Below, piece after piece: positions 1 to 64,000 of a DNA stretch of 64,000 nt. The notes below the pieces were generated by a model that was not told the origin of the DNA, ran no database searches, and saw only the letters and a program-made list of their open reading frames with translations. Within the stretch, counting starts at the first letter, position 1. Every line of letters begins with the position of its first letter. The position numbers and the translations under genes are program-made. Origin of the DNA: a marine actinobacterium PHSC20C1 (lineage in GTDB: Bacteria > Actinomycetota > Actinomycetes > Actinomycetales > Microbacteriaceae); assembly GCA_000153145.1 (NCBI GenBank), contig CH672415.1:127854-191853 (forward strand). Direction: 5' to 3'.

Positions 1-19
1 CAGTGTTCGTTGAACACTG
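1..19. repeat. Perfect inverted repeat at the window edge
   Basis: CAGTGTTC and GAACACTG form a perfect 8-bp inverted repeat around a 3-nt loop, 18 nt beyond the stop of the sulfhydrylase gene. It could be the stem of a terminator for that minus-strand gene or an operator of a gene to the left. The flank that would show a U-tract lies outside the window. Confidence 0.4.
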
Positions 20-37
20 CCGCCATCTTCAGCAGCC

Positions 38-1357
38 TTAGGCGCGGGCGCGAACCTCAGCGGTCTTTGCGCGAGCCGCATCAAAACCAGCCTGAAGGTC
101 AGCCTTGATGTCCTCGATGCTTTCGAGGCCAACCGAGAGACGCACCAGTCCTGGCGTGACTCCGGCAGTCAACTGCTGCTCGGGGGAAAGTTGAGAGTGC
201 GTTGTTGACGCAGGGTGAATGATGAGGCTGCGCACATCGCCAATGTTGGCGACGTGGCTGAACAGCGAGACACCATTGACGAACGAGCGTCCTGCTTCGA
301 CGCCGCCCTTGAGCTCGAACGAGAGAACTCCGCCGACTCCCTTGGGGGCGTACTTGTTGGCATTGGCATACCAGGGGCTCGACGGAAGTCCGGCGTAGTA
401 CACAACGTCAACGTCATCGTGGTTATCGAGCCACTCAGCGACGTCCTGTGCATTCTGAACGTGACGTTCGATACGCAGGCTGAGTGTTTCAATGCCCTGA
501 ATGAGCGAGAATGCGCTGTCAGGAGAGATGGATGCGCCAAGGTCACGCAGCAACTGAACACGCGCCTTGATGATGTAGGCGATCGAGTCGCCGAGCACCG
601 TCGTGTAGCTCGCACCGTGGTACGAGGGGTCTGGCTCGGTGAGACCGGGGAACTTTTCGACGTTCTTCGACCACTCGAACTTTCCGCCATCAACGATGAC
701 TCCACCAAGTACCGTGCCGTGGCCACCCAAGAACTTAGTTGCCGAATGAACCACGATATCGGCGCCGTGCTCGAACGGACGGATGAGGTACGGAGTAGCG
801 ATGGTGTTGTCGACGATCAGCGGAACACCGGCCGCGTGGGCGACATCTGCAACGGTCCTGATATCGAGCACGTTGATGCGCGGGTTGCCGATCGTCTCCG
901 CGAAGAGGAGCTTCGTGTTGGGGCGCACGGCGGCGGCCCACTCTGCTGCGTCATCCTGATTCTCGACGAAAGTTGTCTCGATACCAAGCTTGGCGAGGGT
1001 GTACTTGAAGAGGTTGTATGTTCCGCCATAGATCGACGAGGACGACACGATGTGGTCGCCAGCCTGCGCAATGTTGAGCACGGCGAAAGTTGTTGCCGAC
1101 TGGCCGGATGCGAGAAGAAGGGCTGCGGTTCCGCCTTCGAGAGCCGCTACACGCTGCTCGACGACATCCTGAGTCGGGTTCTGGATGCGGGTGTAAATGT
1201 TTCCGAACTCAGCGAGTGCGAAAAGGTTCTTGGCGTGATCCGCGTCGTTGAACACATAGGCCGTGGTTTTGTAGATTGGTGTGGCCCGCGCGTTGGTAGT
1301 CGGATCTGGCTGCGCGCCGGAGTGGATCTGCTTGGTTTCAAAGTTCCAGTCGCTCAC
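38..1357 (-). CDS. metY: O-acetylhomoserine aminocarboxypropyltransferase (sulfhydrylase)
   Basis: Cytosolic PLP enzyme of the Cys/Met metabolism family that makes homocysteine from O-acetylhomoserine and sulfide (direct sulfhydrylation in methionine synthesis). The 439-residue product begins SDWNFETKQIHSG and has the PLP-lysine motif HSATKFLGGHG (Lys about residue 208), the usual length and C-terminal SVGLE block of the family. The GTG start is chosen because AGGAGG lies about 5 nt upstream; an in-frame start up to 1435 would add 26 residues unlike the family. A McbR-like palindrome lies about 116 bp upstream, which fits repression in sulfur-replete cells. Cystathionine-lyase/synthase relatives are less likely because of the length (about 440 rather than 380-400 residues). 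Confidence 0.93.
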   Translation of the reverse strand: MSDWNFETKQIHSGAQPDPTTNARATPIYKTTAYVFNDADHAKNLFALAEFGNIYTRIQNPTQDVVEQRVAALEGGTAALLLASGQSATTFAVLNIAQAGDHIVSSSSIYGGTYNLFKYTLAKLGIETTFVENQDDAAEWAAAVRPNTKLLFAETIGNPRINVLDIRTVADVAHAAGVPLIVDNTIATPYLIRPFEHGADIVVHSATKFLGGHGTVLGGVIVDGGKFEWSKNVEKFPGLTEPDPSYHGASYTTVLGDSIAYIIKARVQLLRDLGASISPDSAFSLIQGIETLSLRIERHVQNAQDVAEWLDNHDDVDVVYYAGLPSSPWYANANKYAPKGVGGVLSFELKGGVEAGRSFVNGVSLFSHVANIGDVRSLIIHPASTTHSQLSPEQQLTAGVTPGLVRLSVGLESIEDIKADLQAGFDAARAKTAEVRARA

Positions 1358-1458
1358 GGCGGCCTCCTCATGTCTATTGGTGGAACGGGATGTCCGCCAC
1401 ACTGTGAGCCTAAGCAGGGCCAGCGACTGGGTCAATCAGCCGTGAAATATGTCGTAAC

Positions 1459-2553
1459 TCAAAGCTTTTTACTAGACAGGCCTGTCTTATCGGGCAGCGG
1501 AGAAAAGAGCCAACGGGGCTTCGGCTCGATAATGGGGTGGAAAATTTTCTTCACAATCGGGTGAGCCAAGACGAGCGCGACACCGATTGAGGCAAGCACC
1601 ATGCTGACGAGCCACATTGCCGAACTGTGCTCATCGAGGAGCAGTCCGCTCTCACGGAGCGGGTAGAGAACGAAGCTATGCAGGAGGTAGACATACATGG
1701 TCGCCTGGCCAGCATCCGTGATCCACGTGTGACGTCGCGGCACGAGGGCAAAGAATGAGGCACTGAGGATGACGGCAAGCACGATGAGCCCTAGTCGAAC
1801 GCCGCCGGCCCACCACTGGTCTCCTCCGAGCCCGCTGTAGGAGTCGTCATAGAAGAACCAAAAACGTAGGTCGATGGTGCGCCACAGTTCGATGTTGACG
1901 AGGATGATCGCGCTCCAGCTCGCAAACACCGCAACGGCAAGAGCACGGAACAACCACACTGAGCGTTTCAGCGTCTGCCACCGCTCGACAAGCCCCCACT
2001 CGCGCAGTTTCCAACCGAGCACGAAGAACGGCAGAATGCCGATCGCACGCGAGAGAGAGAAGGTGCTGTCGACGTTGTCGAAGTAGCCAACTCCGACGGA
2101 ACCAACTACTGCCCAGAACAGCGGCCAGCGAAGTTGAATGAGGTACGGGAAAATGAGCCGAAATATGCCGAGTGCGAGCAGGAACCACAGTGTCCAGCTT
2201 GGCTGTGAGGGATTGAGATCAGTTTTTCCTTCAACAAAGAACTTAACGAGGCTCCAGATCGCTTCCATAATGAAGTACGGCAACAGGATGTCGGTGAGTA
2301 CACGTCGCATCTGCAGCGCAGTCGGAGGCTTGGGCTTGGAGAAGTAGCCACTAATAATTGCGAACGCTGGCATGTGAAATGCATAGATAAGGAGATACAG
2401 CGCTAAGGCGTTATTGGAGTCATAAATGAGCCGCTGAATCCCGTGACCGACGACGACAAGAGTGACGGCAAGAAAGCGTGCGTTATCCCAGTGCGGCAAG
2501 CGCACCTTCGGTGCACTGGCGGACTGCGCTGTGGTGAGAGAAGCTCCGGTCAT
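1459..2553 (-). CDS. Acyltransferase-3 family integral membrane protein
   Basis: The 364-residue protein opens with the signature PHWDNARFLAVTLVVVGHG, matching the R/DxxR...H start of the acyltransferase-3 (OafA/NodX/fucose acetylase-like) family. About ten hydrophobic membrane segments follow. Such proteins O-acylate cell-surface sugars or exported molecules at the membrane. The substrate cannot be read from sequence, and no glycan genes adjoin it. It is divergent from the SDR gene across a 32-bp gap. Its 3' end carries the likely metY operator. Confidence 0.85.
   Translation of the reverse strand: MTGASLTTAQSASAPKVRLPHWDNARFLAVTLVVVGHGIQRLIYDSNNALALYLLIYAFHMPAFAIISGYFSKPKPPTALQMRRVLTDILLPYFIMEAIWSLVKFFVEGKTDLNPSQPSWTLWFLLALGIFRLIFPYLIQLRWPLFWAVVGSVGVGYFDNVDSTFSLSRAIGILPFFVLGWKLREWGLVERWQTLKRSVWLFRALAVAVFASWSAIILVNIELWRTIDLRFWFFYDDSYSGLGGDQWWAGGVRLGLIVLAVILSASFFALVPRRHTWITDAGQATMYVYLLHSFVLYPLRESGLLLDEHSSAMWLVSMVLASIGVALVLAHPIVKKIFHPIIEPKPRWLFSPLPDKTGLSSKKL
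1473..1488 (-). promoter_or_regulatory. McbR-like operator upstream of metY
   Basis: TAGACAGGCCTGTCTT is a near-perfect palindrome that fits the TAGAC-N6-GTCTA pattern known for the McbR (methionine/cysteine) repressor of corynebacteria, with one mismatch in the last base. It lies in the last codons of the upstream acyltransferase gene and about 116 bp before the metY start. No McbR gene is in the window, so the regulator is inferred. Confidence 0.5.
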
Positions 2554-2563
2554 TCGTTGAAGT

Positions 2564-2570
2564 GTAATAC
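2564..2570. promoter_or_regulatory. Overlapping divergent -10 elements
   Basis: TAATAC (2565-2570) on the plus strand, 15 nt before the SDR start, and TATTAC on the minus strand (2569-2564), 10 nt before the acyltransferase start, overlap almost completely in the 32-bp intergenic gap. Use of one promoter would exclude the other. No clear -35 is visible for either. Confidence 0.35.
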
Positions 2571-2585
2571 CGCTACTTTGGAAGA

Positions 2586-3359
2586 ATGGTGAATCGTCGA
2601 GTAGTGGTCACAGGCGCAAGTTCGGGCATCGGAGAAGCAACCGCGCGGCGGTTCGCAAAACACGGGTGGAGTGTTGTGGCGGTAGCGCGGCGCGCTGACC
2701 GTCTTGCGGTGCTCGCGGCTGACACCGGCGTCGATACGTTTGTCGCCGATATAACCAAACAGGCAGATGTTGAGGCGCTCGCCGCGCACCTTCGTGCGCT
2801 TGGTCCGGTCCATGCCCTCGTGAATAACGCGGGCGGTGCGTTCGGGTTAGCCAGCGTCGAGGACAGCGATGCGGAGGACTGGATGCGGATGTTCGAAGTC
2901 AACGTTGTTGGCACGAAACGCGTCACGAGCGCACTCCTGCCGCTGTTGCGCGAGGGAGTCGTCGAGGGGGAGAGCGCGAGCATCCTCATGGTCACGTCTA
3001 TTGCGGCGCATGTTCCTTATGAGGGTGGCAGCGGATACAACGCCGCCAAGTTTGCCCAGCACGCTATGACGGCGGTGTTGCGCTTGGAGCTTGCCGGCGA
3101 GCCGATCCGGGTGATCGAGGTCGCCCCGGGAATGGTTAAAACCGAAGAGTTTGCTCTCGTGCGTTTCGGGGGTGACGCGGCGATGGCTGACTCCGTTTAT
3201 GACAATGTTCCCGATCCGCTCGTCGCTGACGACATCGCGGAAACAATCGTGCACTCAATCGAACTGCCGCCGTTCGTCAACATTGATCTGGTGACGGTGA
3301 AGCCTGTTGCTCAGGCGGCGCCGCACAAAATGATTAGGGGCGAACTGAAGGTTCGTTAG
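2586..3359 (+). CDS. Short-chain dehydrogenase/reductase (SDR)
   Basis: Classical SDR of 257 residues. It has the NAD(P) glycine motif TGASSGIG at the N-terminus, the NNAGG structural motif near residue 80, a catalytic Ser in VTSIAAH, and the YNAAK pair (YxxxK). The arginines after the second strand (VARRADR) suggest NADP preference, as in the YdfG/serine-3-dehydrogenase branch. The exact substrate is unknown. Its last 26 bp overlap the 3' end of the convergent MFS gene. Confidence 0.9.
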   Translation: MVNRRVVVTGASSGIGEATARRFAKHGWSVVAVARRADRLAVLAADTGVDTFVADITKQADVEALAAHLRALGPVHALVNNAGGAFGLASVEDSDAEDWMRMFEVNVVGTKRVTSALLPLLREGVVEGESASILMVTSIAAHVPYEGGSGYNAAKFAQHAMTAVLRLELAGEPIRVIEVAPGMVKTEEFALVRFGGDAAMADSVYDNVPDPLVADDIAETIVHSIELPPFVNIDLVTVKPVAQAAPHKMIRGELKVR

Positions 3360-4836
3360 TGGTGGCAGTGTCGCCATCGGTCGTAGGAACCAGTTCGTCG
3401 AGCTCGTCAATAACGTCGGCGAAGGCAAGCTTCGGCACGAGGAAGAGCAGCACTGCTGCGACTAGTGCCCCACCACCGCAGATCGCAAACACTGTTAGGT
3501 AGCCGAGCAGGCTCGATGCGGTTTCAGTTACCGCGGTTGCGGCTCCGGCGACGAGCACGATCGCGAAGATTGCCGAAGCGAATGAACCACCAATCGTCTT
3601 AGTCGTATTGGTGAGGGCAGTTGCAATGCCCGTTTGGCCTCGTGGCGCGGCAGCCGCGGCAGCAGCGGGAAGCGCGCCGACGAGGGCGCCCGATCCGAGA
3701 CCAGCGATGCTCATGTTAAGGAACACACTCAGTACGGTTGTGTGGAACGGTAGGAACATTAGGTAACCGATCGCGACAAAGAACGTCGCCACGATCAGGG
3801 CGACGCGGGGACTCTTCCGCTTTGACAGCACAGGGAACAGCAGCGCACCGATGATCATCGAGATCAGGTAGGCGCCGATGATGTACGAGATCTCGTCCGC
3901 TTCCATCCCGAGGCCATAACCGTTGATGGGGTCGGTTCCGGCGAAAGTTGAGAGCGGAGCTTGCGCCCCGAGGAGGCTGATGCCGACGAGCCCCGCGGTG
4001 AGTTGAAGCGGCCACATGCTGGGGTCTCGCAGCATCCGGAGATCGATCGCTGGGTCTTTTTGGCGCAGTTCGAAACGACCCCACGGGATGAACGTGGCAA
4101 CACCCGCGAGCATTAGCAGGTAAACCCACCAGGTGCCTGGCCCGTTGATGCGCAAGAAGGTGAGGCCGGAGGTGATGAGCAGCAGCCCAAACGTGAGGAA
4201 GACGAATCCCCAGAAGTCGAGCGAGCGGCCCGGCAGCGGCTTGGACTCTGGAACGCCAAACAGGATGACAAAGAACACGACCGTTACGGCGATGGCGGGA
4301 ATCATGAGGGTCTGTTGCACGTTCTCGCCGAACGCCTTGAAGATGCGGCCGCCACCGAGTGCTCCAACGATGGCACCGGCCTCAAGTGCAACAACGAGGA
4401 AGCCTGCGGCACGACGGGTTTGCGAAGCACCTCTTCCTGTAGCGCGTCCACGGTCGAAGATCAGTGCCACTTCGAGCGGAAGCCACACAACGTAGAACCC
4501 CTGGAGTGCCCAAGCGATTAGGAAGCTCGTGAAGTCACCCGTGAATGCCAGCCACCACGTCGCACCGGCGGTAAGCAGGGTCGAAATAAGCAGGATGCGC
4601 TTGTGCCCGTGCATATCGCCGAGCTTCGCCAGAATCGGCACCACGATTGCGCTCAAAAGCAATTGTGCTGCCTCAAACCAGTTGAAGTCAGCATCGCGGA
4701 TGCCCAAATGCTCAACAAGGTCGGGGATGAGAGGAATGTAGTATCCCTGCAGAATTCCACTCACCAGCTCGACAAAGAAGAGATAGCCGATGAGGCCAAT
4801 CGTGATGGCTCCGGATTTTCCGCGCAGCAATGACAT
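3334..4836 (-). CDS. MFS transporter, DHA2-like
   Basis: A 500-residue major facilitator protein with about 14 hydrophobic segments, the loop-2/3 motif LGDMHGHKRILL (motif A type) and a charged cytosolic tail. Length and topology resemble the 14-TM DHA2 drug/proton antiporters, so efflux is a reasonable guess, but the substrate is unknown. The ATG start has no Shine-Dalgarno. A TAGCAT -10 element ends 6 nt before it, suggesting a leaderless transcript. Confidence 0.85.
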   Translation of the reverse strand: MSLLRGKSGAITIGLIGYLFFVELVSGILQGYYIPLIPDLVEHLGIRDADFNWFEAAQLLLSAIVVPILAKLGDMHGHKRILLISTLLTAGATWWLAFTGDFTSFLIAWALQGFYVVWLPLEVALIFDRGRATGRGASQTRRAAGFLVVALEAGAIVGALGGGRIFKAFGENVQQTLMIPAIAVTVVFFVILFGVPESKPLPGRSLDFWGFVFLTFGLLLITSGLTFLRINGPGTWWVYLLMLAGVATFIPWGRFELRQKDPAIDLRMLRDPSMWPLQLTAGLVGISLLGAQAPLSTFAGTDPINGYGLGMEADEISYIIGAYLISMIIGALLFPVLSKRKSPRVALIVATFFVAIGYLMFLPFHTTVLSVFLNMSIAGLGSGALVGALPAAAAAAAPRGQTGIATALTNTTKTIGGSFASAIFAIVLVAGAATAVTETASSLLGYLTVFAICGGGALVAAVLLFLVPKLAFADVIDELDELVPTTDGDTATTNEPSVRP

Positions 4837-4842
4837 GAACGG

Positions 4843-4874
4843 ATGCTATCGGTAGCGAGAGCGGAAGCTAGCGT
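4843..4874. promoter_or_regulatory. Divergent leaderless -10 elements (MFS / ung)
   Basis: On the minus strand TAGCAT (4848-4843) ends 6 nt before the MFS ATG. On the plus strand TAGCGT (4869-4874) ends 6 nt before the ung ATG. Neither gene has a Shine-Dalgarno, so both mRNAs probably start at or next to the ATG. No obvious -35 hexamers. Confidence 0.5.
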
Positions 4875-4880
4875 AGTGAC

Positions 4881-5549
4881 ATGGATTTCCGCAGTGTCGA
4901 CCAGGGGTGGTCTCGCGTACTCGAACCCGTCGCGGCGCAGTTCGACGAGGTGGCGGCCTTTCTGGCGGAAGAGACTGCGCGAGGACGCGATTGGCTTCCC
5001 GCCGAAAACGCGGTGCTTCGCGCCTTTCGTGAGCCCTTCGACAAGGTGCGCGTGCTCGTCGTCGGCCAAGACCCGTATCCGACGCCGGGACACCCCGTTG
5101 GCCTCGCGTTCTCGGCCGACCGCAGCGTGCGGCCGCTACCGCGGAGTCTCTTCAACATTTACCGAGAACTGAACGACGACCTCGGCATCCCGCCTGCAGC
5201 CCACGGTGACTTGAGCGCCTGGCAAGCTCAGGGGGTGCTGTTGCTCAACCGAGTGCTGACTGTGAGAGCGGGGGAGGCCGGCTCCCATCGTCGACACGGG
5301 TGGGAACAGATCACGGCCCACGCGATATGCGCGCTCGCGGAGAGGCCACAACCGTTTGTTGCCGTGCTGTGGGGCAAGGAGGCGGCATCCGTCGCGCCAT
5401 TGTTGCGAGATACCCCGGTCATCACAAGTGCGCACCCGAGTCCGCTATCAGCTAGTCGGGGGTTCTTCGGCTCTCGGCCCTTTAGTCGCGTGAACGCTGC
5501 GCTTGAGGCGCAAGGCGCTGCGCACATTGACTGGCGAATCGACCCATAA
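4881..5549 (+). CDS. ung: Uracil-DNA glycosylase, family 1
   Basis: Base-excision repair enzyme that removes uracil from DNA. All family-1 signatures are present in 222 residues: the water-activating motif [17 protein letters not shown] (Asp64), LLLNRVLTV, the VLWGKEA segment and the DNA-intercalation motif [18 protein letters not shown]. Length is standard. It is transcribed divergently from the MFS gene, apparently without a leader. Confidence 0.97.
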
Positions 5550-5584
5550 AATAGGAAACTCGTCACAACACCTCGGGAGTATGC

Positions 5585-6091
5585 ATGGCACACCACTTTA
5601 GAGACGCCAGTGCAGCGGATGATGCGGCGCTCGCCGAAATCTATGGTTACTACGTGAGCACGACAGTCGTCACCTTCGACATCGTTGAGGTCACTCCAGA
5701 GATCATGACGGCCAAGCGCACCGCTGTTGAGGAGTCTGGGCTACCGTTCATCGTCGCTGTCGATGACAGCGAACGCGTGCTCGGGTACGCCGCAATGTTC
5801 CCGTGGCGCCCCAAGGCGGCGTACAAGCGCACAGCCGAGGGGTCAATCTACCTTTCGCCGGCCGCTACCGGGCAGGGCGTCGGTGGTGCGCTGCTCAACG
5901 AACTCATTGAGCGCGGGCGTCAGGTGGGCATTCGCGAAATCATTGCTGTTATTTCGGATGAGGGCACCGAGGCCTCCGTGCACCTTCACAAAAAACTGGG
6001 ATTCGAATCCATCGGGCACCTCAAGCGCGTCGGCTTCAAATTCGACCGCTGGGTGGGCACGTTCCTGATGCAGAAGTCGATCGACGCGTAG
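5585..6091 (+). CDS. GNAT N-acetyltransferase, phosphinothricin-acetyltransferase-like
   Basis: A 168-residue single-domain GNAT protein. The start (FRDASAADDAALAEIYGYYV), the acetyl-CoA loop GQGVGGALLNELI and the tail GFKFDRWVGTFLMQ closely follow the Pat/Bar/YncA group, which N-acetylates glutamate analogues such as methionine sulfone or phosphinothricin. In a soil or aquatic actinobacterium the natural role may be detoxification of such analogues. The ATG is preceded by a GGGAG ribosome-binding site. A strong terminator hairpin follows. Confidence 0.85.
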   Translation: MAHHFRDASAADDAALAEIYGYYVSTTVVTFDIVEVTPEIMTAKRTAVEESGLPFIVAVDDSERVLGYAAMFPWRPKAAYKRTAEGSIYLSPAATGQGVGGALLNELIERGRQVGIREIIAVISDEGTEASVHLHKKLGFESIGHLKRVGFKFDRWVGTFLMQKSIDA

Positions 6092-6123
6092 CGTCTTTCT
6101 GCGCGAATACTTGCGCAACGACC

Positions 6124-6161
6124 GGATGCCCGACCTCCCGCGAAGGGAGAGCCGGGCATCC
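6124..6161. terminator. Bidirectional terminator hairpin
   Basis: GGATGCCCG (6124-6132) pairs perfectly with CGGGCATCC (6153-6161), and an inner CTCCC/GGGAG stem closes on the loop GCGAA. The short GTTT that follows is weak as a U-tract, but the long GC stem sits in the 107-bp gap between two convergent units (GNAT and the ABC operon), where a shared terminator is expected. Confidence 0.7.
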
Positions 6162-6198
6162 GCGTTTCTGGGTCGGTTTATCGGCCGTCGCTTGCGGG

Positions 6199-6969
6199 TT
6201 ACGCCGCGTTGCGCGGGGTTGCCCGCCTGAGCAGCACGAAGCCGGCGACACCGCTGATGGCAGTTGCGACGAGACTCCAGGCTGCGACCCCGAGCACGCC
6301 GAGGTCGACCAGTGTTGCACCCACTGCAGCCCACGAATCTGTGAAGGTTGTGAGGGCGAAGAGGGCGACAAGGATTGCGCCGACGATGATGAAGAATACG
6401 GTGACGCCGGTTGCCTTCCAGCGCACCCACACGGCGGCGATTGCTGATCCGAAGAAGAGGAAGAACAAGAACAACACGAACGTTACGAAGATGCGTTCAG
6501 ACACAGAATCACCGAAATAGATCGGTGCGAACATGGTGCCGCCCATACCCCAGCCGTTGGTCGCTTTTTCAATCTCGCCGAGAATGGTGAGCCCCGTCGT
6601 GTAGATCACGGCGAGAGCCACGAAGGCGAGCGAACTGCCCAGGTAGTAGTCGCGGCGCGTAACCCCGTAGCCGAGGGCGAAGGGGAAGGTAATGCTGATC
6701 GCATGAATCGCCATCACCATCATGTAGATGAAAATGAAGAAGCTGGATCCACCGAATTCTGTTCCCTGAAGCGCGCCTTCGCGAACTTCAGGGGAGAGGG
6801 CCGAGTAGATAAGCCACCATATCGTGAGCGAGCCTACAAAGATCACGCCGAGAATGATCCACGGCAAGCCGAGGGTCGTCCACGGGTTGGCGAAGTGCAG
6901 TTTGGCCACACGAGTGATGCGATTCAGGGGGCTTGCCGGGTGGGCGAGAGCCGAAGTCGTTGTTGTCAT
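6199..6969 (-). CDS. ABC-2-type transporter permease
   Basis: A 256-residue membrane protein with six hydrophobic segments and no catalytic motif. Its start overlaps the stop of the ATPase gene by 4 nt, the usual sign of translational coupling between ATPase and permease. With the YtrA-type regulator two genes upstream, it belongs to the Ytr-like ABC systems, which in Firmicutes respond to cell-wall antibiotics. The substrate here is unknown. Confidence 0.85.
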   Translation of the reverse strand: MTTTTSALAHPASPLNRITRVAKLHFANPWTTLGLPWIILGVIFVGSLTIWWLIYSALSPEVREGALQGTEFGGSSFFIFIYMMVMAIHAISITFPFALGYGVTRRDYYLGSSLAFVALAVIYTTGLTILGEIEKATNGWGMGGTMFAPIYFGDSVSERIFVTFVLFLFFLFFGSAIAAVWVRWKATGVTVFFIIVGAILVALFALTTFTDSWAAVGATLVDLGVLGVAAWSLVATAISGVAGFVLLRRATPRNAA

Positions 6970-7856
6970 GCGCTGGCCTCGAATTCCTTGGTTTCGGTGC
7001 GGGTGAGTTGGATGATGAGCTGCTGCAGCGACACCGGTGACAGTTCTAAGCCGGCGGCGTGCGCATCGCGGCGCTCGCTCTCGCTGAGCCCGCCAACGGT
7101 CACGGAGCTGAGCCCGCCGATGCCGTCACGGTGCAGGATCTCGCGGTTACCGATGAAGGCCTCGACGGCAGTCTTCATGCCGACAACGGTCGTAGCGCGA
7201 TTGCGGAGAGTTTCGGCGTCCTCATTGATGAGTAGGTTGCCGTCATCGATCACGAGAACGTGTTCGAGCAGGTTGGCTACCTCGTCAATGAGGTGAGTGG
7301 AGAGGATCACGGTGCGCGGGTGGTTGGCGTAGTCCTCAAGAAGGCGGTCGTAGAAGATTTGGCGAGCCACGGCATCCAGGCCTAGGTAGGGCTCATCGAA
7401 GAAGGTGAGTGGTGCGCGTGAGGCGAGGCCGACGATGACTCCGATGGAGGAGAGCTGGCCGCGGGAGAGCTTCTTGATGCGGCGGTCGAGGGGGAGGCGG
7501 AAGTCGGCGATCAGACGCTCGGCGAATTCCTGGTCCCAGTTGGCGAAGAACCACGGGGCGGTCTTGAAGACGTCCTTGGGGCGGAAGTCTTCGGGGTAGC
7601 GCTGGCTCTCTTTAATGAAGCACGTGTTCTGCAGAACCTTCGCGTTCTCGACCGGAGACTGCCCGAACAGCGAGATCGTGCCGCTGGAGGCGAACTCTTG
7701 GCCGGTGAGCAACTGCATGAGCGTGGTCTTGCCTGCGCCGTTGCGGCCAAGCAGACCATAGATTTTGTTTTCGGCGACCGTGAAGCTCACGTCGTTGACG
7801 GCTTTCACTTTGCCGAAGTGCTTGCTGAGGTTGTTTACCTCGATAGTGGAGGTCAT
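6966..7856 (-). CDS. ABC transporter ATP-binding protein, YtrB-like
   Basis: Cytosolic ATPase of 296 residues with Walker A GRNGAGKTT near residue 37, a Q-loop, the signature KKLSRGQLSS, Walker B LTFFDEPYLGLD and the H-loop STHLIDE. The signature is LSRGQ rather than LSGGQ, as often seen in exporters of this group. It overlaps both neighbours by 4 nt (regulator upstream, permease downstream), so the three genes form one unit. Confidence 0.93.
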   Translation of the reverse strand: MTSTIEVNNLSKHFGKVKAVNDVSFTVAENKIYGLLGRNGAGKTTLMQLLTGQEFASSGTISLFGQSPVENAKVLQNTCFIKESQRYPEDFRPKDVFKTAPWFFANWDQEFAERLIADFRLPLDRRIKKLSRGQLSSIGVIVGLASRAPLTFFDEPYLGLDAVARQIFYDRLLEDYANHPRTVILSTHLIDEVANLLEHVLVIDDGNLLINEDAETLRNRATTVVGMKTAVEAFIGNREILHRDGIGGLSSVTVGGLSESERRDAHAAGLELSPVSLQQLIIQLTRTETKEFEASA

Positions 7857-8212
7857 GAGTTGTTCGCCTCCTTGGCGATCATCTGGGTGAGTTGGGTGGA
7901 GTCGATGCCGAGTTTTTCTGCTTCGGCCAAGATGGGGCGAACGTACTCGCTGCTGAACTTGTCGCGGCGCGTACTTTTGAGTTGTTCTTGAGCGCCAGCG
8001 GCGACGAACATTCCGATTCCTCGTTTCTTGTAGAGAATTCCTGCATCGACGAGCACGTTGACGCCTTTGAGGGCAGTCGCAGGGTTGATGCGATAGAAGG
8101 CTGCGAACTCGTTGATCGAGGGCGCCTGGCCTTCTTCGGGCAGCGCGCCGGAGATAATGTCGTTCTCAATGTTCTCGGCGACTTGCGCGAAGATCGGGCG
8201 GGAGTCATCCAT
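7853..8212 (-). CDS. GntR-family repressor, YtrA subfamily
   Basis: A 119-residue protein with an N-terminal winged helix (PIFAQVAENIENDIISGAL...APSINEFAAFYRINPATALKGVNVLVDAGIL) and only a short C-terminal tail, the hallmark of the YtrA subfamily. It heads its own ABC operon and has a strong ribosome-binding site (GGAAGGAGG). The long palindrome just upstream is the expected autoregulatory operator. The ligand is unknown; in Bacillus the family responds to cell-wall-acting antibiotics. Confidence 0.92.
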   Translation of the reverse strand: MDDSRPIFAQVAENIENDIISGALPEEGQAPSINEFAAFYRINPATALKGVNVLVDAGILYKKRGIGMFVAAGAQEQLKSTRRDKFSSEYVRPILAEAEKLGIDSTQLTQMIAKEANNS

Positions 8213-8235
8213 GTGAGCCTCCTTCCGGGGTGCGG

Positions 8236-8271
8236 CTAGTTGGTTAGTTGGTGATGTAACTAACTAACCAG
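8236..8271. promoter_or_regulatory. YtrA-type operator palindrome
   Basis: CTAGTTGGTTAGTT (8236-8249) and AACTAACTAACCAG (8258-8271) form a 14-bp inverted repeat with 12 of 14 positions matching around an 8-bp spacer; the inner seven pairs are perfect. It lies 24 bp upstream of the GntR start and 38 bp from the divergent amidase start, so it may control both. Confidence 0.75.
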
Positions 8272-8308
8272 CATGGCGGGTCGTTGTCAACCCCCCTAGG
8301 CTGAATCC

Positions 8309-9724
8309 GTGTCAGAACTTCATCGCCTCACCGCTCTCGAACAGCTGCACCTCTTGCGATCGGGCGAGCTGAAGCCCAGCGAACTCGTGGAGTGTTACCT
8401 CGATCGCATTGAACGGCTGAATCCTGAGCTGGGCGCTTTTACCGTCGTGACTCCGGATGCTGCGCGCCAGCGTGCTGCGGAACTCGAAACTTCTGGCTCG
8501 CGGGCGGCTACCCTCTGGGGGCTTCCCTCTGGCGAGAAAGATCTGTGGATGCGCGCGGGCGTGCGAACCGCATTCGGCTCCCGAGCGTTCGCCGACTTCG
8601 TGCCAGACGTTTCGGATGAGATTGCCGACGTGCTCGATGACGCCGGCGCGATCAGCCTCGGCAAAACCGCGACGCCCGAATTTGGGTTGCCCGCCTATAC
8701 CGAACCGCTGTCGGATGCCCCGGCTGTGAATCCTTGGGACGTTTCCTTGGGTTCTGGCGGTAGCAGCGGGGGAGCGGCAGTCGCAGTTTCTGCCGGGCTC
8801 TTGCCCTTCGCACCCGGCTCGGACGGCGGTGGCTCGATTCGCATCCCCGCCGCAGCTACCGGGCTAGTTGGTCTCAAGCCTTCGCGTGGACGAGTGCCCG
8901 CGGGGAGCGGTTTCGGTAGTCTCGGCCAGCTTCCGGTGACCGGACCGCTCGCTCGTACTGTGGCGGATGCTGCCTTGCTCCTCGATGGCATCGCTGGCCC
9001 CTCGCCGTTCTCGGTCGGCCCGCCTGCCTGGGACGGCGGCGCCTTCCTCAACGCTGCGATCCGCGGCGAAGGCACCTTCAACATCGGCGTCATGACAACC
9101 TCTCCGTGGGATGACACCTACGAGATCAGCGTCTCGCCCGAAGCTCAGGATGCTCTCACCCTCGCCCGCACCGCGCTCGACCAGCTCGGCCACGGCAGCG
9201 AAAACTTCGCGCTCGACCCCTCACCCGAATACGCCGAAGCGTTCACGGTGCTGTGGCAAGCAGGAGCTGCCGGAATCCCGCTCGATGGCGAGCAACTCGA
9301 GCTCGTGGAACCCCTCACGAAATGGCTCATCGAAAGCGGACGCCGGATGAGCGCGCGCGACGTTGGCATCGCCATCGCGACCCTGTCTCGGTTCGAGCGC
9401 AGCGTCATCCGCCAGTTCTCGGCCTACGACGCCGTGCTGACCCCGGCGATGGCCATGACACCGCGCCCGCTCGGCTGGTTTCATGCCGAGGATGCCTTCG
9501 AGAACTTTGCGAAGCAAGTGCAGTACACGCCGTGGACGAGCTTCGTCAACGTCTCAGGCCTGCCCGCGATCAGCCTCCCCGTGCACGAAACCGTCGAAGG
9601 GCTCCCGATGGGCGTGCAGCTCATTGGCCGCCCCGGTCGCGAGGATGTCTTGCTCGCGATTGGTGCGCAGCTCGAGCGGCGCTTCCAGTGGGGCTCGAGG
9701 CATCCCGCGGCATTCGAGGTTTAG
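8309..9724 (+). CDS. Amidase signature family hydrolase
   Basis: A 471-residue serine amidase of the GatA/fatty-acid-amide-hydrolase fold. The Ser-cisSer-Lys triad is visible: Lys in GLPSGEKDLWM, the Gly/Ser-rich stretch LGSGGSSGGAAVAVSAG, and the nucleophile region GSDGGGSIRIPAAATG. It hydrolyses a carboxylic amide; the substrate is unknown. GatA itself is unlikely because no gatB or gatC lies nearby. The GTG start lacks a Shine-Dalgarno but has TAGGCT ending 6 nt upstream, suggesting a leaderless mRNA. It is divergent from the YtrA operon. Confidence 0.9.
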   Translation: MSELHRLTALEQLHLLRSGELKPSELVECYLDRIERLNPELGAFTVVTPDAARQRAAELETSGSRAATLWGLPSGEKDLWMRAGVRTAFGSRAFADFVPDVSDEIADVLDDAGAISLGKTATPEFGLPAYTEPLSDAPAVNPWDVSLGSGGSSGGAAVAVSAGLLPFAPGSDGGGSIRIPAAATGLVGLKPSRGRVPAGSGFGSLGQLPVTGPLARTVADAALLLDGIAGPSPFSVGPPAWDGGAFLNAAIRGEGTFNIGVMTTSPWDDTYEISVSPEAQDALTLARTALDQLGHGSENFALDPSPEYAEAFTVLWQAGAAGIPLDGEQLELVEPLTKWLIESGRRMSARDVGIAIATLSRFERSVIRQFSAYDAVLTPAMAMTPRPLGWFHAEDAFENFAKQVQYTPWTSFVNVSGLPAISLPVHETVEGLPMGVQLIGRPGREDVLLAIGAQLERRFQWGSRHPAAFEV

Positions 9725-9748
9725 AGTGCGCCGAGAGACCTGTGCGAT

Positions 9749-9770
9749 TTAGGTAAGGCATGCCTATACT
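9749..9770 (+). promoter_or_regulatory. DtxR/IdeR-like iron box overlapping a -10 element
   Basis: TTAGGTAAGGCATGCCTAT (9749-9767) matches most positions of the DtxR consensus TTAGGTTAGSCTAACCTAA. It overlaps a -10 element TATACT (9765-9770) located 8 nt before the downstream ATG. This placement would let iron-bound DtxR block RNA polymerase, making the SIP-domain gene iron-repressed. Confidence 0.75.
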
Positions 9771-9778
9771 GAGAGCAC

Positions 9779-10132
9779 ATGTCTCCCGAACTCTTCACCC
9801 CGCAGATCGCCTGGAATCCCCAGTCGGCTGACCGCGTGCTGCTCGCAGGAAACGAAACCTCAATCGATGCAATCGCGATGATTCTTGCGAGCCTTCCCGC
9901 TCGCTCTCGCGGCCAAGTCTTCATTGAAGTCGACTCGGCAGACGACATCCAGCAGCTTTCCGCTCCCGGCCGTTTCAGCGTGTGCTGGTTGTTGCGCGAG
10001 CGCGGTCAGAGCGTTGCCCGTTCGGTCGACGCTTGGTTGAGCGAGATGCTCCCCGTTAGCGCCTTCGGTGAAAGCACCGTCTACGCCTGGGTTGCCCATC
10101 AGGGTCCAGCGCGCCTGCTCAGCTCCAACTAA
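9779..10132 (+). CDS. Standalone SIP (siderophore-interacting protein) C-terminal domain
   Basis: A 117-residue protein resembling only the NAD(P)H-binding C-terminal half of siderophore-interacting/ferric-siderophore reductases: WNPQSADRVLLAGNETSIDAIAMILASLP, then a beta strand (QVFIEVDSADDIQQL) and VCWLLRERG. The FAD-binding N-terminal half of full SIPs (about 250-280 residues) is absent, and no remnant lies upstream. It may work with a separate partner or have another iron-related role. Control by the DtxR-like box supports a link to iron limitation. Probably leaderless. Confidence 0.8.
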   Translation: MSPELFTPQIAWNPQSADRVLLAGNETSIDAIAMILASLPARSRGQVFIEVDSADDIQQLSAPGRFSVCWLLRERGQSVARSVDAWLSEMLPVSAFGESTVYAWVAHQGPARLLSSN

Positions 10133-10152
10133 CTGGCAAGCTCCAACTAACT
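10121..10152 (+). repeat. 14-bp direct duplication at a gene end
   Basis: AGCTCCAACTAACT occurs at 10121-10134 and again at 10139-10152, an 18-bp offset. The first copy contains the last codons and the TAA stop of the SIP-domain gene. This looks like a small tandem duplication that has not changed the protein. Confidence 0.7.
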
Positions 10153-10174
10153 ACTCCGCGCTTTCAAGCGAATG

Positions 10175-10624
10175 CTACTTCTTTGGAGTGCGCAGTGAAC
10201 GCCCGCGCAAGTAGCCGCCGCGCTCAAGCCCGGCCTCAATCTCGAAGCGATTGGTGAGCGCGTTGTGCCCCGCAAGCAGATACAACGGGATGAACCACAG
10301 TCCGTAACGACGCCACTGCTCGCGGTGAACAGCCTCATGTTCGAGCACCTCGTCGGTAACGTTGTCGCAAGTCACATACACCGCGCCGATCGTGGTGCCT
10401 CCTCGCCCGAACGCCCACCGGGGAACATGCTCAGCAACAATAACGCCACCGCGCGAACGCAGGCGGAAACCGCTGAGCACACCACCCCAGATCAATCCAG
10501 ATGCCGTAGCAAACCAGTACCCGGGGCGAGTGAGTAGCGGATGGAGCAGTGTCCGACGCACGCGAGGGCTGTGCTCCGCCTCGGCAATCGCGCGACCGAA
10601 TCGCGCCGCTCTCGAACTGGTCAT
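10175..10624 (-). CDS. Small HExxH-motif protein, function unknown
   Basis: A 149-residue protein with a central hydrophobic stretch (GYWFATASGLIWGGVLSG) and the motif VLEHEAVHREQWRRYG, which matches the HExxH zinc-protease pattern. Databases often call relatives Fe-S oxidoreductase, which the sequence does not support: there is no cysteine cluster. I start at MTSSRAARFG because this ATG follows the stop of the upstream oxidoreductase by 4 nt; longer starts would run into that gene. It is co-transcribed with the oxidoreductase. Catalytic activity is unproven. Confidence 0.75.
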   Translation of the reverse strand: MTSSRAARFGRAIAEAEHSPRVRRTLLHPLLTRPGYWFATASGLIWGGVLSGFRLRSRGGVIVAEHVPRWAFGRGGTTIGAVYVTCDNVTDEVLEHEAVHREQWRRYGLWFIPLYLLAGHNALTNRFEIEAGLERGGYLRGRSLRTPKK

Positions 10625-10628
10625 AGCG

Positions 10629-12041
10629 CTAAGGACGTCCAATCGCCTCGAGAAGGCGTAACCAGACCTCGCTGATCGTTGGGTAGGAGGGAACCGCGTG
10701 CCAGAGTCGCGAAAGGGGAACCTCGCCAACAATCGCTATCGTCGCTGAGTGAAGTAGTTCAGCAACATCCTGGCCGACAAAAGTCGCGCCAACGATGACC
10801 TGACGTTCACGGTCAATCACGAATCGTGCTTGGCCCTCATAGTTGTCAGCCTGCAGGCTCGCACCCGCGACCCAGCCGAGGTTGTAATCGACTACCTGCA
10901 CATCGATGCCCTGCTTTTCTGCATCCTTTGACATGACGCCGACCGAAGCGACCTCGGGATCGCTAAAGGTGACTTGAGGAACAGCGCCGTGGTCAGCCGT
11001 CGCGACATGGGCGCCCCAGGGGGAGTCATCCACGGTTTCGCCTTTCGCGCGAGCGGCAATCACGTCGCCGGCAGCACGCGCCTGATACTTGCCTTGATGA
11101 GTGAGAAGAGCACGATGGTTGACGTCGCCAACCGCGTACAGCCAGTCGGTATCGTGCACGAGCATCGTGTCATCGACTGAAAGCCAATCGCCGGGAGTAA
11201 GTCCAACGGTATCGAGTCCGAGATCACTGGTGCGGGCGATTCGGCCAGTAGCGATTAAAACTTCGGATGCCGTGAAGCTGCCATCGGAGGTATCGATAAC
11301 TACGCCGTCGCTCGTCCGTTCCACACGTGTCGGAGACGTCTCCACGATTGTCACGGCGCGTTCGCGGAGTGCTTTCGCAACCATCTCGCCGGCGAACTCT
11401 TCCTGACCGTTCAACAACCCGCTGCGGGCGAAGAGGGTGACCTCGGCGCCAAGATCGCGGTAGGCAGTCGCCATTTCGACTCCGACAACACCGCCTCCGA
11501 TAATCGCGAGTGATGGGGGAACTTCTTTGACCGAGGTAGCTTCGCGCGGAGTCCAGGGTCGGGCATCGATGAGGCCCGGGATGTTCGGCAACTGGGGGTC
11601 AGAGCCGGTGCAGACAACAACTGCGTGACGAGCCGTGAGGGTTGTGACTGTGCCGTTTTTGCCAGTAACCGTCACTTGCTTGGGGCCGTTGAGTCGCGCG
11701 TGGCCACGTTCGAGTCCAATGCCCGCTTTTTCGACCCACCGAACCTGACCCGCGTCATCCCAGTTGCTCGTAAAGCTGTTGCGGCGAGCGAGCAGGGCCG
11801 GAACATCAATGCCACCGGTCACCGCTTGGGCCGCCCCAGGAAGTCGTTCGACGGCGCGCAGCGCTAGTCCGCTTCTGATGAGTGCCTTCGATGGCATACA
11901 CGCCCAGTACGAGCACTCGCCCCCGACAAGCTCGCTCTCCACAAGGACGACACTGAGCCCGCCCTGAACGGCGCGGTCGGCGACGTTTTCGCCGACTGCA
12001 CCCGCTCCAATGACGATGACATCCCACGTTGTTTCGCTCAC
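10629..12041 (-). CDS. Pyridine nucleotide-disulfide oxidoreductase, class I
   Basis: FAD/NAD(P) enzyme of 470 residues related to mercuric reductase, dihydrolipoamide dehydrogenase and mycothione reductase. It shows the FAD motif DVIVIGAGAVGENVADRA and the NAD motif IIGGGVVGVEMATAY. The redox-site block reads GGECSYWACMPSKAL rather than GGTCLNVGCIPSK, so the two redox Cys (CSYWAC) have the same spacing but altered surroundings. Substrate unknown; no lipoyl or mer genes adjoin. The GTG start is preceded by GGAGAGAA. Likely operon: crotonase, this gene, HExxH protein. Confidence 0.85.
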   Translation of the reverse strand: MSETTWDVIVIGAGAVGENVADRAVQGGLSVVLVESELVGGECSYWACMPSKALIRSGLALRAVERLPGAAQAVTGGIDVPALLARRNSFTSNWDDAGQVRWVEKAGIGLERGHARLNGPKQVTVTGKNGTVTTLTARHAVVVCTGSDPQLPNIPGLIDARPWTPREATSVKEVPPSLAIIGGGVVGVEMATAYRDLGAEVTLFARSGLLNGQEEFAGEMVAKALRERAVTIVETSPTRVERTSDGVVIDTSDGSFTASEVLIATGRIARTSDLGLDTVGLTPGDWLSVDDTMLVHDTDWLYAVGDVNHRALLTHQGKYQARAAGDVIAARAKGETVDDSPWGAHVATADHGAVPQVTFSDPEVASVGVMSKDAEKQGIDVQVVDYNLGWVAGASLQADNYEGQARFVIDRERQVIVGATFVGQDVAELLHSATIAIVGEVPLSRLWHAVPSYPTISEVWLRLLEAIGRP

Positions 12042-12084
12042 GGTTCTCTCCTCGTTGCTGACCGAATTACTAGTTCTCGGACCC

Positions 12085-12885
12085 CTATTCGCCAATGAAT
12101 GAGGCGGTTGTGCGTGTCATGAAGGCTTCCATGCCGATGCGAGCATCTTTGCTTTGCGCGACGGCAACAAGTGCTGGCTGCAGCCCTGCCTCCGCCGCAG
12201 AGTCGCCCTCCCGAATAGCTAGGTTCGCGTTGGCGAGGGCCGCTTGCACCGCGAGGGGAGCTTGGGCTGCGATGCGCTGCGCCAGCTCGAGGCCACGAGC
12301 GTACTGCTCGCCGTGAGGAACGACTTCCTGAACCATCCCGATGCGGTGGGCCTCGGCAGCGTCGAAGCTGTCGCCGGTAAGGATCCAGCGCATTGCATTC
12401 GACCAACCGACCTGGCGGGGAAAGCGAATTGTCGCTCCACCAAAGGGAAGGATGCCGCGAGAGACCTCAACCTGTCCGAATACCGTGGAATCGGCAGCAA
12501 CAACAATGTCGCTCGCAAGAATGAGTTCGATGCCGAGTGTCAGGCACGTACCTTGAACAGCGATCACGACGGGCTTGGAGAGCTTCTCGCCCGAAACTTG
12601 CCATGGATTGATCCCACCTTCGGGAACCATGTCGAGCCCATCGGAACCGATTCGAGGCCCGATATCTGCCAAGTCAAGCCCGCCGGTGAAGTGGTCGCCG
12701 TGAGCAAACACAAAGCCCGCCCGCAGCTCGGGATCACGATCAAGCTCGCCATAGGCCAGAGCAAGTTGCTGCAACATTTCCATGTCTGCGGCGTTGCGTT
12801 TGTCTGCCCGATTGAGGCCGATGAGCAACACGTGACCGTCGCGCTCAACGGTGATTTTTGCGGTAGTGGTGCTGGAGTCCGTCAT
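12085..12885 (-). CDS. Enoyl-CoA hydratase/isomerase (crotonase) family protein
   Basis: Crotonase-fold protein of 266 residues with the CoA-binding start VLLIGLNRADKRNAAD and oxyanion-hole segments FVFAHGDHFTGGLDL and VQGTCLTLGIELILASDI. The usual catalytic glutamates are not obvious: the second segment reads SRGILPFGGATIRFPRQVG. It may therefore be an isomerase or another crotonase activity rather than a true hydratase. The mRNA appears leaderless. The oxidoreductase gene follows 43 nt downstream. Confidence 0.85.
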   Translation of the reverse strand: MTDSSTTTAKITVERDGHVLLIGLNRADKRNAADMEMLQQLALAYGELDRDPELRAGFVFAHGDHFTGGLDLADIGPRIGSDGLDMVPEGGINPWQVSGEKLSKPVVIAVQGTCLTLGIELILASDIVVAADSTVFGQVEVSRGILPFGGATIRFPRQVGWSNAMRWILTGDSFDAAEAHRIGMVQEVVPHGEQYARGLELAQRIAAQAPLAVQAALANANLAIREGDSAAEAGLQPALVAVAQSKDARIGMEAFMTRTTASFIGE

Positions 12886-12891
12886 GAGTCC

Positions 12892-12897
12892 AGACTA
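12892..12897 (-). promoter_or_regulatory. Leaderless -10 element of the crotonase gene
   Basis: On the minus strand TAGTCT ends 6 nt before the ATG, with no Shine-Dalgarno between them. Confidence 0.45.
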
Positions 12898-12968
12898 CGA
12901 CGAGGTCGCCGAGGTGTGGCTGGATGCTGGCGATAAGCTCAACCCACACCAACTTTTCGGAGGATCCC

Positions 12969-13286
12969 GTGTTGCGTTCCGCAATTCTCGCTCTCGCTGT
13001 GGCTTCAGTAGCTCTCATTGCAGGCTGCTCAGGTGAACCAGCCACTGAGATCGCTGCGAGCTCAATCGCAGCGGCAGCGGCGGCAGCCCTAGAGCAGTCA
13101 ACCGGAGAACTTCCTGAGGTGGACTGTGGTGACGACATCGTTGAACTGAAGAACGGAACGAAGCTCGATTGCGTCCTCACTGATCCGAAACTGGGGGAGG
13201 ACTTCGACAGCCGGGTCACCATCAGTGCGGTAAACGGTGCGAGCTACTCGGTCTCCGTTGAAGTATCTGAGGAGCCGCGCGAATAG
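12969..13286 (+). CDS. DUF4333-type lipoprotein
   Basis: A 105-residue secreted lipoprotein. The signal peptide LRSAILALAVASVALIAGC ends in a lipobox (LIAGC), so the mature protein should be lipid-anchored on the outer membrane face. The C-terminal half, with two cysteines 15 residues apart (VDCGDDIV...KLDCVLTD) and a beta-rich end, matches the DUF4333 pattern of actinobacteria. Function unknown. The GTG start is chosen for the GGAGGA ribosome-binding site 5-6 nt upstream; the earlier ATG at 12924 would put charged residues before the signal. Confidence 0.8.
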   Translation: MLRSAILALAVASVALIAGCSGEPATEIAASSIAAAAAAALEQSTGELPEVDCGDDIVELKNGTKLDCVLTDPKLGEDFDSRVTISAVNGASYSVSVEVSEEPRE

Positions 13287-13298
13287 ACCAGCGCTGCG

Positions 13299-14120
13299 TT
13301 AGCGGGCAGACGTAATGGCGCCGATCAGTCGCAAAATTGTCGGCAGATCATCAACCGCTTGAGCAATAGACGCGGGTGCGAATTCGGTGATCCCAGCGCC
13401 AGCGAGAGGGTATTTTGCCACCACTGCTCGGATGGTTTCCGCGAGAGCAGTCGGTGAGACCCCAAAGGGCACTGGAGAGCCAAGTCCGGCAAATTCAGCA
13501 GGGTCGAGTACGTCTAAATCGATGTGGAGGTAGACGGAATCGGCACCGGTAGCGGCGATTGCATCGAGGAGTGCCTCTGGCGAGAACTCGATGGCTCCAA
13601 TCGAGCGAATTCCAGCATCCTGAATGTACGAGTCTTCTTCTGGATCGGCCGAGCGCACGCCCGCAAGAATCACGCGGTCAGCCGTGAGCGGATGCTCCGG
13701 CACAAGAGCTGCTGGTCCCTCACCGAGTAGCGTGCGCAGCACCATTCCCGTGAACGCTCCGGAGGGGCTTGAATCCGGAGTATGTAGATCTGGGTGAGCA
13801 TCGATCCAGACCACAGCGGGTGCGGAAGCACTCACATGTTCGATAGCAGCAAGCTCGACACCGCAATCGCCACCAATGGTGATGTGGATCGCAGCATCCT
13901 CAGCGAAAACGTGATGAGTTCGCTCCCGGACAAGCGTCAAAGAACTGAGACGATGAACGCCTGTTCCCTGCTGATCTCCTGCTTCGAGCGGAACCTCGAC
14001 GGTGCGAGTCGCCGCGGAGGGAAGGTCACCCCGAATTGACTCTGCGCCGTCCACGAGTCGCATTGCCCGCGACGACCCCGAACCCTGCCACTGCGGAACA
14101 ACAACGTAATTGATTGCCAT
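13299..14120 (-). CDS. Arginase/agmatinase (ureohydrolase) family protein
   Basis: Manganese metallohydrolase fold of 273 residues. Metal-binding motifs are intact: GGDCG (here without the usual His), VVWIDAHPDLHTPDSSPSG and HIDLDVLDPAEF. Family members hydrolyse guanidino compounds such as arginine, agmatine or formiminoglutamate to urea or formamide. The first motif GGDCG replaces GGDHS/GGEHS, so the histidine metal ligand is missing, which leaves substrate and activity open. It converges with the DUF4333 gene with only 12 bp between stops. Confidence 0.8.
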   Translation of the reverse strand: MAINYVVVPQWQGSGSSRAMRLVDGAESIRGDLPSAATRTVEVPLEAGDQQGTGVHRLSSLTLVRERTHHVFAEDAAIHITIGGDCGVELAAIEHVSASAPAVVWIDAHPDLHTPDSSPSGAFTGMVLRTLLGEGPAALVPEHPLTADRVILAGVRSADPEEDSYIQDAGIRSIGAIEFSPEALLDAIAATGADSVYLHIDLDVLDPAEFAGLGSPVPFGVSPTALAETIRAVVAKYPLAGAGITEFAPASIAQAVDDLPTILRLIGAITSAR

Positions 14121-14140
14121 TCGCTAGATTTTCGCGCGCG

Positions 14141-14878
14141 CTATTCGCCAGCGGTCACAGCCTTCGTGCCGCCTGACTTGAGTGCGGCAAGTCGAGCGTC
14201 GACTTCGGTCTGCTTGCCCAAATCTTCTAGACCCTCAAACTGAGCGTCAAGGCTGGATGCCGCCAACTCCTGCTGGCCCAAAACTTTCGCTTCTTCGCGC
14301 CGAATCTTGTCTTCGAATCGACCAAGGTCGCTCGTGGGATCGAGAAGGTCTATTGACTTGAGCGCATCGTGAACCTGAGTCTGGGCTTCGACAGTCTTGG
14401 AGCGAGCGACGAGTTCGTCGCGCTTCGCGGTCAGTTCGCTGAGCTTCGCGCGCATTCCATCGAGTCCGCTCTTGAGCTGATTGACGACCTGGGTTTGCGA
14501 CGCGATTGTTGGCGCGGCGGCTCTGGCCTCATTTTCAGAAGAGACCTGACGGCCGATTGCAATCTTGGCAAGATTGTCGAATTTGTCAGCGTCGGCGGTG
14601 TTGCCCCCTGCACGAAGTTCGTCTGCCTTATTGCTGGCGGCGAGAGCCTTGCGGCCCCAGTCTGTTGCTGCATTTCTGTCTTCTACATGGTCCTGCTCCA
14701 TGAGTCGCAGGTTGCCTATCGTCTGAGCGACGGCGCTCTCCGCATCCGCAATGGAGTTGGTGTAGTCGCGCACGAGTTGGTCGAGCATCTGCTGAGGGTC
14801 CTCGGCTTGGTCGAGGAGCGAATTGATGTTCGCCTTCAAGAGTTGTGAAATGCGTCCGAGGATTGACTGCTTTGCCAT
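14141..14878 (-). CDS. pspA: PspA/IM30 family membrane-stress protein
   Basis: A 245-residue, almost entirely helical coiled-coil protein beginning SILGRISQLLKANINSLLDQAEDPQQMLDQLVRDY, the diagnostic PspA/Vipp1 N-terminus whose amphipathic helix binds stressed membranes. It forms ESCRT-III-like scaffolds that protect the membrane and proton-motive force. It lies just downstream of the TPM-domain gene (39 bp between stop and start), with the ECF sigma unit further upstream; together they look like an envelope-stress set. Confidence 0.93.
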   Translation of the reverse strand: MAKQSILGRISQLLKANINSLLDQAEDPQQMLDQLVRDYTNSIADAESAVAQTIGNLRLMEQDHVEDRNAATDWGRKALAASNKADELRAGGNTADADKFDNLAKIAIGRQVSSENEARAAAPTIASQTQVVNQLKSGLDGMRAKLSELTAKRDELVARSKTVEAQTQVHDALKSIDLLDPTSDLGRFEDKIRREEAKVLGQQELAASSLDAQFEGLEDLGKQTEVDARLAALKSGGTKAVTAGE

Positions 14879-14917
14879 GCGACGTGCCTTTCGTTTTATT
14901 TCTCGAGGAACCCGTAC

Positions 14918-16927
14918 TTAGAATCTACCGCCGCGACTGCGACCGCCACCACTGCGGCGTGAACTTCCGCCAGTACGACTTCTGCCACTCGAGCGTGAAC
15001 CTCCCGATCGAGAACTGCCGCCCCACGAAGTAGATGACGATGAGCGCGACGATCGCGAACCCAAACTGCCCCCGATGAGGCCGCCGATCACTCCGCCTAG
15101 CAGATCGCCACCGCCCATGCCCCTGCTTGACCCCAGACCTCCGAGGATGCCACCACTGGCAGCGCTCTGCGTCGAGAACTCTGAAACATCGCGCTGCGCT
15201 AAGTCGTACGCTGATGCTGCCAACTGATCAGCCTGACGCGCGTGAACCAGGGCAGTAACCGGATCGGATGCTTGCAGCGCAAGCGCCTGCTTGAACTCTC
15301 GATCTGCTTCGCTAATTCTCGTTCGCGCCGCTGAGCCGACACCGCCACGACGAGTAGTAATGAACTGCGCAGTGGTCGTAATCCGTGATTGGGCTGCGGC
15401 GAGTGCTGGCGACAATTGTATTGCAGCATGAGCAATCGCAGCCTGCTGGTCTCGCACCCCGACAAATACGGCTTCGAGCGCGGCGTTTGCGTCGCCAATA
15501 ACGCTCAGGCTCGAAACAGGATTATTTGTGTTCGCCTGCGCAGCCGCCAACGCTGCCTCGGCGTTGGCAATCGACGGCTGCAACGCCTCCGACGTGGAGT
15601 CGCTGGGCAGCGCACGTGCGGCAGCGATGTCGCCCGCAGTGTCAGCGATAGCGGATTCAAGCTCTTTCTCAGCGGACTGCAGCTCTGCTGTGAGCGAGTC
15701 CACGGCATCCATTAGTTGGACTGCTTGACCAAGTTCGGCTTGCGCTTTGCGAACAGCGACAGCGGCTTCGCTCGGTTTCTGTGCTTCGATGGCGCCGTTC
15801 GCGGCGTTAGAACTCGCGACAGCGGCGGCAAGCAAGGTCTGTGAGCGAGCGCTATTGTCGGCCACCGCTTCAACCGCGGCAGGGGCGTAGCGCGCAACAA
15901 GAGCACTCAATGCAGCTTCGGTAGTCGGAATGCGGCTGGCCGCGCTTGCGAGCAGTGTCGATGTTTCGGCCAGTACGGCAGGCGCGTTGGTCTCCAACTG
16001 GCGCAGCTCGTCAAAAGTGGCAGCCTGCGCGTCGAGCAGTGCATCGGCCCGCTCGCACAATTCGATAATCTCGATCGTCATCGCGCGCTTCTGATCTGCT
16101 GTCTCTTGCACACTGTCATCCAGCGTTTGGCGGATGCGGAATGCCTGCGCTACCGCTGCGGTGGCCTCGGCCAGTGAAGTCTCGAACGTGGCGGTGGCAG
16201 CGGCACCAAACTGGGCTTGAGCAAAACCGAGCTCTTGCTCGCTCGTCTTGAGAGCATCATCCAAGTCAACAAGCGCACTCCCGGCACGTCGATCAAGCTC
16301 TTCTTGCGAGACCGACTCGACTGGCACATCATTGCGCGCGCCACCGTCGCTGCGACGACGCAGCCGATAAATCGCGAAGGCGCCAATGCCGATAACGGCC
16401 GCTCCTGCCACAATCGGCAGCACCGGAACACCACCAGCTGTCGACCCAGTCTCAGGCGTAGAGCCGGGTTCAGCAGCGAGCGAATGTGCGCCCGCAATTG
16501 CAGCCTGGCCCCAGTTATCGTCACGCAGCTCAGCCTCAATGGCGCGCTCGGCGGCATCCAACTGGGCATCAGTCAGGGACACATCGGCGGCAACTGAGAG
16601 TGCATACTGGCGCTGCGAAACCGCTACCGCGAGTAGTAAATCGTCAGTGCCGAGCCCATTTGCTTCAGCCGTGGCATCCGCCCAATCAATGGGTGAGACT
16701 GGATTAGTGAACTCGTCGACGTACACGACGAACAACTGGACGCCAGCCTGCGAATACAAAGCGTCGAGAGCAGAATCAACCGATGCGGTGTCACCATCCA
16801 GCACCCCTGCCGCGTCGACGACGTAGGCGCCGTTGAACGGCACCGGGTCGTCGGCAAGCGCAGGGCCAGCGGTCAAAACAGTGAGGCCTGCAGCGAGCGC
16901 GAATACGGTAGCGAATCGTGCCTTCAC
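14918..16927 (-). CDS. TPM-domain (YgcG/Psb32-like) membrane protein
   Basis: A 669-residue exported protein: signal peptide (ARFATVFALAAGLTVLTAGPALA), a TPM domain from about residue 30 to 150 (VPFNGAYVVDAAGVLDG...YALSVAADVSLTDAQLDAAERAIE), one membrane helix (VLPIVAGAAVIGIGAFAIY), a long Ala/Gln/Glu-rich coiled-coil cytosolic region and a Ser/Gly/Arg-rich tail (RSSGRSRTGGSSRRSGGG). TPM proteins occur near PspA in many bacteria and may assist membrane-protein repair. The GTG start has GAAGGAG upstream. Confidence 0.88.
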   Translation of the reverse strand: MKARFATVFALAAGLTVLTAGPALADDPVPFNGAYVVDAAGVLDGDTASVDSALDALYSQAGVQLFVVYVDEFTNPVSPIDWADATAEANGLGTDDLLLAVAVSQRQYALSVAADVSLTDAQLDAAERAIEAELRDDNWGQAAIAGAHSLAAEPGSTPETGSTAGGVPVLPIVAGAAVIGIGAFAIYRLRRRSDGGARNDVPVESVSQEELDRRAGSALVDLDDALKTSEQELGFAQAQFGAAATATFETSLAEATAAVAQAFRIRQTLDDSVQETADQKRAMTIEIIELCERADALLDAQAATFDELRQLETNAPAVLAETSTLLASAASRIPTTEAALSALVARYAPAAVEAVADNSARSQTLLAAAVASSNAANGAIEAQKPSEAAVAVRKAQAELGQAVQLMDAVDSLTAELQSAEKELESAIADTAGDIAAARALPSDSTSEALQPSIANAEAALAAAQANTNNPVSSLSVIGDANAALEAVFVGVRDQQAAIAHAAIQLSPALAAAQSRITTTAQFITTRRGGVGSAARTRISEADREFKQALALQASDPVTALVHARQADQLAASAYDLAQRDVSEFSTQSAASGGILGGLGSSRGMGGGDLLGGVIGGLIGGSLGSRSSRSSSSTSWGGSSRSGGSRSSGRSRTGGSSRRSGGGRSRGGRF

Positions 16928-16982
16928 GGGTGCTCCTTCGTCGACAAAAGTGACACGAGGAGTCTAGCGAAGTGAGCTGACG

Positions 16983-17711
16983 CTACTTCAAAAGAATGGA
17001 CGATTGTTCGCTGCGAACCTCGGCTGCTTCGCCAACGTCGGGATCGCTCGGGACGAACGCGAGACTCGCGCTGACCTCATAGGTTCCCGGCTCGACCATG
17101 CCACCGGTATCTATCGTGGTGCAGTCGAGAATGTCGATTGCAACAGGAAACTCGACGCTCTGGCCCGGCTGCAAATTCACTGGCATAACCGACAAGATCT
17201 GCGCATCAGGACTATGGGAGATAACGACTGAATCGCGCAATAGGTTCACGTCGGGAACGGAAGCCGTGCTGCCCATAACCGCATCATCTGACGTGTTAGT
17301 CAATCGAACTGTGCCGTACGCGCTGCCAGAAGCTACAACCTCTGCTGGCAAGGTCAATTCAAGCGAAAGCCCGAAGGGTGCTGTGGCTTCGCTTGGCATT
17401 GTTGTACCGCAGAGACCGGTGGCGGGGGAGGATTGGAAATCGCTCGAGTCCAGGGCTTCGCTCCCGTTTCGCGCGCCGCTCGATTCGTCCTCAAGCATGC
17501 TTATTGCCGAGTTCATGTCGTCGGCCCGCGGGAAAGTGTTTACTCCGGCAAACACCAGTGATGCTGCGGCCAGCACGCCAACGGTGCCTACCGCCAGCTG
17601 GCGAGGACGACGACGTGCTTTACTCCGCGAAATTACCGCAGACGTGTCAATCTCGATTGCCGGCAGCTCACCGCCCGAAAGGCGTGCGCGCAGTTCGTTT
17701 TCGTCAACCAC
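16983..17711 (-). CDS. Membrane protein coupled to an ECF sigma factor (putative anti-sigma role)
   Basis: About 242 residues: a short basic cytosolic N-terminus (DENELRARLSGGE...SRSKARRRPRQ), one membrane helix (LAVGTVGVLAAASLVFAGV) and an extracytoplasmic beta-rich domain with three Cys. The GTG start has GGGAGAC upstream and overlaps the sigma gene end by 8 nt; an ATG at 17729 is possible. The position after an ECF sigma gene suggests a sensor or anti-sigma partner, but I see no zinc-finger (ZAS) motif, so the role is inferred. Confidence 0.65.
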   Translation of the reverse strand: MVDENELRARLSGGELPAIEIDTSAVISRSKARRRPRQLAVGTVGVLAAASLVFAGVNTFPRADDMNSAISMLEDESSGARNGSEALDSSDFQSSPATGLCGTTMPSEATAPFGLSLELTLPAEVVASGSAYGTVRLTNTSDDAVMGSTASVPDVNLLRDSVVISHSPDAQILSVMPVNLQPGQSVEFPVAIDILDCTTIDTGGMVEPGTYEVSASLAFVPSDPDVGEAAEVRSEQSSILLK

Positions 17712-18243
17712 GGTTGTCTCCCAGGTCATGTGTTTCGGCGCGATCGAGACCAACCGCCATCCGAGCGAGAGCGTCGCTCAAATAGCGCTTTACCGCGCCT
17801 GAACTGATCTGAAGCGTCTGGGCGATGTCGTCCACTTTGAGGTCCTCGTAGTAGCGAAGTACAACGCAGGCACGCTCGCGTGGTCGAAGCTTCATCAGTT
17901 GCGACTGCAGATCCAATCGCGTCTCGGTGTCAGCATCCGGTGATTCGCGGATGTCGGGCTCAACCGTCAAGTGCGCAATTTTGCGCCAACGGCTGATGCG
18001 CCGCCCGCGGTCAAGGTAGGTGTTCAAGATCGCTCGACGCACGTAGGCTTCTGCGCTGGTGATTCCAAAGCCATTGCGCAGCCGACCAAAGGTTTTGACG
18101 AGTGCGTCGTGCACGAGATCGGATGCGTCGTCCCGGTTTCCCGATATTAGGTACGCATAGCGCGTGAGTGCCTCGCCTCGCTCAGCGACGAGTTGCGTAA
18201 CCACGTCTTCCCAGCGGGCAGGGGTGTTTTCGGTCTCAGTCAC
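17704..18243 (-). CDS. ECF RNA polymerase sigma factor
   Basis: A 179-residue sigma-70 family protein with only regions 2 and 4: region 2 around ALTRYAYLISGNRDDASDLVHDALVKTFGRL and region 4 LRPRERACVVLRYYEDLKVDDIAQTLQISSGAVKRYLSDAL. The pattern resembles the SigE-like SACE/ECF41-unrelated actinobacterial group (inference). The GTG start is chosen for the AGGAGGGG site just upstream. Translation is coupled to the downstream membrane protein. PckG ends 104 bp upstream on the same strand, so an own promoter is likely. Confidence 0.92.
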   Translation of the reverse strand: MTETENTPARWEDVVTQLVAERGEALTRYAYLISGNRDDASDLVHDALVKTFGRLRNGFGITSAEAYVRRAILNTYLDRGRRISRWRKIAHLTVEPDIRESPDADTETRLDLQSQLMKLRPRERACVVLRYYEDLKVDDIAQTLQISSGAVKRYLSDALARMAVGLDRAETHDLGDNRG

Positions 18244-18347
18244 TGAGCCCCTCCTCGCCGTCGTCTCTATTGTGGCCGAGGAATGGCCAACAGTTAGCGC
18301 AATTGTGGTCACACTAGTTAAGACGAACGGCGAGGCGGTTTCGTTGG

Positions 18348-20177
18348 TTAGCTGTGCAAGCGTGCTTTTAGTTGCTCAAGCTGGCGGTTTACGGCTGCAG
18401 GAACGCGGCCATCGAAGGTTGCAAAGAACTTTTCGGTGGCGTCAGCTTCGGCCTGCCACGAGGCAGCGTCGATGGCAAACAGTTGCTCCATCGTGTCGTC
18501 GCTCAGCTCTAGGCCATCAACATTGAGGTCGCCATCGCGGGGGAGCAGCCCGAGGGCGCTCTCGCGAGCAGCTACCTGACCATCGACTCGCTCGAGGATC
18601 CACTCAAGTACGCGAGAGTTTTCACCAAAGCCTGGCCAGAGGAACGAGCCATCCGATCCCTTGCGGAACCAGTTGACCTGGAAAATGCGAGGCACGGTAC
18701 CCGAAGTGCGCAGATTTTGACCGACTGAGAGCCAGTGGGCCCAGTGATCTGCCATGTTGTATCCGCAGAAGGGCATCATGGCAAACGGATCACGCCGTAG
18801 TTCGCCAATAGTGCCTTCGGCAGCCGCCGTCCGCTCAGATGAGATCGTGGCGCCCAGGTAGACACCATGCTCCCAATCTCGTGCCTCCACCACTAGCGGC
18901 ACGTTGGTCGCGCGGCGACCGCCGAAGATTATTGCGTCAATGACGACGCCCTGTGGCGATTCCCACTCATCTGCGATGGTGGGACATTGTGCTGCTGCCA
19001 CAGTAAAACGTGAGTTGGGGTGCGAGGACGGTGTACCAGATTCTGGTGTCCAGTCGTTGCCCTGCCAATCGATGAGGTGCTCAGGAGTCTCATCGGTCAT
19101 GCCCTCCCACCACACGTCGCCGTTGTCTTGAAGGGCGACGTTGGTGAAGACGGTGTTACCCCAAAGGGTTTCCATCGCGGTCTCGTTGGTGCTGTATCCG
19201 GTGCCGGGAGCGACGCCAAAGAAGCCTGCTTCTGGGTTGATGGCGCGAAGGCGACCATCAGCTCCCTTGCCAAGCCAGGCGATGTCATCACCGATCGTTT
19301 CGGCTTTCCAGCCTGGAATGGTCGGTTTGATCATCGCAAGGTTGGTCTTGCCGCAAGCACTGGGGAATGCTGCCGCGATGTGGAAAACGCGGCCGCGTGG
19401 GTTGGTGAGCTTGAGCAGAAGCATGTGCTCTGCGAGCCATCCCTCGTCACGAGCAATGACTGAAGCGATTCGCAGGGCGAAAGCCTTCTTCGCGAGAATT
19501 GCGTTTCCGCCGTAGGCAGAGCCGAACGACCAGATCTCGCGTGTCTCGGGGAAGTGGCTGATGTATTTGGTGTTGTTGCATGGCCACGGCACATCGGTGT
19601 CGCCGGCTGCGAGCGGTGCTCCGACACTGTGGATGGCGCGCACCCATTCAGTGGAGTCATCAATGGACTCAAGAACGGCGGTTCCCATTCGCGTCATGAT
19701 GCCCATGCTCATGACGACGTAGGGGGAGTCGGTCACTTGAACACCAATTTTGGCGAGCGGAGAGCCGAGGGGGCCCATCGAGAACGGAACCACGAACATC
19801 CGACGACCGCGCATGCTGCCGACGAAGAGTTCGTCAAGTGTCGTGCGCATTTCTGCTGGAGCGGCCCAGTTGTTGGAAGGGCCAGCGTCGCGCTCGTCGA
19901 CGGAGCAAATGAACGTGCGTGATTCGACGCGTGCAACATCGCTTGGATCGCTTCGGGCGAGAAAACTGTGGGGACGGTAGTCGTCGTTGAGGCGAGTGAG
20001 CGTTCCGGCTTCGACCATCTCATCTGCGAGCTTGTCGGCTTCTTCTGCGCTGCCAGTGCACCAAACGATGTCGTCCGGCTGGGTAAGGGCGGCGATCTCT
20101 TCCACCCAAGCAATGACGCTCTGGTTTGTTCCGTCGGGTGCGGAGAAGTGGGTCTTTGTCATCTCGGCGATGCTCAT
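18348..20177 (-). CDS. pckG: Phosphoenolpyruvate carboxykinase (GTP)
   Basis: Gluconeogenic enzyme converting oxaloacetate plus GTP to PEP, CO2 and GDP. The 609-residue length fits the GTP-dependent family. Visible are the GTP/Mn site [15 protein letters not shown] (reactive Cys about 275, Lys about 277), the nucleotide motif IGDDIAWL and the FGGRRA and NWFRKG segments. ATG start with GGAAGG upstream. It is divergent from the RamB-type regulator across a 124-bp region, which fits shared carbon-source control. Confidence 0.98.
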
Positions 20178-20289
20178 TTCTACCTTCCGCTGAGGTTTTT
20201 GGTACTGAAGAAACTGTTCTTATTCGATGATCGCCCACTTTTATGCGCATTGCTGAGTAATTGGCTGAAAAGAATCTGTGTTCTTTAGT

Positions 20290-20295
20290 TATAGT
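20290..20295 (+). promoter_or_regulatory. Leaderless -10 element of ramB
   Basis: TATAGT ends 6 nt before the GTG at 20302, which supports that GTG rather than the upstream TTG at 20278 (inside the promoter) as start. A small inverted repeat AAGAA-ACTG-TTCTT lies at 20209-20222 in the same gap. Confidence 0.5.
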
Positions 20296-20301
20296 GAACC
20301 T

Positions 20302-21738
20302 GTGAATGATCTTGTGACCTTAGGGCAACGAATCCGACATTTCCGCACTACCGCTGGCCTCACGCTCGACCAGCTAGGGGATCGCGTGGGGGTTGCCGGT
20401 AGTCAGTTGTCTCTAATGGAGAACGGACGGCGTGAGCCACGGTTGACCCTGCTCTCTGCAATTGCGTCCGCCACGGGCATCCAATTGGCTGACCTGCTTG
20501 ATGAGGCGCCGCCAACCAAACGCGCTGCGCTCGAGATCGAACTCGATCGGGTGCAACGCAGCACTATCTACGCCTCACTTGGGCTGCCCAAGATTCGCCC
20601 GTCTAAAGGGATTCCTGACGAAACTCTCGAGGCGATCGTCGGTTTGCACCATGAGCTTTCCACGCGCTCACGCCAAGCAATCGCTACACCGGAGGAAGCT
20701 CGCCGAGCCAACACTGAGCTGCGCCAGCACATGCGCACGCTCGACAACTACCTCCCTGACCTTGAGCGCGAAGCAGAAAAGCTGACTCTTGCGGGAAACC
20801 ACACGAGCGGAGCGCTCACCCATCGCGCTGTGAGCCTGATGGCAGAGTCGCTCGGCTTCGAGCTGGTTCACGTTCACGATTTGCCGCACTCGGCGCGATC
20901 GGTTACCGACCTTAAGCACGGCCGAATTTACTTGCCCCCAGCCTCGATCCCTGGCGGGCACGGACTGCGCTCAATGGCACTCCAGGCGATGGCACATCGC
21001 GTGCTCGGCCACACCGAGCCGACCAGCTACGCCGAGTTCTTGCATCAGCGTCTCGAAATCAACTACTTCGCCGCGGCCGTGTTGATGCCGTTGAAACAAT
21101 CGGTCGAGTTTCTGAGCGACGCGAAAGCGGAACGCAATATTGCGGTTGAAGACTTTAGGGACGCTTTTGGAGTCACCCATGAGGCAGCCGCGTTGCGTTT
21201 CACTAACTTGGCGACCTCGCATCTCGACCTTGAAACACACTTCTTGCGCGTCGGTGATGATGGTGCCGTGTACAAGGCGTACGAAAATGACGGACTGCGA
21301 CTCCCCGTTGATGTCACGGGTTCGGCTGAAGGGCAGTTCGTGTGCCGCAATTGGAGCGCCCGCACGGCGTTTACGCGCACGAACCGCACGACAGAGTTTT
21401 ACCAGTACACCGACACTCCCGAGGGCAGCTTCTTCGAGTCAACCCAGACCGGAACTACGGATGCCGAAGAGTTCTCCATTACTATCGGCGTGCCTTTCTC
21501 GCACTCGAAGTGGTTTCGCGGTCGCGCGACGGACAACCGTCGCTCGTCGACCTGTCCTGATGAGACGTGCTGCCGCAAGCCTGAAGACGATCTGCGGGAT
21601 CGTTGGTCTGGAAATGCGTGGTCGAGCGCGAAACTGCACGCGCACATTCTGTCGCCGCTGCCGTCAGGAACGTTCCCAGGGGTCGACGATCGTGAACTCT
21701 ACGAATTCTTGGAGTCACACTCAAGCGATGCCCACTAG
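20302..21738 (+). CDS. ramB: RamB-like XRE/ImmA-IrrE transcriptional regulator
   Basis: About 478 residues. An N-terminal HTH (LGQRIRHFRTTAGLTLDQLGDRVGVAGSQLSLMENGRREPRL) is followed by an ImmA/IrrE-like domain (FELVHVHDLPHSARSVTDLKHGRIYLPP) and a C-terminal DUF2083-type domain with a Cys set (CPDETCCRKPEDD). This order and length match RamB, which represses acetate metabolism genes in Corynebacterium. The ImmA region shows AHRVLGHTEP rather than HExxH, so peptidase activity is unlikely. Divergent from pckG, it may also act there (inference). Confidence 0.88.
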   Translation: MNDLVTLGQRIRHFRTTAGLTLDQLGDRVGVAGSQLSLMENGRREPRLTLLSAIASATGIQLADLLDEAPPTKRAALEIELDRVQRSTIYASLGLPKIRPSKGIPDETLEAIVGLHHELSTRSRQAIATPEEARRANTELRQHMRTLDNYLPDLEREAEKLTLAGNHTSGALTHRAVSLMAESLGFELVHVHDLPHSARSVTDLKHGRIYLPPASIPGGHGLRSMALQAMAHRVLGHTEPTSYAEFLHQRLEINYFAAAVLMPLKQSVEFLSDAKAERNIAVEDFRDAFGVTHEAAALRFTNLATSHLDLETHFLRVGDDGAVYKAYENDGLRLPVDVTGSAEGQFVCRNWSARTAFTRTNRTTEFYQYTDTPEGSFFESTQTGTTDAEEFSITIGVPFSHSKWFRGRATDNRRSSTCPDETCCRKPEDDLRDRWSGNAWSSAKLHAHILSPLPSGTFPGVDDRELYEFLESHSSDAH

Positions 21739-21788
21739 GGGAGTGCACGTTGTCCTAGGTTTAGTGAGCCCTTCTTATCGCGCGTGCT

Positions 21789-22229
21789 CTAGCAATCGCA
21801 GTTGGGCCCGGCAGCCGGCGCGGTAAGTAGGTCGGGTTCGCGCACAACTCGTCCGGTGTCGTTGGTGACCGGGTAGCCCTCGCGCGCCCAGTATTCAAAG
21901 CCGCCGATCATCTCGCGCACTTCATACCCAAGTTGTGCAAACTCGAGGGCCGCTTTCGTTGCGCCATTGCAGCCTGGGCCCCAGCAGTACACAACTATTG
22001 GGGTTTCGACGGGTATCTCTACCGGAGCGCGTAGTGCAATCTCGCGGGTGGGAATGTGCACAGCGCCGACGGCACGACCTTGAGCCCACGCCACGTCGCC
22101 ACGGGTGTCGACGAGCACTAACGAATCACTCGCATGAATCGCCGCATGCACATCGGAGGGGTCGGTTTCACAATCGAGCTTGCGGGAAAAATGGGCGATC
22201 CGGTCAGCGGCGGAGGTGGGTGGCGTCAT
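21789..22229 (-). CDS. Rhodanese-like domain protein
   Basis: A 146-residue single rhodanese domain (LVLVDTRGDVAWAQGRAVGAVHIPTREI...PIVVYCWGPGCNGATKAALEFAQLGYEVREMIGGFEYW). The active loop is CWGPGCNG; the first Cys fits the catalytic position, and a second Cys sits in the loop. The C-terminus ends GPNCDC, an extra CxC. It probably handles sulfane sulfur or reduces oxyanions. The start at MTPPTSAADR follows a leaderless -10 (TACTCT). Divergent from the pentapeptide-repeat gene. Confidence 0.85.
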   Translation of the reverse strand: MTPPTSAADRIAHFSRKLDCETDPSDVHAAIHASDSLVLVDTRGDVAWAQGRAVGAVHIPTREIALRAPVEIPVETPIVVYCWGPGCNGATKAALEFAQLGYEVREMIGGFEYWAREGYPVTNDTGRVVREPDLLTAPAAGPNCDC

Positions 22230-22235
22230 GCTGAC

Positions 22236-22273
22236 AGAGTAGTGGCGGTGGAGTCGGTTGTGTCGGGTACCGT
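22236..22273. promoter_or_regulatory. Divergent leaderless -10 elements (rhodanese / pentapeptide)
   Basis: Minus-strand TACTCT (22241-22236) ends 6 nt before the rhodanese ATG. Plus-strand TACCGT (22268-22273) ends 7 nt before the pentapeptide-protein ATG. No Shine-Dalgarno for either gene. Confidence 0.45.
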
Positions 22274-22280
22274 CGAGTGC

Positions 22281-22943
22281 ATGGCGAGGAAAACACTGAC
22301 GGCTGCCCCTCGACTCGAAAAATTGCGCCTCGAGGCCATCGCTGTTGGTGATGCGGACCACCTGCAGGCGCACGAGAGTTACAGCGGTGGTCGGTATGTT
22401 GCTTCCGACCTTCGCGAGCGTGAACTCTCGGGGATCTCATTCTCAGAATGTGAGTTTGTCGAGCTAGAGGCCAGCGAGACCGATCTTCGGGCTGCAACTT
22501 TTGTTGACACCCGCTTTGAGAGACTTAATGCTCCAATCTTCACGGCACCTCGCTCTAGCTTTCGTGACGTCAGCTTTGAGGGCTCCCGCTTGGGCTCAGC
22601 CGAGTTCTATGAGGCCAACTGGAGCTCAGTGCACTTCGTCCACTGCCGCATCGGCTACCTCAATCTTCGCGGAGCGCGACTTGAAGATGTGCTCTTCACT
22701 GACTGCCTCATTGACGAGCTCGACCTTGGCGCGGCTACTGCCAATCGGGTGTCGTTCATAGACACTCAGATCAACAACCTTGATCTCACGCGTTCCACGC
22801 TCACCAACTTCGATCTGCGCGGGGTCGAGCTCCGTCAACTCGGTGGCGTTGAATACCTCAAGGGTGCAACGCTCAATTCCTACCAGCTCTCCGAGCTAGC
22901 GCCACTCTTCGCTCATCACTTAGGGATCGTGCTGGATGAATAG
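22281..22943 (+). CDS. Pentapeptide-repeat protein
   Basis: A 220-residue protein made largely of A(D/N)LxX-type pentapeptides, for example DLRAATFVDTRFERLNAP and RIGYLNLRGARLEDVLFTDC, predicting a right-handed quadrilateral beta helix. Some relatives mimic DNA and protect gyrase (MfpA/Qnr), but most are uncharacterised; function cannot be assigned. The ATG at 22281 is preferred because the in-frame start at 22134 would overlap the divergent gene and lacks repeats. It ends 13 bp from the convergent flavoprotein gene. Confidence 0.82.
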   Translation: MARKTLTAAPRLEKLRLEAIAVGDADHLQAHESYSGGRYVASDLRERELSGISFSECEFVELEASETDLRAATFVDTRFERLNAPIFTAPRSSFRDVSFEGSRLGSAEFYEANWSSVHFVHCRIGYLNLRGARLEDVLFTDCLIDELDLGAATANRVSFIDTQINNLDLTRSTLTNFDLRGVELRQLGGVEYLKGATLNSYQLSELAPLFAHHLGIVLDE

Positions 22944-22956
22944 CACGGCCCTCAGC

Positions 22957-24237
22957 TCAGCATCCACTACTGCTTCCGCAGCACGCGCCGGTTTCTGGCA
23001 GCAGCAGGTTCACGCGTTCGGCGCTCGCAGTATCACCGTCGATAGCGGCTACTACCGAGCGCACTTGCTCGTATCCGGTCACCAGCAGGAAGGTCGGCGC
23101 GCGGCCATAGCTCTTCATGCCCGCGATGTAGACATTCTTCTCTGGATGCTCGAGCACGCTTGCCCCGTGAGGTGACACGGTTCCGCAGCTGTGAACGTTC
23201 GGATCGATCATCGGCGCGAGGGCAACGGGAGCCTCAAGCACAGGGTCGAGGCTGAGGTGAAGCTCACGCAGGATGCTGAGGTCGGGGCGAAATCCGGTGG
23301 CGGCGGCAAGAGCATCCACGCTTATTGACTGATCGCGGTCTGGATTGCTGCTCGTGACCAGTAGCTGCCCGTTTGCTTGCGGAGTGAGACTGGTGATGCT
23401 GAAGTCTGCACGAAGGGTGACGGTTCCGGCGTCTACGGCAGCTTTGAGCCGGGTGCCGAGTGCACCACGGCCGGGTAGCTCGTCAGCGCTTCCGCCGCCA
23501 TAAAGACTGCTCGCGGAACTGCCACGGATTGCCCAAGTGATTTTAGTGGTTGGCTCTGATTCCTTGAGCTCGGCGAGCGCCAGAATGGTGTTGGCCGCAG
23601 AGTGGCCTTTTCCGACTACGAGGGTGTGCTTGCCTGCGAAGCGAGCGCGGTCGCGACCGAAAACATCGGGCAGGGCGCCAACGAGCCACGCGCTACTGTC
23701 GGTTTCGCCTTGAGCAGGGAGCCCGGAAGCACCGATCGGGTTGCTCTGTCCCCACGTTCCCGAAGCGTCGATGATCGCTGAGGCGAGGATGTCGTCGATC
23801 CCCGTTGGAGATTCAACTCGTACAAGAAGCGGACGGTGCTCGCGGCCGATAGTTCGGCTGGAGTCGAGACCTTGGCGCGATGTGCCAATCACTCGGCTGT
23901 TGTAGCGAATGAGGGGTGCGAGCTCGGCGGTCTCTGATAGAGGGAGCAGATAGTCCTTCACGATCTCCGCTCCAGTGGGGAGCCGTTCGGGATCGGGGGA
24001 AACCCAGTCTGTCCTCTCGAGGATTTCGCGGCTAGCGGGGTCGATGCTGAAGTTCCAAGGCGAGAAGAATGCCACGTGGCCCCAGTCGCTGATGGCGGCG
24101 CCGGCGTGGTTGCCTTGCTCGAGCACGATTGCGGCGATTCCGCGGGTGACGAGGTTGGCGGCGGTGGCGAGACCGATGGGGCCAGCGCCGATGACGACAA
24201 CCGGGAGCTCGGTGCTTGGTGAGTGTGTAGCGGTCAT
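22957..24237 (-). CDS. FAD/NAD(P)-dependent flavoprotein of an ArsR-controlled locus (ArsO-like)
   Basis: A 426-residue flavoprotein with an N-terminal FAD motif VVVIGAGPIGLATAANLVTRG and a second dinucleotide motif LVVGKGHSAANTILAL, as in flavin monooxygenases and ArsO-like proteins of arsenic clusters. The C-terminus reads TGACCGSSSGC, a vicinal Cys pair plus a third Cys that could bind a soft metal or metalloid. The start at MTATHSP follows GAGGAGAGAA. Divergent from an arsR-type gene across a perfect palindrome, so likely induced by its ligand. Substrate is unknown. Confidence 0.8.
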   Translation of the reverse strand: MTATHSPSTELPVVVIGAGPIGLATAANLVTRGIAAIVLEQGNHAGAAISDWGHVAFFSPWNFSIDPASREILERTDWVSPDPERLPTGAEIVKDYLLPLSETAELAPLIRYNSRVIGTSRQGLDSSRTIGREHRPLLVRVESPTGIDDILASAIIDASGTWGQSNPIGASGLPAQGETDSSAWLVGALPDVFGRDRARFAGKHTLVVGKGHSAANTILALAELKESEPTTKITWAIRGSSASSLYGGGSADELPGRGALGTRLKAAVDAGTVTLRADFSITSLTPQANGQLLVTSSNPDRDQSISVDALAAATGFRPDLSILRELHLSLDPVLEAPVALAPMIDPNVHSCGTVSPHGASVLEHPEKNVYIAGMKSYGRAPTFLLVTGYEQVRSVVAAIDGDTASAERVNLLLPETGACCGSSSGC

Positions 24238-24275
24238 TTCTCTCCTCGAAATCAACTTCAGTGTTTGTTCACGAT

Positions 24276-24291
24276 AACAGTACTTACTGTT
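24276..24291. promoter_or_regulatory. ArsR operator palindrome
   Basis: AACAGTA-CT-TACTGTT is a perfect 7-2-7 palindrome in the 85-bp gap between the divergent flavoprotein and ArsR genes. For arsR it lies about 19-34 nt before the -10 element TAGGAT (24310-24315), across the -35 region, so binding would block the promoter. Confidence 0.8.
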
Positions 24292-24309
24292 GATAGCAAA
24301 GAGTTGATG

Positions 24310-24315
24310 TAGGAT
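24310..24315 (+). promoter_or_regulatory. Leaderless -10 element of the arsR-type gene
   Basis: TAGGAT ends 7 nt before the ATG at 24323 and itself contains the earlier ATG (24314). This favours 24323 as the translated start. Confidence 0.45.
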
Positions 24316-24322
24316 GGCTGCT

Positions 24323-24688
24323 ATGAGTGAACGTGTAGATCTTCTGATGATTCAGAAGCCCATCTGGTCGGCCACCGCCGAGCGAGCCCAAAGTCTCGCG
24401 CCGTTACTGCGCGCTCTAGGGGACCCGAATCGACTACAGCTAGTCTTGCTCCTCACCGAGCGTGCCCACACTGTTCGCGAGCTGACGGACGCCACAGGCC
24501 TCAGTCAAACTCTCGTGAGTCACCACCTGGCACCACTCCGTGAAAACGGGCTCGTAACGGTCACCCCGCGCGGTCGCGCCAACGTCTACGAACTGTGCTG
24601 CGAAGCGTTCGCTGATCCTGTCAAAATGCTCGCGTCCGTCGCGACCAGCACTGATGCTGGGGCAGAAGCCTGCTGCGTCGTCTCATAG
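24323..24688 (+). CDS. ArsR/SmtB-family repressor
   Basis: About 121 residues with the winged-helix core LLRALGDPNRLQLVLLLTERAHTVRELTDATGLSQTLVSHHLAPLRENGLV. The alpha-3 metal motif of classic ArsR (ELCVCDL) is absent, replaced by HTVRELTD. Instead Cys pairs lie near the end of the winged helix (YELCCEAF) and in the tail (GAEACCVVS), resembling the relocated C-terminal sensing sites of some actinobacterial arsenic/cadmium repressors. The inducer is therefore probably a thiophilic metal or metalloid (inference). An earlier ATG at 24314 is possible. Confidence 0.88.
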   Translation: MSERVDLLMIQKPIWSATAERAQSLAPLLRALGDPNRLQLVLLLTERAHTVRELTDATGLSQTLVSHHLAPLRENGLVTVTPRGRANVYELCCEAFADPVKMLASVATSTDAGAEACCVVS

Positions 24689-24740
24689 CGAACTGCAGTC
24701 GTAGCGATCGTGGAATGCACGCGATAAAGGTAAATAACAG

Positions 24741-24813
24741 TGCCCCCGGAGGGAATCGAACCCCCGACCTACGGTACCGGAAACCGGCGCTCTATCCCCT
24801 GAGCTACGAAGGC
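24741..24813 (-). tRNA. tRNA-Arg (anticodon CCG)
   Basis: On the minus strand the 73-nt sequence folds into a full cloverleaf: acceptor GCCTTCG/CGGGGGC (with G-U pairs), D stem GCTC/GAGC, anticodon loop TTCCGGT giving CCG, 5-nt variable loop and T arm GGGGG-TTCGATT-CCCTC. The discriminator is A and CCA is not encoded. The outermost anticodon-stem pair (27-43) is a C-U mismatch. Confidence 0.95.
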
Positions 24814-24899
24814 AAGGACCCTAGCTTAGCAAGCAATCGCCCCAACAATTAGCACGTTGTTCTGATGCCCGCTTCAGGTTCCCGTGACAGTATCGACGC

Positions 24900-25694
24900 A
24901 TGCTGCGCACTGTTTCGTCCCACCAAGAGCTTGACCTTCGCGGTCGCACCGAGATGGTCTTCAGCATTGCTGTTGCGGCAACATGGCCGACAACATCCGA
25001 GTCTCTTGATTTTGTGTTGGACGGCGTGCCCCAGCAATCAACAGAGCTAGTCGACGCGCGTGGCACCCGCCTGCACACGCTGATTGCGGGCCCTGGGCGC
25101 CTGATAGTGGATTACGCCGCCACGGTCGAGGCCGCTCCCGAGCCCGCCCCGCTCAATGACTTTGACCGAGTCGAATATTTGCGTCCCAGCCGCTATTGCG
25201 AGTCTGACGTTCTTACACCGACCGCTCGCTCGCAGTTTCCGACCCAGACCGGTCACGAGTTGGTGCAGGCTGTGCGCGATTGGGTGTCACACAACGTTCG
25301 GTACACTCCCGGCATTTCCGCTTCGACCGATGGGGCGGCGCACTCGCTGTTGTCCCGACGCGGTGTTTGTCGTGACTATGCACACCTCACGATCGCCATG
25401 TTGCGCGCGAAAGATGTGCCAGCTCGCTATGCCTCTGTCTACGCGCCCGGGCTTAGCCCGATGGACTTTCACGCGGTAGCCGAAGCGTACGTAGACGGGG
25501 CATGGTGGGTTGTTGATTCCACCGGGCTAGCCCCGCGCCAGTCACTTGTGCGAATTGCAACGGGCCGGGATGCGGCGGATGTCGCATTCCTCACCAATCA
25601 CTGGGCCGATCTTTTCCTTCTGAATTTATCGATCACGGCCACGGCCGACGTTCTGCCGAGCGACGATCACCGCTCGCCGGTTCAACTCTCTTAG
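24900..25694 (+). CDS. Transglutaminase-like cysteine protein
   Basis: A 264-residue protein with an N-terminal beta region (bacterial transglutaminase N-like) and a transglutaminase core. The Cys-His-Asp triad is clear: RRGVCRDYAHL (Cys157), MDFHAVAEAYV (His191) and WWVVDSTGLAP (Asp206). No signal peptide, so cytosolic. Bacterial members may act as peptidases or amide-modifying enzymes; substrate unknown. It stands alone after the tRNA gene. Confidence 0.9.
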   Translation: MLRTVSSHQELDLRGRTEMVFSIAVAATWPTTSESLDFVLDGVPQQSTELVDARGTRLHTLIAGPGRLIVDYAATVEAAPEPAPLNDFDRVEYLRPSRYCESDVLTPTARSQFPTQTGHELVQAVRDWVSHNVRYTPGISASTDGAAHSLLSRRGVCRDYAHLTIAMLRAKDVPARYASVYAPGLSPMDFHAVAEAYVDGAWWVVDSTGLAPRQSLVRIATGRDAADVAFLTNHWADLFLLNLSITATADVLPSDDHRSPVQLS

Positions 25695-25737
25695 TCGAAC
25701 ATCGCTCTCAGAAAAACGCTATGGCCCTAGTCGCGTT

Positions 25738-26331
25738 CTATTCCAGTGCTGAGCGTACATTCGCGACAAGATCGGCAGCATCTCTGGCTTCGTAGAACGC
25801 TGTCGAGCTGACCGTTGCCCAGTATGCGCCGTCGAATACCTGCGCAATCCCGATGCCGCCCTTCACAGTGAAGTAGCCATCGAATCCGCTGGCCTTGCCT
25901 CCGGCATCCGACTTGAGCCCGTCAATTTTGCTCGGTGCAGGCTTTGCGAGCGAGACATCGATGGTGACTCCGCTCGTCGAATGTTCCCAACGGCACGCGA
26001 CGCCTTTCGAAGCGATGGCGGCGGCGGATGGAGATCCAGCGGCCGGAGTAAAGCTGCCGAGCAGTAAATAGCTGGGGTTGTAGTCGTACATGGCTTGAGG
26101 AGAAATTAGATCAGTGCACTTCTTGCTGACTGCAGTGGCACCAGGATCCGTCGTAGCAACTGCGGTGGGTTCAGGTGTCGCACTCGTACTGCTTGAAGGT
26201 GTGGGGGTGGGTGTCGCAGTCGGGCTGGTTGCACTTGTCGGGTCCGGTTCGGTCGGAACGCACGCCGTCAAGAGAAGAGCGGATGCGCTGAGAGCTATTG
26301 CTGCGGGAAGAACGCGGAGTCGAAGTGCCAT
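25738..26331 (-). CDS. Secreted lipoprotein, function unknown
   Basis: A 197-residue lipoprotein: signal MALRLRVLPAAIALSASALLLTAC with lipobox LLTAC, then a Thr/Pro/Ser-rich linker of about 40 residues and a globular domain with Cys in KKCTDLI and ACRWEH. The long linker would hold the domain away from the membrane. No family recognised. The start at MALRLR is chosen because upstream residues do not look like a signal and would overlap the argS promoter region. Divergent from argS. Confidence 0.8.
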   Translation of the reverse strand: MALRLRVLPAAIALSASALLLTACVPTEPDPTSATSPTATPTPTPSSSTSATPEPTAVATTDPGATAVSKKCTDLISPQAMYDYNPSYLLLGSFTPAAGSPSAAAIASKGVACRWEHSTSGVTIDVSLAKPAPSKIDGLKSDAGGKASGFDGYFTVKGGIGIAQVFDGAYWATVSSTAFYEARDAADLVANVRSALE

Positions 26332-26394
26332 AGTTCCATTCTCGTTACCCGTACCGGCATTGCGGCGTAGTGACCCGGCAAAGAATCGGCACAG

Positions 26395-26400
26395 TACGCT
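26395..26400 (+). promoter_or_regulatory. Leaderless -10 element of argS
   Basis: TACGCT ends 7 nt before the GTG at 26408. No Shine-Dalgarno is present. This supports the start that begins VNPADLSATLLS. Confidence 0.4.
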
Positions 26401-26407
26401 TGACAGT

Positions 26408-28069
26408 GTGAATCCTGCTGATCTTTCTGCCACCCTGCTTTCTGTCGTTACCCGCATTGCGGCTGACCGCGGCACGCCCGATCTGGGGCTGACCGTGAAT
26501 GACCTGGTGTTAGAGCGTCCACGCAATCGCGATCACGGTGATTGGGCATCCAATGTCGCAATGAAACTGGCGAAGACGCTTGGCGCGAGTCCGCGCGAAC
26601 TGGCAACAGAGATTGCCGAGCAGGTGCGCACTATTGACGGAATTGCGGCCGTGGATGTCGCAGGTCCCGGCTTCATTAACATCACGCTGGATGCTGCTGC
26701 GGCTGGTGCGCTCGCCAAGACAATCGTCGAGCAGGGCGATGCGTATGGCAGCAATGATTCGCTTGCCGGTCAAACAATTAACTTGGAATTCGTCTCGGCG
26801 AATCCCACGGGTCCGCTGCACATCGGTCACACCCGCTGGGCAGCTCTCGGCGATTCGCTTGCCCGAATACTGAAGACCGCCGGTGCTGAGCTCGTGAGCG
26901 AGTTTTACATCAATGATGCTGGCAACCAGATGGACAACTTTGGCGCCTCAATTCTGGCTTCGGCACAGGGCGAGCCGACGCCAGAGAATGGCTACCCTGG
27001 TGCCTACATCGCGGAGTTAGCCAAGGAAGTTCTTGTCTCACACCCAGAACTGCTTGACCTTGAGCACGATGCCGCCATTGCCGTCGCCCGTGAACGTGGC
27101 TACGAATTGCAGTTGGGGGCGATCAAGAAATCTCTTGCTGACTTCAACGTGCACTTTGACGTTTGGTTCAGCGAACGCTCCCTGCACGTAGCGAACGGTG
27201 AAGGGGCAAGCGCGATCGACGAGGCCGTTGAGCGTTTGCGTGCCCAGGGTCATGTTGTCGATCGCGACGACGCAGTGTGGGTTACGACCACTGACTTCGG
27301 TGATGACAAAGATCGCGTCATCAAGCGCGGCAATGGCGTCTACACCTACTTCGCTTCTGACGCTGCCTACTATTTGAGTAAGGGTGATCGTGGCTTCGCC
27401 CACAAGATCTACCTTCTGGGTGCCGACCACCACGGCTATGTTCACCGCCTCAAGGCGCTCGCCGGTGCCGCCGGTGACGACCCCAATAAAGACATTGAGG
27501 TGATGATCGGGCAACTCGTGAGCATCAACGGTGCTCGACTGTCGAAGCGTGCTGGCAACATCATCGAACTAGATGATTTGCGTGAGTGGCTGGGAACGGA
27601 TGCGCTGCGCTATTCGCTCGGCCGCTACCCGGCCGATTCGCCCCTGACGCTCGACCCCGAAATTCTGAAAAAGCGCACAAACGACAACCCTGTCTTCTAC
27701 GTTCAGTACGCCCACGCGCGCACTCACAGCGTTGCTCGCAATGCGGGGGAGTCCGGTGTGGATCGCAGCGTCTTCGATGCTTCGCTACTCACGAACGAAA
27801 CGGAAAGCATCCTGCTCGGCGTTCTCGCAGAGTTCCCGCGCATTGTCGCGCAGGCGGCAGAGTTGCGTGAACCGCACCGGGTCGCTCGGTATGCGGAAGA
27901 ACTGGCCGGCAGTTATCACCGCTGGTATGACCAGTGCCGTGTCACACCGATGAACGATGAAGAAGCCACTGACGTGCACCGCACACGCCTCTGGGTCAAT
28001 GATGCGGTCGGTCAGGTGCTCAGAAATGGCCTCTGGATGCTCGGAGTCAGCGCCCCGGAGCGGATGTAG
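26408..28069 (+). CDS. argS: Arginyl-tRNA synthetase
   Basis: Class I aminoacyl-tRNA synthetase charging tRNA-Arg. The 553-residue product has the N-terminal Arg-tRNA-binding domain, the HIGH motif in PTGPLHIGHTRWAALGD (residues 138-141), the KMSKS-equivalent LSKRAGN, and a DALR anticodon-binding domain ending in MLGVSAPERM. The in-frame region upstream (from 26114) is antisense to the lipoprotein gene and is not part of it. First gene of the conserved argS-lysA-hom-thr block. Confidence 0.97.
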   Translation: MNPADLSATLLSVVTRIAADRGTPDLGLTVNDLVLERPRNRDHGDWASNVAMKLAKTLGASPRELATEIAEQVRTIDGIAAVDVAGPGFINITLDAAAAGALAKTIVEQGDAYGSNDSLAGQTINLEFVSANPTGPLHIGHTRWAALGDSLARILKTAGAELVSEFYINDAGNQMDNFGASILASAQGEPTPENGYPGAYIAELAKEVLVSHPELLDLEHDAAIAVARERGYELQLGAIKKSLADFNVHFDVWFSERSLHVANGEGASAIDEAVERLRAQGHVVDRDDAVWVTTTDFGDDKDRVIKRGNGVYTYFASDAAYYLSKGDRGFAHKIYLLGADHHGYVHRLKALAGAAGDDPNKDIEVMIGQLVSINGARLSKRAGNIIELDDLREWLGTDALRYSLGRYPADSPLTLDPEILKKRTNDNPVFYVQYAHARTHSVARNAGESGVDRSVFDASLLTNETESILLGVLAEFPRIVAQAAELREPHRVARYAEELAGSYHRWYDQCRVTPMNDEEATDVHRTRLWVNDAVGQVLRNGLWMLGVSAPERM

Positions 28070-28074
28070 GTTCC

Positions 28075-28959
28075 GTGGCTCACGACGAAAGCTCTCAGAG
28101 CGCGCGCTCCGACGATGGCGCTCAGCCGACGGTGGAGCTAGTGCTCGACTCTGGTGCGTCCGCAGCAAACCCTGAACGTCCGGCTCCGAAGCGCCGCCGT
28201 TCCGGCCGAAACCGTTGGTGGATGGTTGGCGGCATTATCGCGGTCGTCCTGATTGTCGGCGTTGTTCTCGTAGAGACAGTCGGCCGCGCGGCGGCCGAGA
28301 CGCTCGTAGGCGACGAGATTGCCACCTCTCTCGGCATCAACACGTCAGAGGGAGTCACCGTCGATCTGGGTTCGGGCTCGCTCGTGCTTCAAGTGCTCAC
28401 CGGCGGAATCGATGTTGTGACGGTTGATCTTGATCGTGTCGAAGTAAACGGGCTCGAAGCATCCGCTCACGTAGTCGCGACAGAGGTGCCGTTGCTGCCC
28501 TCGAGTGCTCTGCAAACCTTCTCGATGGAGGTCGCAATTCCGAGCGAAGAAGTCAATAAACTCGCGGGCACTCTGAGCGGTCTCGAGCTTGATTCCATCG
28601 AACTGCACGAGCCGGCAATTCGAGTATCTACAGTTTTCCAGCTCCTCTTCATTCGCATTCCCGTAGCGCTTGATCTATTGCCGGTTGCTGCCGGAGACTC
28701 TGTCGCATTCGAGCCTCAAACGGTGCTGCTCGGTGACGAACAGCTCTCAGTCGCTGATTTGCGCGCAAATCCGCTGGTTTCGGGGCTCGCGGGCAGTCTG
28801 CTTAGCTCTCAAAAGTTCTGTGTTGCATCATCAATGCCGGCCGCGCTGACGATTGATTCTGTTGCGGTCGAAGGTTCTGACCTGATGATCGAACTCAGCG
28901 CCGACGACATCGCCCTAGGCGACGATCAGTGGAAGCATTACGGCACTTGTCCTGAGTAG
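28075..28959 (+). CDS. DUF2993 (LmeA-like) membrane-anchored lipid-binding protein
   Basis: A 294-residue protein with a basic cytosolic N-terminus, one membrane helix (WWMVGGIIAVVLIVGVVLVETVG) and an extracytoplasmic domain with repeated beta strands typical of DUF2993. The mycobacterial member LmeA binds phospholipids and supports lipoglycan maturation, so an envelope-lipid role is plausible but not shown. The GTG start lies 5 nt after the argS stop, so it is co-transcribed. Confidence 0.82.
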   Translation: MAHDESSQSARSDDGAQPTVELVLDSGASAANPERPAPKRRRSGRNRWWMVGGIIAVVLIVGVVLVETVGRAAAETLVGDEIATSLGINTSEGVTVDLGSGSLVLQVLTGGIDVVTVDLDRVEVNGLEASAHVVATEVPLLPSSALQTFSMEVAIPSEEVNKLAGTLSGLELDSIELHEPAIRVSTVFQLLFIRIPVALDLLPVAAGDSVAFEPQTVLLGDEQLSVADLRANPLVSGLAGSLLSSQKFCVASSMPAALTIDSVAVEGSDLMIELSADDIALGDDQWKHYGTCPE

Positions 28960-29018
28960 CACCTCGATTCAACGCTAGCCGCGGCAGCCATTAGAGTGGT
29001 CAGCATCCCCAACGCCTG

Positions 29019-29040
29019 GGCGGACACAATCCGCCGTTTT
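29019..29040 (+). terminator. Hairpin with U-tract upstream of lysA
   Basis: GGCGGA-CACAA-TCCGCC forms a perfect 6-bp stem followed by GTTTT, 28 bp before the lysA GTG. It may end the argS-DUF2993 transcript or act as an attenuator in a lysA leader. Confidence 0.55.
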
Positions 29041-29067
29041 CCGTCTACTTCTCTGTGAGGTGCGACT

Positions 29068-30471
29068 GTGTTCGCGAACCCGCTGGCGCCTGAGTGGCTT
29101 AAAGCCCCCGCCGAAGCAAACTCTTTGTCGTCGACCGTGTGGTCGCACAATGCTGCGCGCACAGATTCGGGCGAGTTGTCGATCGCGGGCGTTAGCACTA
29201 CCGAGCTCGTTCGACAGTTCGGCACCCCCGTCTACGTAATCGACGAAGCGGATGCGATTGCTCGCGCTACAGAGATCAAGAGCGCCTTTGACAGTGAGTT
29301 TGCTCGTATTGGTTCGAGCGTCAAGGTCTACTACGCGGGCAAGGCGTTTTTGTGCACCGAAGTTGCACGCTGGATGACGGCCGCCGGCCTCAATATCGAC
29401 GTCGCCAGCGCCGGTGAGATGGCAGTTGCGCTCGCAGCCGGTGTTGATGCGTCACGTCTGGGATTTCACGGCAACAACAAGAGTCTTTCCGAGATCGACC
29501 GTGCCGTGCGCGCGGGCATTGGCCCCATCGTTATCGACAGCGTCGTCGAAATCGGTCGGGTTGCTGACGCCGCCACACGGCACGGTCGAACCCAGCGGGT
29601 GCGGTTGCGCATCAATAGCGGGGTTCACGCGTCTACCCACGAATATTTGGCTACGGCTCGAGAGGACCAGAAGTTTGGGATTCCGTTGGCCGAGGCTGAG
29701 TCAGTGGTTGCGCAAATTCGCTCGCACGGGTCGTTAGATTTTGTGGGCATCCACTCTCATATCGGTTCGCAAATTTTTGACACGGCTGGCTTCGCTGAGG
29801 CCGCGCAACGCTTGCTGGAGTTGCATGCTCGACTTGCAGCGCTCGGTCCTGTACCTGAACTCAATTTGGGGGGCGGTTTCGGAATTGCGTACACCTCGGC
29901 TGATGAGGCGCTGCCGGTCGCTGAGCTTGCCGCATCTCTCGCATCGATCGTGCAAGCTGAATGCGCGCGATTGGAGATCGACGTTCCGTTGATTGCAATT
30001 GAACCGGGCCGCTCAATTATTGGCCCGTCGACGACGACGCTGTATACCGCAGGCACCATCAAGGATGTTCTGGTCGATGGTGAGGCTGTGCGCAAATACG
30101 TCAGCGTCGATGGCGGCATGAGCGACAATCTGCGCACCGCTCTGTATGGCGCTGATTACTCGGCCCGCATCGCCAATCGTGATTCGCAGGCTGACCCCGC
30201 ACTCGTTCGTATTGCAGGCAAGCACTGTGAGGCCGGCGATATCATCGTGCGGGCAGAGTACTTGCCAGGGGACATCGAGCCCGGCGATATTATTGCTGTG
30301 CCCGCTACGGGTGCCTACGGCTGGGCGATGTCCAATAACTACAACTATCTTGCGCGGCCGCCGGTTGTCGCGGTTCGCGATGGCCATGCTCGCATTATCG
30401 TGCGCGGCGAAACCGAAGACGACCTACTTAGCCGCGACGCGGGAATCACACCATCGGGAGACTCTGAATGA
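29068..30471 (+). CDS. lysA: Diaminopimelate decarboxylase
   Basis: PLP fold-III enzyme catalysing the last step of lysine synthesis (meso-DAP to lysine plus CO2). The 467-residue protein has the PLP lysine in VKVYYAGKAF (Lys92), the HIGSQ motif, the phosphate-binding LNLGGGFGIAY and the EPGRSI segment. GTG start with GAGG upstream. Its stop overlaps the hom start (ATGA). Confidence 0.97.
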   Translation: MFANPLAPEWLKAPAEANSLSSTVWSHNAARTDSGELSIAGVSTTELVRQFGTPVYVIDEADAIARATEIKSAFDSEFARIGSSVKVYYAGKAFLCTEVARWMTAAGLNIDVASAGEMAVALAAGVDASRLGFHGNNKSLSEIDRAVRAGIGPIVIDSVVEIGRVADAATRHGRTQRVRLRINSGVHASTHEYLATAREDQKFGIPLAEAESVVAQIRSHGSLDFVGIHSHIGSQIFDTAGFAEAAQRLLELHARLAALGPVPELNLGGGFGIAYTSADEALPVAELAASLASIVQAECARLEIDVPLIAIEPGRSIIGPSTTTLYTAGTIKDVLVDGEAVRKYVSVDGGMSDNLRTALYGADYSARIANRDSQADPALVRIAGKHCEAGDIIVRAEYLPGDIEPGDIIAVPATGAYGWAMSNNYNYLARPPVVAVRDGHARIIVRGETEDDLLSRDAGITPSGDSE

Positions 30472-31784
30472 TCGAATACCGCAACCTTCGCGTCGCCGTT
30501 TTGGGCGGAGGGAGTGTCGGATCACAGGTCACCGCGCTGTTGCTTGAGCATGCCGACGAGCTTGCTGCTCGCGCCGGTGCCGGGCTTGAAGTCGTTGGCG
30601 TTGCCGTTCGTGACCTTGAGGCACAGCGCGACACTGACATCCCGAAAGAGTTGCTGACGACCGACGCAGAGTCGCTCATCGTTGGTGCCGACATCGTGAT
30701 CGAACTCATCGGTGGGCTTGAGCCTGCACGTACGTGGATTCTCAAAGCTCTGCACTCGGGTGCTGACGTCATCACAGCGAACAAGGCTCTGCTCGCGCAC
30801 CACGGCGCTGAGCTATTCGAAGAGGCCGCTCAAGTCGGAGCTCAGCTTTACTATGAAGCTGCCGTCGCTGGCGCCATTCCGATCATCCGCCCGCTTCGCG
30901 ACAGCCTTGCTGGCGACCGCGTTCAGCGCATCCTCGGAATCGTCAATGGCACGACGAACTACATCCTTGACCGCATGGATGCCACGGGCGACAGTTTTGA
31001 CGATGCCCTTGCAGAGGCAACCCGGCTCGGGTACGCCGAAGCTGACCCCACGGCAGACATCGAGGGCTATGACGCCGCTCAGAAAGCGTCGCTACTGTCG
31101 AGCTTGGCCTTCCACACGCGTGTGCCTCTCGACACTGTGCACCGCGAGGGTATTACGAACATCACGGCTGAGCAGGTCGTCGCGGCCCGCAAGGCCGGCT
31201 ATGTCGTCAAACTTCTCGCAATTTGCGAGCGCGTAGTGGATGCCGCTGGCGGTGTCGATGGTGTGAGCACGCGAGTACACCCGGCTCTTGTTCCGCTGGC
31301 CCATCCTCTCGCTGCCGTGCACGGAGCGAACAATGCTGTGTTTGTTGAAGCCGAAGCTGCCGGCAGTCTCATGTTTTATGGTGCGGGCGCTGGTGGAATC
31401 GAGACGGCATCCGCCGTTCTTGGCGACGTTGTATCTGCTGCCCGCCGCCATGTTATTGGCGGCCCCGGCGTTGCTGAGTCGACACACGCAAATCTCCCGA
31501 TCTTGCCGATCTCTCGCGTAATGACGCGCTATCAGATCACTTTGACGGTCGTCGATGAGCCTGGAGTGCTCGCGACAATCGCTGCAGTCTTTAGCGATAA
31601 CGGTGTCTCCGTCGAAGCAGTCAATCAGACCGTTGGTGGAGTAGTTGAGGGAGTGCCGAGCGCTACCCTTATTACTGTGACGCATGAGGCGACCGATGAA
31701 TCACTTGCCGCCACGGTGGCCGCGCTGGCCGAGAATTCGGTTGTGCGCGAAGTTGTGTCCGTTTTGAGAGTTGAGGGGCTGTAG
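30468..31784 (+). CDS. hom: Homoserine dehydrogenase
   Basis: Reduces aspartate semialdehyde to homoserine, the branch to threonine and methionine. The 438 residues contain the NAD(P) motif VAVLGGGSVGSQV, the catalytic region VNGTTNYILDRM...EADPTADIEGYDAA, and a C-terminal ACT domain (YQITLTVVDEPGVLATIAAVF, from about residue 350), so threonine feedback inhibition is expected. Overlaps lysA by 4 nt; thrC starts 3 nt after its stop. Confidence 0.97.
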   Translation: MIEYRNLRVAVLGGGSVGSQVTALLLEHADELAARAGAGLEVVGVAVRDLEAQRDTDIPKELLTTDAESLIVGADIVIELIGGLEPARTWILKALHSGADVITANKALLAHHGAELFEEAAQVGAQLYYEAAVAGAIPIIRPLRDSLAGDRVQRILGIVNGTTNYILDRMDATGDSFDDALAEATRLGYAEADPTADIEGYDAAQKASLLSSLAFHTRVPLDTVHREGITNITAEQVVAARKAGYVVKLLAICERVVDAAGGVDGVSTRVHPALVPLAHPLAAVHGANNAVFVEAEAAGSLMFYGAGAGGIETASAVLGDVVSAARRHVIGGPGVAESTHANLPILPISRVMTRYQITLTVVDEPGVLATIAAVFSDNGVSVEAVNQTVGGVVEGVPSATLITVTHEATDESLAATVAALAENSVVREVVSVLRVEGL

Positions 31785-31787
31785 ATA

Positions 31788-32879
31788 ATGAGTAGCGAAA
31801 TCAGGAACCGGCAATGGCGAGGCGTTCTCCACGAGTACGCGGATCGTCTGAACATTTCTGACGCCACCCCGATCATCACCTTGGGGGAGGGCGGCACTCC
31901 GCTTCTTCCTGCTCCCGCTCTGTCTGCGCGCACTGGCGCTAACGTCTGGGTCAAGTTTGAGGGAATGAACCCGACCGGTTCGTTCAAAGACCGCGGCATG
32001 ACGATGGCGATTTCAAAGGCTGTCGAGCACGGCGCCAAAGCGGTTATTTGTGCGTCCACTGGTAACACTTCAGCGTCTGCTGCAGCGTATGCAGCTCACG
32101 CCGGAATCACCGCCGCCGTACTTGTTCCCGAGGGCAAGATCGCGATGGGCAAACTCAGCCAAGCCATTGCTCACAACGGTGAACTCATTCAGGTACAGGG
32201 CAACTTCGACGACTGCCTCGATATCGCTCGCGACTTGGCCGAGAACTACCCCGTGCACCTCGTAAACTCCGTCAACCCCGATCGCATTGAGGGTCAGAAG
32301 ACGGCCGCATTCGAGGTTGTCGAGGTCTTGGGCGATGCTCCTGACTTCCATATCGTTCCTGTCGGCAATGCCGGAAACTACACGGCATACTTCCGGGGCT
32401 ACAGCGAAGAACTCGCGCGGTCTGCGACCACCAAACTGCCCCGTATGTTCGGCTTCCAAGCTGAAGGCAGCGCGCCAATTGTGCGCGGCGAAGTCGTCAA
32501 GCACCCCGAAACGATTGCCAGCGCCATCCGCATCGGAAACCCTGCATCGTGGCACCTTGCCACGGAAGCTCACAAGGTTTCTGACGGCTACTTCGGCGCC
32601 ATCAGCGATGCCAAGATTCTTGAAGCTCAGCGCATTCTTTCGGCAGAGGTTGGCATTTTCGTCGAGCCAGCATCCGCAATTAGTGTTGCTGGTCTTTTGG
32701 AGCGAGCAGAAGCCGGCCAGATCCCTCGCGGATCGACGATTGTGCTCACGGTCACCGGCCACGGCTTGAAAGACCCACAGTGGGCACTCAAGACGGCAAG
32801 CGGAGACGACATCACGCCGAAGGTTGTGCCGGTCGACACCGCTGAAGTGGCGAGTGTGTTGGGGTTGGCTAAGGCATGA
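31788..32879 (+). CDS. thrC: Threonine synthase
   Basis: PLP fold-II enzyme converting O-phosphohomoserine to threonine. The 363-residue length fits the short, class II-type actinobacterial enzyme. The PLP lysine lies in [13 protein letters not shown] (Lys67), and the phosphate loop is [11 protein letters not shown]. Its stop overlaps the thrB start by 4 nt (ATGA), so hom-thrC-thrB is one coupled unit. Confidence 0.97.
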
Positions 32880-33814
32880 CCTCGCTGGTCGGTCGCAGCG
32901 TTGTAGTTCGCGTTCCGGCTACCTCAGCGAATCTGGGCCCGGGGTTCGACACTTTGGGGCTTGCGCTTTCGCACTACGACGAGTTAATCGTGACCGCGGT
33001 TGAGGGCTCTGGCGTCACAATCGACGTCACGGGTGTTGGCGCTGGAATTGTGGCTACCGACGAGTCCAACCTGGTAATTCAGGCCGTCCAGCACTGCTTC
33101 ACTCATTTTAGGCAGTCCATGCCTGCCTTGCATGTCTCGGCGAACAACGTCATCCCGCACGGTGGAGGGCTTGGTTCCTCTGCCGCTGCGATTGTCTCCG
33201 GTGTCATGGCGGCAAAGGGGCTGCTTGCAGGCATTGTCGAAATGGATGCCGCAACCCTCCTCGTGCTCGCAACGGAGCTAGAGGGACACCCCGATAATGT
33301 CGCACCAGCCCTCTTAGGTGGACTCACGATCGCGTGGAGCACCGACTCTGGGCCGCAAGCAAAAAAGCTAATTGTGCACCGGGGAGTCTCTCCGCTCGTG
33401 TGCGTTCCCGACTTTCAGGTCTCGACGGCGCATGCTCGAAGCTTGCAGCCGGAGAGTGTGCCGTACGCAGACGCTGTCTACAACGTCTCTCGGGCCGCAC
33501 TGCTCATCGCAGCGCTTGCCCAGAGCCCGGAGCTCTTGCTTGAAGCAACGGGAGATCGCCTTCATCAGGACTATCGTGCTGCCGCAATGCCACAAACCAC
33601 GGAACTAATTCGGATGCTGCGCTCCCATGGCCACGCCGCCGTCGTTTCTGGGGCAGGCCCCTCAGTTCTCGTGCTTGCCGACGACCCCGCGCGACGTCTA
33701 GAAGCGATGACGCTCGTGCAGGAACAGGCCGCCACGCCTTGGGAATGCCTCCTCTTAGCTGTGGACTTCAAAGGTGCTACAGTGAATGAGCACCAGGTAG
33801 AAGCTACGGCGTAG
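32876..33814 (+). CDS. thrB: Homoserine kinase
   Basis: GHMP kinase phosphorylating homoserine. The 312 residues show [21 protein letters not shown] at the N-terminus, the ATP-binding loop [16 protein letters not shown] and the C-terminal motif [12 protein letters not shown]. Last gene of the threonine cluster; a 131-bp leader separates it from rho. Confidence 0.97.
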
Positions 33815-33887
33815 TCGTAGCATCCCGGTTGCACTTCACCCGTCGCATCCCCGAATTAGATTCCTGCGCATCCGCGTAGACATCGGT

Positions 33888-33942
33888 GAGCGACTAGCTC
33901 TCCACCATCGCTCGAAAGCGTGGTTGGGGAAAGGAACCCCAA
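33888..33942 (+). promoter_or_regulatory. rho leader hairpins, one enclosing the ribosome-binding site
   Basis: GAGCGA (33888-33893) can pair with TCGCTC (33908-33913). TTGGGG (33924-33929) pairs perfectly with CCCCAA (33937-33942), and its 7-nt loop AAAGGAA holds the ribosome-binding site 9 nt before the rho GTG. This layout could limit rho translation; rho is autoregulated in other bacteria. Confidence 0.5.
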
Positions 33943-33945
33943 GTA

Positions 33946-36228
33946 GTGACTAACGTCAACAACCACGCATCTGGCGTGGATTCCCGTACCGCGCTGAGCG
34001 CGTTGCGACTGCCCGAGCTACAAGCAATGGCAGCCGAACGTGGCATCACCGGTGCATCAAAACTTCGCAAAGGAGACCTCGTGGAAGCAATTAACGAGAA
34101 GAACAGCAACACAGAATCATCCGCACCCGTAACAACTGAGGCTCCCGCAGCTCAGGCGGCTCCCGCACGCAAGCGCGCTTCGCGCCGTGTCACGAGCACC
34201 GACGGTGCTGCAATCGCAGGCGTTGAGGCTCCTGCAGGCGCTCCGCAGGCTGCCCCGAGTGATTCGCCCAAGAGTGACTCGGCTGCACCCGTAGCTGATG
34301 CGGCCGGTTCGACAGATTCCGCTGAGCAGAAGCCCAAAACGACTACTCGCAAGAAGAAGGTCGACGCAGCACCTGCGGCAGTTGAGTCGGATGCCGCAGC
34401 AGGGGCGAACGCTCCGACTGACGCTTCAGCATCCACTGATGCTCCCGCCGCCGATGCCGCGCCCAAGCGCAACCGTCGCAGTTCAAGCCGCGCAGCTGAG
34501 GCTCCTGAGAGCTCGAACGGCGATGCCAAGGATGGCGCCTCGAGCGAGTCCAAGGCGGGCGACGCCGTCAAGAACGACGACGCAGCCAAGAACGACGATT
34601 CAGCCAAGAATGGCGGTGCTGCCCAGGGCCGCAATGCTGGCCGTGGCAAGGGCGACAACGCCGACACTAGCGCTGACAAGAGCGACAAGAGCAATAACTC
34701 TGGCCGGGGATCTTCGGACTCCGATTCTGACAGCGACAACGATGGCGATAACGGCTCAGACAACGAGTCGGGATCAGGTCGCAACCGCAATCGCAATCGC
34801 AACCGCAACAGCCAGAACAGCGATGGCTCGGGCCGTCAGAACAACCGCCGTCAGAACAACAACGGTGGCGGCAACAATGAGCCGCGCGAGAACCGCGAGC
34901 CACGTGAGCCACGGGAACCCCGTGAGAACCGCGGCAACAATGGTCCGAACAACCAGGATGACTCGCGCGGCGGAGACGTCGATTCCGAGCGCGGAGGTCG
35001 CGGTCGTTACCGTGACCGCAAGCGTGGTCGCGGAAACATGGGCGACGACTTCGAGCCAGAGATTTCTGACGATGACGTTCTGATTCCCGTTGCCGGCATC
35101 CTTGACGTTCTCGACAACTACGCTTTCGTTCGCACCACTGGTTACCTTCCCGGTAACAGTGACGTTTACGTTTCACTCGGCCAGGTCAAGAAGTACAACC
35201 TGCGCAAGGGTGACGCCGTAGTTGGCGCAATTCGCCAGCCGCGTGAAGGCGACAACAGCCAAGGCCGCCAGAAGTACAACGCGATAGTTCGTATCGACTC
35301 GATCAACGGTCTCCCCGTTGACGAAGCGGCCAACCGTGTTGAATTTGGCAAGCTCACTCCGCTCTACCCTCAGGAACGCTTGCGCCTCGAGACCGAGCCG
35401 TCGATGCTGTCGACGCGAATCATCGACCTCGCTGCTCCTATCGGCAAGGGCCAGCGTGGTCTGATCGTTTCGCCGCCTAAGGCAGGCAAGACTCAGGTTC
35501 TGCAGGCCATTGCGAACGCGATCTCCAAGAACAACCCCGAGGTTCACCTCATGGTCGTTCTCGTTGACGAGCGCCCTGAAGAGGTCACCGACATGCAGCG
35601 CACGGTCAAGGGCGAAGTTATTGCTTCGACTTTCGACCGTCCAGCAGAAGACCACACGACGGTCGCCGAACTGGCCATCGAGCGCGCCAAGCGCCTTGTT
35701 GAGCTTGGTCACGACGTTGTTGTTTTGCTTGACTCGATTACGCGCCTCGGCCGTGCCTACAACTTGACCGCACCGGCTTCCGGCCGCGTTCTGTCCGGTG
35801 GAGTTGACTCGGCAGCGCTGTACCCGCCGAAGCGTTTCTTCGGTGCTGCTCGCAACGTCGAAGAGGGCGGTTCGCTCACCATCATCGCTACCGCTCTTGT
35901 CGAGACCGGTTCGAAGATGGATGAAGTAATCTTCGAAGAGTTCAAGGGCACAGGCAACATGGAGCTCCGTCTCTCTCGCCAGCTCGCAGACAAGCGCATT
36001 TTCCCGGCGGTGGATGTCAATGCATCCGGTACTCGCCGTGAAGAAATGCTTCTCGGTGCTGACGAAGTGAAGGTCACTTGGAACCTGCGTCGCGCGCTTG
36101 CTGGACTTGATCAGCAGGCTGCGCTCGAGATCGTGTTGAATAAGCTGAAGGAAACGCAGTCGAACGTTGAGTTCCTCATGCAGATCCAGAAGTCGCTTCC
36201 TTCCACCAACGGCAAAAAAGAGGACTAA
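33946..36228 (+). CDS. rho: Transcription termination factor Rho, with long disordered insertion
   Basis: Hexameric RNA helicase ending transcription. The 760-residue protein has the Rho-N domain (residues 1-50), about 310 residues of Ala/Pro/Asp/Asn/Arg-rich disordered sequence, the RNA-binding OB domain ([17 protein letters not shown], near 380-450), Walker [11 protein letters not shown] (near 510) and Walker [12 protein letters not shown] (near 590). E. coli Rho has 419 residues; the insertion is typical in kind for high-GC actinobacteria and adds RNA-binding RGG/RN-like tracts. GTG start with AAGGAA in a leader hairpin. PrfA follows 2 bp after its stop. Confidence 0.97.
34570..34623 (+). 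repeat. 18-bp tandem repeats inside rho
   Basis: Three 18-bp units beginning AAGAAC/AAGAAT and ending GCC encode K-N-(D/G)-(D/G)-(A/S)-A repeats in the disordered insertion. The first two units differ at three bases; the third is more diverged. Confidence 0.75.
34780..34809 (+). repeat. Hexamer tandem repeat inside rho
   Basis: Five copies of CGCAA(C/T) encode an Arg-Asn dipeptide run in the Rho insertion. Such arrays can change length by slippage in steps of two residues without a frameshift. Confidence 0.85.
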
Positions 36229-36230
36229 CA

Positions 36231-37310
36231 ATGTTCGAGTCAGTACAGTCGCTGCTGACCGAGCATGGGGAGCTCGAAGGTCAGCTAGCTGACCCCGAGC
36301 TCCACTCAGATCCGGTCCGCTCGAAAAAAGTCAACCGACGTTACGCAGAATTGTCACGCATTGTCGCGGCATACAACAACTGGCGTCAATTGACCGATGA
36401 TCTCGCGGCAGCCACCGAAATGGCTGACGAAGATGAATCGTTCGCTGCAGAAATTCCTGGACTCACCGAGACCCTCGATACAGCCCAAGAAAAGCTTCGC
36501 CGCATTCTGATTCCGCGTGACCCCAACGATTCTCGTGACGTGATCATGGAAATCAAAATGGGTGAGGGTGGAGCCGAGTCGGCGCTCTTCGCTGGTGACC
36601 TGTTGCGCATGTACTTGCACTACGCAGAGTCGAAAAAGTGGAAGACAGAGATCATCGAGCAGACCTCGAGTGACCTCGGCGGAATCAAAGATGTTCAGCT
36701 GGCTGTCAAGGGCAACTCGAGCGATCCTGCTGAGGGCGTCTGGGCGCACTTGAAGTACGAGGGAGGGGTGCACCGCGTTCAGCGTGTGCCAGCAACCGAG
36801 TCTCAAGGGCGCATCCACACGTCTGCCGCTGGTGTGCTTGTATTCCCTGAAGTCGATGAGCCTGAAGAGGTTGAGATCAGCCAAAACGATCTCAAGATCG
36901 ACGTGTATCGCTCTTCGGGCCCCGGTGGCCAGTCGGTGAACACTACTGACTCCGCCGTTCGTATTACTCACCTTCCGACCGGCATTGTCGTGGCTATGCA
37001 GAACGAGAAATCGCAACTGCAAAACCGCGAAGCCGGTATGCGAGTGCTTCGTGCGCGCATCCTCGCCCGCTATCAAGAAGAAGCGGATGCGGAAGCTAGC
37101 GAGTACCGCAAGAGCCAGATTCGCACGATGGACCGTTCCGAGCGCATCCGTACGTACAACTTCCCCGAGAACCGCATCGCTGATCACCGCACGGGATACA
37201 AGGCCTACAACCTTGACCAAGCGATCAATGGTGCTCTCGAGCCTGTCATCCAGTCCTGCATTATGGCTGATGAAGAGGCGCGCTTGGCTGCGGTCGGCAA
37301 CGACTCCTAA
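36231..37310 (+). CDS. prfA: Peptide chain release factor 1
   Basis: Reads UAA and UAG stop codons and triggers peptide release. In 359 residues it has the GGQ motif in [17 protein letters not shown] (residues 232-234) and the RF1-type codon-recognition motif PAT in [14 protein letters not shown]. The GGQ glutamine is the substrate of PrmC, encoded next. Confidence 0.98.
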
Positions 37311-37318
37311 GCACCGAA

Positions 37319-38191
37319 GTGATTTCCGAACACAACATCAGTGTCGCTGACCTCATTGGCGGCGGCACTGAGTTGTTGAGCGCCGGAGGAGTGCAGAGTC
37401 CCGCGGTGGATGCTGAACTTCTCATTGCTCACGTTCTCGAGTTGAGCCGTGGTGAACTTCGCGTGCGCGCGGTCACAGGAGCAACAGTGCCTGGCGAGTT
37501 GGAATCGACGGTGCGTGAACTCTTTGCCCGTCGCGCCGCGCGCGAACCGCTGCAACACATCACGGGAGTTGCGCCGTTCCGCAACCTAGAACTTCGTGTT
37601 GGCCCCGGTGTTTTCGTGCCGCGCCCGGAGACAGAAACGGTTGTGCAATTCGCGATCGATGCCTTAAATGCGAGTGCGACGCCCGAACCGATTGGTGTCG
37701 ATCTTGGCACTGGTAGTGGAGCGATTGCTCTCTCGATGGCGACCGAAGTTCCCCGTTCCCACATTTATGCGGTTGAGCTTTCTCCCGATGCGATGCCGTA
37801 TACAAGCGAGAATTTTCGTCGGTACGGTGCTGACAACGCGACGTTGATCAACGCCGACCTCGGGGATGCCTTTACCGAGCTCGACGGCACAGTCGATGTA
37901 GTGATCTCGAACCCGCCCTATATTCCTGCCGCAGCAATCCCGCGCGACATCGAAGTGCAACTTCACGACCCCGCCCTGGCTTTGTACGGGGGAGAAGATG
38001 GCATGGATGTCGTTCGTCGGGTGTCTCTGACAGCGAAGCGTTTACTTCACCCCGGTGGCACTCTCGTACTCGAGCACGGCGAAGAGCAAGCTCCGGCATT
38101 GGCCGCGCTGCTCACGGCGGATGGCTGGAATGCCGTAGCCCACCACAAGGACTTGCTCGGTCGCGACCGAGCAACAACAGCTCTCCTGTAA
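37319..38191 (+). CDS. prmC: Release factor glutamine methyltransferase
   Basis: SAM-dependent enzyme methylating the GGQ glutamine of RF1/RF2. The 290 residues show an N-terminal helical domain (LELSRGELRVRAV...RREPLQHITG-like), the SAM motif VDLGTGSGAIALSMA and the catalytic NPPY motif in ISNPPYIPAAA (198-201). GTG start 8 nt after prfA; coupled operon. Confidence 0.96.
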   Translation: MISEHNISVADLIGGGTELLSAGGVQSPAVDAELLIAHVLELSRGELRVRAVTGATVPGELESTVRELFARRAAREPLQHITGVAPFRNLELRVGPGVFVPRPETETVVQFAIDALNASATPEPIGVDLGTGSGAIALSMATEVPRSHIYAVELSPDAMPYTSENFRRYGADNATLINADLGDAFTELDGTVDVVISNPPYIPAAAIPRDIEVQLHDPALALYGGEDGMDVVRRVSLTAKRLLHPGGTLVLEHGEEQAPALAALLTADGWNAVAHHKDLLGRDRATTALL

Positions 38192-38227
38192 TCGCTACAG
38201 CTGTCGCGTAGTCGTTAGAGCAGCCGG

Positions 38228-38842
38228 TCAGGCGCGGGAGTCGGCGAACTCTTCGATCGCTCGGTGCAGCCCTGCGCAGTCGAGGAACTGGTGGCTGGTG
38301 ATTCCGAGTCGCTGAGCGGAGTCCACATTCTCTTGCAGATCATCAACAAAGAAGGCATTGTGAGCGTCGACTCCGTAGGCCTCGAGCGTGCGCTCGAACA
38401 CGACAGGATCGGGTTTGCGGGCACCGTAGTGACTCGACGTTCGCAAATGGCTGCCAAAAATATCAACGAGTTCTGGGGCGAGTGTCGGCAAATGGTCGCC
38501 AAGTAGAGCCCCGTTGTTGGTCAGGAGGGTTGCCTGCCCCAGTTCGGCCGCGCGCTGCGCCGCCGCAAGCGATTCTGGCCACACCGTCATCGCAGCCGCC
38601 CTGATTTCGACCCAGCGGGCGACATCAACTGGCTGACCGATTGCCTTCTCAAAGGCAGCCAAGTATTCTTCGCCGGTTTCAAAGAGGCCGGCTTCGGCGC
38701 CAAATTCGCCTTCATCGTGCCACCAGAGTCGACGTAGTTCGAGAAAACTGAGACCCGTGAGGTCGCTCATTGCCGCCATTCGCGCACGCCAGTCGTACTC
38801 GTAGAGCACGTCATCCATGTCAAAGATGAAAAGCAGCGTCAT
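38228..38842 (-). CDS. HAD-superfamily hydrolase
   Basis: A 204-residue cytosolic phosphatase-like protein. HAD motif I reads FIFDMDDVLYEYDW (nucleophile Asp about residue 8 and the second Asp two on), motif II is LLTNNG, and motifs III/IV are YGARKPDPVVF and AFFVDDLQENVDSAQ. The closest general pattern is the HAD-IA (YihX-like) phosphatases; substrate unknown. It is on the opposite strand to its neighbours and interrupts the conserved prmC-tsaC order. Confidence 0.88.
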   Translation of the reverse strand: MTLLFIFDMDDVLYEYDWRARMAAMSDLTGLSFLELRRLWWHDEGEFGAEAGLFETGEEYLAAFEKAIGQPVDVARWVEIRAAAMTVWPESLAAAQRAAELGQATLLTNNGALLGDHLPTLAPELVDIFGSHLRTSSHYGARKPDPVVFERTLEAYGVDAHNAFFVDDLQENVDSAQRLGITSHQFLDCAGLHRAIEEFADSRA

Positions 38843-38910
38843 TGTTGGCCATCGCTATCTGTTAGTCGTGATCAGTCTTTCACTGTTTCGACCGGTACCA
38901 TGTTGGGGAC

Positions 38911-39567
38911 ATGGATGACCTTTACGATTGCGCTGACGAAGCCCAACTTCTCACCGGTATGCGGCTTGCCCGCGTTGCTATTGGCCGCGGCGACCTCGTG
39001 GTTATCCCCACTGACACCGTCTACGGTGTTGCTGCTGATGCGTTCCAGCCAGACGCTGTGCAGAAACTTATTGATGCCAAAGGGCGCACACGCCAGTCAC
39101 CGCCGCCGGTGCTCATACCGGGGATCCCGACTCTCGATGCGCTTGCCGCTGAAGTACCAGACGAGGTTCGCACGCTGGTTGCGGAGTTCTGGCCCGGCGG
39201 CCTCACGATTATCCTGCCAGCCCAGCCATCGCTGAGCTGGGACCTAGGGGATACCCACGGCACTGTTGCTTTAAGGATGCCGTCTAGCCGCATTGCCCTT
39301 GAACTATTGTCTGAGACCGGCCCGCTCGCTGTGTCGAGCGCCAACAGTACGGGGCTGCCCGCTGCACGGTCGGCGGCGGAAGCGCAGCAGATGCTTGGCG
39401 ATTCCGTTTCGGTATACCTCGATGAAGGCGAGGGCGGGGAGCTTGCATCGACGATCGTCGATGCCACTGGCTTGCTCACCGAGGGTGGCAAATTGCGCAT
39501 TGTGCGTGAGGGCGTCATTCCCTCGGAGGCAATCCGCAAGCTGATCGGTGCGGACCGATGCGAATAA
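38911..39567 (+). CDS. tsaC: L-threonylcarbamoyladenylate synthase (Sua5/YrdC)
   Basis: Makes threonylcarbamoyl-AMP for the t6A37 modification of ANN-decoding tRNAs. The 218-residue YrdC domain has GDLVVIPTDTVYGVAADAF, KGRTRQSPPPVLI and the SSANSTGLPAA motif. It lacks the extra C-terminal Sua5 domain. A TACCAT -10 element lies 9 nt upstream of the ATG. Its end overlaps the next gene by 10 bp. Confidence 0.95.
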   Translation: MDDLYDCADEAQLLTGMRLARVAIGRGDLVVIPTDTVYGVAADAFQPDAVQKLIDAKGRTRQSPPPVLIPGIPTLDALAAEVPDEVRTLVAEFWPGGLTIILPAQPSLSWDLGDTHGTVALRMPSSRIALELLSETGPLAVSSANSTGLPAARSAAEAQQMLGDSVSVYLDEGEGGELASTIVDATGLLTEGGKLRIVREGVIPSEAIRKLIGADRCE

Positions 39568-40793
39568 TTTTCTATTTCCTGATTGCAGGCATCGCCGCGA
39601 TCGTCACCTATGCGCTGGCGATTTTGGTGCTGAAGTTGAGCCTCAAGTACCGGTTGTATCCGCAGGTTCGCCAACGGGACGTCCACACAACGCCCACGCC
39701 GCGCCTCGGCGGGGTAGCGATGTTCATCGGAATCGTCGTTGCATTCGCTATCGCGTCCAGCCTCGACAACTTCTCCCTCATTTTCAATGAGCCAGGCAAG
39801 GTCTTCGGTCTTCTCGGCGCGGCACTAATCATTGTGGTTATCGGGGTCGCCGACGATATATGGGATCTCGACTGGCTTACGAAGCTTGCAGGGCAAATCA
39901 TCGCTGCTGGAGTTCTCGCCTGGCAGGGAGTGCAACTCTCAACCCTGCCCATCGGCGGCCAGACGATCGTTTCTCCCTACGTCTCGCTCATCATCACCAT
40001 TTTCGCCGTCGTTTTAGTGATGAATGCTGTCAACTTTATTGACGGGCTCGATGGCCTAGTCGCCGGTGTTGCCGTTATCGCGAATGGCGTGTTCTTTGTT
40101 TACGCCTACTTGTTGCAGTCTCAAGCGCAGACCGAGTACTTCAACCTTGCATCGCTGACAACCGCGATCTTGATCGGTGCGTGTGTTGGCTTCCTTCCGC
40201 TCAATTTTCATCCAGCCAAGATGTTCATGGGCGACGCTGGAGCACTGCTTGTCGGTCTTCTTATGGCAGCATCCGCTATCTCTGTGACCGGTCAAGTGGA
40301 TGCGGGATACCTGGCTCAGCCAGACAAGTTCACGCTTGATTTCCTGCCGGCTTTCATCCCCATCCTTCTGCCGGTGGCGGTGCTCGTTATTCCGCTTCTC
40401 GACTTCGGGCTCGCGATGATCCGCCGACTTCGCGCGGGCAAGTCACCGTTTACAGCAGACCGTAAGCATTTGCATCACCGATTACTCGACATGGGACATT
40501 CGCACCTGCATGCAGTGTTGATTCTGTACAGCTGGACTTTTGTCGCGTCGGTGGGAGTTATGGCGTTTACGTTCGTGCCGTGGCGGTGGGCGGCGCTCAT
40601 GTTTGTCGCCGGACTCGTGGGCTGTGCCGCCCTTACTTTGGCCCCGCTCAGTCGCCGCAAATCGCGTGAGGCTGCAGCTCAGCGTGCTGAGGCAATCGCA
40701 GAGGCCAGTTCAGACGAAGCGCGCTACGACGGCTTAGATGCCGCATCCACCGATACCTCACCAACGCAACAGACGAAGGAACCTACCGTATGA
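39558..40793 (+). CDS. wecA: Undecaprenyl-phosphate GlcNAc-1-phosphate transferase (WecA/MraY family)
   Basis: An 11-TM polyprenyl-phosphate sugar-1-phosphate transferase of 411 residues. Diagnostic motifs are the Asp pair in GVADDIWDLD, NFIDGLDGLVAG, the metal motif FMGDAGALL and the HIHHRL-like HLHHRLLDMGHSH. It starts glycolipid synthesis for wall polymers (in mycobacteria, arabinogalactan linker). Located between tsaC and atpI as in most actinobacteria. Its stop overlaps the atpI start (ATGA). Confidence 0.93.
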   Translation: MRIIFYFLIAGIAAIVTYALAILVLKLSLKYRLYPQVRQRDVHTTPTPRLGGVAMFIGIVVAFAIASSLDNFSLIFNEPGKVFGLLGAALIIVVIGVADDIWDLDWLTKLAGQIIAAGVLAWQGVQLSTLPIGGQTIVSPYVSLIITIFAVVLVMNAVNFIDGLDGLVAGVAVIANGVFFVYAYLLQSQAQTEYFNLASLTTAILIGACVGFLPLNFHPAKMFMGDAGALLVGLLMAASAISVTGQVDAGYLAQPDKFTLDFLPAFIPILLPVAVLVIPLLDFGLAMIRRLRAGKSPFTADRKHLHHRLLDMGHSHLHAVLILYSWTFVASVGVMAFTFVPWRWAALMFVAGLVGCAALTLAPLSRRKSREAAAQRAEAIAEASSDEARYDGLDAASTDTSPTQQTKEPTV

Positions 40794-41239
40794 AGTCTTC
40801 CGCCATTCTTGGCCGCGCAATCGCCTATGGCGCAATACTGACGGTCGCTATCGCGGTGGTTGGATCCATCATCGGGTTCCTCGTCGCTGGAAGTCCTGGA
40901 CTCATCAGCGCGCTGATCGGTGCAGGGCTTACAGCTCTATTTATGGGGTTCACGGCCGGCAGCATTGTGCTCGCATCTCGCGCTACCCACGGAGATCCAT
41001 CGAGCACTCTGTTCTTCGGTATCGTGCTTGGCGCGTGGCTGCTCAAGTTCGTTGTGTTCATCGCGATCCTCGTTATCCTGCGCGGACAACCCTTTTTGGA
41101 ACCGCTCGTATTCTTCTTCGCGATCCTCGCTGCGGTGATCGGCAGCCTGGTCGTCGACGTGCTCGCTTTCGTTCGTGCACGCGAAAGCTACGTGCCCGGT
41201 GTGAGCCTTCCGGGTGAAGATACCTCGACGTCAAACTAA
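40790..41239 (+). CDS. atpI: AtpI-like membrane protein
   Basis: A 149-residue protein with four predicted membrane helices and short loops. Position directly before atpB and topology match AtpI, thought to help assemble the c-ring or transport Mg2+. Sequence identity to proven AtpI cannot be judged by eye; the call rests mainly on context. Confidence 0.7.
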   Translation: MKSSAILGRAIAYGAILTVAIAVVGSIIGFLVAGSPGLISALIGAGLTALFMGFTAGSIVLASRATHGDPSSTLFFGIVLGAWLLKFVVFIAILVILRGQPFLEPLVFFFAILAAVIGSLVVDVLAFVRARESYVPGVSLPGEDTSTSN

Positions 41240-41355
41240 TCGGTCGGATTCGCGTACGGATTCGTCGTGAGGCCAAATCTCTTGATAGAGTTTGTACCTG
41301 TTAGACCCCCACTTCCATCGCCGCGTGCTCGCACGCCCCGATTCTGGAGACAGCG

Positions 41356-42454
<1,099 letters not shown>

Positions 42455-42479
42455 CGACTAACTGACTGAGGAGGCTGGG

Positions 42480-43037
42480 ATGCATAGCGCACTACTGGCT
42501 GCTGCAGGAGAGGGTGAAGTAATCAACCCCCTCTTGCCCGCAAATTACGACATTGTTTGGTCAGCGGTTTGTTTCGCTATCATCCTGTTCTTCTTCTGGA
42601 AGAAGTTCCTTCCTGCACTGACGAAGACTCTGGATGCTCGTGCCGACGCCATCGAAGGTGGCATCAAGAAGGCCGAGATCGCTCAGGCTGAAGCCGCCGC
42701 GGCACTTGAGCAGTACAAGACGCAGCTCGCTGAGGGCCGTGCCGAGGCCGCGAAGATTCGCGAACAGGCACGACTTGAGGGCACCGCGATTGTCAACGAG
42801 CTCAAAGAGCAGGCAACGATCGAAGCTGCGCGTATCACTGTGAACGCGCAGGCCACGATTGAGGCAGAACGCCAGGCAGCTCTCGTTTCACTCCGCACCG
42901 AGGTTGGCTCAATGGCCATCGACCTTGCATCGGGCGTTATCGGGCAGAGCCTGAGCGACGACAAGAAGTCGTCGGCGCTCGTCGACCAGTTCTTGGCTGA
43001 CCTCGAGGCATCAGAGAAGGCAAAGGCGAAGAAGTAA
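42480..43037 (+). CDS. atpF: ATP synthase Fo subunit b
   Basis: A 185-residue peripheral-stalk subunit: N-terminal membrane helix (IVWSAVCFAIILFFFWKKF) followed by a long charged Ala/Glu/Lys-rich helix that dimerises and contacts delta. Unlike mycobacteria there is a separate delta gene, not a b-delta fusion. Its stop overlaps the atpH ATG by one base. Confidence 0.95.
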   Translation: MHSALLAAAGEGEVINPLLPANYDIVWSAVCFAIILFFFWKKFLPALTKTLDARADAIEGGIKKAEIAQAEAAAALEQYKTQLAEGRAEAAKIREQARLEGTAIVNELKEQATIEAARITVNAQATIEAERQAALVSLRTEVGSMAIDLASGVIGQSLSDDKKSSALVDQFLADLEASEKAKAKK

Positions 43038-43831
43038 TGGGATCAGCTACGAGAGAAGCGCTTGTTGCAGCGAAGGATGCTCTGTCATCCCTCACTGCCA
43101 AGAACTCTCTGGCCACTGGCGCAGAGCTCTTCGAAGCAGGACGCGTTGTGGGCGGTTCCGCCCAATTGCGTTCCGCTTTGGCTGATCCTGCTGCCGCTGC
43201 GAAAGACAAGACCGCTGTTGTCGGTTCGGTTTTCTCGTCGCTGAGCGCCGAAACGCGCACCGTGCTTTCAGCAATCGTGAGCGCTCGCTGGTCAAGTGCC
43301 GACGATCTGCTCGCTGGAATCGAAGAAATCGGAATTCGTGCGGTTGCGAAGTCAGCACCTGCGAAGCTCGCCATCGAAGACGAGCTCTTCGCCTTCGGCA
43401 GCACGGTTTCTTCGGACTCCGAGCTTGAACTTGCTGTCGGAAGCAAACTCGGCTCGGTCGAGTCGAAATCGACACTGGTACACAGCCTGCTCAAAGGCAA
43501 GGCTTCAGAGCAAGCCGTCGTCATTATTGACCAGCTTGTTCAGCAACCTCGTGGTCGCCGCATCGGTGAGTTGATCTCTACGGCAGCAAGCATCGTCGCT
43601 GATCAGGCGGGCCAGTCGGTCGCAACGATCACGACGGCTGCGCCGTTGAAGGCCGCGCAACTCGAACGTTTGCGCGCCGGCCTTACCAAGAACTACGGAC
43701 GCGAACTAAAGCTCAACGTCCGCCTCGACCCCTCGCTCATCGGTGGGGTACGCGTTCAAATCGGTGACGAAGTTATCGATGGCAGCGTGTCCACCAAGCT
43801 CAACGACCTCAGGATCCAACTCGCGGGCTAG
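43037..43831 (+). CDS. atpH: ATP synthase F1 subunit delta
   Basis: A 264-residue stalk subunit linking b to alpha3beta3. The C-terminal block AAPLKAAQLERLRAGLTKNYGRELKLNVRLDPSLIGGVRVQIGDEVIDGS is diagnostic. It is longer than the 175-180 residues of E. coli, as is usual for actinobacteria. Confidence 0.95.
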   Translation: MGSATREALVAAKDALSSLTAKNSLATGAELFEAGRVVGGSAQLRSALADPAAAAKDKTAVVGSVFSSLSAETRTVLSAIVSARWSSADDLLAGIEEIGIRAVAKSAPAKLAIEDELFAFGSTVSSDSELELAVGSKLGSVESKSTLVHSLLKGKASEQAVVIIDQLVQQPRGRRIGELISTAASIVADQAGQSVATITTAAPLKAAQLERLRAGLTKNYGRELKLNVRLDPSLIGGVRVQIGDEVIDGSVSTKLNDLRIQLAG

Positions 43832-43868
43832 CGAGTTAGCAGACCTTTCCACGGAATAGGAAAACACA

Positions 43869-45506
43869 ATGGCAGAACTCAGCATTAGTCCGGACGAGAT
43901 CCGCGACGCGCTCAAGGACTTCGTCAAGGCTTACGAGCCTGGCAAGGCTGCAACAACCGAGACAGGCACCGTCGTAGACGCTGCAGACGGTATCGCTCAC
44001 GTTGACGGTCTCCCCGGAGTCATGGCGAACGAACTCATTCGCTTCGCCGATGGAACACTGGGCCTCGCTCAGAACCTCGACGAAGACGAAATCGGCGTTG
44101 TTATTCTCGGTGAATTCGCCGGAATCGTCGAGGGCATGGAAGTTACCCGCACAGGCGAAGTACTTTCCGCCCCCGTTGGCGACGCATTCCTCGGTCGCGT
44201 AGTTGACCCGCTCGGCGCTCCGATCGATGGTCTCGGCGAGATCAAGGCAGAAGGCCGTCGTGCGCTTGAGCTTCAGGCTCCCGGCGTTATGGACCGCAAG
44301 AGTGTCCACGAGCCCATGCAGACCGGAATCAAGGCGATTGACGCCATGATCCCGATCGGCCGTGGCCAGCGCCAGCTCATCATTGGTGACCGCCAGACTG
44401 GTAAGACCGCAATTGCGATCGACACCATCATCAACCAGAAAGAAAACTGGGAGTCGGGCGACGAGACCAAGCAGGTTCGCTGCATCTACGTTGCTATTGG
44501 CCAAAAGGGTTCGACGATTGCCGCCGTAAAGGGCGCTCTCGAAGAGGCCGGCGCCATGGAGTACACCACCATCGTGGCCGCTCCCGCATCCGACCCCGCA
44601 GGATTCAAGTACCTTGCTCCTTACACCGGCTCGGCCATCGGTCAGCACTGGATGTACGGCGGCAAGCACGTACTCATCATCTTCGATGACCTTTCCAAGC
44701 AGGCTGAGGCCTACCGTGCAGTCTCGCTGCTGCTTCGTCGTCCGCCAGGGCGTGAGGCATACCCCGGTGACGTGTTCTACCTGCACTCCCGTCTGCTCGA
44801 GCGTTGTGCAAAGCTCTCTGACGAGCTCGGCGCCGGATCGATGACGGGCCTGCCCATCATCGAGACCAAGGCAAATGACGTTGCTGCCTACATCCCGACC
44901 AACGTGATCTCGATCACCGACGGACAGATCTTCCTGCAGTCCGACCTCTTCAACGCCAACCAGCGCCCCGCTGTTGACGTGGGTATCTCGGTCTCGCGTG
45001 TTGGTGGAGACGCTCAGGTCAAGTCGATCAAGAAGGTTTCGGGAACACTGAAGCTCGAGCTTGCTCAGTACCGCTCGCTTGAAGCTTTCGCGATGTTCGC
45101 ATCCGACCTCGACCCGACTAGCCGTCGCCAGCTTGCTCGCGGCGCACGCCTCACCGAGCTGCTTCGCCAGCCGCAGTACTCGCCGTTCCCCGTTGAGAAC
45201 CAGGTTGTTTCGATCTGGGCCGGCACAAACGGCAAGCTCGACGAGGTCCCAGTCGAAGACATTCTTCGTTTTGAGAGCGAATTGCACGACTACCTCGCTC
45301 GCAACACCAAGGTGCTCGACACTCTTCGCGAGAAGAACGCACTCGATGACCAGCTGATTGCTGACATGGATGCCGGAGTCGAAGAATTCAAGCTTGGCTT
45401 CCAGACGGGCGAGGGCAAGTCTCTCAACTCCGTCGGATCCGAGCAGTTCGAACAGATCGCTGAAGAAGACATCGCTCAAGAGCAGATCGTCAAGCAGAAG
45501 CGCTGA
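43869..45506 (+). CDS. atpA: ATP synthase F1 subunit alpha
   Basis: Non-catalytic nucleotide-binding subunit of 545 residues. Walker A is [13 protein letters not shown] (Lys179), Walker B region [16 protein letters not shown], and the family signature [16 protein letters not shown]-terminal extension beyond the E. coli length resembles that of other actinobacteria, where it can limit ATP hydrolysis (known for mycobacteria; inference here). Confidence 0.98.
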
Positions 45507-45556
45507 GCTCTGCAGCAGTGATCATCGACCAACACGACATAGAAAGTTAGAAAGCC

Positions 45557-47997
<2,441 letters not shown>

Positions 47998-47999
47998 CA

Positions 48000-48260
48000 A
48001 TGGCGGTTCTCAAGGTGAGCGTCGTCTCTGCCGACCAGGAACTCTGGTCGGGAGAGGCGAGCCAGCTCATTGCGCGCACCACCGAAGGCGAAATCGGAAT
48101 CTTGCCCGGCCACGAACCGTTACTGGCGATTCTGGCCAAGGGCGAGGTTCGGGTAACCGCTGTCGATGGTTCACTGATCACTGCAAATGCTGACAACGGA
48201 TTCCTCTCCGTGGAGAACAACACGGTAACAGTCGTGGCAAGCTCAGCAGAACTGGTTTAG
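48000..48260 (+). CDS. atpC: ATP synthase F1 subunit epsilon
   Basis: An 86-residue epsilon subunit consisting only of the N-terminal beta-sandwich (VSVVSADQELWSGEASQLIARTTEGEIGILPGHEPLLAILAKGEVRV). The C-terminal helical hairpin that inhibits the enzyme in E. coli (about 139 residues) is missing; this short form is common in Microbacteriaceae-like actinobacteria. The ATG overlaps the atpD stop region. Confidence 0.96.
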   Translation: MAVLKVSVVSADQELWSGEASQLIARTTEGEIGILPGHEPLLAILAKGEVRVTAVDGSLITANADNGFLSVENNTVTVVASSAELV

Positions 48261-48269
48261 TTTTCTCTC

Positions 48270-48791
48270 ATGCTGATTGCAATGGCCGGGTTGCCGGGTG
48301 CCGGAAAGTCGACTCTCGCAGAGGTCGTTGGTGCCCGGCGCAAGATCACCGTATTGTCGGTTGACCAAATTGAAACCGCCATCTTGAAGGCGGGAATCAG
48401 TGCTGGCCAGCCGATCGGTCTCGCGGCGTATCTGGTCGCTGAGACATTGGCAGAATCAGTACTCATGCACGGTCGGGACATCATCATCGATGCTGTAAAT
48501 GCAGTCGATCCTGCTCGTGAGCAGTGGGTGAACCTTGCCGAACGAACAGGATCAGGCGTCCGATTTATTGAAATCGTGTGCTCGGATCGCGAAGAGCACA
48601 AGAGTCGGCTCGTCGAGCGTGCGGCTAAGCGCGCGCAATCTGGTGCGATTGCACGTAATGCTGTCGAGCACAACCTAGACGAGTACTCGCCGTGGAGCGG
48701 TTCGAGCGGCGCTGTCGCACGCATCACACTCGACTCGGCAGGCTCGCTTGGCGTCAACGTCGAACGCGCCATCGCCTTCCTTGACGCGTGA
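48270..48791 (+). CDS. P-loop kinase-like ATPase
   Basis: A 173-residue AAA/zeta-toxin-like small kinase with Walker A GLPGAGKSTLAEV at residues 7-15 and a C-terminal helical lid (ERAAKRAQSGAIARNAVEHNLDEY). The LSVDQIETAIL and IIIDAVNAVDPAREQW segments resemble ATP-dependent kinases acting on small molecules. Substrate unknown. Starts 9 bp after atpC and overlaps the YaaA gene by 4 nt. Confidence 0.85.
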   Translation: MLIAMAGLPGAGKSTLAEVVGARRKITVLSVDQIETAILKAGISAGQPIGLAAYLVAETLAESVLMHGRDIIIDAVNAVDPAREQWVNLAERTGSGVRFIEIVCSDREEHKSRLVERAAKRAQSGAIARNAVEHNLDEYSPWSGSSGAVARITLDSAGSLGVNVERAIAFLDA

Positions 48792-49537
48792 TTGTTCTTC
48801 TCCCTCCATCTGAGACGAAGCGTGATGGGGGAGACCACGGGAGCACCCTCGACTGGTCACGATTGTCATTCCCTCAACTCACTGAGCTGAGGCGAGCCGT
48901 TGCCGCCCGCCTCACCCGCCTAGCGGGCGACTCCGAAGATGCTCGACGGGTGTTGGGACTCAGCCTCAAGCAGCAGTTTGAAGTAGACCGCAACCGCACC
49001 CTTGAATCTGCTGCTGTTTTACCCGCTCTTGAGCGCTACACCGGCGTACTCTACGACGGTCTGGATGCTGCAACGATGACGCCCGCCGAGTGGTCATTCG
49101 CCCAAGAGACTGTTCTCGTACATTCGGCGCTCTTCGGTCCTGTCGGAGCAGCCGACCCTATTCCGGCGTATCGGCTATCGCACAACTCACGGTTGCCAGG
49201 ACTGGCGCTCAAGGCCCACTGGCGCTCATCAGTGAGTAGTGTTCTGGCGTCGGTCGAGGGTCTGCAGTTGGATCTTCGTTCTGAGGCCTACGCGCAGCTC
49301 GGGGCGGCGTCGGAGGATAGCGTGTACCTCCGGGTGGTTACACACGGTGCCGGCGGTAAACGAGTCGCTTTGAGCCACTTCAACAAGAAGTCCAAGGGTG
49401 TGTTTTCGCGCGCGCTTATTGGCGCAGGCATCAAGCACACAACTACTGATTCTCTTATTTCGTGGGCCAACGGCGCCGGATTCTGTTTAGAGCCGGGTGC
49501 CACTGGCGAGCTCGATCTCGTCGTCGATAACGCCTAG
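48788..49537 (+). CDS. yaaA: YaaA-family peroxide-stress protein
   Basis: A 249-residue DUF328 protein beginning IVLLPPSETKRDGG and ending with SHFNKKSKGVFSRALIGAG, two hallmarks of YaaA. E. coli YaaA lowers free iron during peroxide stress and binds DNA. GTG start overlapping the kinase stop. Converges with tag with 2 bp between stops. Confidence 0.9.
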   Translation: MIVLLPPSETKRDGGDHGSTLDWSRLSFPQLTELRRAVAARLTRLAGDSEDARRVLGLSLKQQFEVDRNRTLESAAVLPALERYTGVLYDGLDAATMTPAEWSFAQETVLVHSALFGPVGAADPIPAYRLSHNSRLPGLALKAHWRSSVSSVLASVEGLQLDLRSEAYAQLGAASEDSVYLRVVTHGAGGKRVALSHFNKKSKGVFSRALIGAGIKHTTTDSLISWANGAGFCLEPGATGELDLVVDNA

Positions 49538-49539
49538 CG

Positions 49540-50130
49540 TTAGATCGCGCGCCAGCATCCTTCGATGTGGTCGTCGACCATGCCTGCTGACTGCATGAGC
49601 GCATACATCGTGGTCGGGCCAACGAAGCGGAATCCGTGAGCTTTCAGGGCTTTGCTCATAGCGGTGGACTCCTCTGTCACCGCCGGGACCTCGGCGAGTG
49701 AAGCGAACCGTTGTGTGCGACGTGGGGGTGCGAATTGCCACAGCAACTCGTCAAGAGCTCCTGGCCGGTCGTGGGTAAGCTCGAGCGTCGCTCGAGCGTT
49801 CGTCAGCGCTGCAGAAACTTTGAGGCGGTTTCGGATAATGCGGGGGTCAGCAAGAAGCCGCTCGCTATCGACGTCAGTGTATTCGGCAATCACGGCAGGG
49901 TCGAACTGATCGAAAGCGTCACGGATCCCCTCGCGTCGACGCAAAATGGTAATCCAAGAAAGGCCAGCCTGAAACGCTTCGAGCATGATCTTTTCGAAGA
50001 GCTTGCTGTCTCCACGCAGGGGAGTGCCCCACTCTTCATCGTGGTATTTGCGGTACAGCTCATCATCGCCAACCCAGGCGCAGCGAGCGAGCCCGTCAGG
50101 AGCGACGAGAAGCGAAGGGCGAACGCTCAT
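49540..50130 (-). CDS. tag: DNA-3-methyladenine glycosylase I
   Basis: Removes 3-methyladenine from DNA. The 196-residue protein shows the family start RCAWVGDDELYRKYHDEEWGTPL, the LFEKIMLEAFQAGLSWITILRRR block and the C-terminal FRFVGPTTMYALMQSAGMVDDH, which carries the zinc-site His. The start at MSVRPSLL overlaps the upstream ogt stop by 4 nt, so both alkylation-repair genes are coupled. Confidence 0.96.
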   Translation of the reverse strand: MSVRPSLLVAPDGLARCAWVGDDELYRKYHDEEWGTPLRGDSKLFEKIMLEAFQAGLSWITILRRREGIRDAFDQFDPAVIAEYTDVDSERLLADPRIIRNRLKVSAALTNARATLELTHDRPGALDELLWQFAPPRRTQRFASLAEVPAVTEESTAMSKALKAHGFRFVGPTTMYALMQSAGMVDDHIEGCWRAI

Positions 50131-50639
50131 CGGTGGCTGATTCCTTCGTGATCGAGCAGCCACACCTTGGTGGGGATACCGTCTCCACCGCTGTAGCCAG
50201 TAATTCGTTGGTTCGACGCGAGCACGCGGTGGCACGGCACGATGATTGGTATCGGGTTGGCGCCAACGGCACCTCCGACTGCGCGGCCAGCCGTTGGACG
50301 GCCAGTGGCGCGACCGATATCGGCGTACGAAACCGCTGAGCCAAAGGGAAGTTGATTGAGTTGGTGCCAGACGGATCGCTGAAAGTCAGTGCCAACAGCG
50401 GCAAGCGGAAGCTCAAACGATCGACGAGTTCCAGAAAAGTACTCGGTGAGCTGACGTGCGGCCTCGTCGAGCACGGCGCAGGAACGTTCATCTTCGTGTT
50501 CCCGCGGCAACGTGCCGGAGTTCTCGATTGCGAGGCCTGTCACGCTCTCGCCGTCGCTCGTCAACTCTATGCGCCCGATCGGCGAAGGAAGGCGGCGCAG
50601 GTAGCTGGTGTCTGACTGGAGTAAATTGCTGGGTTGCAT
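50127..50639 (-). CDS. ogt: Methylated-DNA-protein-cysteine methyltransferase
   Basis: Suicide repair protein that takes methyl groups from O6-methylguanine. The 170 residues hold the acceptor motif IIVPCHRVLAS (Cys136), the helix-turn-helix GSAVSYADIGRATGRPTAGRAVGGAVGANP and a short N-terminal domain, so it is the Ogt type without an Ada regulatory half. First gene of the ogt-tag unit. Confidence 0.96.
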   Translation of the reverse strand: MQPSNLLQSDTSYLRRLPSPIGRIELTSDGESVTGLAIENSGTLPREHEDERSCAVLDEAARQLTEYFSGTRRSFELPLAAVGTDFQRSVWHQLNQLPFGSAVSYADIGRATGRPTAGRAVGGAVGANPIPIIVPCHRVLASNQRITGYSGGDGIPTKVWLLDHEGISHR

Positions 50640-50732
50640 AGTTCGAGCGTAATCCTGCCTCTAGACGCATCGCTGGCTATTTTCGGACATCGCGGCAGTA
50701 CGCGAACGAGCCGCTCATGTTGAGGAGGCGCC

Positions 50733-51785
50733 CTAAAGGCTGTCCTCATTGCGAGGTTCGATATTGATGCTTTTGTTGAGCTCGCTGATGGTTGCGTTGA
50801 GTGCCTCAAGCTGAATTACGAGGTCGTCATAGCTCGAAACATCCGTCTCGATCGCGTCATAGAGGGCGTTGAGCGAGTCCTGGCGCGCGATCAACGAATC
50901 GCGCTCACTGTTGAACTGCTCGGCGGAACGGAAGTCCCCCTGATCGGCACGGGCATTGAAGCTGTCAATGTCGCGGTTGAGCTGATCGTAGCCAGAGTTA
51001 TATTCGGTGTAATCGTCGTCGATGCTCGCGCGTAACTTATCAAGCTGCTCGACCAGTTTCTCGCTCGCGTCAAGCTGAGCCGTGAAGACGGCATTCGACT
51101 TCTCATGAAGAGCAACCACCACAGAACGGTCTGAGAAATACTGTGCGTAGTGCTCTTCAAGCTCGGGGCCCAGTTTTGCGAACTCAGTACCGATGATCGA
51201 ATGCAGCTCGTTGGAGCGTTCGCCTGGCTCCGTCTTGGCGTAGAACTCCAACGTGCTCGCAAACTCCGGATCGTCTTTCATTCTGTCTGCTTCCGCTTCC
51301 AGTAGCGGTGTGAGCCGAGAACGCTCGTCTGAAGAGAGGCGGTCCCACGCGGCGTGCAACATTTCGTGCGCAGCCACGACCTCTTCGATGCCGGCGAGCC
51401 GATCATCCGTGACATCGAACAGGTAGATCGACTTCTCGCTAGGGAAATAGCACCCGAGCACGCCGAAATTCTCCTCGACGTTTGAGCAAGTGCTGTTGAA
51501 TGCGGGATTCGACTGAATAACCGGTTGGCTCGCATAAAACAAAAACTTGCCTTCGTCGGACATTCCCGACTCGCTGACGTAATTCTGAACGCTCGAGGAT
51601 GGCTCGAACTGCCACACCGCAAACTGGTCGACGATTCGCTGCTGATTGGTGAGCGCCCAGACGCCGCCAAGAATTACCGCAACGTTGAGCAGCACCGCGA
51701 ACACAATCGCAATTGCGCGCGCAACAGTCATCGGCGAGCGCTGATCCCGTGCAGGCGTTATCAGCGAATTATCCTCAATACTCAC
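50733..51785 (-). CDS. Membrane protein with HEMLH motif and coiled coil
   Basis: About 350 residues: a short cytosolic start, one membrane helix (ARAIAIVFAVLLNVAVILGGVWAL), then an extracytoplasmic part with two Cys (TCSNVEENFGVLGCYFPSE), the motif VVAAHEMLHAAWDRL (HExxH zinc-peptidase pattern, though in a short domain) and a long acidic coiled coil to the end. No known family recognised. The GTG at 51785 is favoured by TAGAGT 7 nt upstream; the in-frame start at 51854 would overlap the aminotransferase stop. Confidence 0.75.
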   Translation of the reverse strand: MSIEDNSLITPARDQRSPMTVARAIAIVFAVLLNVAVILGGVWALTNQQRIVDQFAVWQFEPSSSVQNYVSESGMSDEGKFLFYASQPVIQSNPAFNSTCSNVEENFGVLGCYFPSEKSIYLFDVTDDRLAGIEEVVAAHEMLHAAWDRLSSDERSRLTPLLEAEADRMKDDPEFASTLEFYAKTEPGERSNELHSIIGTEFAKLGPELEEHYAQYFSDRSVVVALHEKSNAVFTAQLDASEKLVEQLDKLRASIDDDYTEYNSGYDQLNRDIDSFNARADQGDFRSAEQFNSERDSLIARQDSLNALYDAIETDVSSYDDLVIQLEALNATISELNKSINIEPRNEDSL

Positions 51786-51792
51786 GAAAAGA

Positions 51793-51798
51793 ACTCTA
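51793..51798 (-). promoter_or_regulatory. Leaderless -10 element of the HEMLH protein gene
   Basis: Minus-strand TAGAGT ends 7 nt before the GTG, with no Shine-Dalgarno between them. Confidence 0.45.
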
Positions 51799-51838
51799 TC
51801 TGAGCCGCGGGGTAAGAGGGAACGAACTTGCTGTAGTT

Positions 51839-53221
51839 CTAGAGACGGCTCCATGCTTCGGTAAGAACCGAACGCAAGATGGATTCTATCTCGTCAAACT
51901 CGGCAGGACCGATCGTAAGCGGCGGTGCCAGCTGAATCACAGGATCGCCACGGTCGTCTGCACGGCAGTAGAGGCCGGCATCGAACAACGCCTTCGACAA
52001 GAAGCCGCGCAACAGGCGCTCGGATTCGTCGTCGTTGAACGTCTGTTTCGTTGCCTTGTCTTTTACCAGTTCGATTCCGAAGAAGTAGCCGTCGCCGCGA
52101 ACGTCGCCGACGATCGGAAGGTCGAGCAATCGCTCGAGCGCTGCCCGGAACTTCGGTGAATTCTCGCGAACGTGCTCGTTGATCTTCTCTTCCTCGAAAA
52201 TGTTGAGGTTTTCGAGTGCAACTGCAGCGGACACCGGATGCCCACCAAACGTGTACCCGTGATAGAACGTCGTTGCACCGTGCTTGAAGGGCTCATACAC
52301 CCGGTCTGACACGATTGTGGCTCCGATGGGGGAGTAGCCGCTCGTCATTCCCTTCGCGCAAGTGATCATGTCAGGAATGTAGTCATAAGCGTCGCAGGCG
52401 AACATGTGACCCAGGCGGCCAAAGGCGCAAATAACTTCATCGCTCACGAGCAGCACATCGTACTCGTCACAAATCTCACGCACGCGCTTGAAGTAGCCGG
52501 GAGGTGGCGGGAAGCAACCACCCGAGTTCTGCACCGGTTCGAGGAACACTGCAGCCACAGTTTCGGGGCCTTCGAAGAGGATCATCTCTTCAATACGGTT
52601 CGCTGCCCACAGCCCGAATTCTTCCTCGGTACCGTGGAAGCCCATCTCTTCTGCACGGTAGTAGTTCGTGTTTGGCACACGGAATCCACCAGGAACCAGG
52701 GGCTCGAACATTTCTTTCATGCCGGGGATGCCCGTGATTGCGAGCGCGCCCTGAGGTGTGCCGTGGTAGGCCACAGCCCGCGAAATTACCTTGTGCTTGG
52801 TGTGGCGCCCCTGCAGTTTCCAATACTGTTTGGCCAGTTTGAACGCTGTCTCGACGGCTTCTCCGCCACCAGTGGAGAAGAACACACGGTTGAGGTCGCC
52901 CGGCGCGTAGCCAGCTAGGCGGTCAGCCAATTCGATGGCCTTCGGATGCGCGTAGGACCACAGCGGGAAGAACGCGAGCTCTTCAGCCTGCTTTGCCGCA
53001 ACTTCGGCCAAACGCTTACGACCGTGACCGGCGTTCACCACGAAGAGTCCGCTGAGGCCATCGAAGTACTTGCGGCCCTTGCTGTCATAAATGTGGTGGC
53101 CTTCGCCGCGCACGATGATGGGTACCCCGGCGCCGTCTTCCATCACCGATTGGCGAGAGAAGTGCATCCACAGGTGATCTTTGGCTTTTTGCTGCAGATC
53201 GGATTCGTCGAACTCTGACAT
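51839..53221 (-). CDS. Class III aminotransferase (putative amine/GABA-pyruvate type)
   Basis: PLP fold-I omega-aminotransferase of 460 residues with PLP lysine in MITCAKGMTSGYSPIGA (Lys290), the DEVICAFGRLG cofactor motif and FFSTGGGEAVETAFKLA. Residues resemble the aspartate aminotransferase-family proteins acting on GABA, beta-alanine or putrescine. The adjacent Lrp regulator and aldehyde dehydrogenase point to omega-amine catabolism. ATG start; a GTG three codons upstream (53230) is possible. Confidence 0.88.
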   Translation of the reverse strand: MSEFDESDLQQKAKDHLWMHFSRQSVMEDGAGVPIIVRGEGHHIYDSKGRKYFDGLSGLFVVNAGHGRKRLAEVAAKQAEELAFFPLWSYAHPKAIELADRLAGYAPGDLNRVFFSTGGGEAVETAFKLAKQYWKLQGRHTKHKVISRAVAYHGTPQGALAITGIPGMKEMFEPLVPGGFRVPNTNYYRAEEMGFHGTEEEFGLWAANRIEEMILFEGPETVAAVFLEPVQNSGGCFPPPPGYFKRVREICDEYDVLLVSDEVICAFGRLGHMFACDAYDYIPDMITCAKGMTSGYSPIGATIVSDRVYEPFKHGATTFYHGYTFGGHPVSAAVALENLNIFEEEKINEHVRENSPKFRAALERLLDLPIVGDVRGDGYFFGIELVKDKATKQTFNDDESERLLRGFLSKALFDAGLYCRADDRGDPVIQLAPPLTIGPAEFDEIESILRSVLTEAWSRL

Positions 53222-53256
53222 GGCAGACACTTTCTTAATGGGAGGAGAGGGAACGC

Positions 53257-53739
53257 TTAGCGCGTACCCCAGTTGTAGAACTGCTTGTGGAGACGCAAGT
53301 AGACGAAAGTTTCCGTCGACCGCACGCCTTCGATGCCGCGGATGTCGCGATTGAGGAGGTCGATGAGGTCGTCATCGTTCTCACACACAACCTCGACAAG
53401 AAGATCGAAACTGCCAGCAGTGAGCACTAGGTAATCAACTGAAGGAAGCTTGCCGATCTGCTCGGCGACTGAAGTGGTATCGCCCGAGACTTGGATTCCG
53501 ATCATGGCCTGACGGAAAAAACCCAATTGCATTGGGTCTGTAACCGCCACAATCTGCATGACCCCAGACTCCGTCAGCTTTTGCACTCGCTGGCGCACCG
53601 CTGCTTCACTGAGGCCTACAGCCTTGCCGATCTCTGCATACGAGCGACGACCATCGTTTTGAAGCTGCTCGATGATTGCTTTTGACACGTCATCGAGATG
53701 CATCGGTTTGCTGTCTGGAGTTCGTGCCGGAGTGCTCAT
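53257..53739 (-). CDS. Lrp/AsnC-family transcriptional regulator
   Basis: A 160-residue leucine-responsive-type regulator: N-terminal HTH (VSKAIIEQLQNDGRRSYAEIGKAVGLSEAAVRQRVQKLTESGVM) and C-terminal RAM effector domain (DYLVLTAGSFDLLVEVVCENDDDL). It lies just upstream of the aminotransferase and divergent from the aldehyde dehydrogenase, so it probably controls both, responding to an amino acid or amine. Confidence 0.93.
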   Translation of the reverse strand: MSTPARTPDSKPMHLDDVSKAIIEQLQNDGRRSYAEIGKAVGLSEAAVRQRVQKLTESGVMQIVAVTDPMQLGFFRQAMIGIQVSGDTTSVAEQIGKLPSVDYLVLTAGSFDLLVEVVCENDDDLIDLLNRDIRGIEGVRSTETFVYLRLHKQFYNWGTR

Positions 53740-53753
53740 GTCTCGATTTTGTC

Positions 53754-53759
53754 AGTATA
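53754..53759 (-). promoter_or_regulatory. Probable -10 element of the lrp gene
   Basis: Minus-strand TATACT lies 14 nt before the lrp ATG, in a region that also contains an inverted repeat. No good -35 seen. Confidence 0.4.
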
Positions 53760-53775
53760 AGGCCCCTTCTGCAAG

Positions 53776-53814
53776 CGATTCCGCATCAAAATTGCCTCTG
53801 CGCGGCGGAAATCG
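53776..53814. promoter_or_regulatory. Imperfect inverted repeat between lrp and the aldehyde dehydrogenase
   Basis: CGATTCCGC (53776-53784) and GCGGAAATCG (53805-53814) are inverted copies with one inserted base. The spacing and place between two divergent promoters suit an Lrp-type operator, but this is inference from symmetry alone. Confidence 0.4.
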
Positions 53815-53849
53815 ATAGTTCACGGGTGGATTACTGAGCGCATGGTCGG

Positions 53850-53855
53850 TATCTT
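53850..53855 (+). promoter_or_regulatory. Leaderless -10 element of the aldehyde dehydrogenase gene
   Basis: TATCTT ends 6 nt before the ATG at 53862; no Shine-Dalgarno. Confidence 0.45.
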
Positions 53856-53861
53856 TGACGC

Positions 53862-55298
53862 ATGAGCACTACTGAGATTCGAAATTTCATCAACGGCGAA
53901 TACGTGACTGCCCGAGCGGAGAGCGGATTCGATGTGATCGACCCCGCTACCGAGGACAGCTACGCCACGTCGCCAGTGTCGTCGGCCGCCGATGTCGACT
54001 CCGCTTATGCCGCCGCAGCCACCGCATTCGAGTCGTGGGGTGAGACCACACCGTCGGAGCGGCAGCTGGCGCTGTTTCGAATTGCGGATGCGATGGAGTC
54101 GCGGGCCGACGAATTCGCTGATCTCGAATCCAAGGACACCGGTAAGCCCCGCGCAAGTTTGGTAGCCGACGAGATCATGCTCTCGGTTGACCAGATTCGA
54201 TTCTTCGCTGGAGAGGCGCGTCACCTTTCGGGGATGGCATCCGGCGAGTACATGAAGGACCACACGTCGTCGATTCGTCGTGAACCAATCGGTGTCATCG
54301 GGCAGGTCGCACCCTGGAACTATCCGCTCAACATGGCGGTCTGGAAAGTTGCCCCCGCTATCGCTGCAGGAAACACAACTGTCTTGAAGCCCAGCGATAC
54401 GACTCCATCGGCCACTCTGTTGTTTGCCGAAATCGCCGCCGAGTTCCTCCCCGCCGGAGTGTTTAACGTGCTTACGGGAGACCGAACGACTGGCGGACTC
54501 ATGGTCGATCACAAGACGCCGCAAATGGTGTCGATCACCGGGTCTGTTCGCGCGGGCATGGAGGTTGCCAAAGCAGCATCCGTTGATCTCAAGCGCGTGC
54601 ACCTCGAGCTGGGCGGCAAAGCACCGGTCGTGGTTTTCAACGACGCCGACGTCGCTGCCGCTGTTGCGGGAATCGGCGCTGCGGGATACTTCAACGCTGG
54701 CCAGGACTGTACGGCAGCAACTCGCGTCATTGTGCAGGCGGGCATCCATGACGAGTTCGTTGCTGAACTCGTGGCCTGGACCCGCGAGAATGCTACGACT
54801 GGCGCCCCAGACGAAGATGTGTACTTTGGCGCGGTGAACAACGCCAACCAGTTGGCTCAGGTATCTCGTGTAGTAGCTGAACTTCCCACCCACGCTCAGG
54901 TTGAGCTCGGCGGTCAGCGTCAAGGCAATCGTGGCTACTTTTACGAAGCGACAATCGTCTCGGGTCTGAATCAAGATGACTCTGCCGTGCAAAATGAAAT
55001 CTTCGGACCAGTTATCACTGTCCAAAAGTTCACGGACGAGAGTCAAGCGCTCCAATGGGCGAACGACGTGAACTACGGACTGGCGTCGAGCGTGTGGACC
55101 CGAGATCATGCGCGAGCACTGCGGTTCGCCAAGCACCTCGACTTTGGTTGCGTGTGGATCAACACCCACATTCCGATTGTTGCCGAGATGCCGCACGGTG
55201 GTTTCAAGCACTCCGGGTACGGAAAAGACCTCTCAAGCTACGGTTTCGAGGACTACACGCGAATCAAACACGTGATGAGTTTTATCGGACAAGCGTGA
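53862..55298 (+). CDS. Aldehyde dehydrogenase, gamma-aminobutyraldehyde dehydrogenase-like
   Basis: NAD-dependent ALDH of 478 residues. Catalytic Cys283 lies in [13 protein letters not shown], the general-base Glu in [12 protein letters not shown], and the NAD-binding segments are [17 protein letters not shown] and [10 protein letters not shown]. The residues around Cys (GQDCTAATR) match gamma-aminobutyraldehyde/betaine-type enzymes. With the aminotransferase it could carry putrescine through 4-aminobutanal to GABA. Confidence 0.9.
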
Positions 55299-55329
55299 CG
55301 TGTTCCCACGAGAAATCGTCAAGCAAGCC

Positions 55330-55335
55330 TAAACT
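55330..55335 (+). promoter_or_regulatory. Leaderless -10 element of the FHA gene
   Basis: TAAACT ends 6 nt before the GTG at 55342, so the FHA-PP2C unit probably has its own leaderless promoter. Confidence 0.5.
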
Positions 55336-55341
55336 TGCGGC

Positions 55342-55950
55342 GTGAAACAGGACTTCGACGACACCATCACCGCGGGCGAGCGTCCCAGAGTGCTGCTGAC
55401 CGAGCCTGATTGTGACGACACCATAATTCTGGCGACGCGAAAGCACGCTCAAGTAGTGCAGCCGTACGCCGGACCCGCTGAGCCGCGCCAGCAATCTTCA
55501 GTCCAGCGCCCGGTTCGAGTTCCTCCCCAAGTGATCTCGCATTCAATAACGCCCTCGCGGACGGCAGCGCCGAAGGAGACCCCTGAAAGCTCGGCGCTGT
55601 ACTACCGCGTTCAGCTCGATGGAACGTCTGGCGCGCACAATCTTGAACACCCCTGCGTATTCGGACGCGACCCTCGTCCGCCGCGCGTCGTTCGTGGCGT
55701 TGGGCCACGGCTTATCGCCGTCCAATCTCCCACTCGAGAAGTCTCCGAAACGCATGTCGAAGTACGCCAACTCGGATCATCGGTTATCGTGACAGATCTC
55801 CGCTCTACGAATGGCTCGCTCGTTCAGGTGCCGGGCAATGCTGCACGAAAACTTCGGCAGGGTGAGTCGGTGGTCGTCTCCGCAGGCACGCTAGTAGATA
55901 TTGGAGACGGAAATATTATTCGGATTCTGCCGCGGCGGCGTCTGGAGTGA
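55342..55950 (+). CDS. FHA-domain protein with duplicated DDTI motif
   Basis: A 202-residue cytosolic protein. The C-terminal FHA domain (residues about 105-195) has the phosphothreonine-binding residues: FGRDPRPPRVV (Gly-Arg), SPTREVSETHVEV (Ser-x-x-His) and LRSTNGSL (Asn-Gly). The N-terminal 40 residues hold two similar tracts, DFDDTITAG and DCDDTIILA, which look like phosphorylatable threonine sites followed by a disordered linker. First gene of a set with a PP2C phosphatase and a Ser/Thr kinase, so it is a likely phospho-target or adaptor. Confidence 0.9.
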   Translation: MKQDFDDTITAGERPRVLLTEPDCDDTIILATRKHAQVVQPYAGPAEPRQQSSVQRPVRVPPQVISHSITPSRTAAPKETPESSALYYRVQLDGTSGAHNLEHPCVFGRDPRPPRVVRGVGPRLIAVQSPTREVSETHVEVRQLGSSVIVTDLRSTNGSLVQVPGNAARKLRQGESVVVSAGTLVDIGDGNIIRILPRRRLE

Positions 55951-55969
55951 ATTGCGCAGGAAGGTAGCC

Positions 55970-56764
55970 GTGACCGAAATCGGCGGCAACAACTCACGGC
56001 ACACAATCGCATTGCCGGGGCGAGAAGACCAAGAGTTCACGTTTGCGTGGGCTGCTGGCACGCACACCGGCCATCGGCGTGCCGCGAACGAGGACAGTTA
56101 TGTTGCCCGTTCCCCGATGTTCGCGGTAGCTGACGGTATGGGCGGTCACTCTGCAGGCGACCTCGCTAGTGCGGCAGTTGTCGAGCGACTCGATGACGCG
56201 ATCACTGGAGACTTCTTGCCGGCTCGCGCAGTAGAGCGCGCACTCGAGCGCGCCACTGACTACATCGGCCTGATAGCTCAAGACAGTGAGCTCGGCGTTG
56301 GTACTACGGTGACCGGTGTTGTTGTAACCGAACATCATGAGTCAGCAAGCTTTGCCGTATTCAACGTTGGTGACAGCCGCGTCTATTGTTTCGAAGACGA
56401 TGCCCTCGTACAGATAACTCGTGACCACTCGGTTGTTCAAGACCTTGTGGAAGCGGGAGCTATCTCGCGAGGCGAGGCGGACGATCATCCGGACGCCAAC
56501 ATCATCACTCGGGCGATCGGATTCAATGCTGCTCCAGCTCCAGACTTTTGGATGGTTCCGATTCACCAAGGGCAGCGCCTTCTCATTTGCTCCGATGGAC
56601 TCACTCGTGAAGTGCCTGACGACGAGCTTGAACGTCAGCTGGCGGAGCGACGCGATCCTGCAGAAACTGTGTCGACATTACTGGAGTCAGCGCTTGACAG
56701 CGGTGGCAGGGACAACATCACGGCAATCGTCCTTGACGTGTTAGAAGTACCTACAGTGGACTAG
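55970..56764 (+). CDS. PP2C-family Ser/Thr phosphatase
   Basis: A 264-residue phosphatase with all metal-binding motifs: RAANEDSYV (near residue 41), VADGMGGHSAGD (near 55), the TT/GDSR block FNVGDSRVYCF, LLICSDGLTREV and GRDNITAIV. Soluble, with no membrane helix. The GTG start is chosen for AGGAAGG upstream. It probably reverses phosphorylation by the transmembrane kinase encoded 120 bp downstream. Confidence 0.93.
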   Translation: MTEIGGNNSRHTIALPGREDQEFTFAWAAGTHTGHRRAANEDSYVARSPMFAVADGMGGHSAGDLASAAVVERLDDAITGDFLPARAVERALERATDYIGLIAQDSELGVGTTVTGVVVTEHHESASFAVFNVGDSRVYCFEDDALVQITRDHSVVQDLVEAGAISRGEADDHPDANIITRAIGFNAAPAPDFWMVPIHQGQRLLICSDGLTREVPDDELERQLAERRDPAETVSTLLESALDSGGRDNITAIVLDVLEVPTVD

Positions 56765-56780
56765 ACGTTCGGTCCTCCAT

Positions 56781-56807
56781 ACTGGGGACACCAATTCTGA
56801 CCCCAGT
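56781..56807 (+). other. Hairpin between phosphatase and kinase genes
   Basis: ACTGGGG and CCCCAGT (7 bp, perfect) enclose a 13-nt loop, 17 nt after the phosphatase stop. No U-tract follows, so it may be a weak terminator, an mRNA stabiliser or an operator. The 120-bp gap also contains a TAGAAT (56846-56851) that could be a -10 for the kinase gene. Confidence 0.4.
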
Positions 56808-56884
56808 CAAGGGGCAGAATCCGGTAATTGAGTGATTTGCGCACTTAGAATAGTCGCAATCGTCGACATATTAGGGGGTGTGCT

Positions 56885-58312
56885 GTGGCTCGAAGACTGC
56901 CCTCAGAGCCCCCTGCCCTCCCGGGGTTTTCACACGTCCACGTTCTCGGCTCCGGTGGATTCGCCGACGTGTTCCTGTACGAGCAAAATATGCCCCGTCG
57001 ACAGGTCGCAGTCAAAGTCATGCTTAGCGAGGTCGTCAACGACCAGGTTCGCCAGATGTTTCAGGCCGAAGCGAACCTTATGGCGCAACTGAGCGCGCAT
57101 CCGTCGATCCTTACGGTGTATCAAGCGAGCGTCTCGTCAGACGGCCGACCCTATCTAGTGATGGAACTCTGTTCGTCGACACTCAGCCAGCGCTACCGGT
57201 CAGAACGACTTCCGGTGCCCGAAGTTCTTCGCATCGCAATCAAAATTGGTAGTGCGATTGAAACGGCACACCGCGCGGGTGTTCTCCACCGCGATATCAA
57301 GCCATCAAATATTCTGACAACGGCCTACGGGCATCCTGTGCTTTCTGACTTCGGTATCGCAGCAACCCTCAGCGAGTCCGAAAATCTCGAAGCGGTTGGC
57401 ATGTCTATTCCCTGGTCTGCGCCGGAAGTCCTTATGGATGAGACAGCAGGCACGATCGAATCAGAACTGTGGTCGTATGCGGCTACCGTATATTCACTCT
57501 TAGCTGGCCGCTCACCTTTTGAGGTGCCGGGCGAGTCGAACAAGTCGACTGACCTCATTTCGCGGATCAACCGCGCGAAGCCTCGCACCACGGGTCGCAG
57601 CGATGCACCGGAGAGTTTGGAGCGTGCGCTCAGCCGCGCAATGTCGCGCAAACCCGAGTCTCGCCAGGGGAGCGTCCTCGAGCTAGTGCACGAGCTCCAA
57701 GCTGTGGAATCTGAATTGGGCCTCTCGCAGACCCCAATTGAAGTAGCCATGGACGATTGGGCTCTAGCCACGGTTGCAGAACTTGAGGACCGCACGCGGG
57801 TTCGTCCAGGACAGGCATTGCCCGTCTCCTCAGCTCAGCGCCGCAAACGTCGTCGTCCGCCAGCAATCGATGACAGCTTTGGCTCGTTTGACAGTGAAGC
57901 TGAGGACGACAAAGTTCCTCGCCGAAAGAGTGGAACGAACCCGATTCCCCGTTCCGGCCGCATGCAAGCGATTGCCTGGGTAGGAGTTATTCTCGCTGCG
58001 CTCATCGTGGTCCTCGGCGCAACGGTAACGTTCAGCCAATTGCAGGCGAAGTCGAACGATATCCCCGCAGTTAGTGACATCAGTGCAACCGTCTCTGGTG
58101 ACATCGTCGAGTTTTCTTGGGCAGACCCAGGACTTGAATCAGGGGACACCTACCAAATTGCTACTACCGATGGTCAGCCATCGGTGCAGCAACGCGAACC
58201 AAACTTTGTTGTTGACGGTGAGGCGGGCGAGAACGTCTGCATTTCAGTAACAGTCACGCGTGACGGCAAGTCAGGGCCGTCGAGTGCACAGAAGTGTGCG
58301 GTGCTGCCATGA
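56885..58312 (+). CDS. Transmembrane Ser/Thr protein kinase with FN3-like ectodomain
   Basis: A 475-residue Hanks-type kinase. The cytosolic catalytic domain (about residues 17-280) has the glycine loop LGSGGFADVF, Lys44 in VAVKVM, HRDIKPSN (Asp137), DFG (Asp155), APE in SAPEVL and the helix-F region SELWSYAATVY, where the conserved Asp is Glu. A basic linker, one membrane helix (about 359-382) and an extracellular FN3-like domain of about 90 residues with two Cys follow. GTG start with AGGGGG upstream. Confidence 0.93.
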   Translation: MARRLPSEPPALPGFSHVHVLGSGGFADVFLYEQNMPRRQVAVKVMLSEVVNDQVRQMFQAEANLMAQLSAHPSILTVYQASVSSDGRPYLVMELCSSTLSQRYRSERLPVPEVLRIAIKIGSAIETAHRAGVLHRDIKPSNILTTAYGHPVLSDFGIAATLSESENLEAVGMSIPWSAPEVLMDETAGTIESELWSYAATVYSLLAGRSPFEVPGESNKSTDLISRINRAKPRTTGRSDAPESLERALSRAMSRKPESRQGSVLELVHELQAVESELGLSQTPIEVAMDDWALATVAELEDRTRVRPGQALPVSSAQRRKRRRPPAIDDSFGSFDSEAEDDKVPRRKSGTNPIPRSGRMQAIAWVGVILAALIVVLGATVTFSQLQAKSNDIPAVSDISATVSGDIVEFSWADPGLESGDTYQIATTDGQPSVQQREPNFVVDGEAGENVCISVTVTRDGKSGPSSAQKCAVLP

Positions 58313-58330
58313 TGACGGGAACTAGCGCTT

Positions 58331-61300
58331 ATGGCTAGGCGCTGGGGCGGGGCGCGTCGATCAACGATTGTCGGCGCTGTAAGCATCTCAGCGATCGTCG
58401 CGTTAGTAACGACGGTCGCTATTGTGTCGACGGGGTACACCGCGCAACATGTGGATCTCGCCGACGGCGCCGTGTGGGTGGCGAACAATCAACAGCAGGC
58501 GATTGGTCGCGCGAGCACAGAGGTCCTTGAAATAAATTCGGTCGTCAACGCGCGAAGTGCCGACCTTGAAGTCGTTCAGCACGGCGAGAACGTTCTACTG
58601 TTTGATCGCTCAGAGAGCTCGATCGATGTTATCGACCCAGCACTGTCTGAGATTGCCGAGAGCGTTGCGCTTCCTCCGAACCAACCGGAGGTCTATTTTG
58701 CTGCCAATAATGTTGTGGTTCTTGAGCACGGCACCGGTGAGGTCTGGATCCGTTCATTCGAGGACTTTCTCAACTTTGATGCTGAGTCTGCCGCGTCGTT
58801 GAGTCTCGGCGCTGACGCAATAGTGAGCGTTGACGAGAACGGTTTGTTGTTCGCGTTCTCCCCATCAACGAGTCAGCTTTTCCGAGTGAATGCTGCAATA
58901 TCCGATGTCGCTGAATCTAGTGTCAGTCTCGATGTCGATACCACCGCAGACCTCAGCATCACGTCAGCTTCCGGCCAGTGGGCAATTCTTGATTCGAATG
59001 CTCAACTGCTCCACCTGGATGGCAGAACTGTCGACCTCACAGGCCTCATTGATGGTGGCAATGGTGCTGTTCTTCAGCTTCCGTCTGTAGCGGGTGAGCG
59101 AGTGCTCGTTGGCTACAGCGACGGAGTGCTGAGCGTCCCACTCAACGGTGCAGCAGCAGTCGGGCTAGCAACAGGACAATCGGGACTCGCTGCGCCGCCG
59201 CTGCGAATTGGTGAGTGCGAATTTGCGGGCTGGACTAGCGGCCAAAATTGGCGCCGCTGTCCTTCCGACTCCGGAGATGGGGTAATGCTTCAGTTGGCTG
59301 AAATGGAAGCCAATGCGCAGCTTTCCTATTCAGTCAATGGCAAGCGTGCTGTACTCAATGACCGCCTCAGCGGTCGCACATGGGCGGTACAGGACGACGG
59401 CGAGCTGATCAATAACTGGAACCAGCTCATTACGACAGATGATGAGGAGCCCGAGGTCGAACAGAACCTCCTCGATCTTGAGCCAGAAGTTGACAAGGTG
59501 CAACAACCGCCGGTCGCTGTCGATGACATTTTTGGTGCGAGGCCCGGGCGCGCGACAGTGTTGCCTGTCTTGTTGAACGACTATGACGCGAACGGTGACG
59601 TTCTCGTTGTTGAAGCATTGCCAACGATCAGCGCTGGACTCGGCCGCATCGACCGAATCAACGAGCGTCAACAGATCCAGCTGACTCTTGAACCTGGGGC
59701 AAGCGGTCAAGTGAGCTTCACCTACACGGTGAGCGATGGCCGTGGGGGCACAGCGAGCGCCTCGGTAGTTGTAGAGATTCGTGCGGATTCTGAGAATTCG
59801 CCCCCGCAGCAGATGCGCGCGACCAAATTCACCGTTCAAACCAGTGGACGAGTTTCTAATCAGATTCTCGGTGACTGGGTAGACCCAGACGGTGACCCGT
59901 TCTACCTCACAAGCGCATCAGTTGCGGCTCCCGATGCTGTTAGCTACAAGCCAGGTGGCGATGTTGTCTTCTCTGACTCGGGCGCCGGTGGAGAACTCAA
60001 AGTTGTGACCCTTGTTGTTTCTGACGGCGATGCCGAAAGCTCGGGAAGCATTTCGGTCTCGGTTAAACCACCGGGTGAGGTTCCCATCGAAGCCGACCCA
60101 TTCGTTGTGCTCGCCTATGCGGGCAAGGAAGTCACCGTATCGCCGCTGGGCCACGTGCGCGGAGGCAACGGCAACATCCGCCTCAATAGCGTTCCGGCGA
60201 AGACGGGTGCACAAGTATCACCGAGCTACGAAACAGGAACATTCCGCTTTAAGAGCGATGAGATTCGCAGCCATAATCTTGAATACGTAGTGACTGATGG
60301 CAATCTGACGCACACCGCGATCGTGCGAATCGACGTTGTTGCGCCTCCTGACGCCAACACTTCGCCGATCACCGTTCCTAAGACGATTTTCGTGCAGACG
60401 CTCCAGAACGAACGCATCGATGTCGCGGGAACCGACGTGGATCCTGCCGGAGGAGTGCTGCTCGTTACTGAGATCATGAACCTTCCCATTGGTTCGGGTG
60501 TGCGTGCCGAAATTTTGGAACAGCGCCTCGTCCGAGTCAGCCTCGAGGCACCGCTTGATGACGGGCCAGTAAGCTTCAACTACCGAATCAGTAACGGGTT
60601 AGCGGATGCCGTTGGCGTCATTACCGTCGTCGAGATTCCGGCTCCTTCCCGACTTCAAGCGCCGATCGCCAACGACGACTCGATTACCGTTCGTGTCGGT
60701 CAAGCCGTCGACATCCGCGTACTTCAGAACGACGAGCATCCCGACGGGCTAGAGCTCTCGCTGGTTCCCAAGTTGGCTCAAGATTTGGCTGACGACTCTG
60801 GATTGCTGTTCGCGTCTGGCGAGGTGCTGAGGTATCTCGCACCCAATCGAACGGGTAACTTCACCGCGGCATACCAAGTTGCCGGGCCTGACGGGCAATC
60901 TGCTACCGCGATTGTGCGTATTGCCGTTCGCGAACTTGATCCTGCAAGCAACAACCCGCCCGTTCCTCCGACGGTGACAGCGCGAGTACTTGCCGGTGAT
61001 ACCGTGCGCGTACAAATTCCTCTGACTGCTGCAGACCCCGATGGTGACTCAGTGCAGTTGCTCGGCCAGGCCACGAACCCGAGCAAGGGTGCCGTCATTG
61101 AAGTTGACGCCAACACGTTTGTGTACCAAGCGGGGGAGTATTCGGCAGGAACTGACACCTTCAGCTACACCCTCATCGACTCTTTGGGTGCGAGAGCAAA
61201 CGGTGAAATCAATATCGGCATTAGCCCTCGAGTCGAAGGGGCACGCAACCCCGTCGCGATTATTGACGAGGTAACAGTGCAGCCGGGGATCACTGTTTCG

Positions 61301-64000
61301 GTTCAAGTGCTTGCCAATGACTCGGACCCCGACGGCAGTCCACTTTCCGTGGTCTCCGTCGAGCCAAACGATCCGAATACTGTCGCCGAAATTGACGGCG
61401 ATGTAGTGAAGGTCACGCCCCCTCCAACGCCTGGCGATTACGGCATTATTTATGTGATCGAGAACGAGACCGGCGGCTCGAGTCAGAACTTCATCCGTGT
61501 CACGGTAGATCCCGACGCAAAACCCGCCTATCCGTTGGCAACGGACAGCGTGCTAACACTGTCTGATGTGCTCGATCGCAACAGGGTCACTGTGGATGTT
61601 CTTGCGGGGGTCTTCTTTGCGGATGGTGATCCCCGAACACTGTCGTTGGCGATCTATCCAGGCTATGGCGATGCAGCCAGGGTGACCTCCGACAAGAAGA
61701 TTGAGGTCTCTGTCGGTGATTCTGGGCAGATCATTCCCTTCCGTGTGACTAATCCGGCGGATCCTGATGTGTTCAGCTATGCCTTCATCAAGGTTCCTGG
61801 ATACAACGATGCTTTGCCTCAAATTGATCGCCGAGCCAATAAACTCAGCGTCAATAGCGAGAGCACCCTCGTCATTGACCTCAACGACTACATCATTGCG
61901 GTCGGGGAGCAGCCGGTTCGCTTGACTGACTCCAGCACTGTGCTTGCGACTCACAGCGATGGTTCAGATCTGGTGCGCGACGAAGACACTCTCGTGTACA
62001 CGTCTGCTGAAAAATACTTTGGTCCGGCATCCATTTCGTTCGAAGTGACAGATGGTACTTCTGCGACTGATCCTGATGGGCGGACGGCAATTCTCGTGCT
62101 TCCCATTGAAGTACTTCCTCGAGACAATCAAGCACCCGTTTTTGGTGGTGCCGTAATTGACTTTGAACCAGGGCAAGAGAAAGAAATTGACCTGCTGAAG
62201 TTGACCAACTATCCGTACCCTGACGACTTGGATGAACTCGCCTACTCTGTGCTGAGCCCGCTTCCGGAAGGCTTCACATACTCGCTCGATGGCACAGTGT
62301 TGACACTGCGCGCGAACAGTAGTGCTCTCAAGGGGACACGAACCTCAATTTCTCTTGGAGTTCGGGATGATCTCTCTGAGGGCAAGTCTGGACGAATCGA
62401 ACTCAACGTAGTTCCCTCGACTCGACCGCTTGCGAGCCCGGCCGCAGATCTCGCGATCGCACAGCGCGGGCAGACGACAGTTGTCGACGTGCTCGCCAAT
62501 GATGCTTCAACAAACCCCTTCCCTGGAGCACCGCTGCGCGTGATTGACATTCGCGGACTCGGGGGAAGCTCAATTCCTGCCGGACTTTCAATTGTTCCCA
62601 GCAATGACAACAGCACTCTCACCGTCACTGTGTCTGCCGCGGCAGTCCCCGGCGACGTAAATCTGCAGTATCGGGTGGCGGACGCTACGAATGATGCGAG
62701 CCGTTACGTGTGGGGGACCGTGGTTGTATCGGTCCAAGACCGTCCCGACTCTGTCTCTAACCTTGGCCCTAGCGGGTTCGGCGACAAGACGATCATGATG
62801 CGATGGAACGCGGGCCCTGCAAACAATTCGGCAATCACTTCGTACCGAGTCACGACGAAATCGGCCGGAGTGGTTGTCAATACCACTGAGTGTGCTGGCA
62901 CAACGTGCGCGATAGCCACGTCGGGTAATGGTCCAGCGAACTCCGTAAAGGTGACTGTGATTGCGATTAACGCAATCGGAGAGTCCGACCCCGTAACGCT
63001 CGCGGATCCAGTCTGGTCCGACATCATTCCTGTTGCGCCGACTGGACTGAGCGCCGCGCCGCTTGACCACGGACTCCGACTGACGTGGAACGCGGTACCG
63101 ACGCCGACCGGCGGTTCACCGGTTGACCGATATCGTGTGGCCGTCGGTGGCTTTGAGACTTCAATCGGGCTTACCGCGTGCGACAGTTCGAGCTGCACCT
63201 GGGAGACCCCTTCAACGTGGGTGCTCGACAATGGAGTTGCCGTAACCTACACGGTGAGCGCTCGCAACGCTGCCTATACAGCTCTTTCGGTGTGGAACAC
63301 GAGCGAGCCTCGGAGTGCGATTCCAGCAGGTCCGCCCATTGCGCTATCAGCTCCTGTCGCAAGCGTCATCAACGACAGCACCGCGAACCTGACGTGGGCT
63401 GGTGCGTTCAACGAGAACGGACGGCCCGTTACTGCGTACACGGCCGCTGCCTACACCGGCACCGCGCCAACGTGCGCCGCGAACGGTTCGATAACCAGCC
63501 ACGGTGCGGCGCTTGTCGCGGCGGGCAACGGAACGTCAGCAACTTTCTCGGGGCTCTCGCCGAATCGCAGTTATTCGATGCTCGTATTTGCTAACAACGG
63601 TCAAGGCTGCACCGCATCGCCTGCGGTAGTGGCACACACCCCACCCGCAGTCGTTACTGCTTTGAACACTGCTGGCCCGGTGCCCAACGGCAACCGATTT
63701 GATTTCACCGTCAACGGCGGAATGATGGGCAGCGACTCGCTCACGAGCGATTACACGCTCTACTACCGCTTGAGCGGTGGAAGTGTTCCAGGCACCATCT
63801 TCGGTCCCGTAGCGCTTGGCTCATTCTTGACAGCGGATGGCGGACAGCAGTACGGCAAGTACATCTCAGTTGAGGTGCGAGCTTGCCGCAGTTACGGCTC
63901 CGGTCCCATCTGTCAACCGACGTGGTCGGCACCGTTCCCACTTGGAGTACCCGTGAATCCTGCGGTCGCTACACTCACTTTCACCTCTGACGGAGATATC
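58331..64000 (+). CDS. Giant membrane-anchored Ig/cadherin-like and FN3 repeat protein (3' partial)
   Basis: At least 1,890 codons, open to the window end. Layout: N-terminal membrane anchor (residues 1-35, TIVGAVSISAIVALVTTVAIV); a beta-propeller-like region to about residue 375; an acidic spacer (DDEEPEVEQNLLDLEPEVD); roughly eleven tandem Ig/cadherin-like domains, about 59.5-62.75 kb, with motifs such as LLNDYDANGDVLVV and VLANDSDPDGSPLSV; then at least three FN3 domains from 62.75 kb. The ATG is 18 nt after the kinase stop. Function unknown; such proteins act in adhesion or envelope structure. The end lies beyond the window. Confidence 0.88.
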   Translation, partial: MARRWGGARRSTIVGAVSISAIVALVTTVAIVSTGYTAQHVDLADGAVWVANNQQQAIGRASTEVLEINSVVNARSADLEVVQHGENVLLFDRSESSIDVIDPALSEIAESVALPPNQPEVYFAANNVVVLEHGTGEVWIRSFEDFLNFDAESAASLSLGADAIVSVDENGLLFAFSPSTSQLFRVNAAISDVAESSVSLDVDTTADLSITSASGQWAILDSNAQLLHLDGRTVDLTGLIDGGNGAVLQLPSVAGERVLVGYSDGVLSVPLNGAAAVGLATGQSGLAAPPLRIGECEFAGWTSGQNWRRCPSDSGDGVMLQLAEMEANAQLSYSVNGKRAVLNDRLSGRTWAVQDDGELINNWNQLITTDDEEPEVEQNLLDLEPEVDKVQQPPVAVDDIFGARPGRATVLPVLLNDYDANGDVLVVEALPTISAGLGRIDRINERQQIQLTLEPGASGQVSFTYTVSDGRGGTASASVVVEIRADSENSPPQQMRATKFTVQTSGRVSNQILGDWVDPDGDPFYLTSASVAAPDAVSYKPGGDVVFSDSGAGGELKVVTLVVSDGDAESSGSISVSVKPPGEVPIEADPFVVLAYAGKEVTVSPLGHVRGGNGNIRLNSVPAKTGAQVSPSYETGTFRFKSDEIRSHNLEYVVTDGNLTHTAIVRIDVVAPPDANTSPITVPKTIFVQTLQNERIDVAGTDVDPAGGVLLVTEIMNLPIGSGVRAEILEQRLVRVSLEAPLDDGPVSFNYRISNGLADAVGVITVVEIPAPSRLQAPIANDDSITVRVGQAVDIRVLQNDEHPDGLELSLVPKLAQDLADDSGLLFASGEVLRYLAPNRTGNFTAAYQVAGPDGQSATAIVRIAVRELDPASNNPPVPPTVTARVLAGDTVRVQIPLTAADPDGDSVQLLGQATNPSKGAVIEVDANTFVYQAGEYSAGTDTFSYTLIDSLGARANGEINIGISPRVEGARNPVAIIDEVTVQPGITVSVQVLANDSDPDGSPLSVVSVEPNDPNTVAEIDGDVVKVTPPPTPGDYGIIYVIENETGGSSQNFIRVTVDPDAKPAYPLATDSVLTLSDVLDRNRVTVDVLAGVFFADGDPRTLSLAIYPGYGDAARVTSDKKIEVSVGDSGQIIPFRVTNPADPDVFSYAFIKVPGYNDALPQIDRRANKLSVNSESTLVIDLNDYIIAVGEQPVRLTDSSTVLATHSDGSDLVRDEDTLVYTSAEKYFGPASISFEVTDGTSATDPDGRTAILVLPIEVLPRDNQAPVFGGAVIDFEPGQEKEIDLLKLTNYPYPDDLDELAYSVLSPLPEGFTYSLDGTVLTLRANSSALKGTRTSISLGVRDDLSEGKSGRIELNVVPSTRPLASPAADLAIAQRGQTTVVDVLANDASTNPFPGAPLRVIDIRGLGGSSIPAGLSIVPSNDNSTLTVTVSAAAVPGDVNLQYRVADATNDASRYVWGTVVVSVQDRPDSVSNLGPSGFGDKTIMMRWNAGPANNSAITSYRVTTKSAGVVVNTTECAGTTCAIATSGNGPANSVKVTVIAINAIGESDPVTLADPVWSDIIPVAPTGLSAAPLDHGLRLTWNAVPTPTGGSPVDRYRVAVGGFETSIGLTACDSSSCTWETPSTWVLDNGVAVTYTVSARNAAYTALSVWNTSEPRSAIPAGPPIALSAPVASVINDSTANLTWAGAFNENGRPVTAYTAAAYTGTAPTCAANGSITSHGAALVAAGNGTSATFSGLSPNRSYSMLVFANNGQGCTASPAVVAHTPPAVVTALNTAGPVPNGNRFDFTVNGGMMGSDSLTSDYTLYYRLSGGSVPGTIFGPVALGSFLTADGGQQYGKYISVEVRACRSYGSGPICQPTWSAPFPLGVPVNPAVATLTFTSDGDI

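Follow-up and report, generated by a model that had tools for sequence, protein, structure and literature searches.

Genes and domains of the cluster

The window, the whole stretch of 64,000 nt that was analysed, ends in a row of genes on the plus strand. The first of them encodes an FHA-domain protein of 202 aa (55342..55950, GTG start; Pfam FHA E 1e-5). It is followed by a PP2C-type Ser/Thr phosphatase (Pfam PP2C_2 above the cut-off), whose longest frame spans 55901-56764; we preferred the GTG at 55970, 19 nt past the FHA stop, which gives a protein of 264 aa (55970..56764). Next come a Pkb2-like membrane Ser/Thr kinase of 475 aa (56885..58312; Pfam Pkinase E 1.5e-40) and, from 58331, 18 nt beyond the kinase stop, the gene of a giant surface protein. 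This frame is cut by the window at 64000 and runs in the assembly to the equivalent of position 64237, for a total of 1,968 aa. The initial annotation had read the window in the same way, with FHA protein, phosphatase and kinase in order 18 nt ahead of a protein of more than 1,890 residues with propeller, Ig/cadherin-like and FN3 domains. The open reading frames and Pfam matches bear out the order, and Pfam, AlphaFold and Foldseek the domains. Its prediction that MoxR, DUF58 and transglutaminase genes would follow past position 64,000 also proved right, as exactly those genes are found in the assembly.

All downstream genes lie on the same strand: MoxR, DUF58, a transglutaminase-like protein (TGM), a zinc-ribbon/FHA protein and an FtsK/SpoIIIE-type, EssC-like ATPase. 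The intergenic distances from the kinase to the zinc-ribbon/FHA gene are 18, 9, -4, -4 and 10 nt, i.e., the DUF58 and TGM genes each overlap the preceding gene by 4 nt; there are 120 nt ahead of the kinase and 129 nt ahead of the ATPase. The short spacing from the kinase to the zinc-ribbon/FHA gene is compatible with co-transcription as an operon. The cluster occupies about 183,195-202,574 in the source genome. Its genes for the Ser/Thr kinase, FN3-bearing giant, MoxR, DUF58 and TGM have the order and single strand of the PFNA operon, described in Bifidobacterium as pkb2-fn3-aaa-atp-duf58-tgm, with prpC, a hypothetical gene and fha in some species (PMC6803598, PMC8430577, PMC10688814). The cluster is a PFNA-type operon and not a new kind of system.

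The giant begins with a membrane helix (residues 10-35, 58358..58435; AlphaFold model and hydropathy), followed by a beta-propeller (residues 43-356, 58457..59398; pLDDT 80.9 in the model, which was made for the first 400 residues). The propeller is probably eight-bladed: the structures that Foldseek matched to the model include 1l0q (E 1.8e-11) and numerous BamB entries, and VIA-align gave Z 21.7 against Rsa4 and Z 19.7 against the designed protein Tako8, titled eight-bladed. A region of Ig/cadherin-like repeats extends from residue 392 (59504..62740, far end approximate), with Pfam matches in the giant above the cut-offs to Big_9 (six stretches), Cadherin_5, Cadherin_4 and fn3; tandem-95 repeats also scored above the cut-off. 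The FN3 domain covers residues 1677-1760 (63359..63610; E 7.9e-13). At least one further FN3 stretch lies nearby, as a scan of 62600-63998 alone returned two fn3 stretches with E up to 1. With its length, membrane helix and fn3 match the protein corresponds to the membrane-bound FN3 protein of about 2,000 aa in PFNA.

The kinase has its catalytic domain at residues 17-262 and, by hydropathy, a single transmembrane helix at 363-381. In its ectodomain of about 94 aa (58028..58309) one Trp and a pair of Cys are invariant (W31, C71 and C90 in an alignment of 16 members). We call it FN3/Ig-like with caution, because the FN3 matches are weak (best PDB hit E 0.092; Pfam fn3 in 1 of 16 members, E 0.16), and a certain FN3 domain was not supported by these searches. 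Assignment to the PASTA kinases PknB/Stk1 was rejected (172.6 bits against an NCBIfam cut-off of 450; no Pfam PASTA match at E 0.01). The catalytic residues checked are kept in MoxR and PP2C, and the aligned kinases keep theirs save one or two; for example, the HRD Asp is present in 101 of 102 cluster kinases. Each of the four PP2C positions checked is Asp in 59 to 65 of the 65 PP2Cs from the clusters, and the sequences left over are unaligned there. A PP2C gene was detected in 64 of 121 loci and an FHA gene in 66 of 121.

Distribution and inheritance of the gene order

We searched for the N-terminus of the giant in related genomes. Of 40 genera sampled in the window's family, 32 have it, as do 107 of 198 genomes of the order, the window's genome included; within the family set the identity to the window's giant goes down to 23%. 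A profile of this N-terminus (A1; 36 rows, all from the window's family) matched intact giants of the Bifidobacterium family at about 168-217 bits, and the N-terminal identity of Bifidobacterium giants to the window's protein is about 19-25%. In the phylum, 35 of 396 genomes matched, of which 13 strongly (the window's own included in both numbers), while the remaining 22 matches were weak and partial (E 1e-8 to 6e-4). For the scan of named genomes A1 had no conserved stretch, and A2, an alignment of three Bifidobacterium-family TGMs, was used; the named loci are therefore biased to Bifidobacterium. The four-gene core is spread over 17 families, and the named carriers include Cellulomonas marina, Actinotalea and Arthrobacter sp. 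StoSoilB13 (from soil, by its strain name). Actinotalea and the genus of C. marina are not gut genera.

The exact order giant, MoxR, DUF58, TGM was observed in 114 of the 120 loci with a labelled giant frame, a recurrence that argues against a chance arrangement. Left out were the giant and kinase of L066, which lie beyond 14 kb and repeat L049, and L169 with no cluster label; L076 and L139 are outside the 120 because one frame was labelled otherwise. L163 and L175 belong to one genome (B. scaligerum). Exceptions were a full-length giant with core genes unlabelled within its 20 kb (L131), a missing MoxR between giant and DUF58 (L137), DUF58 and TGM ahead of two tandem giants (L135), an FHA-scoring frame before TGM (L146), a contig end (L158), and broken giant and MoxR frames (L195). 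The longer order from FHA through PP2C, kinase and giant to TGM was seen in 15 of 120 loci, and the nine-gene order through the terminal ATPase in 11. The kinase was directly upstream of the giant in 96 loci and apart from it in 24 (12 on the same strand downstream of TGM, 3 on the opposite strand and 9 outside the fetched stretch). Since the kinase can lie away from the giant, and one kinase subtype has almost no ectodomain, a sensing ectodomain would not be universal.

Pairwise distances among the five genes were correlated across 81 loci, with about every fourth Bifidobacterium locus sampled (rho 0.56-0.86, compared to at most 0.22 with shuffled labels); the kinase-giant value, 0.56, was the lowest among the ten gene pairs. 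In 11 genomes the set has two clusters each (22 loci), and there none of the five genes had its own genome's paralogue as nearest relative, so kinase and giant are inherited together. Neither a loss of gene order among relatives nor an independent evolution of the giant was found. The kinase-giant link drawn by the initial annotation stands, together with its predicted genes; what it did not recognise was the published PFNA operon and the loss of the TGM cysteine.

Loss of catalytic residues in the transglutaminase-like protein

The TGM of the window's genome has the transglutaminase fold by its Pfam match (E 1.9e-12), and a model of the B. scaligerum TGM ectodomain matched the TgpA periplasmic domain 6g49 with E 6.1e-13. 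The catalytic Cys, however, was kept in none of the 116 distinct giant-linked TGMs, and the catalytic His in only 14; the window's genome has Gly and Ser at these two sites. The residues flanking the lost Cys (G, E and Q) are present in 121 of 121 giant-linked TGMs, and in the HMMER alignment the TgpA catalytic Cys stands opposite the variable TGM residue at this site. No Cys at all was found in 101 of 121 ectodomains. A substitute conserved Cys was ruled out, with Cys occurring in at most about one tenth of copies at any ectodomain column. Ser replaces the Cys in 39 of 116 TGMs and could in principle act as a nucleophile.

The controls kept the Cys. It was present in 30 of 30 relatives from the family (the best match from 30 of the 35 genomes having one, a choice that favours intact domains; in G003, G005, G012, G019 and G024 the cluster TGM is the only match, so these gave no control) and in the three other Transglut_core proteins of the window's genome. 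Both Cys and His were intact in all seven MoxR-DUF58-TGM loci found without a giant (L221-L227), of which L221-L226 have 2.1 to 7.1 kb ahead of MoxR with no giant-length frame, while L227 begins within TGM and is uninformative on the giant. Three loci with Ser at the Cys column and no giant in the stretch (L189, L191 and L198, with TGM near a contig end) were placed in neither contrast group. In a tree built with the Cys column removed, from every fifth Bifidobacterium locus and 20 of the 30 controls, the Cys-less TGMs formed one clade (support 0.988).

Judged by these residues, the "transglutaminase" of the cluster is a pseudoenzyme without a usable catalytic cysteine. A strict loss of the nucleophile with a single origin and invariant neighbours would make it a clean example of an enzyme turned into a binding module.

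A possible envelope function and related systems

The published accounts consulted treat PFNA as a bifidobacterial, host-specific cytokine sensor with a transglutaminase, and in print its occurrence has been limited to bifidobacteria of the gut. Going by the homologs found here, PFNA is not confined to bifidobacteria. The encoded parts, as read from their sequences, are PP2C and FHA proteins together with a membrane kinase whose small ectodomain is of disulfide type; a giant that starts with a membrane helix and carries its propeller close to the membrane, below a long stalk of Ig/FN3 domains; an AAA+ ATPase (MoxR) with DUF58 as its membrane partner; and a polytopic TGM whose TgpA-like extracytoplasmic domain has lost the catalytic thiol. 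We consider it probable that the PFNA-type operon did not originate in bifidobacteria but is an ancient envelope module of actinobacteria whose genes have been passed on together, and that in it a kinase-controlled MoxR/DUF58 machine handles a surface stalk, with a dead TgpA-like protein serving as receptor or scaffold. The kinase would sense an envelope or surface signal and phosphorylate FHA ligands and MoxR, the latter by analogy to B. longum Pkb2, which is reported to phosphorylate the MoxR ATPase (PMC8430577). MoxR/DUF58 would next remodel or install a complex of pseudo-transglutaminase and giant, and the pseudo-transglutaminase would bind, without crosslinking it, some protein or peptide such as the giant or a peptide of the wall. 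Outside the cell the giant may be an adhesin or receptor; adhesion has been reported in print for a Bifidobacterium FN3 protein. Envelope sensing or adhesion is also what the initial annotation proposed.

Host-immune sensing has been published for Bifidobacterium: FN3 domains with WSxWS-like motifs would let the giant capture cytokines, whose presence the kinase would report. Binding of TNF-alpha by a B. longum FN3 fragment and induction of the operon by TNF-alpha have been published (PMC8430577, PMC10688814, PMC12607495). We regard this reading as improbable and the role as secondary at most, given the carriers outside the gut and in most genera of the window's family. Moreover, none of the 44 giants from the Bifidobacterium family has the canonical WSxWS, compared to 11 of 78 from other families, and so the motif looks like a generic FN3 end. 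A covalent surface assembly, with the transglutaminase crosslinking the giant to the wall or to itself, would suit the TgpA-like fold; TgpA of Pseudomonas aeruginosa owes its name to transglutaminase activity, for which its periplasmic domain was assayed in print (PMC3507681). The missing Cys, the mostly Cys-free ectodomains and the rarity of the His already contradict this reading at the sequence level and leave it very improbable.

It is rather unlikely that the ATPase and the zinc-ribbon/FHA protein form a type VII-like motor exporting a cluster protein under control of the kinase. The best NCBIfam matches of the ATPase are EssC and EccC, and the gene order ending in it recurs, but the scores fall under all cut-offs (269.8 vs 778.4, 218.9 vs 509.15 and 178.8 vs 346.55 bits), the ATPase was labelled in just 20 of 121 loci (in stretches of about 16.6 kb or less), and the single WXG100 match of the genome, at 1,323,826, is 1.1 Mb from the cluster. 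With these scores and no linked WXG100 gene in the genome, type VII secretion was rejected. The genes might also be neighbours by shared descent that act separately, with a PknB-like general kinase and the giant as an independent adhesin. The kinase is absent or moved in some loci, the giant of L131 stands without the core, and the window's genome has four Pkinase genes besides that of the cluster. We find this unlikely, as the gene order and the joint inheritance are maintained, also in paralogous copies, at an N-terminal identity to the window's giant that goes down to 23% within the family set.

A more specific form of the envelope-module reading is that PFNA is an ancestral actinobacterial envelope machine and that its TgpA-like transglutaminase became a non-catalytic receptor through a single early loss of the catalytic thiol, working with the propeller-based giant stalk under kinase/MoxR control; we hold it tentatively, at somewhat less than an even chance. 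If true, what has been interpreted as a host-immune sensor would be built around a pseudoenzyme and not a crosslinker. With PFNA widespread in actinobacteria, gut or not, the question would no longer be one of host immunity but of a general role in the envelope, which becomes testable in tractable non-host strains.

Among known systems, the mycobacterial moxR operon, likened to PFNA in a review (PMC12067865), also has MoxR followed by DUF58, whereas giant and kinase go unmentioned in the description there, on which the comparison is based. The MoxR-vWA-beta-propeller ternary systems (Kaur et al. 2020, PMC7159879), mostly placed in other phyla, also have a beta-propeller encoded in the operon of a MoxR ATPase, but here the propeller sits on a giant membrane-anchored stalk; membership was rejected, as bpMoxR scored 31.8 bits (cut-off 27), far under the 208.2 bits of AAA_3. 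TgpA (6g49) is likewise a membrane protein with an extracytoplasmic transglutaminase domain of the same fold; it belongs to a predicted four-gene operon, keeps the Cys-His-Asp triad and was active in the printed assay (PMC3507681), while the cluster TGM has lost the Cys and is linked to giant and kinase. The loci L221-L227 share the MoxR, DUF58 and TGM types and differ by their intact Cys and His. Closest is the PFNA operon of Bifidobacterium, which agrees with the cluster in its five genes, in their order and in their common strand, and has a membrane-anchored FN3 protein of about 2,000 residues with a homologous N-terminal region; B. scaligerum even has the eight-gene order. In contrast to that operon, the cluster described here has FHA and PP2C ahead of the kinase and the zinc-ribbon/FHA protein and EssC-like ATPase after TGM, and its genome belongs to another family of the same order.

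Layout of the cluster and its proteins

As described in the initial annotation, the genes of an FHA protein, a PP2C phosphatase, a membrane Ser/Thr kinase and a giant surface protein follow one another on the forward strand, with 18 nt between the kinase stop and the start of the giant. The FHA gene occupies window 55342-55950, the PP2C gene has its best start at 55970 and its stop at 56764, and the kinase gene runs from 56885 to 58312. The full giant has 1,968 aa, and its gene, cut by the window (bases 127,854-191,853 of a single-contig genome of 2.77 Mb), extends to genome base 192,090. The MoxR, DUF58 and transglutaminase genes predicted to follow are indeed present 3' of it, in stretches of the same assembly beyond the window (L004-L006; L-numbers denote loci or stretches compared, G-numbers genomes), at genome positions 192,100-193,071, 193,068-194,501 and 194,498-196,789, respectively. 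In the same stretches, the gene of a zinc-ribbon/FHA protein starts at about 196,800 and that of an FtsK/SpoIIIE-type ATPase of 1,008 aa lies at 199,548-202,574. A separate short transglutaminase-like protein with an intact Cys is encoded at window 25245-25517.

The kinase has a single TM helix and a 94-residue ectodomain, in which a Trp and a Cys pair were invariant in an alignment of 16 relatives, and which gave only weak matches to FN3 in profile searches. A membrane helix opens the giant, with no clear cleavage site in our reading of the sequence; a beta-propeller comes next, and then Ig/cadherin-like repeats and FN3 domains. The AlphaFold model of the propeller (pLDDT 80.9) had Foldseek matches to an archaeal YVTN propeller and to BamB; structural alignment gave Z 21.7 versus Rsa4 and 19.7 versus the designed eight-bladed Tako8. 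The transglutaminase-like protein (TGM) has seven predicted TM helices in its N-terminal part, followed by an extracytoplasmic domain, an eighth TM helix and a tail. In one cluster subtype (L072-L075, L144, L145, L159, L160, L162, L168) a short kinase stops directly after the TM helix, without an ectodomain, and several of the TGMs carry a longer insertion ahead of the pseudo-active site.

Gene order and distribution

Gene order across related genomes, a comparison proposed beforehand, was conserved: the exact order giant-MoxR-DUF58-TGM was found in 114 of 120 loci (43 picked via TGM and 77 via the giant). The exceptions were a full-length giant of 2,020 aa with no partner gene labelled in its 20-kb stretch (L131), DUF58 and TGM preceding tandem giants (L135), absence of MoxR (L137) and an interposed FHA-scoring frame (L146); the remaining two, L158 and L195, have a contig end and broken frames, respectively. 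The kinase gene was directly upstream in 96 of the 120 loci; in 12 it followed TGM, in 3 it lay on the other strand and in 9 it was not seen. Pairwise distances of five cluster proteins correlated with rho 0.56-0.86 (81 loci), compared to at most 0.22 in 200 label shuffles. For the 11 genomes with two clusters (22 loci), the nearest relative of each of the five genes was in another genome's cluster, and never in the second cluster of its own genome.

Pairs of same-strand giant genes separated by about 6 kb (G591, G469, G509, G593, G546, G574; L132, L135) suggest that the stalk protein was duplicated in tandem in several families. In a same-class genome of 7.1 Mb (L155) the giant is short (781 aa); its neighbours are MoxR, DUF58, a TGM lacking the Cys, a kinase and an EssC-like ATPase, and this may be a minimal form of the module.

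Searches with the N-terminus of the giant, counting the window's own genome at each level, gave matches in 32 of 40 genomes (one per genus) of the window's family, which the initial annotation takes as Microbacteriaceae, in 107 of 198 genomes at the level of the order and in 35 of 396 (13 strong) at that of the phylum. All four core genes were present in 35 of 38 loci checked, and the full core occurred in 17 families (13 within the order, 1 more in the class and 3 in other classes). Named holders outside the Bifidobacterium family were Actinotalea sp., Cellulomonas marina, Actinomyces oris, with the module on a 415-kb replicon listed as a plasmid (L257), and Arthrobacter sp. StoSoilB13, where the giant and the Cys-less TGM motif were seen on a 1.35-Mb replicon. 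In A. oris the module adjoins sugar transferase and glycosyltransferase genes. Six genomes of the family of 0.9-1.8 Mb (G010, G013, G015, G027, G030, G038) gave no match to the giant, so the module may have been lost in reduced genomes; but G005 and G012 (both 1.4 Mb) carry the giant, and two larger genomes of the family, G016 and G039, gave no match either. Relative to the accessible print, the wide range of the operon is new.

Active site of the transglutaminase-like protein

In the TGM of the window's genome the motif is G-D-G-E-Q-Y, the third residue of which is Cys in active relatives, and Ser stands at the position of the catalytic His. The catalytic Cys was kept in none of the 116 distinct giant-linked TGMs (121 rows), the column being occupied by S (39), D (32), A (20), E (11), G (8) and Q (6), while the flanking G, E and Q were invariant (121/121). 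The His was kept in 14 of the 116, and 101 of 121 ectodomains had no Cys at all. As controls, all three other Transglut_core proteins of the window's genome had Cys, and so did the best-matching domain from outside the cluster in all 30 genomes of the family that were compared; in these 30 domains the His was identified by eye, a narrower scripted pattern giving 21. Cys and His were both present in 7/7 loci where the giant was not seen, among which L227 begins inside TGM and L224 covers just 2.1 kb 5' of MoxR.

In a tree built without the Cys column, 89 giant-linked domains formed one clade versus 27 Cys-bearing ones (support 0.988), which argues for a single loss of the Cys at or near the module's origin. 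General decay of the cluster is rejected as the cause, because the partner enzymes retain their catalytic residues: the MoxR Walker A Lys in 119/119, the kinase HRD Asp in 101 of 102 aligned, and the PP2C residues checked. From its sequence, TGM is thus predicted to be a dead transglutaminase. No report of the catalytic loss was found in the titles and abstract openings searched; relative to accessible print, the strict loss is new.

Proposed mechanism and comparison with known systems

We infer the mechanism of the cluster as follows. The kinase, set by an envelope or surface signal, would phosphorylate MoxR, as published for B. longum (PMC8430577), and the ligands of FHA proteins, while PP2C would reset this state. 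MoxR and DUF58 would act on a membrane complex. The pseudo-transglutaminase may bind a peptide or the giant, which fits a pocket with its surrounding residues kept and its nucleophile gone. The giant would project from the membrane as an adhesin or receptor, in line with published adhesion by the B. bifidum FN3 protein (PMC12607495).

WSxWS-like motifs of the FN3 domains have been tied to cytokine receptors (PMC8430577). Of 78 giants from outside the Bifidobacterium family, 11 carry the canonical WSxWS and 39 the looser WSxxS; of the 44 from within it, none has the canonical form and all 44 have the looser one. Shuffled sequences gave 10 and 6, respectively, for WSxxS. The looser motif is commoner in Bifidobacterium giants; being enriched both outside and inside the family, the motif by itself is not a host signature.

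The model of one Bifidobacterium TGM ectodomain matched the periplasmic domain of TgpA (6g49, E 6.1e-13); in the HMMER alignment TgpA has its Cys at the site where the cluster TGM has a variable residue. A scan of named genomes gave 53 loci (44 Bifidobacterium or Bifidobacteriaceae, 1 Actinotalea, 1 Cellulomonas marina and 7 others); the 7 others are those where the giant was not found. The window's cluster is genuine, it is conserved, and it belongs to a type already described, the PFNA operon. PMC8430577, PMC6803598, PMC10688814 and PMC12607495 give the Bifidobacterium cluster as pkb2-fn3-aaa-atp-duf58-tgm, to which prpC, a hypothetical gene and fha are added in some species; we found this eight-gene order in B. 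scaligerum (L163/L175).
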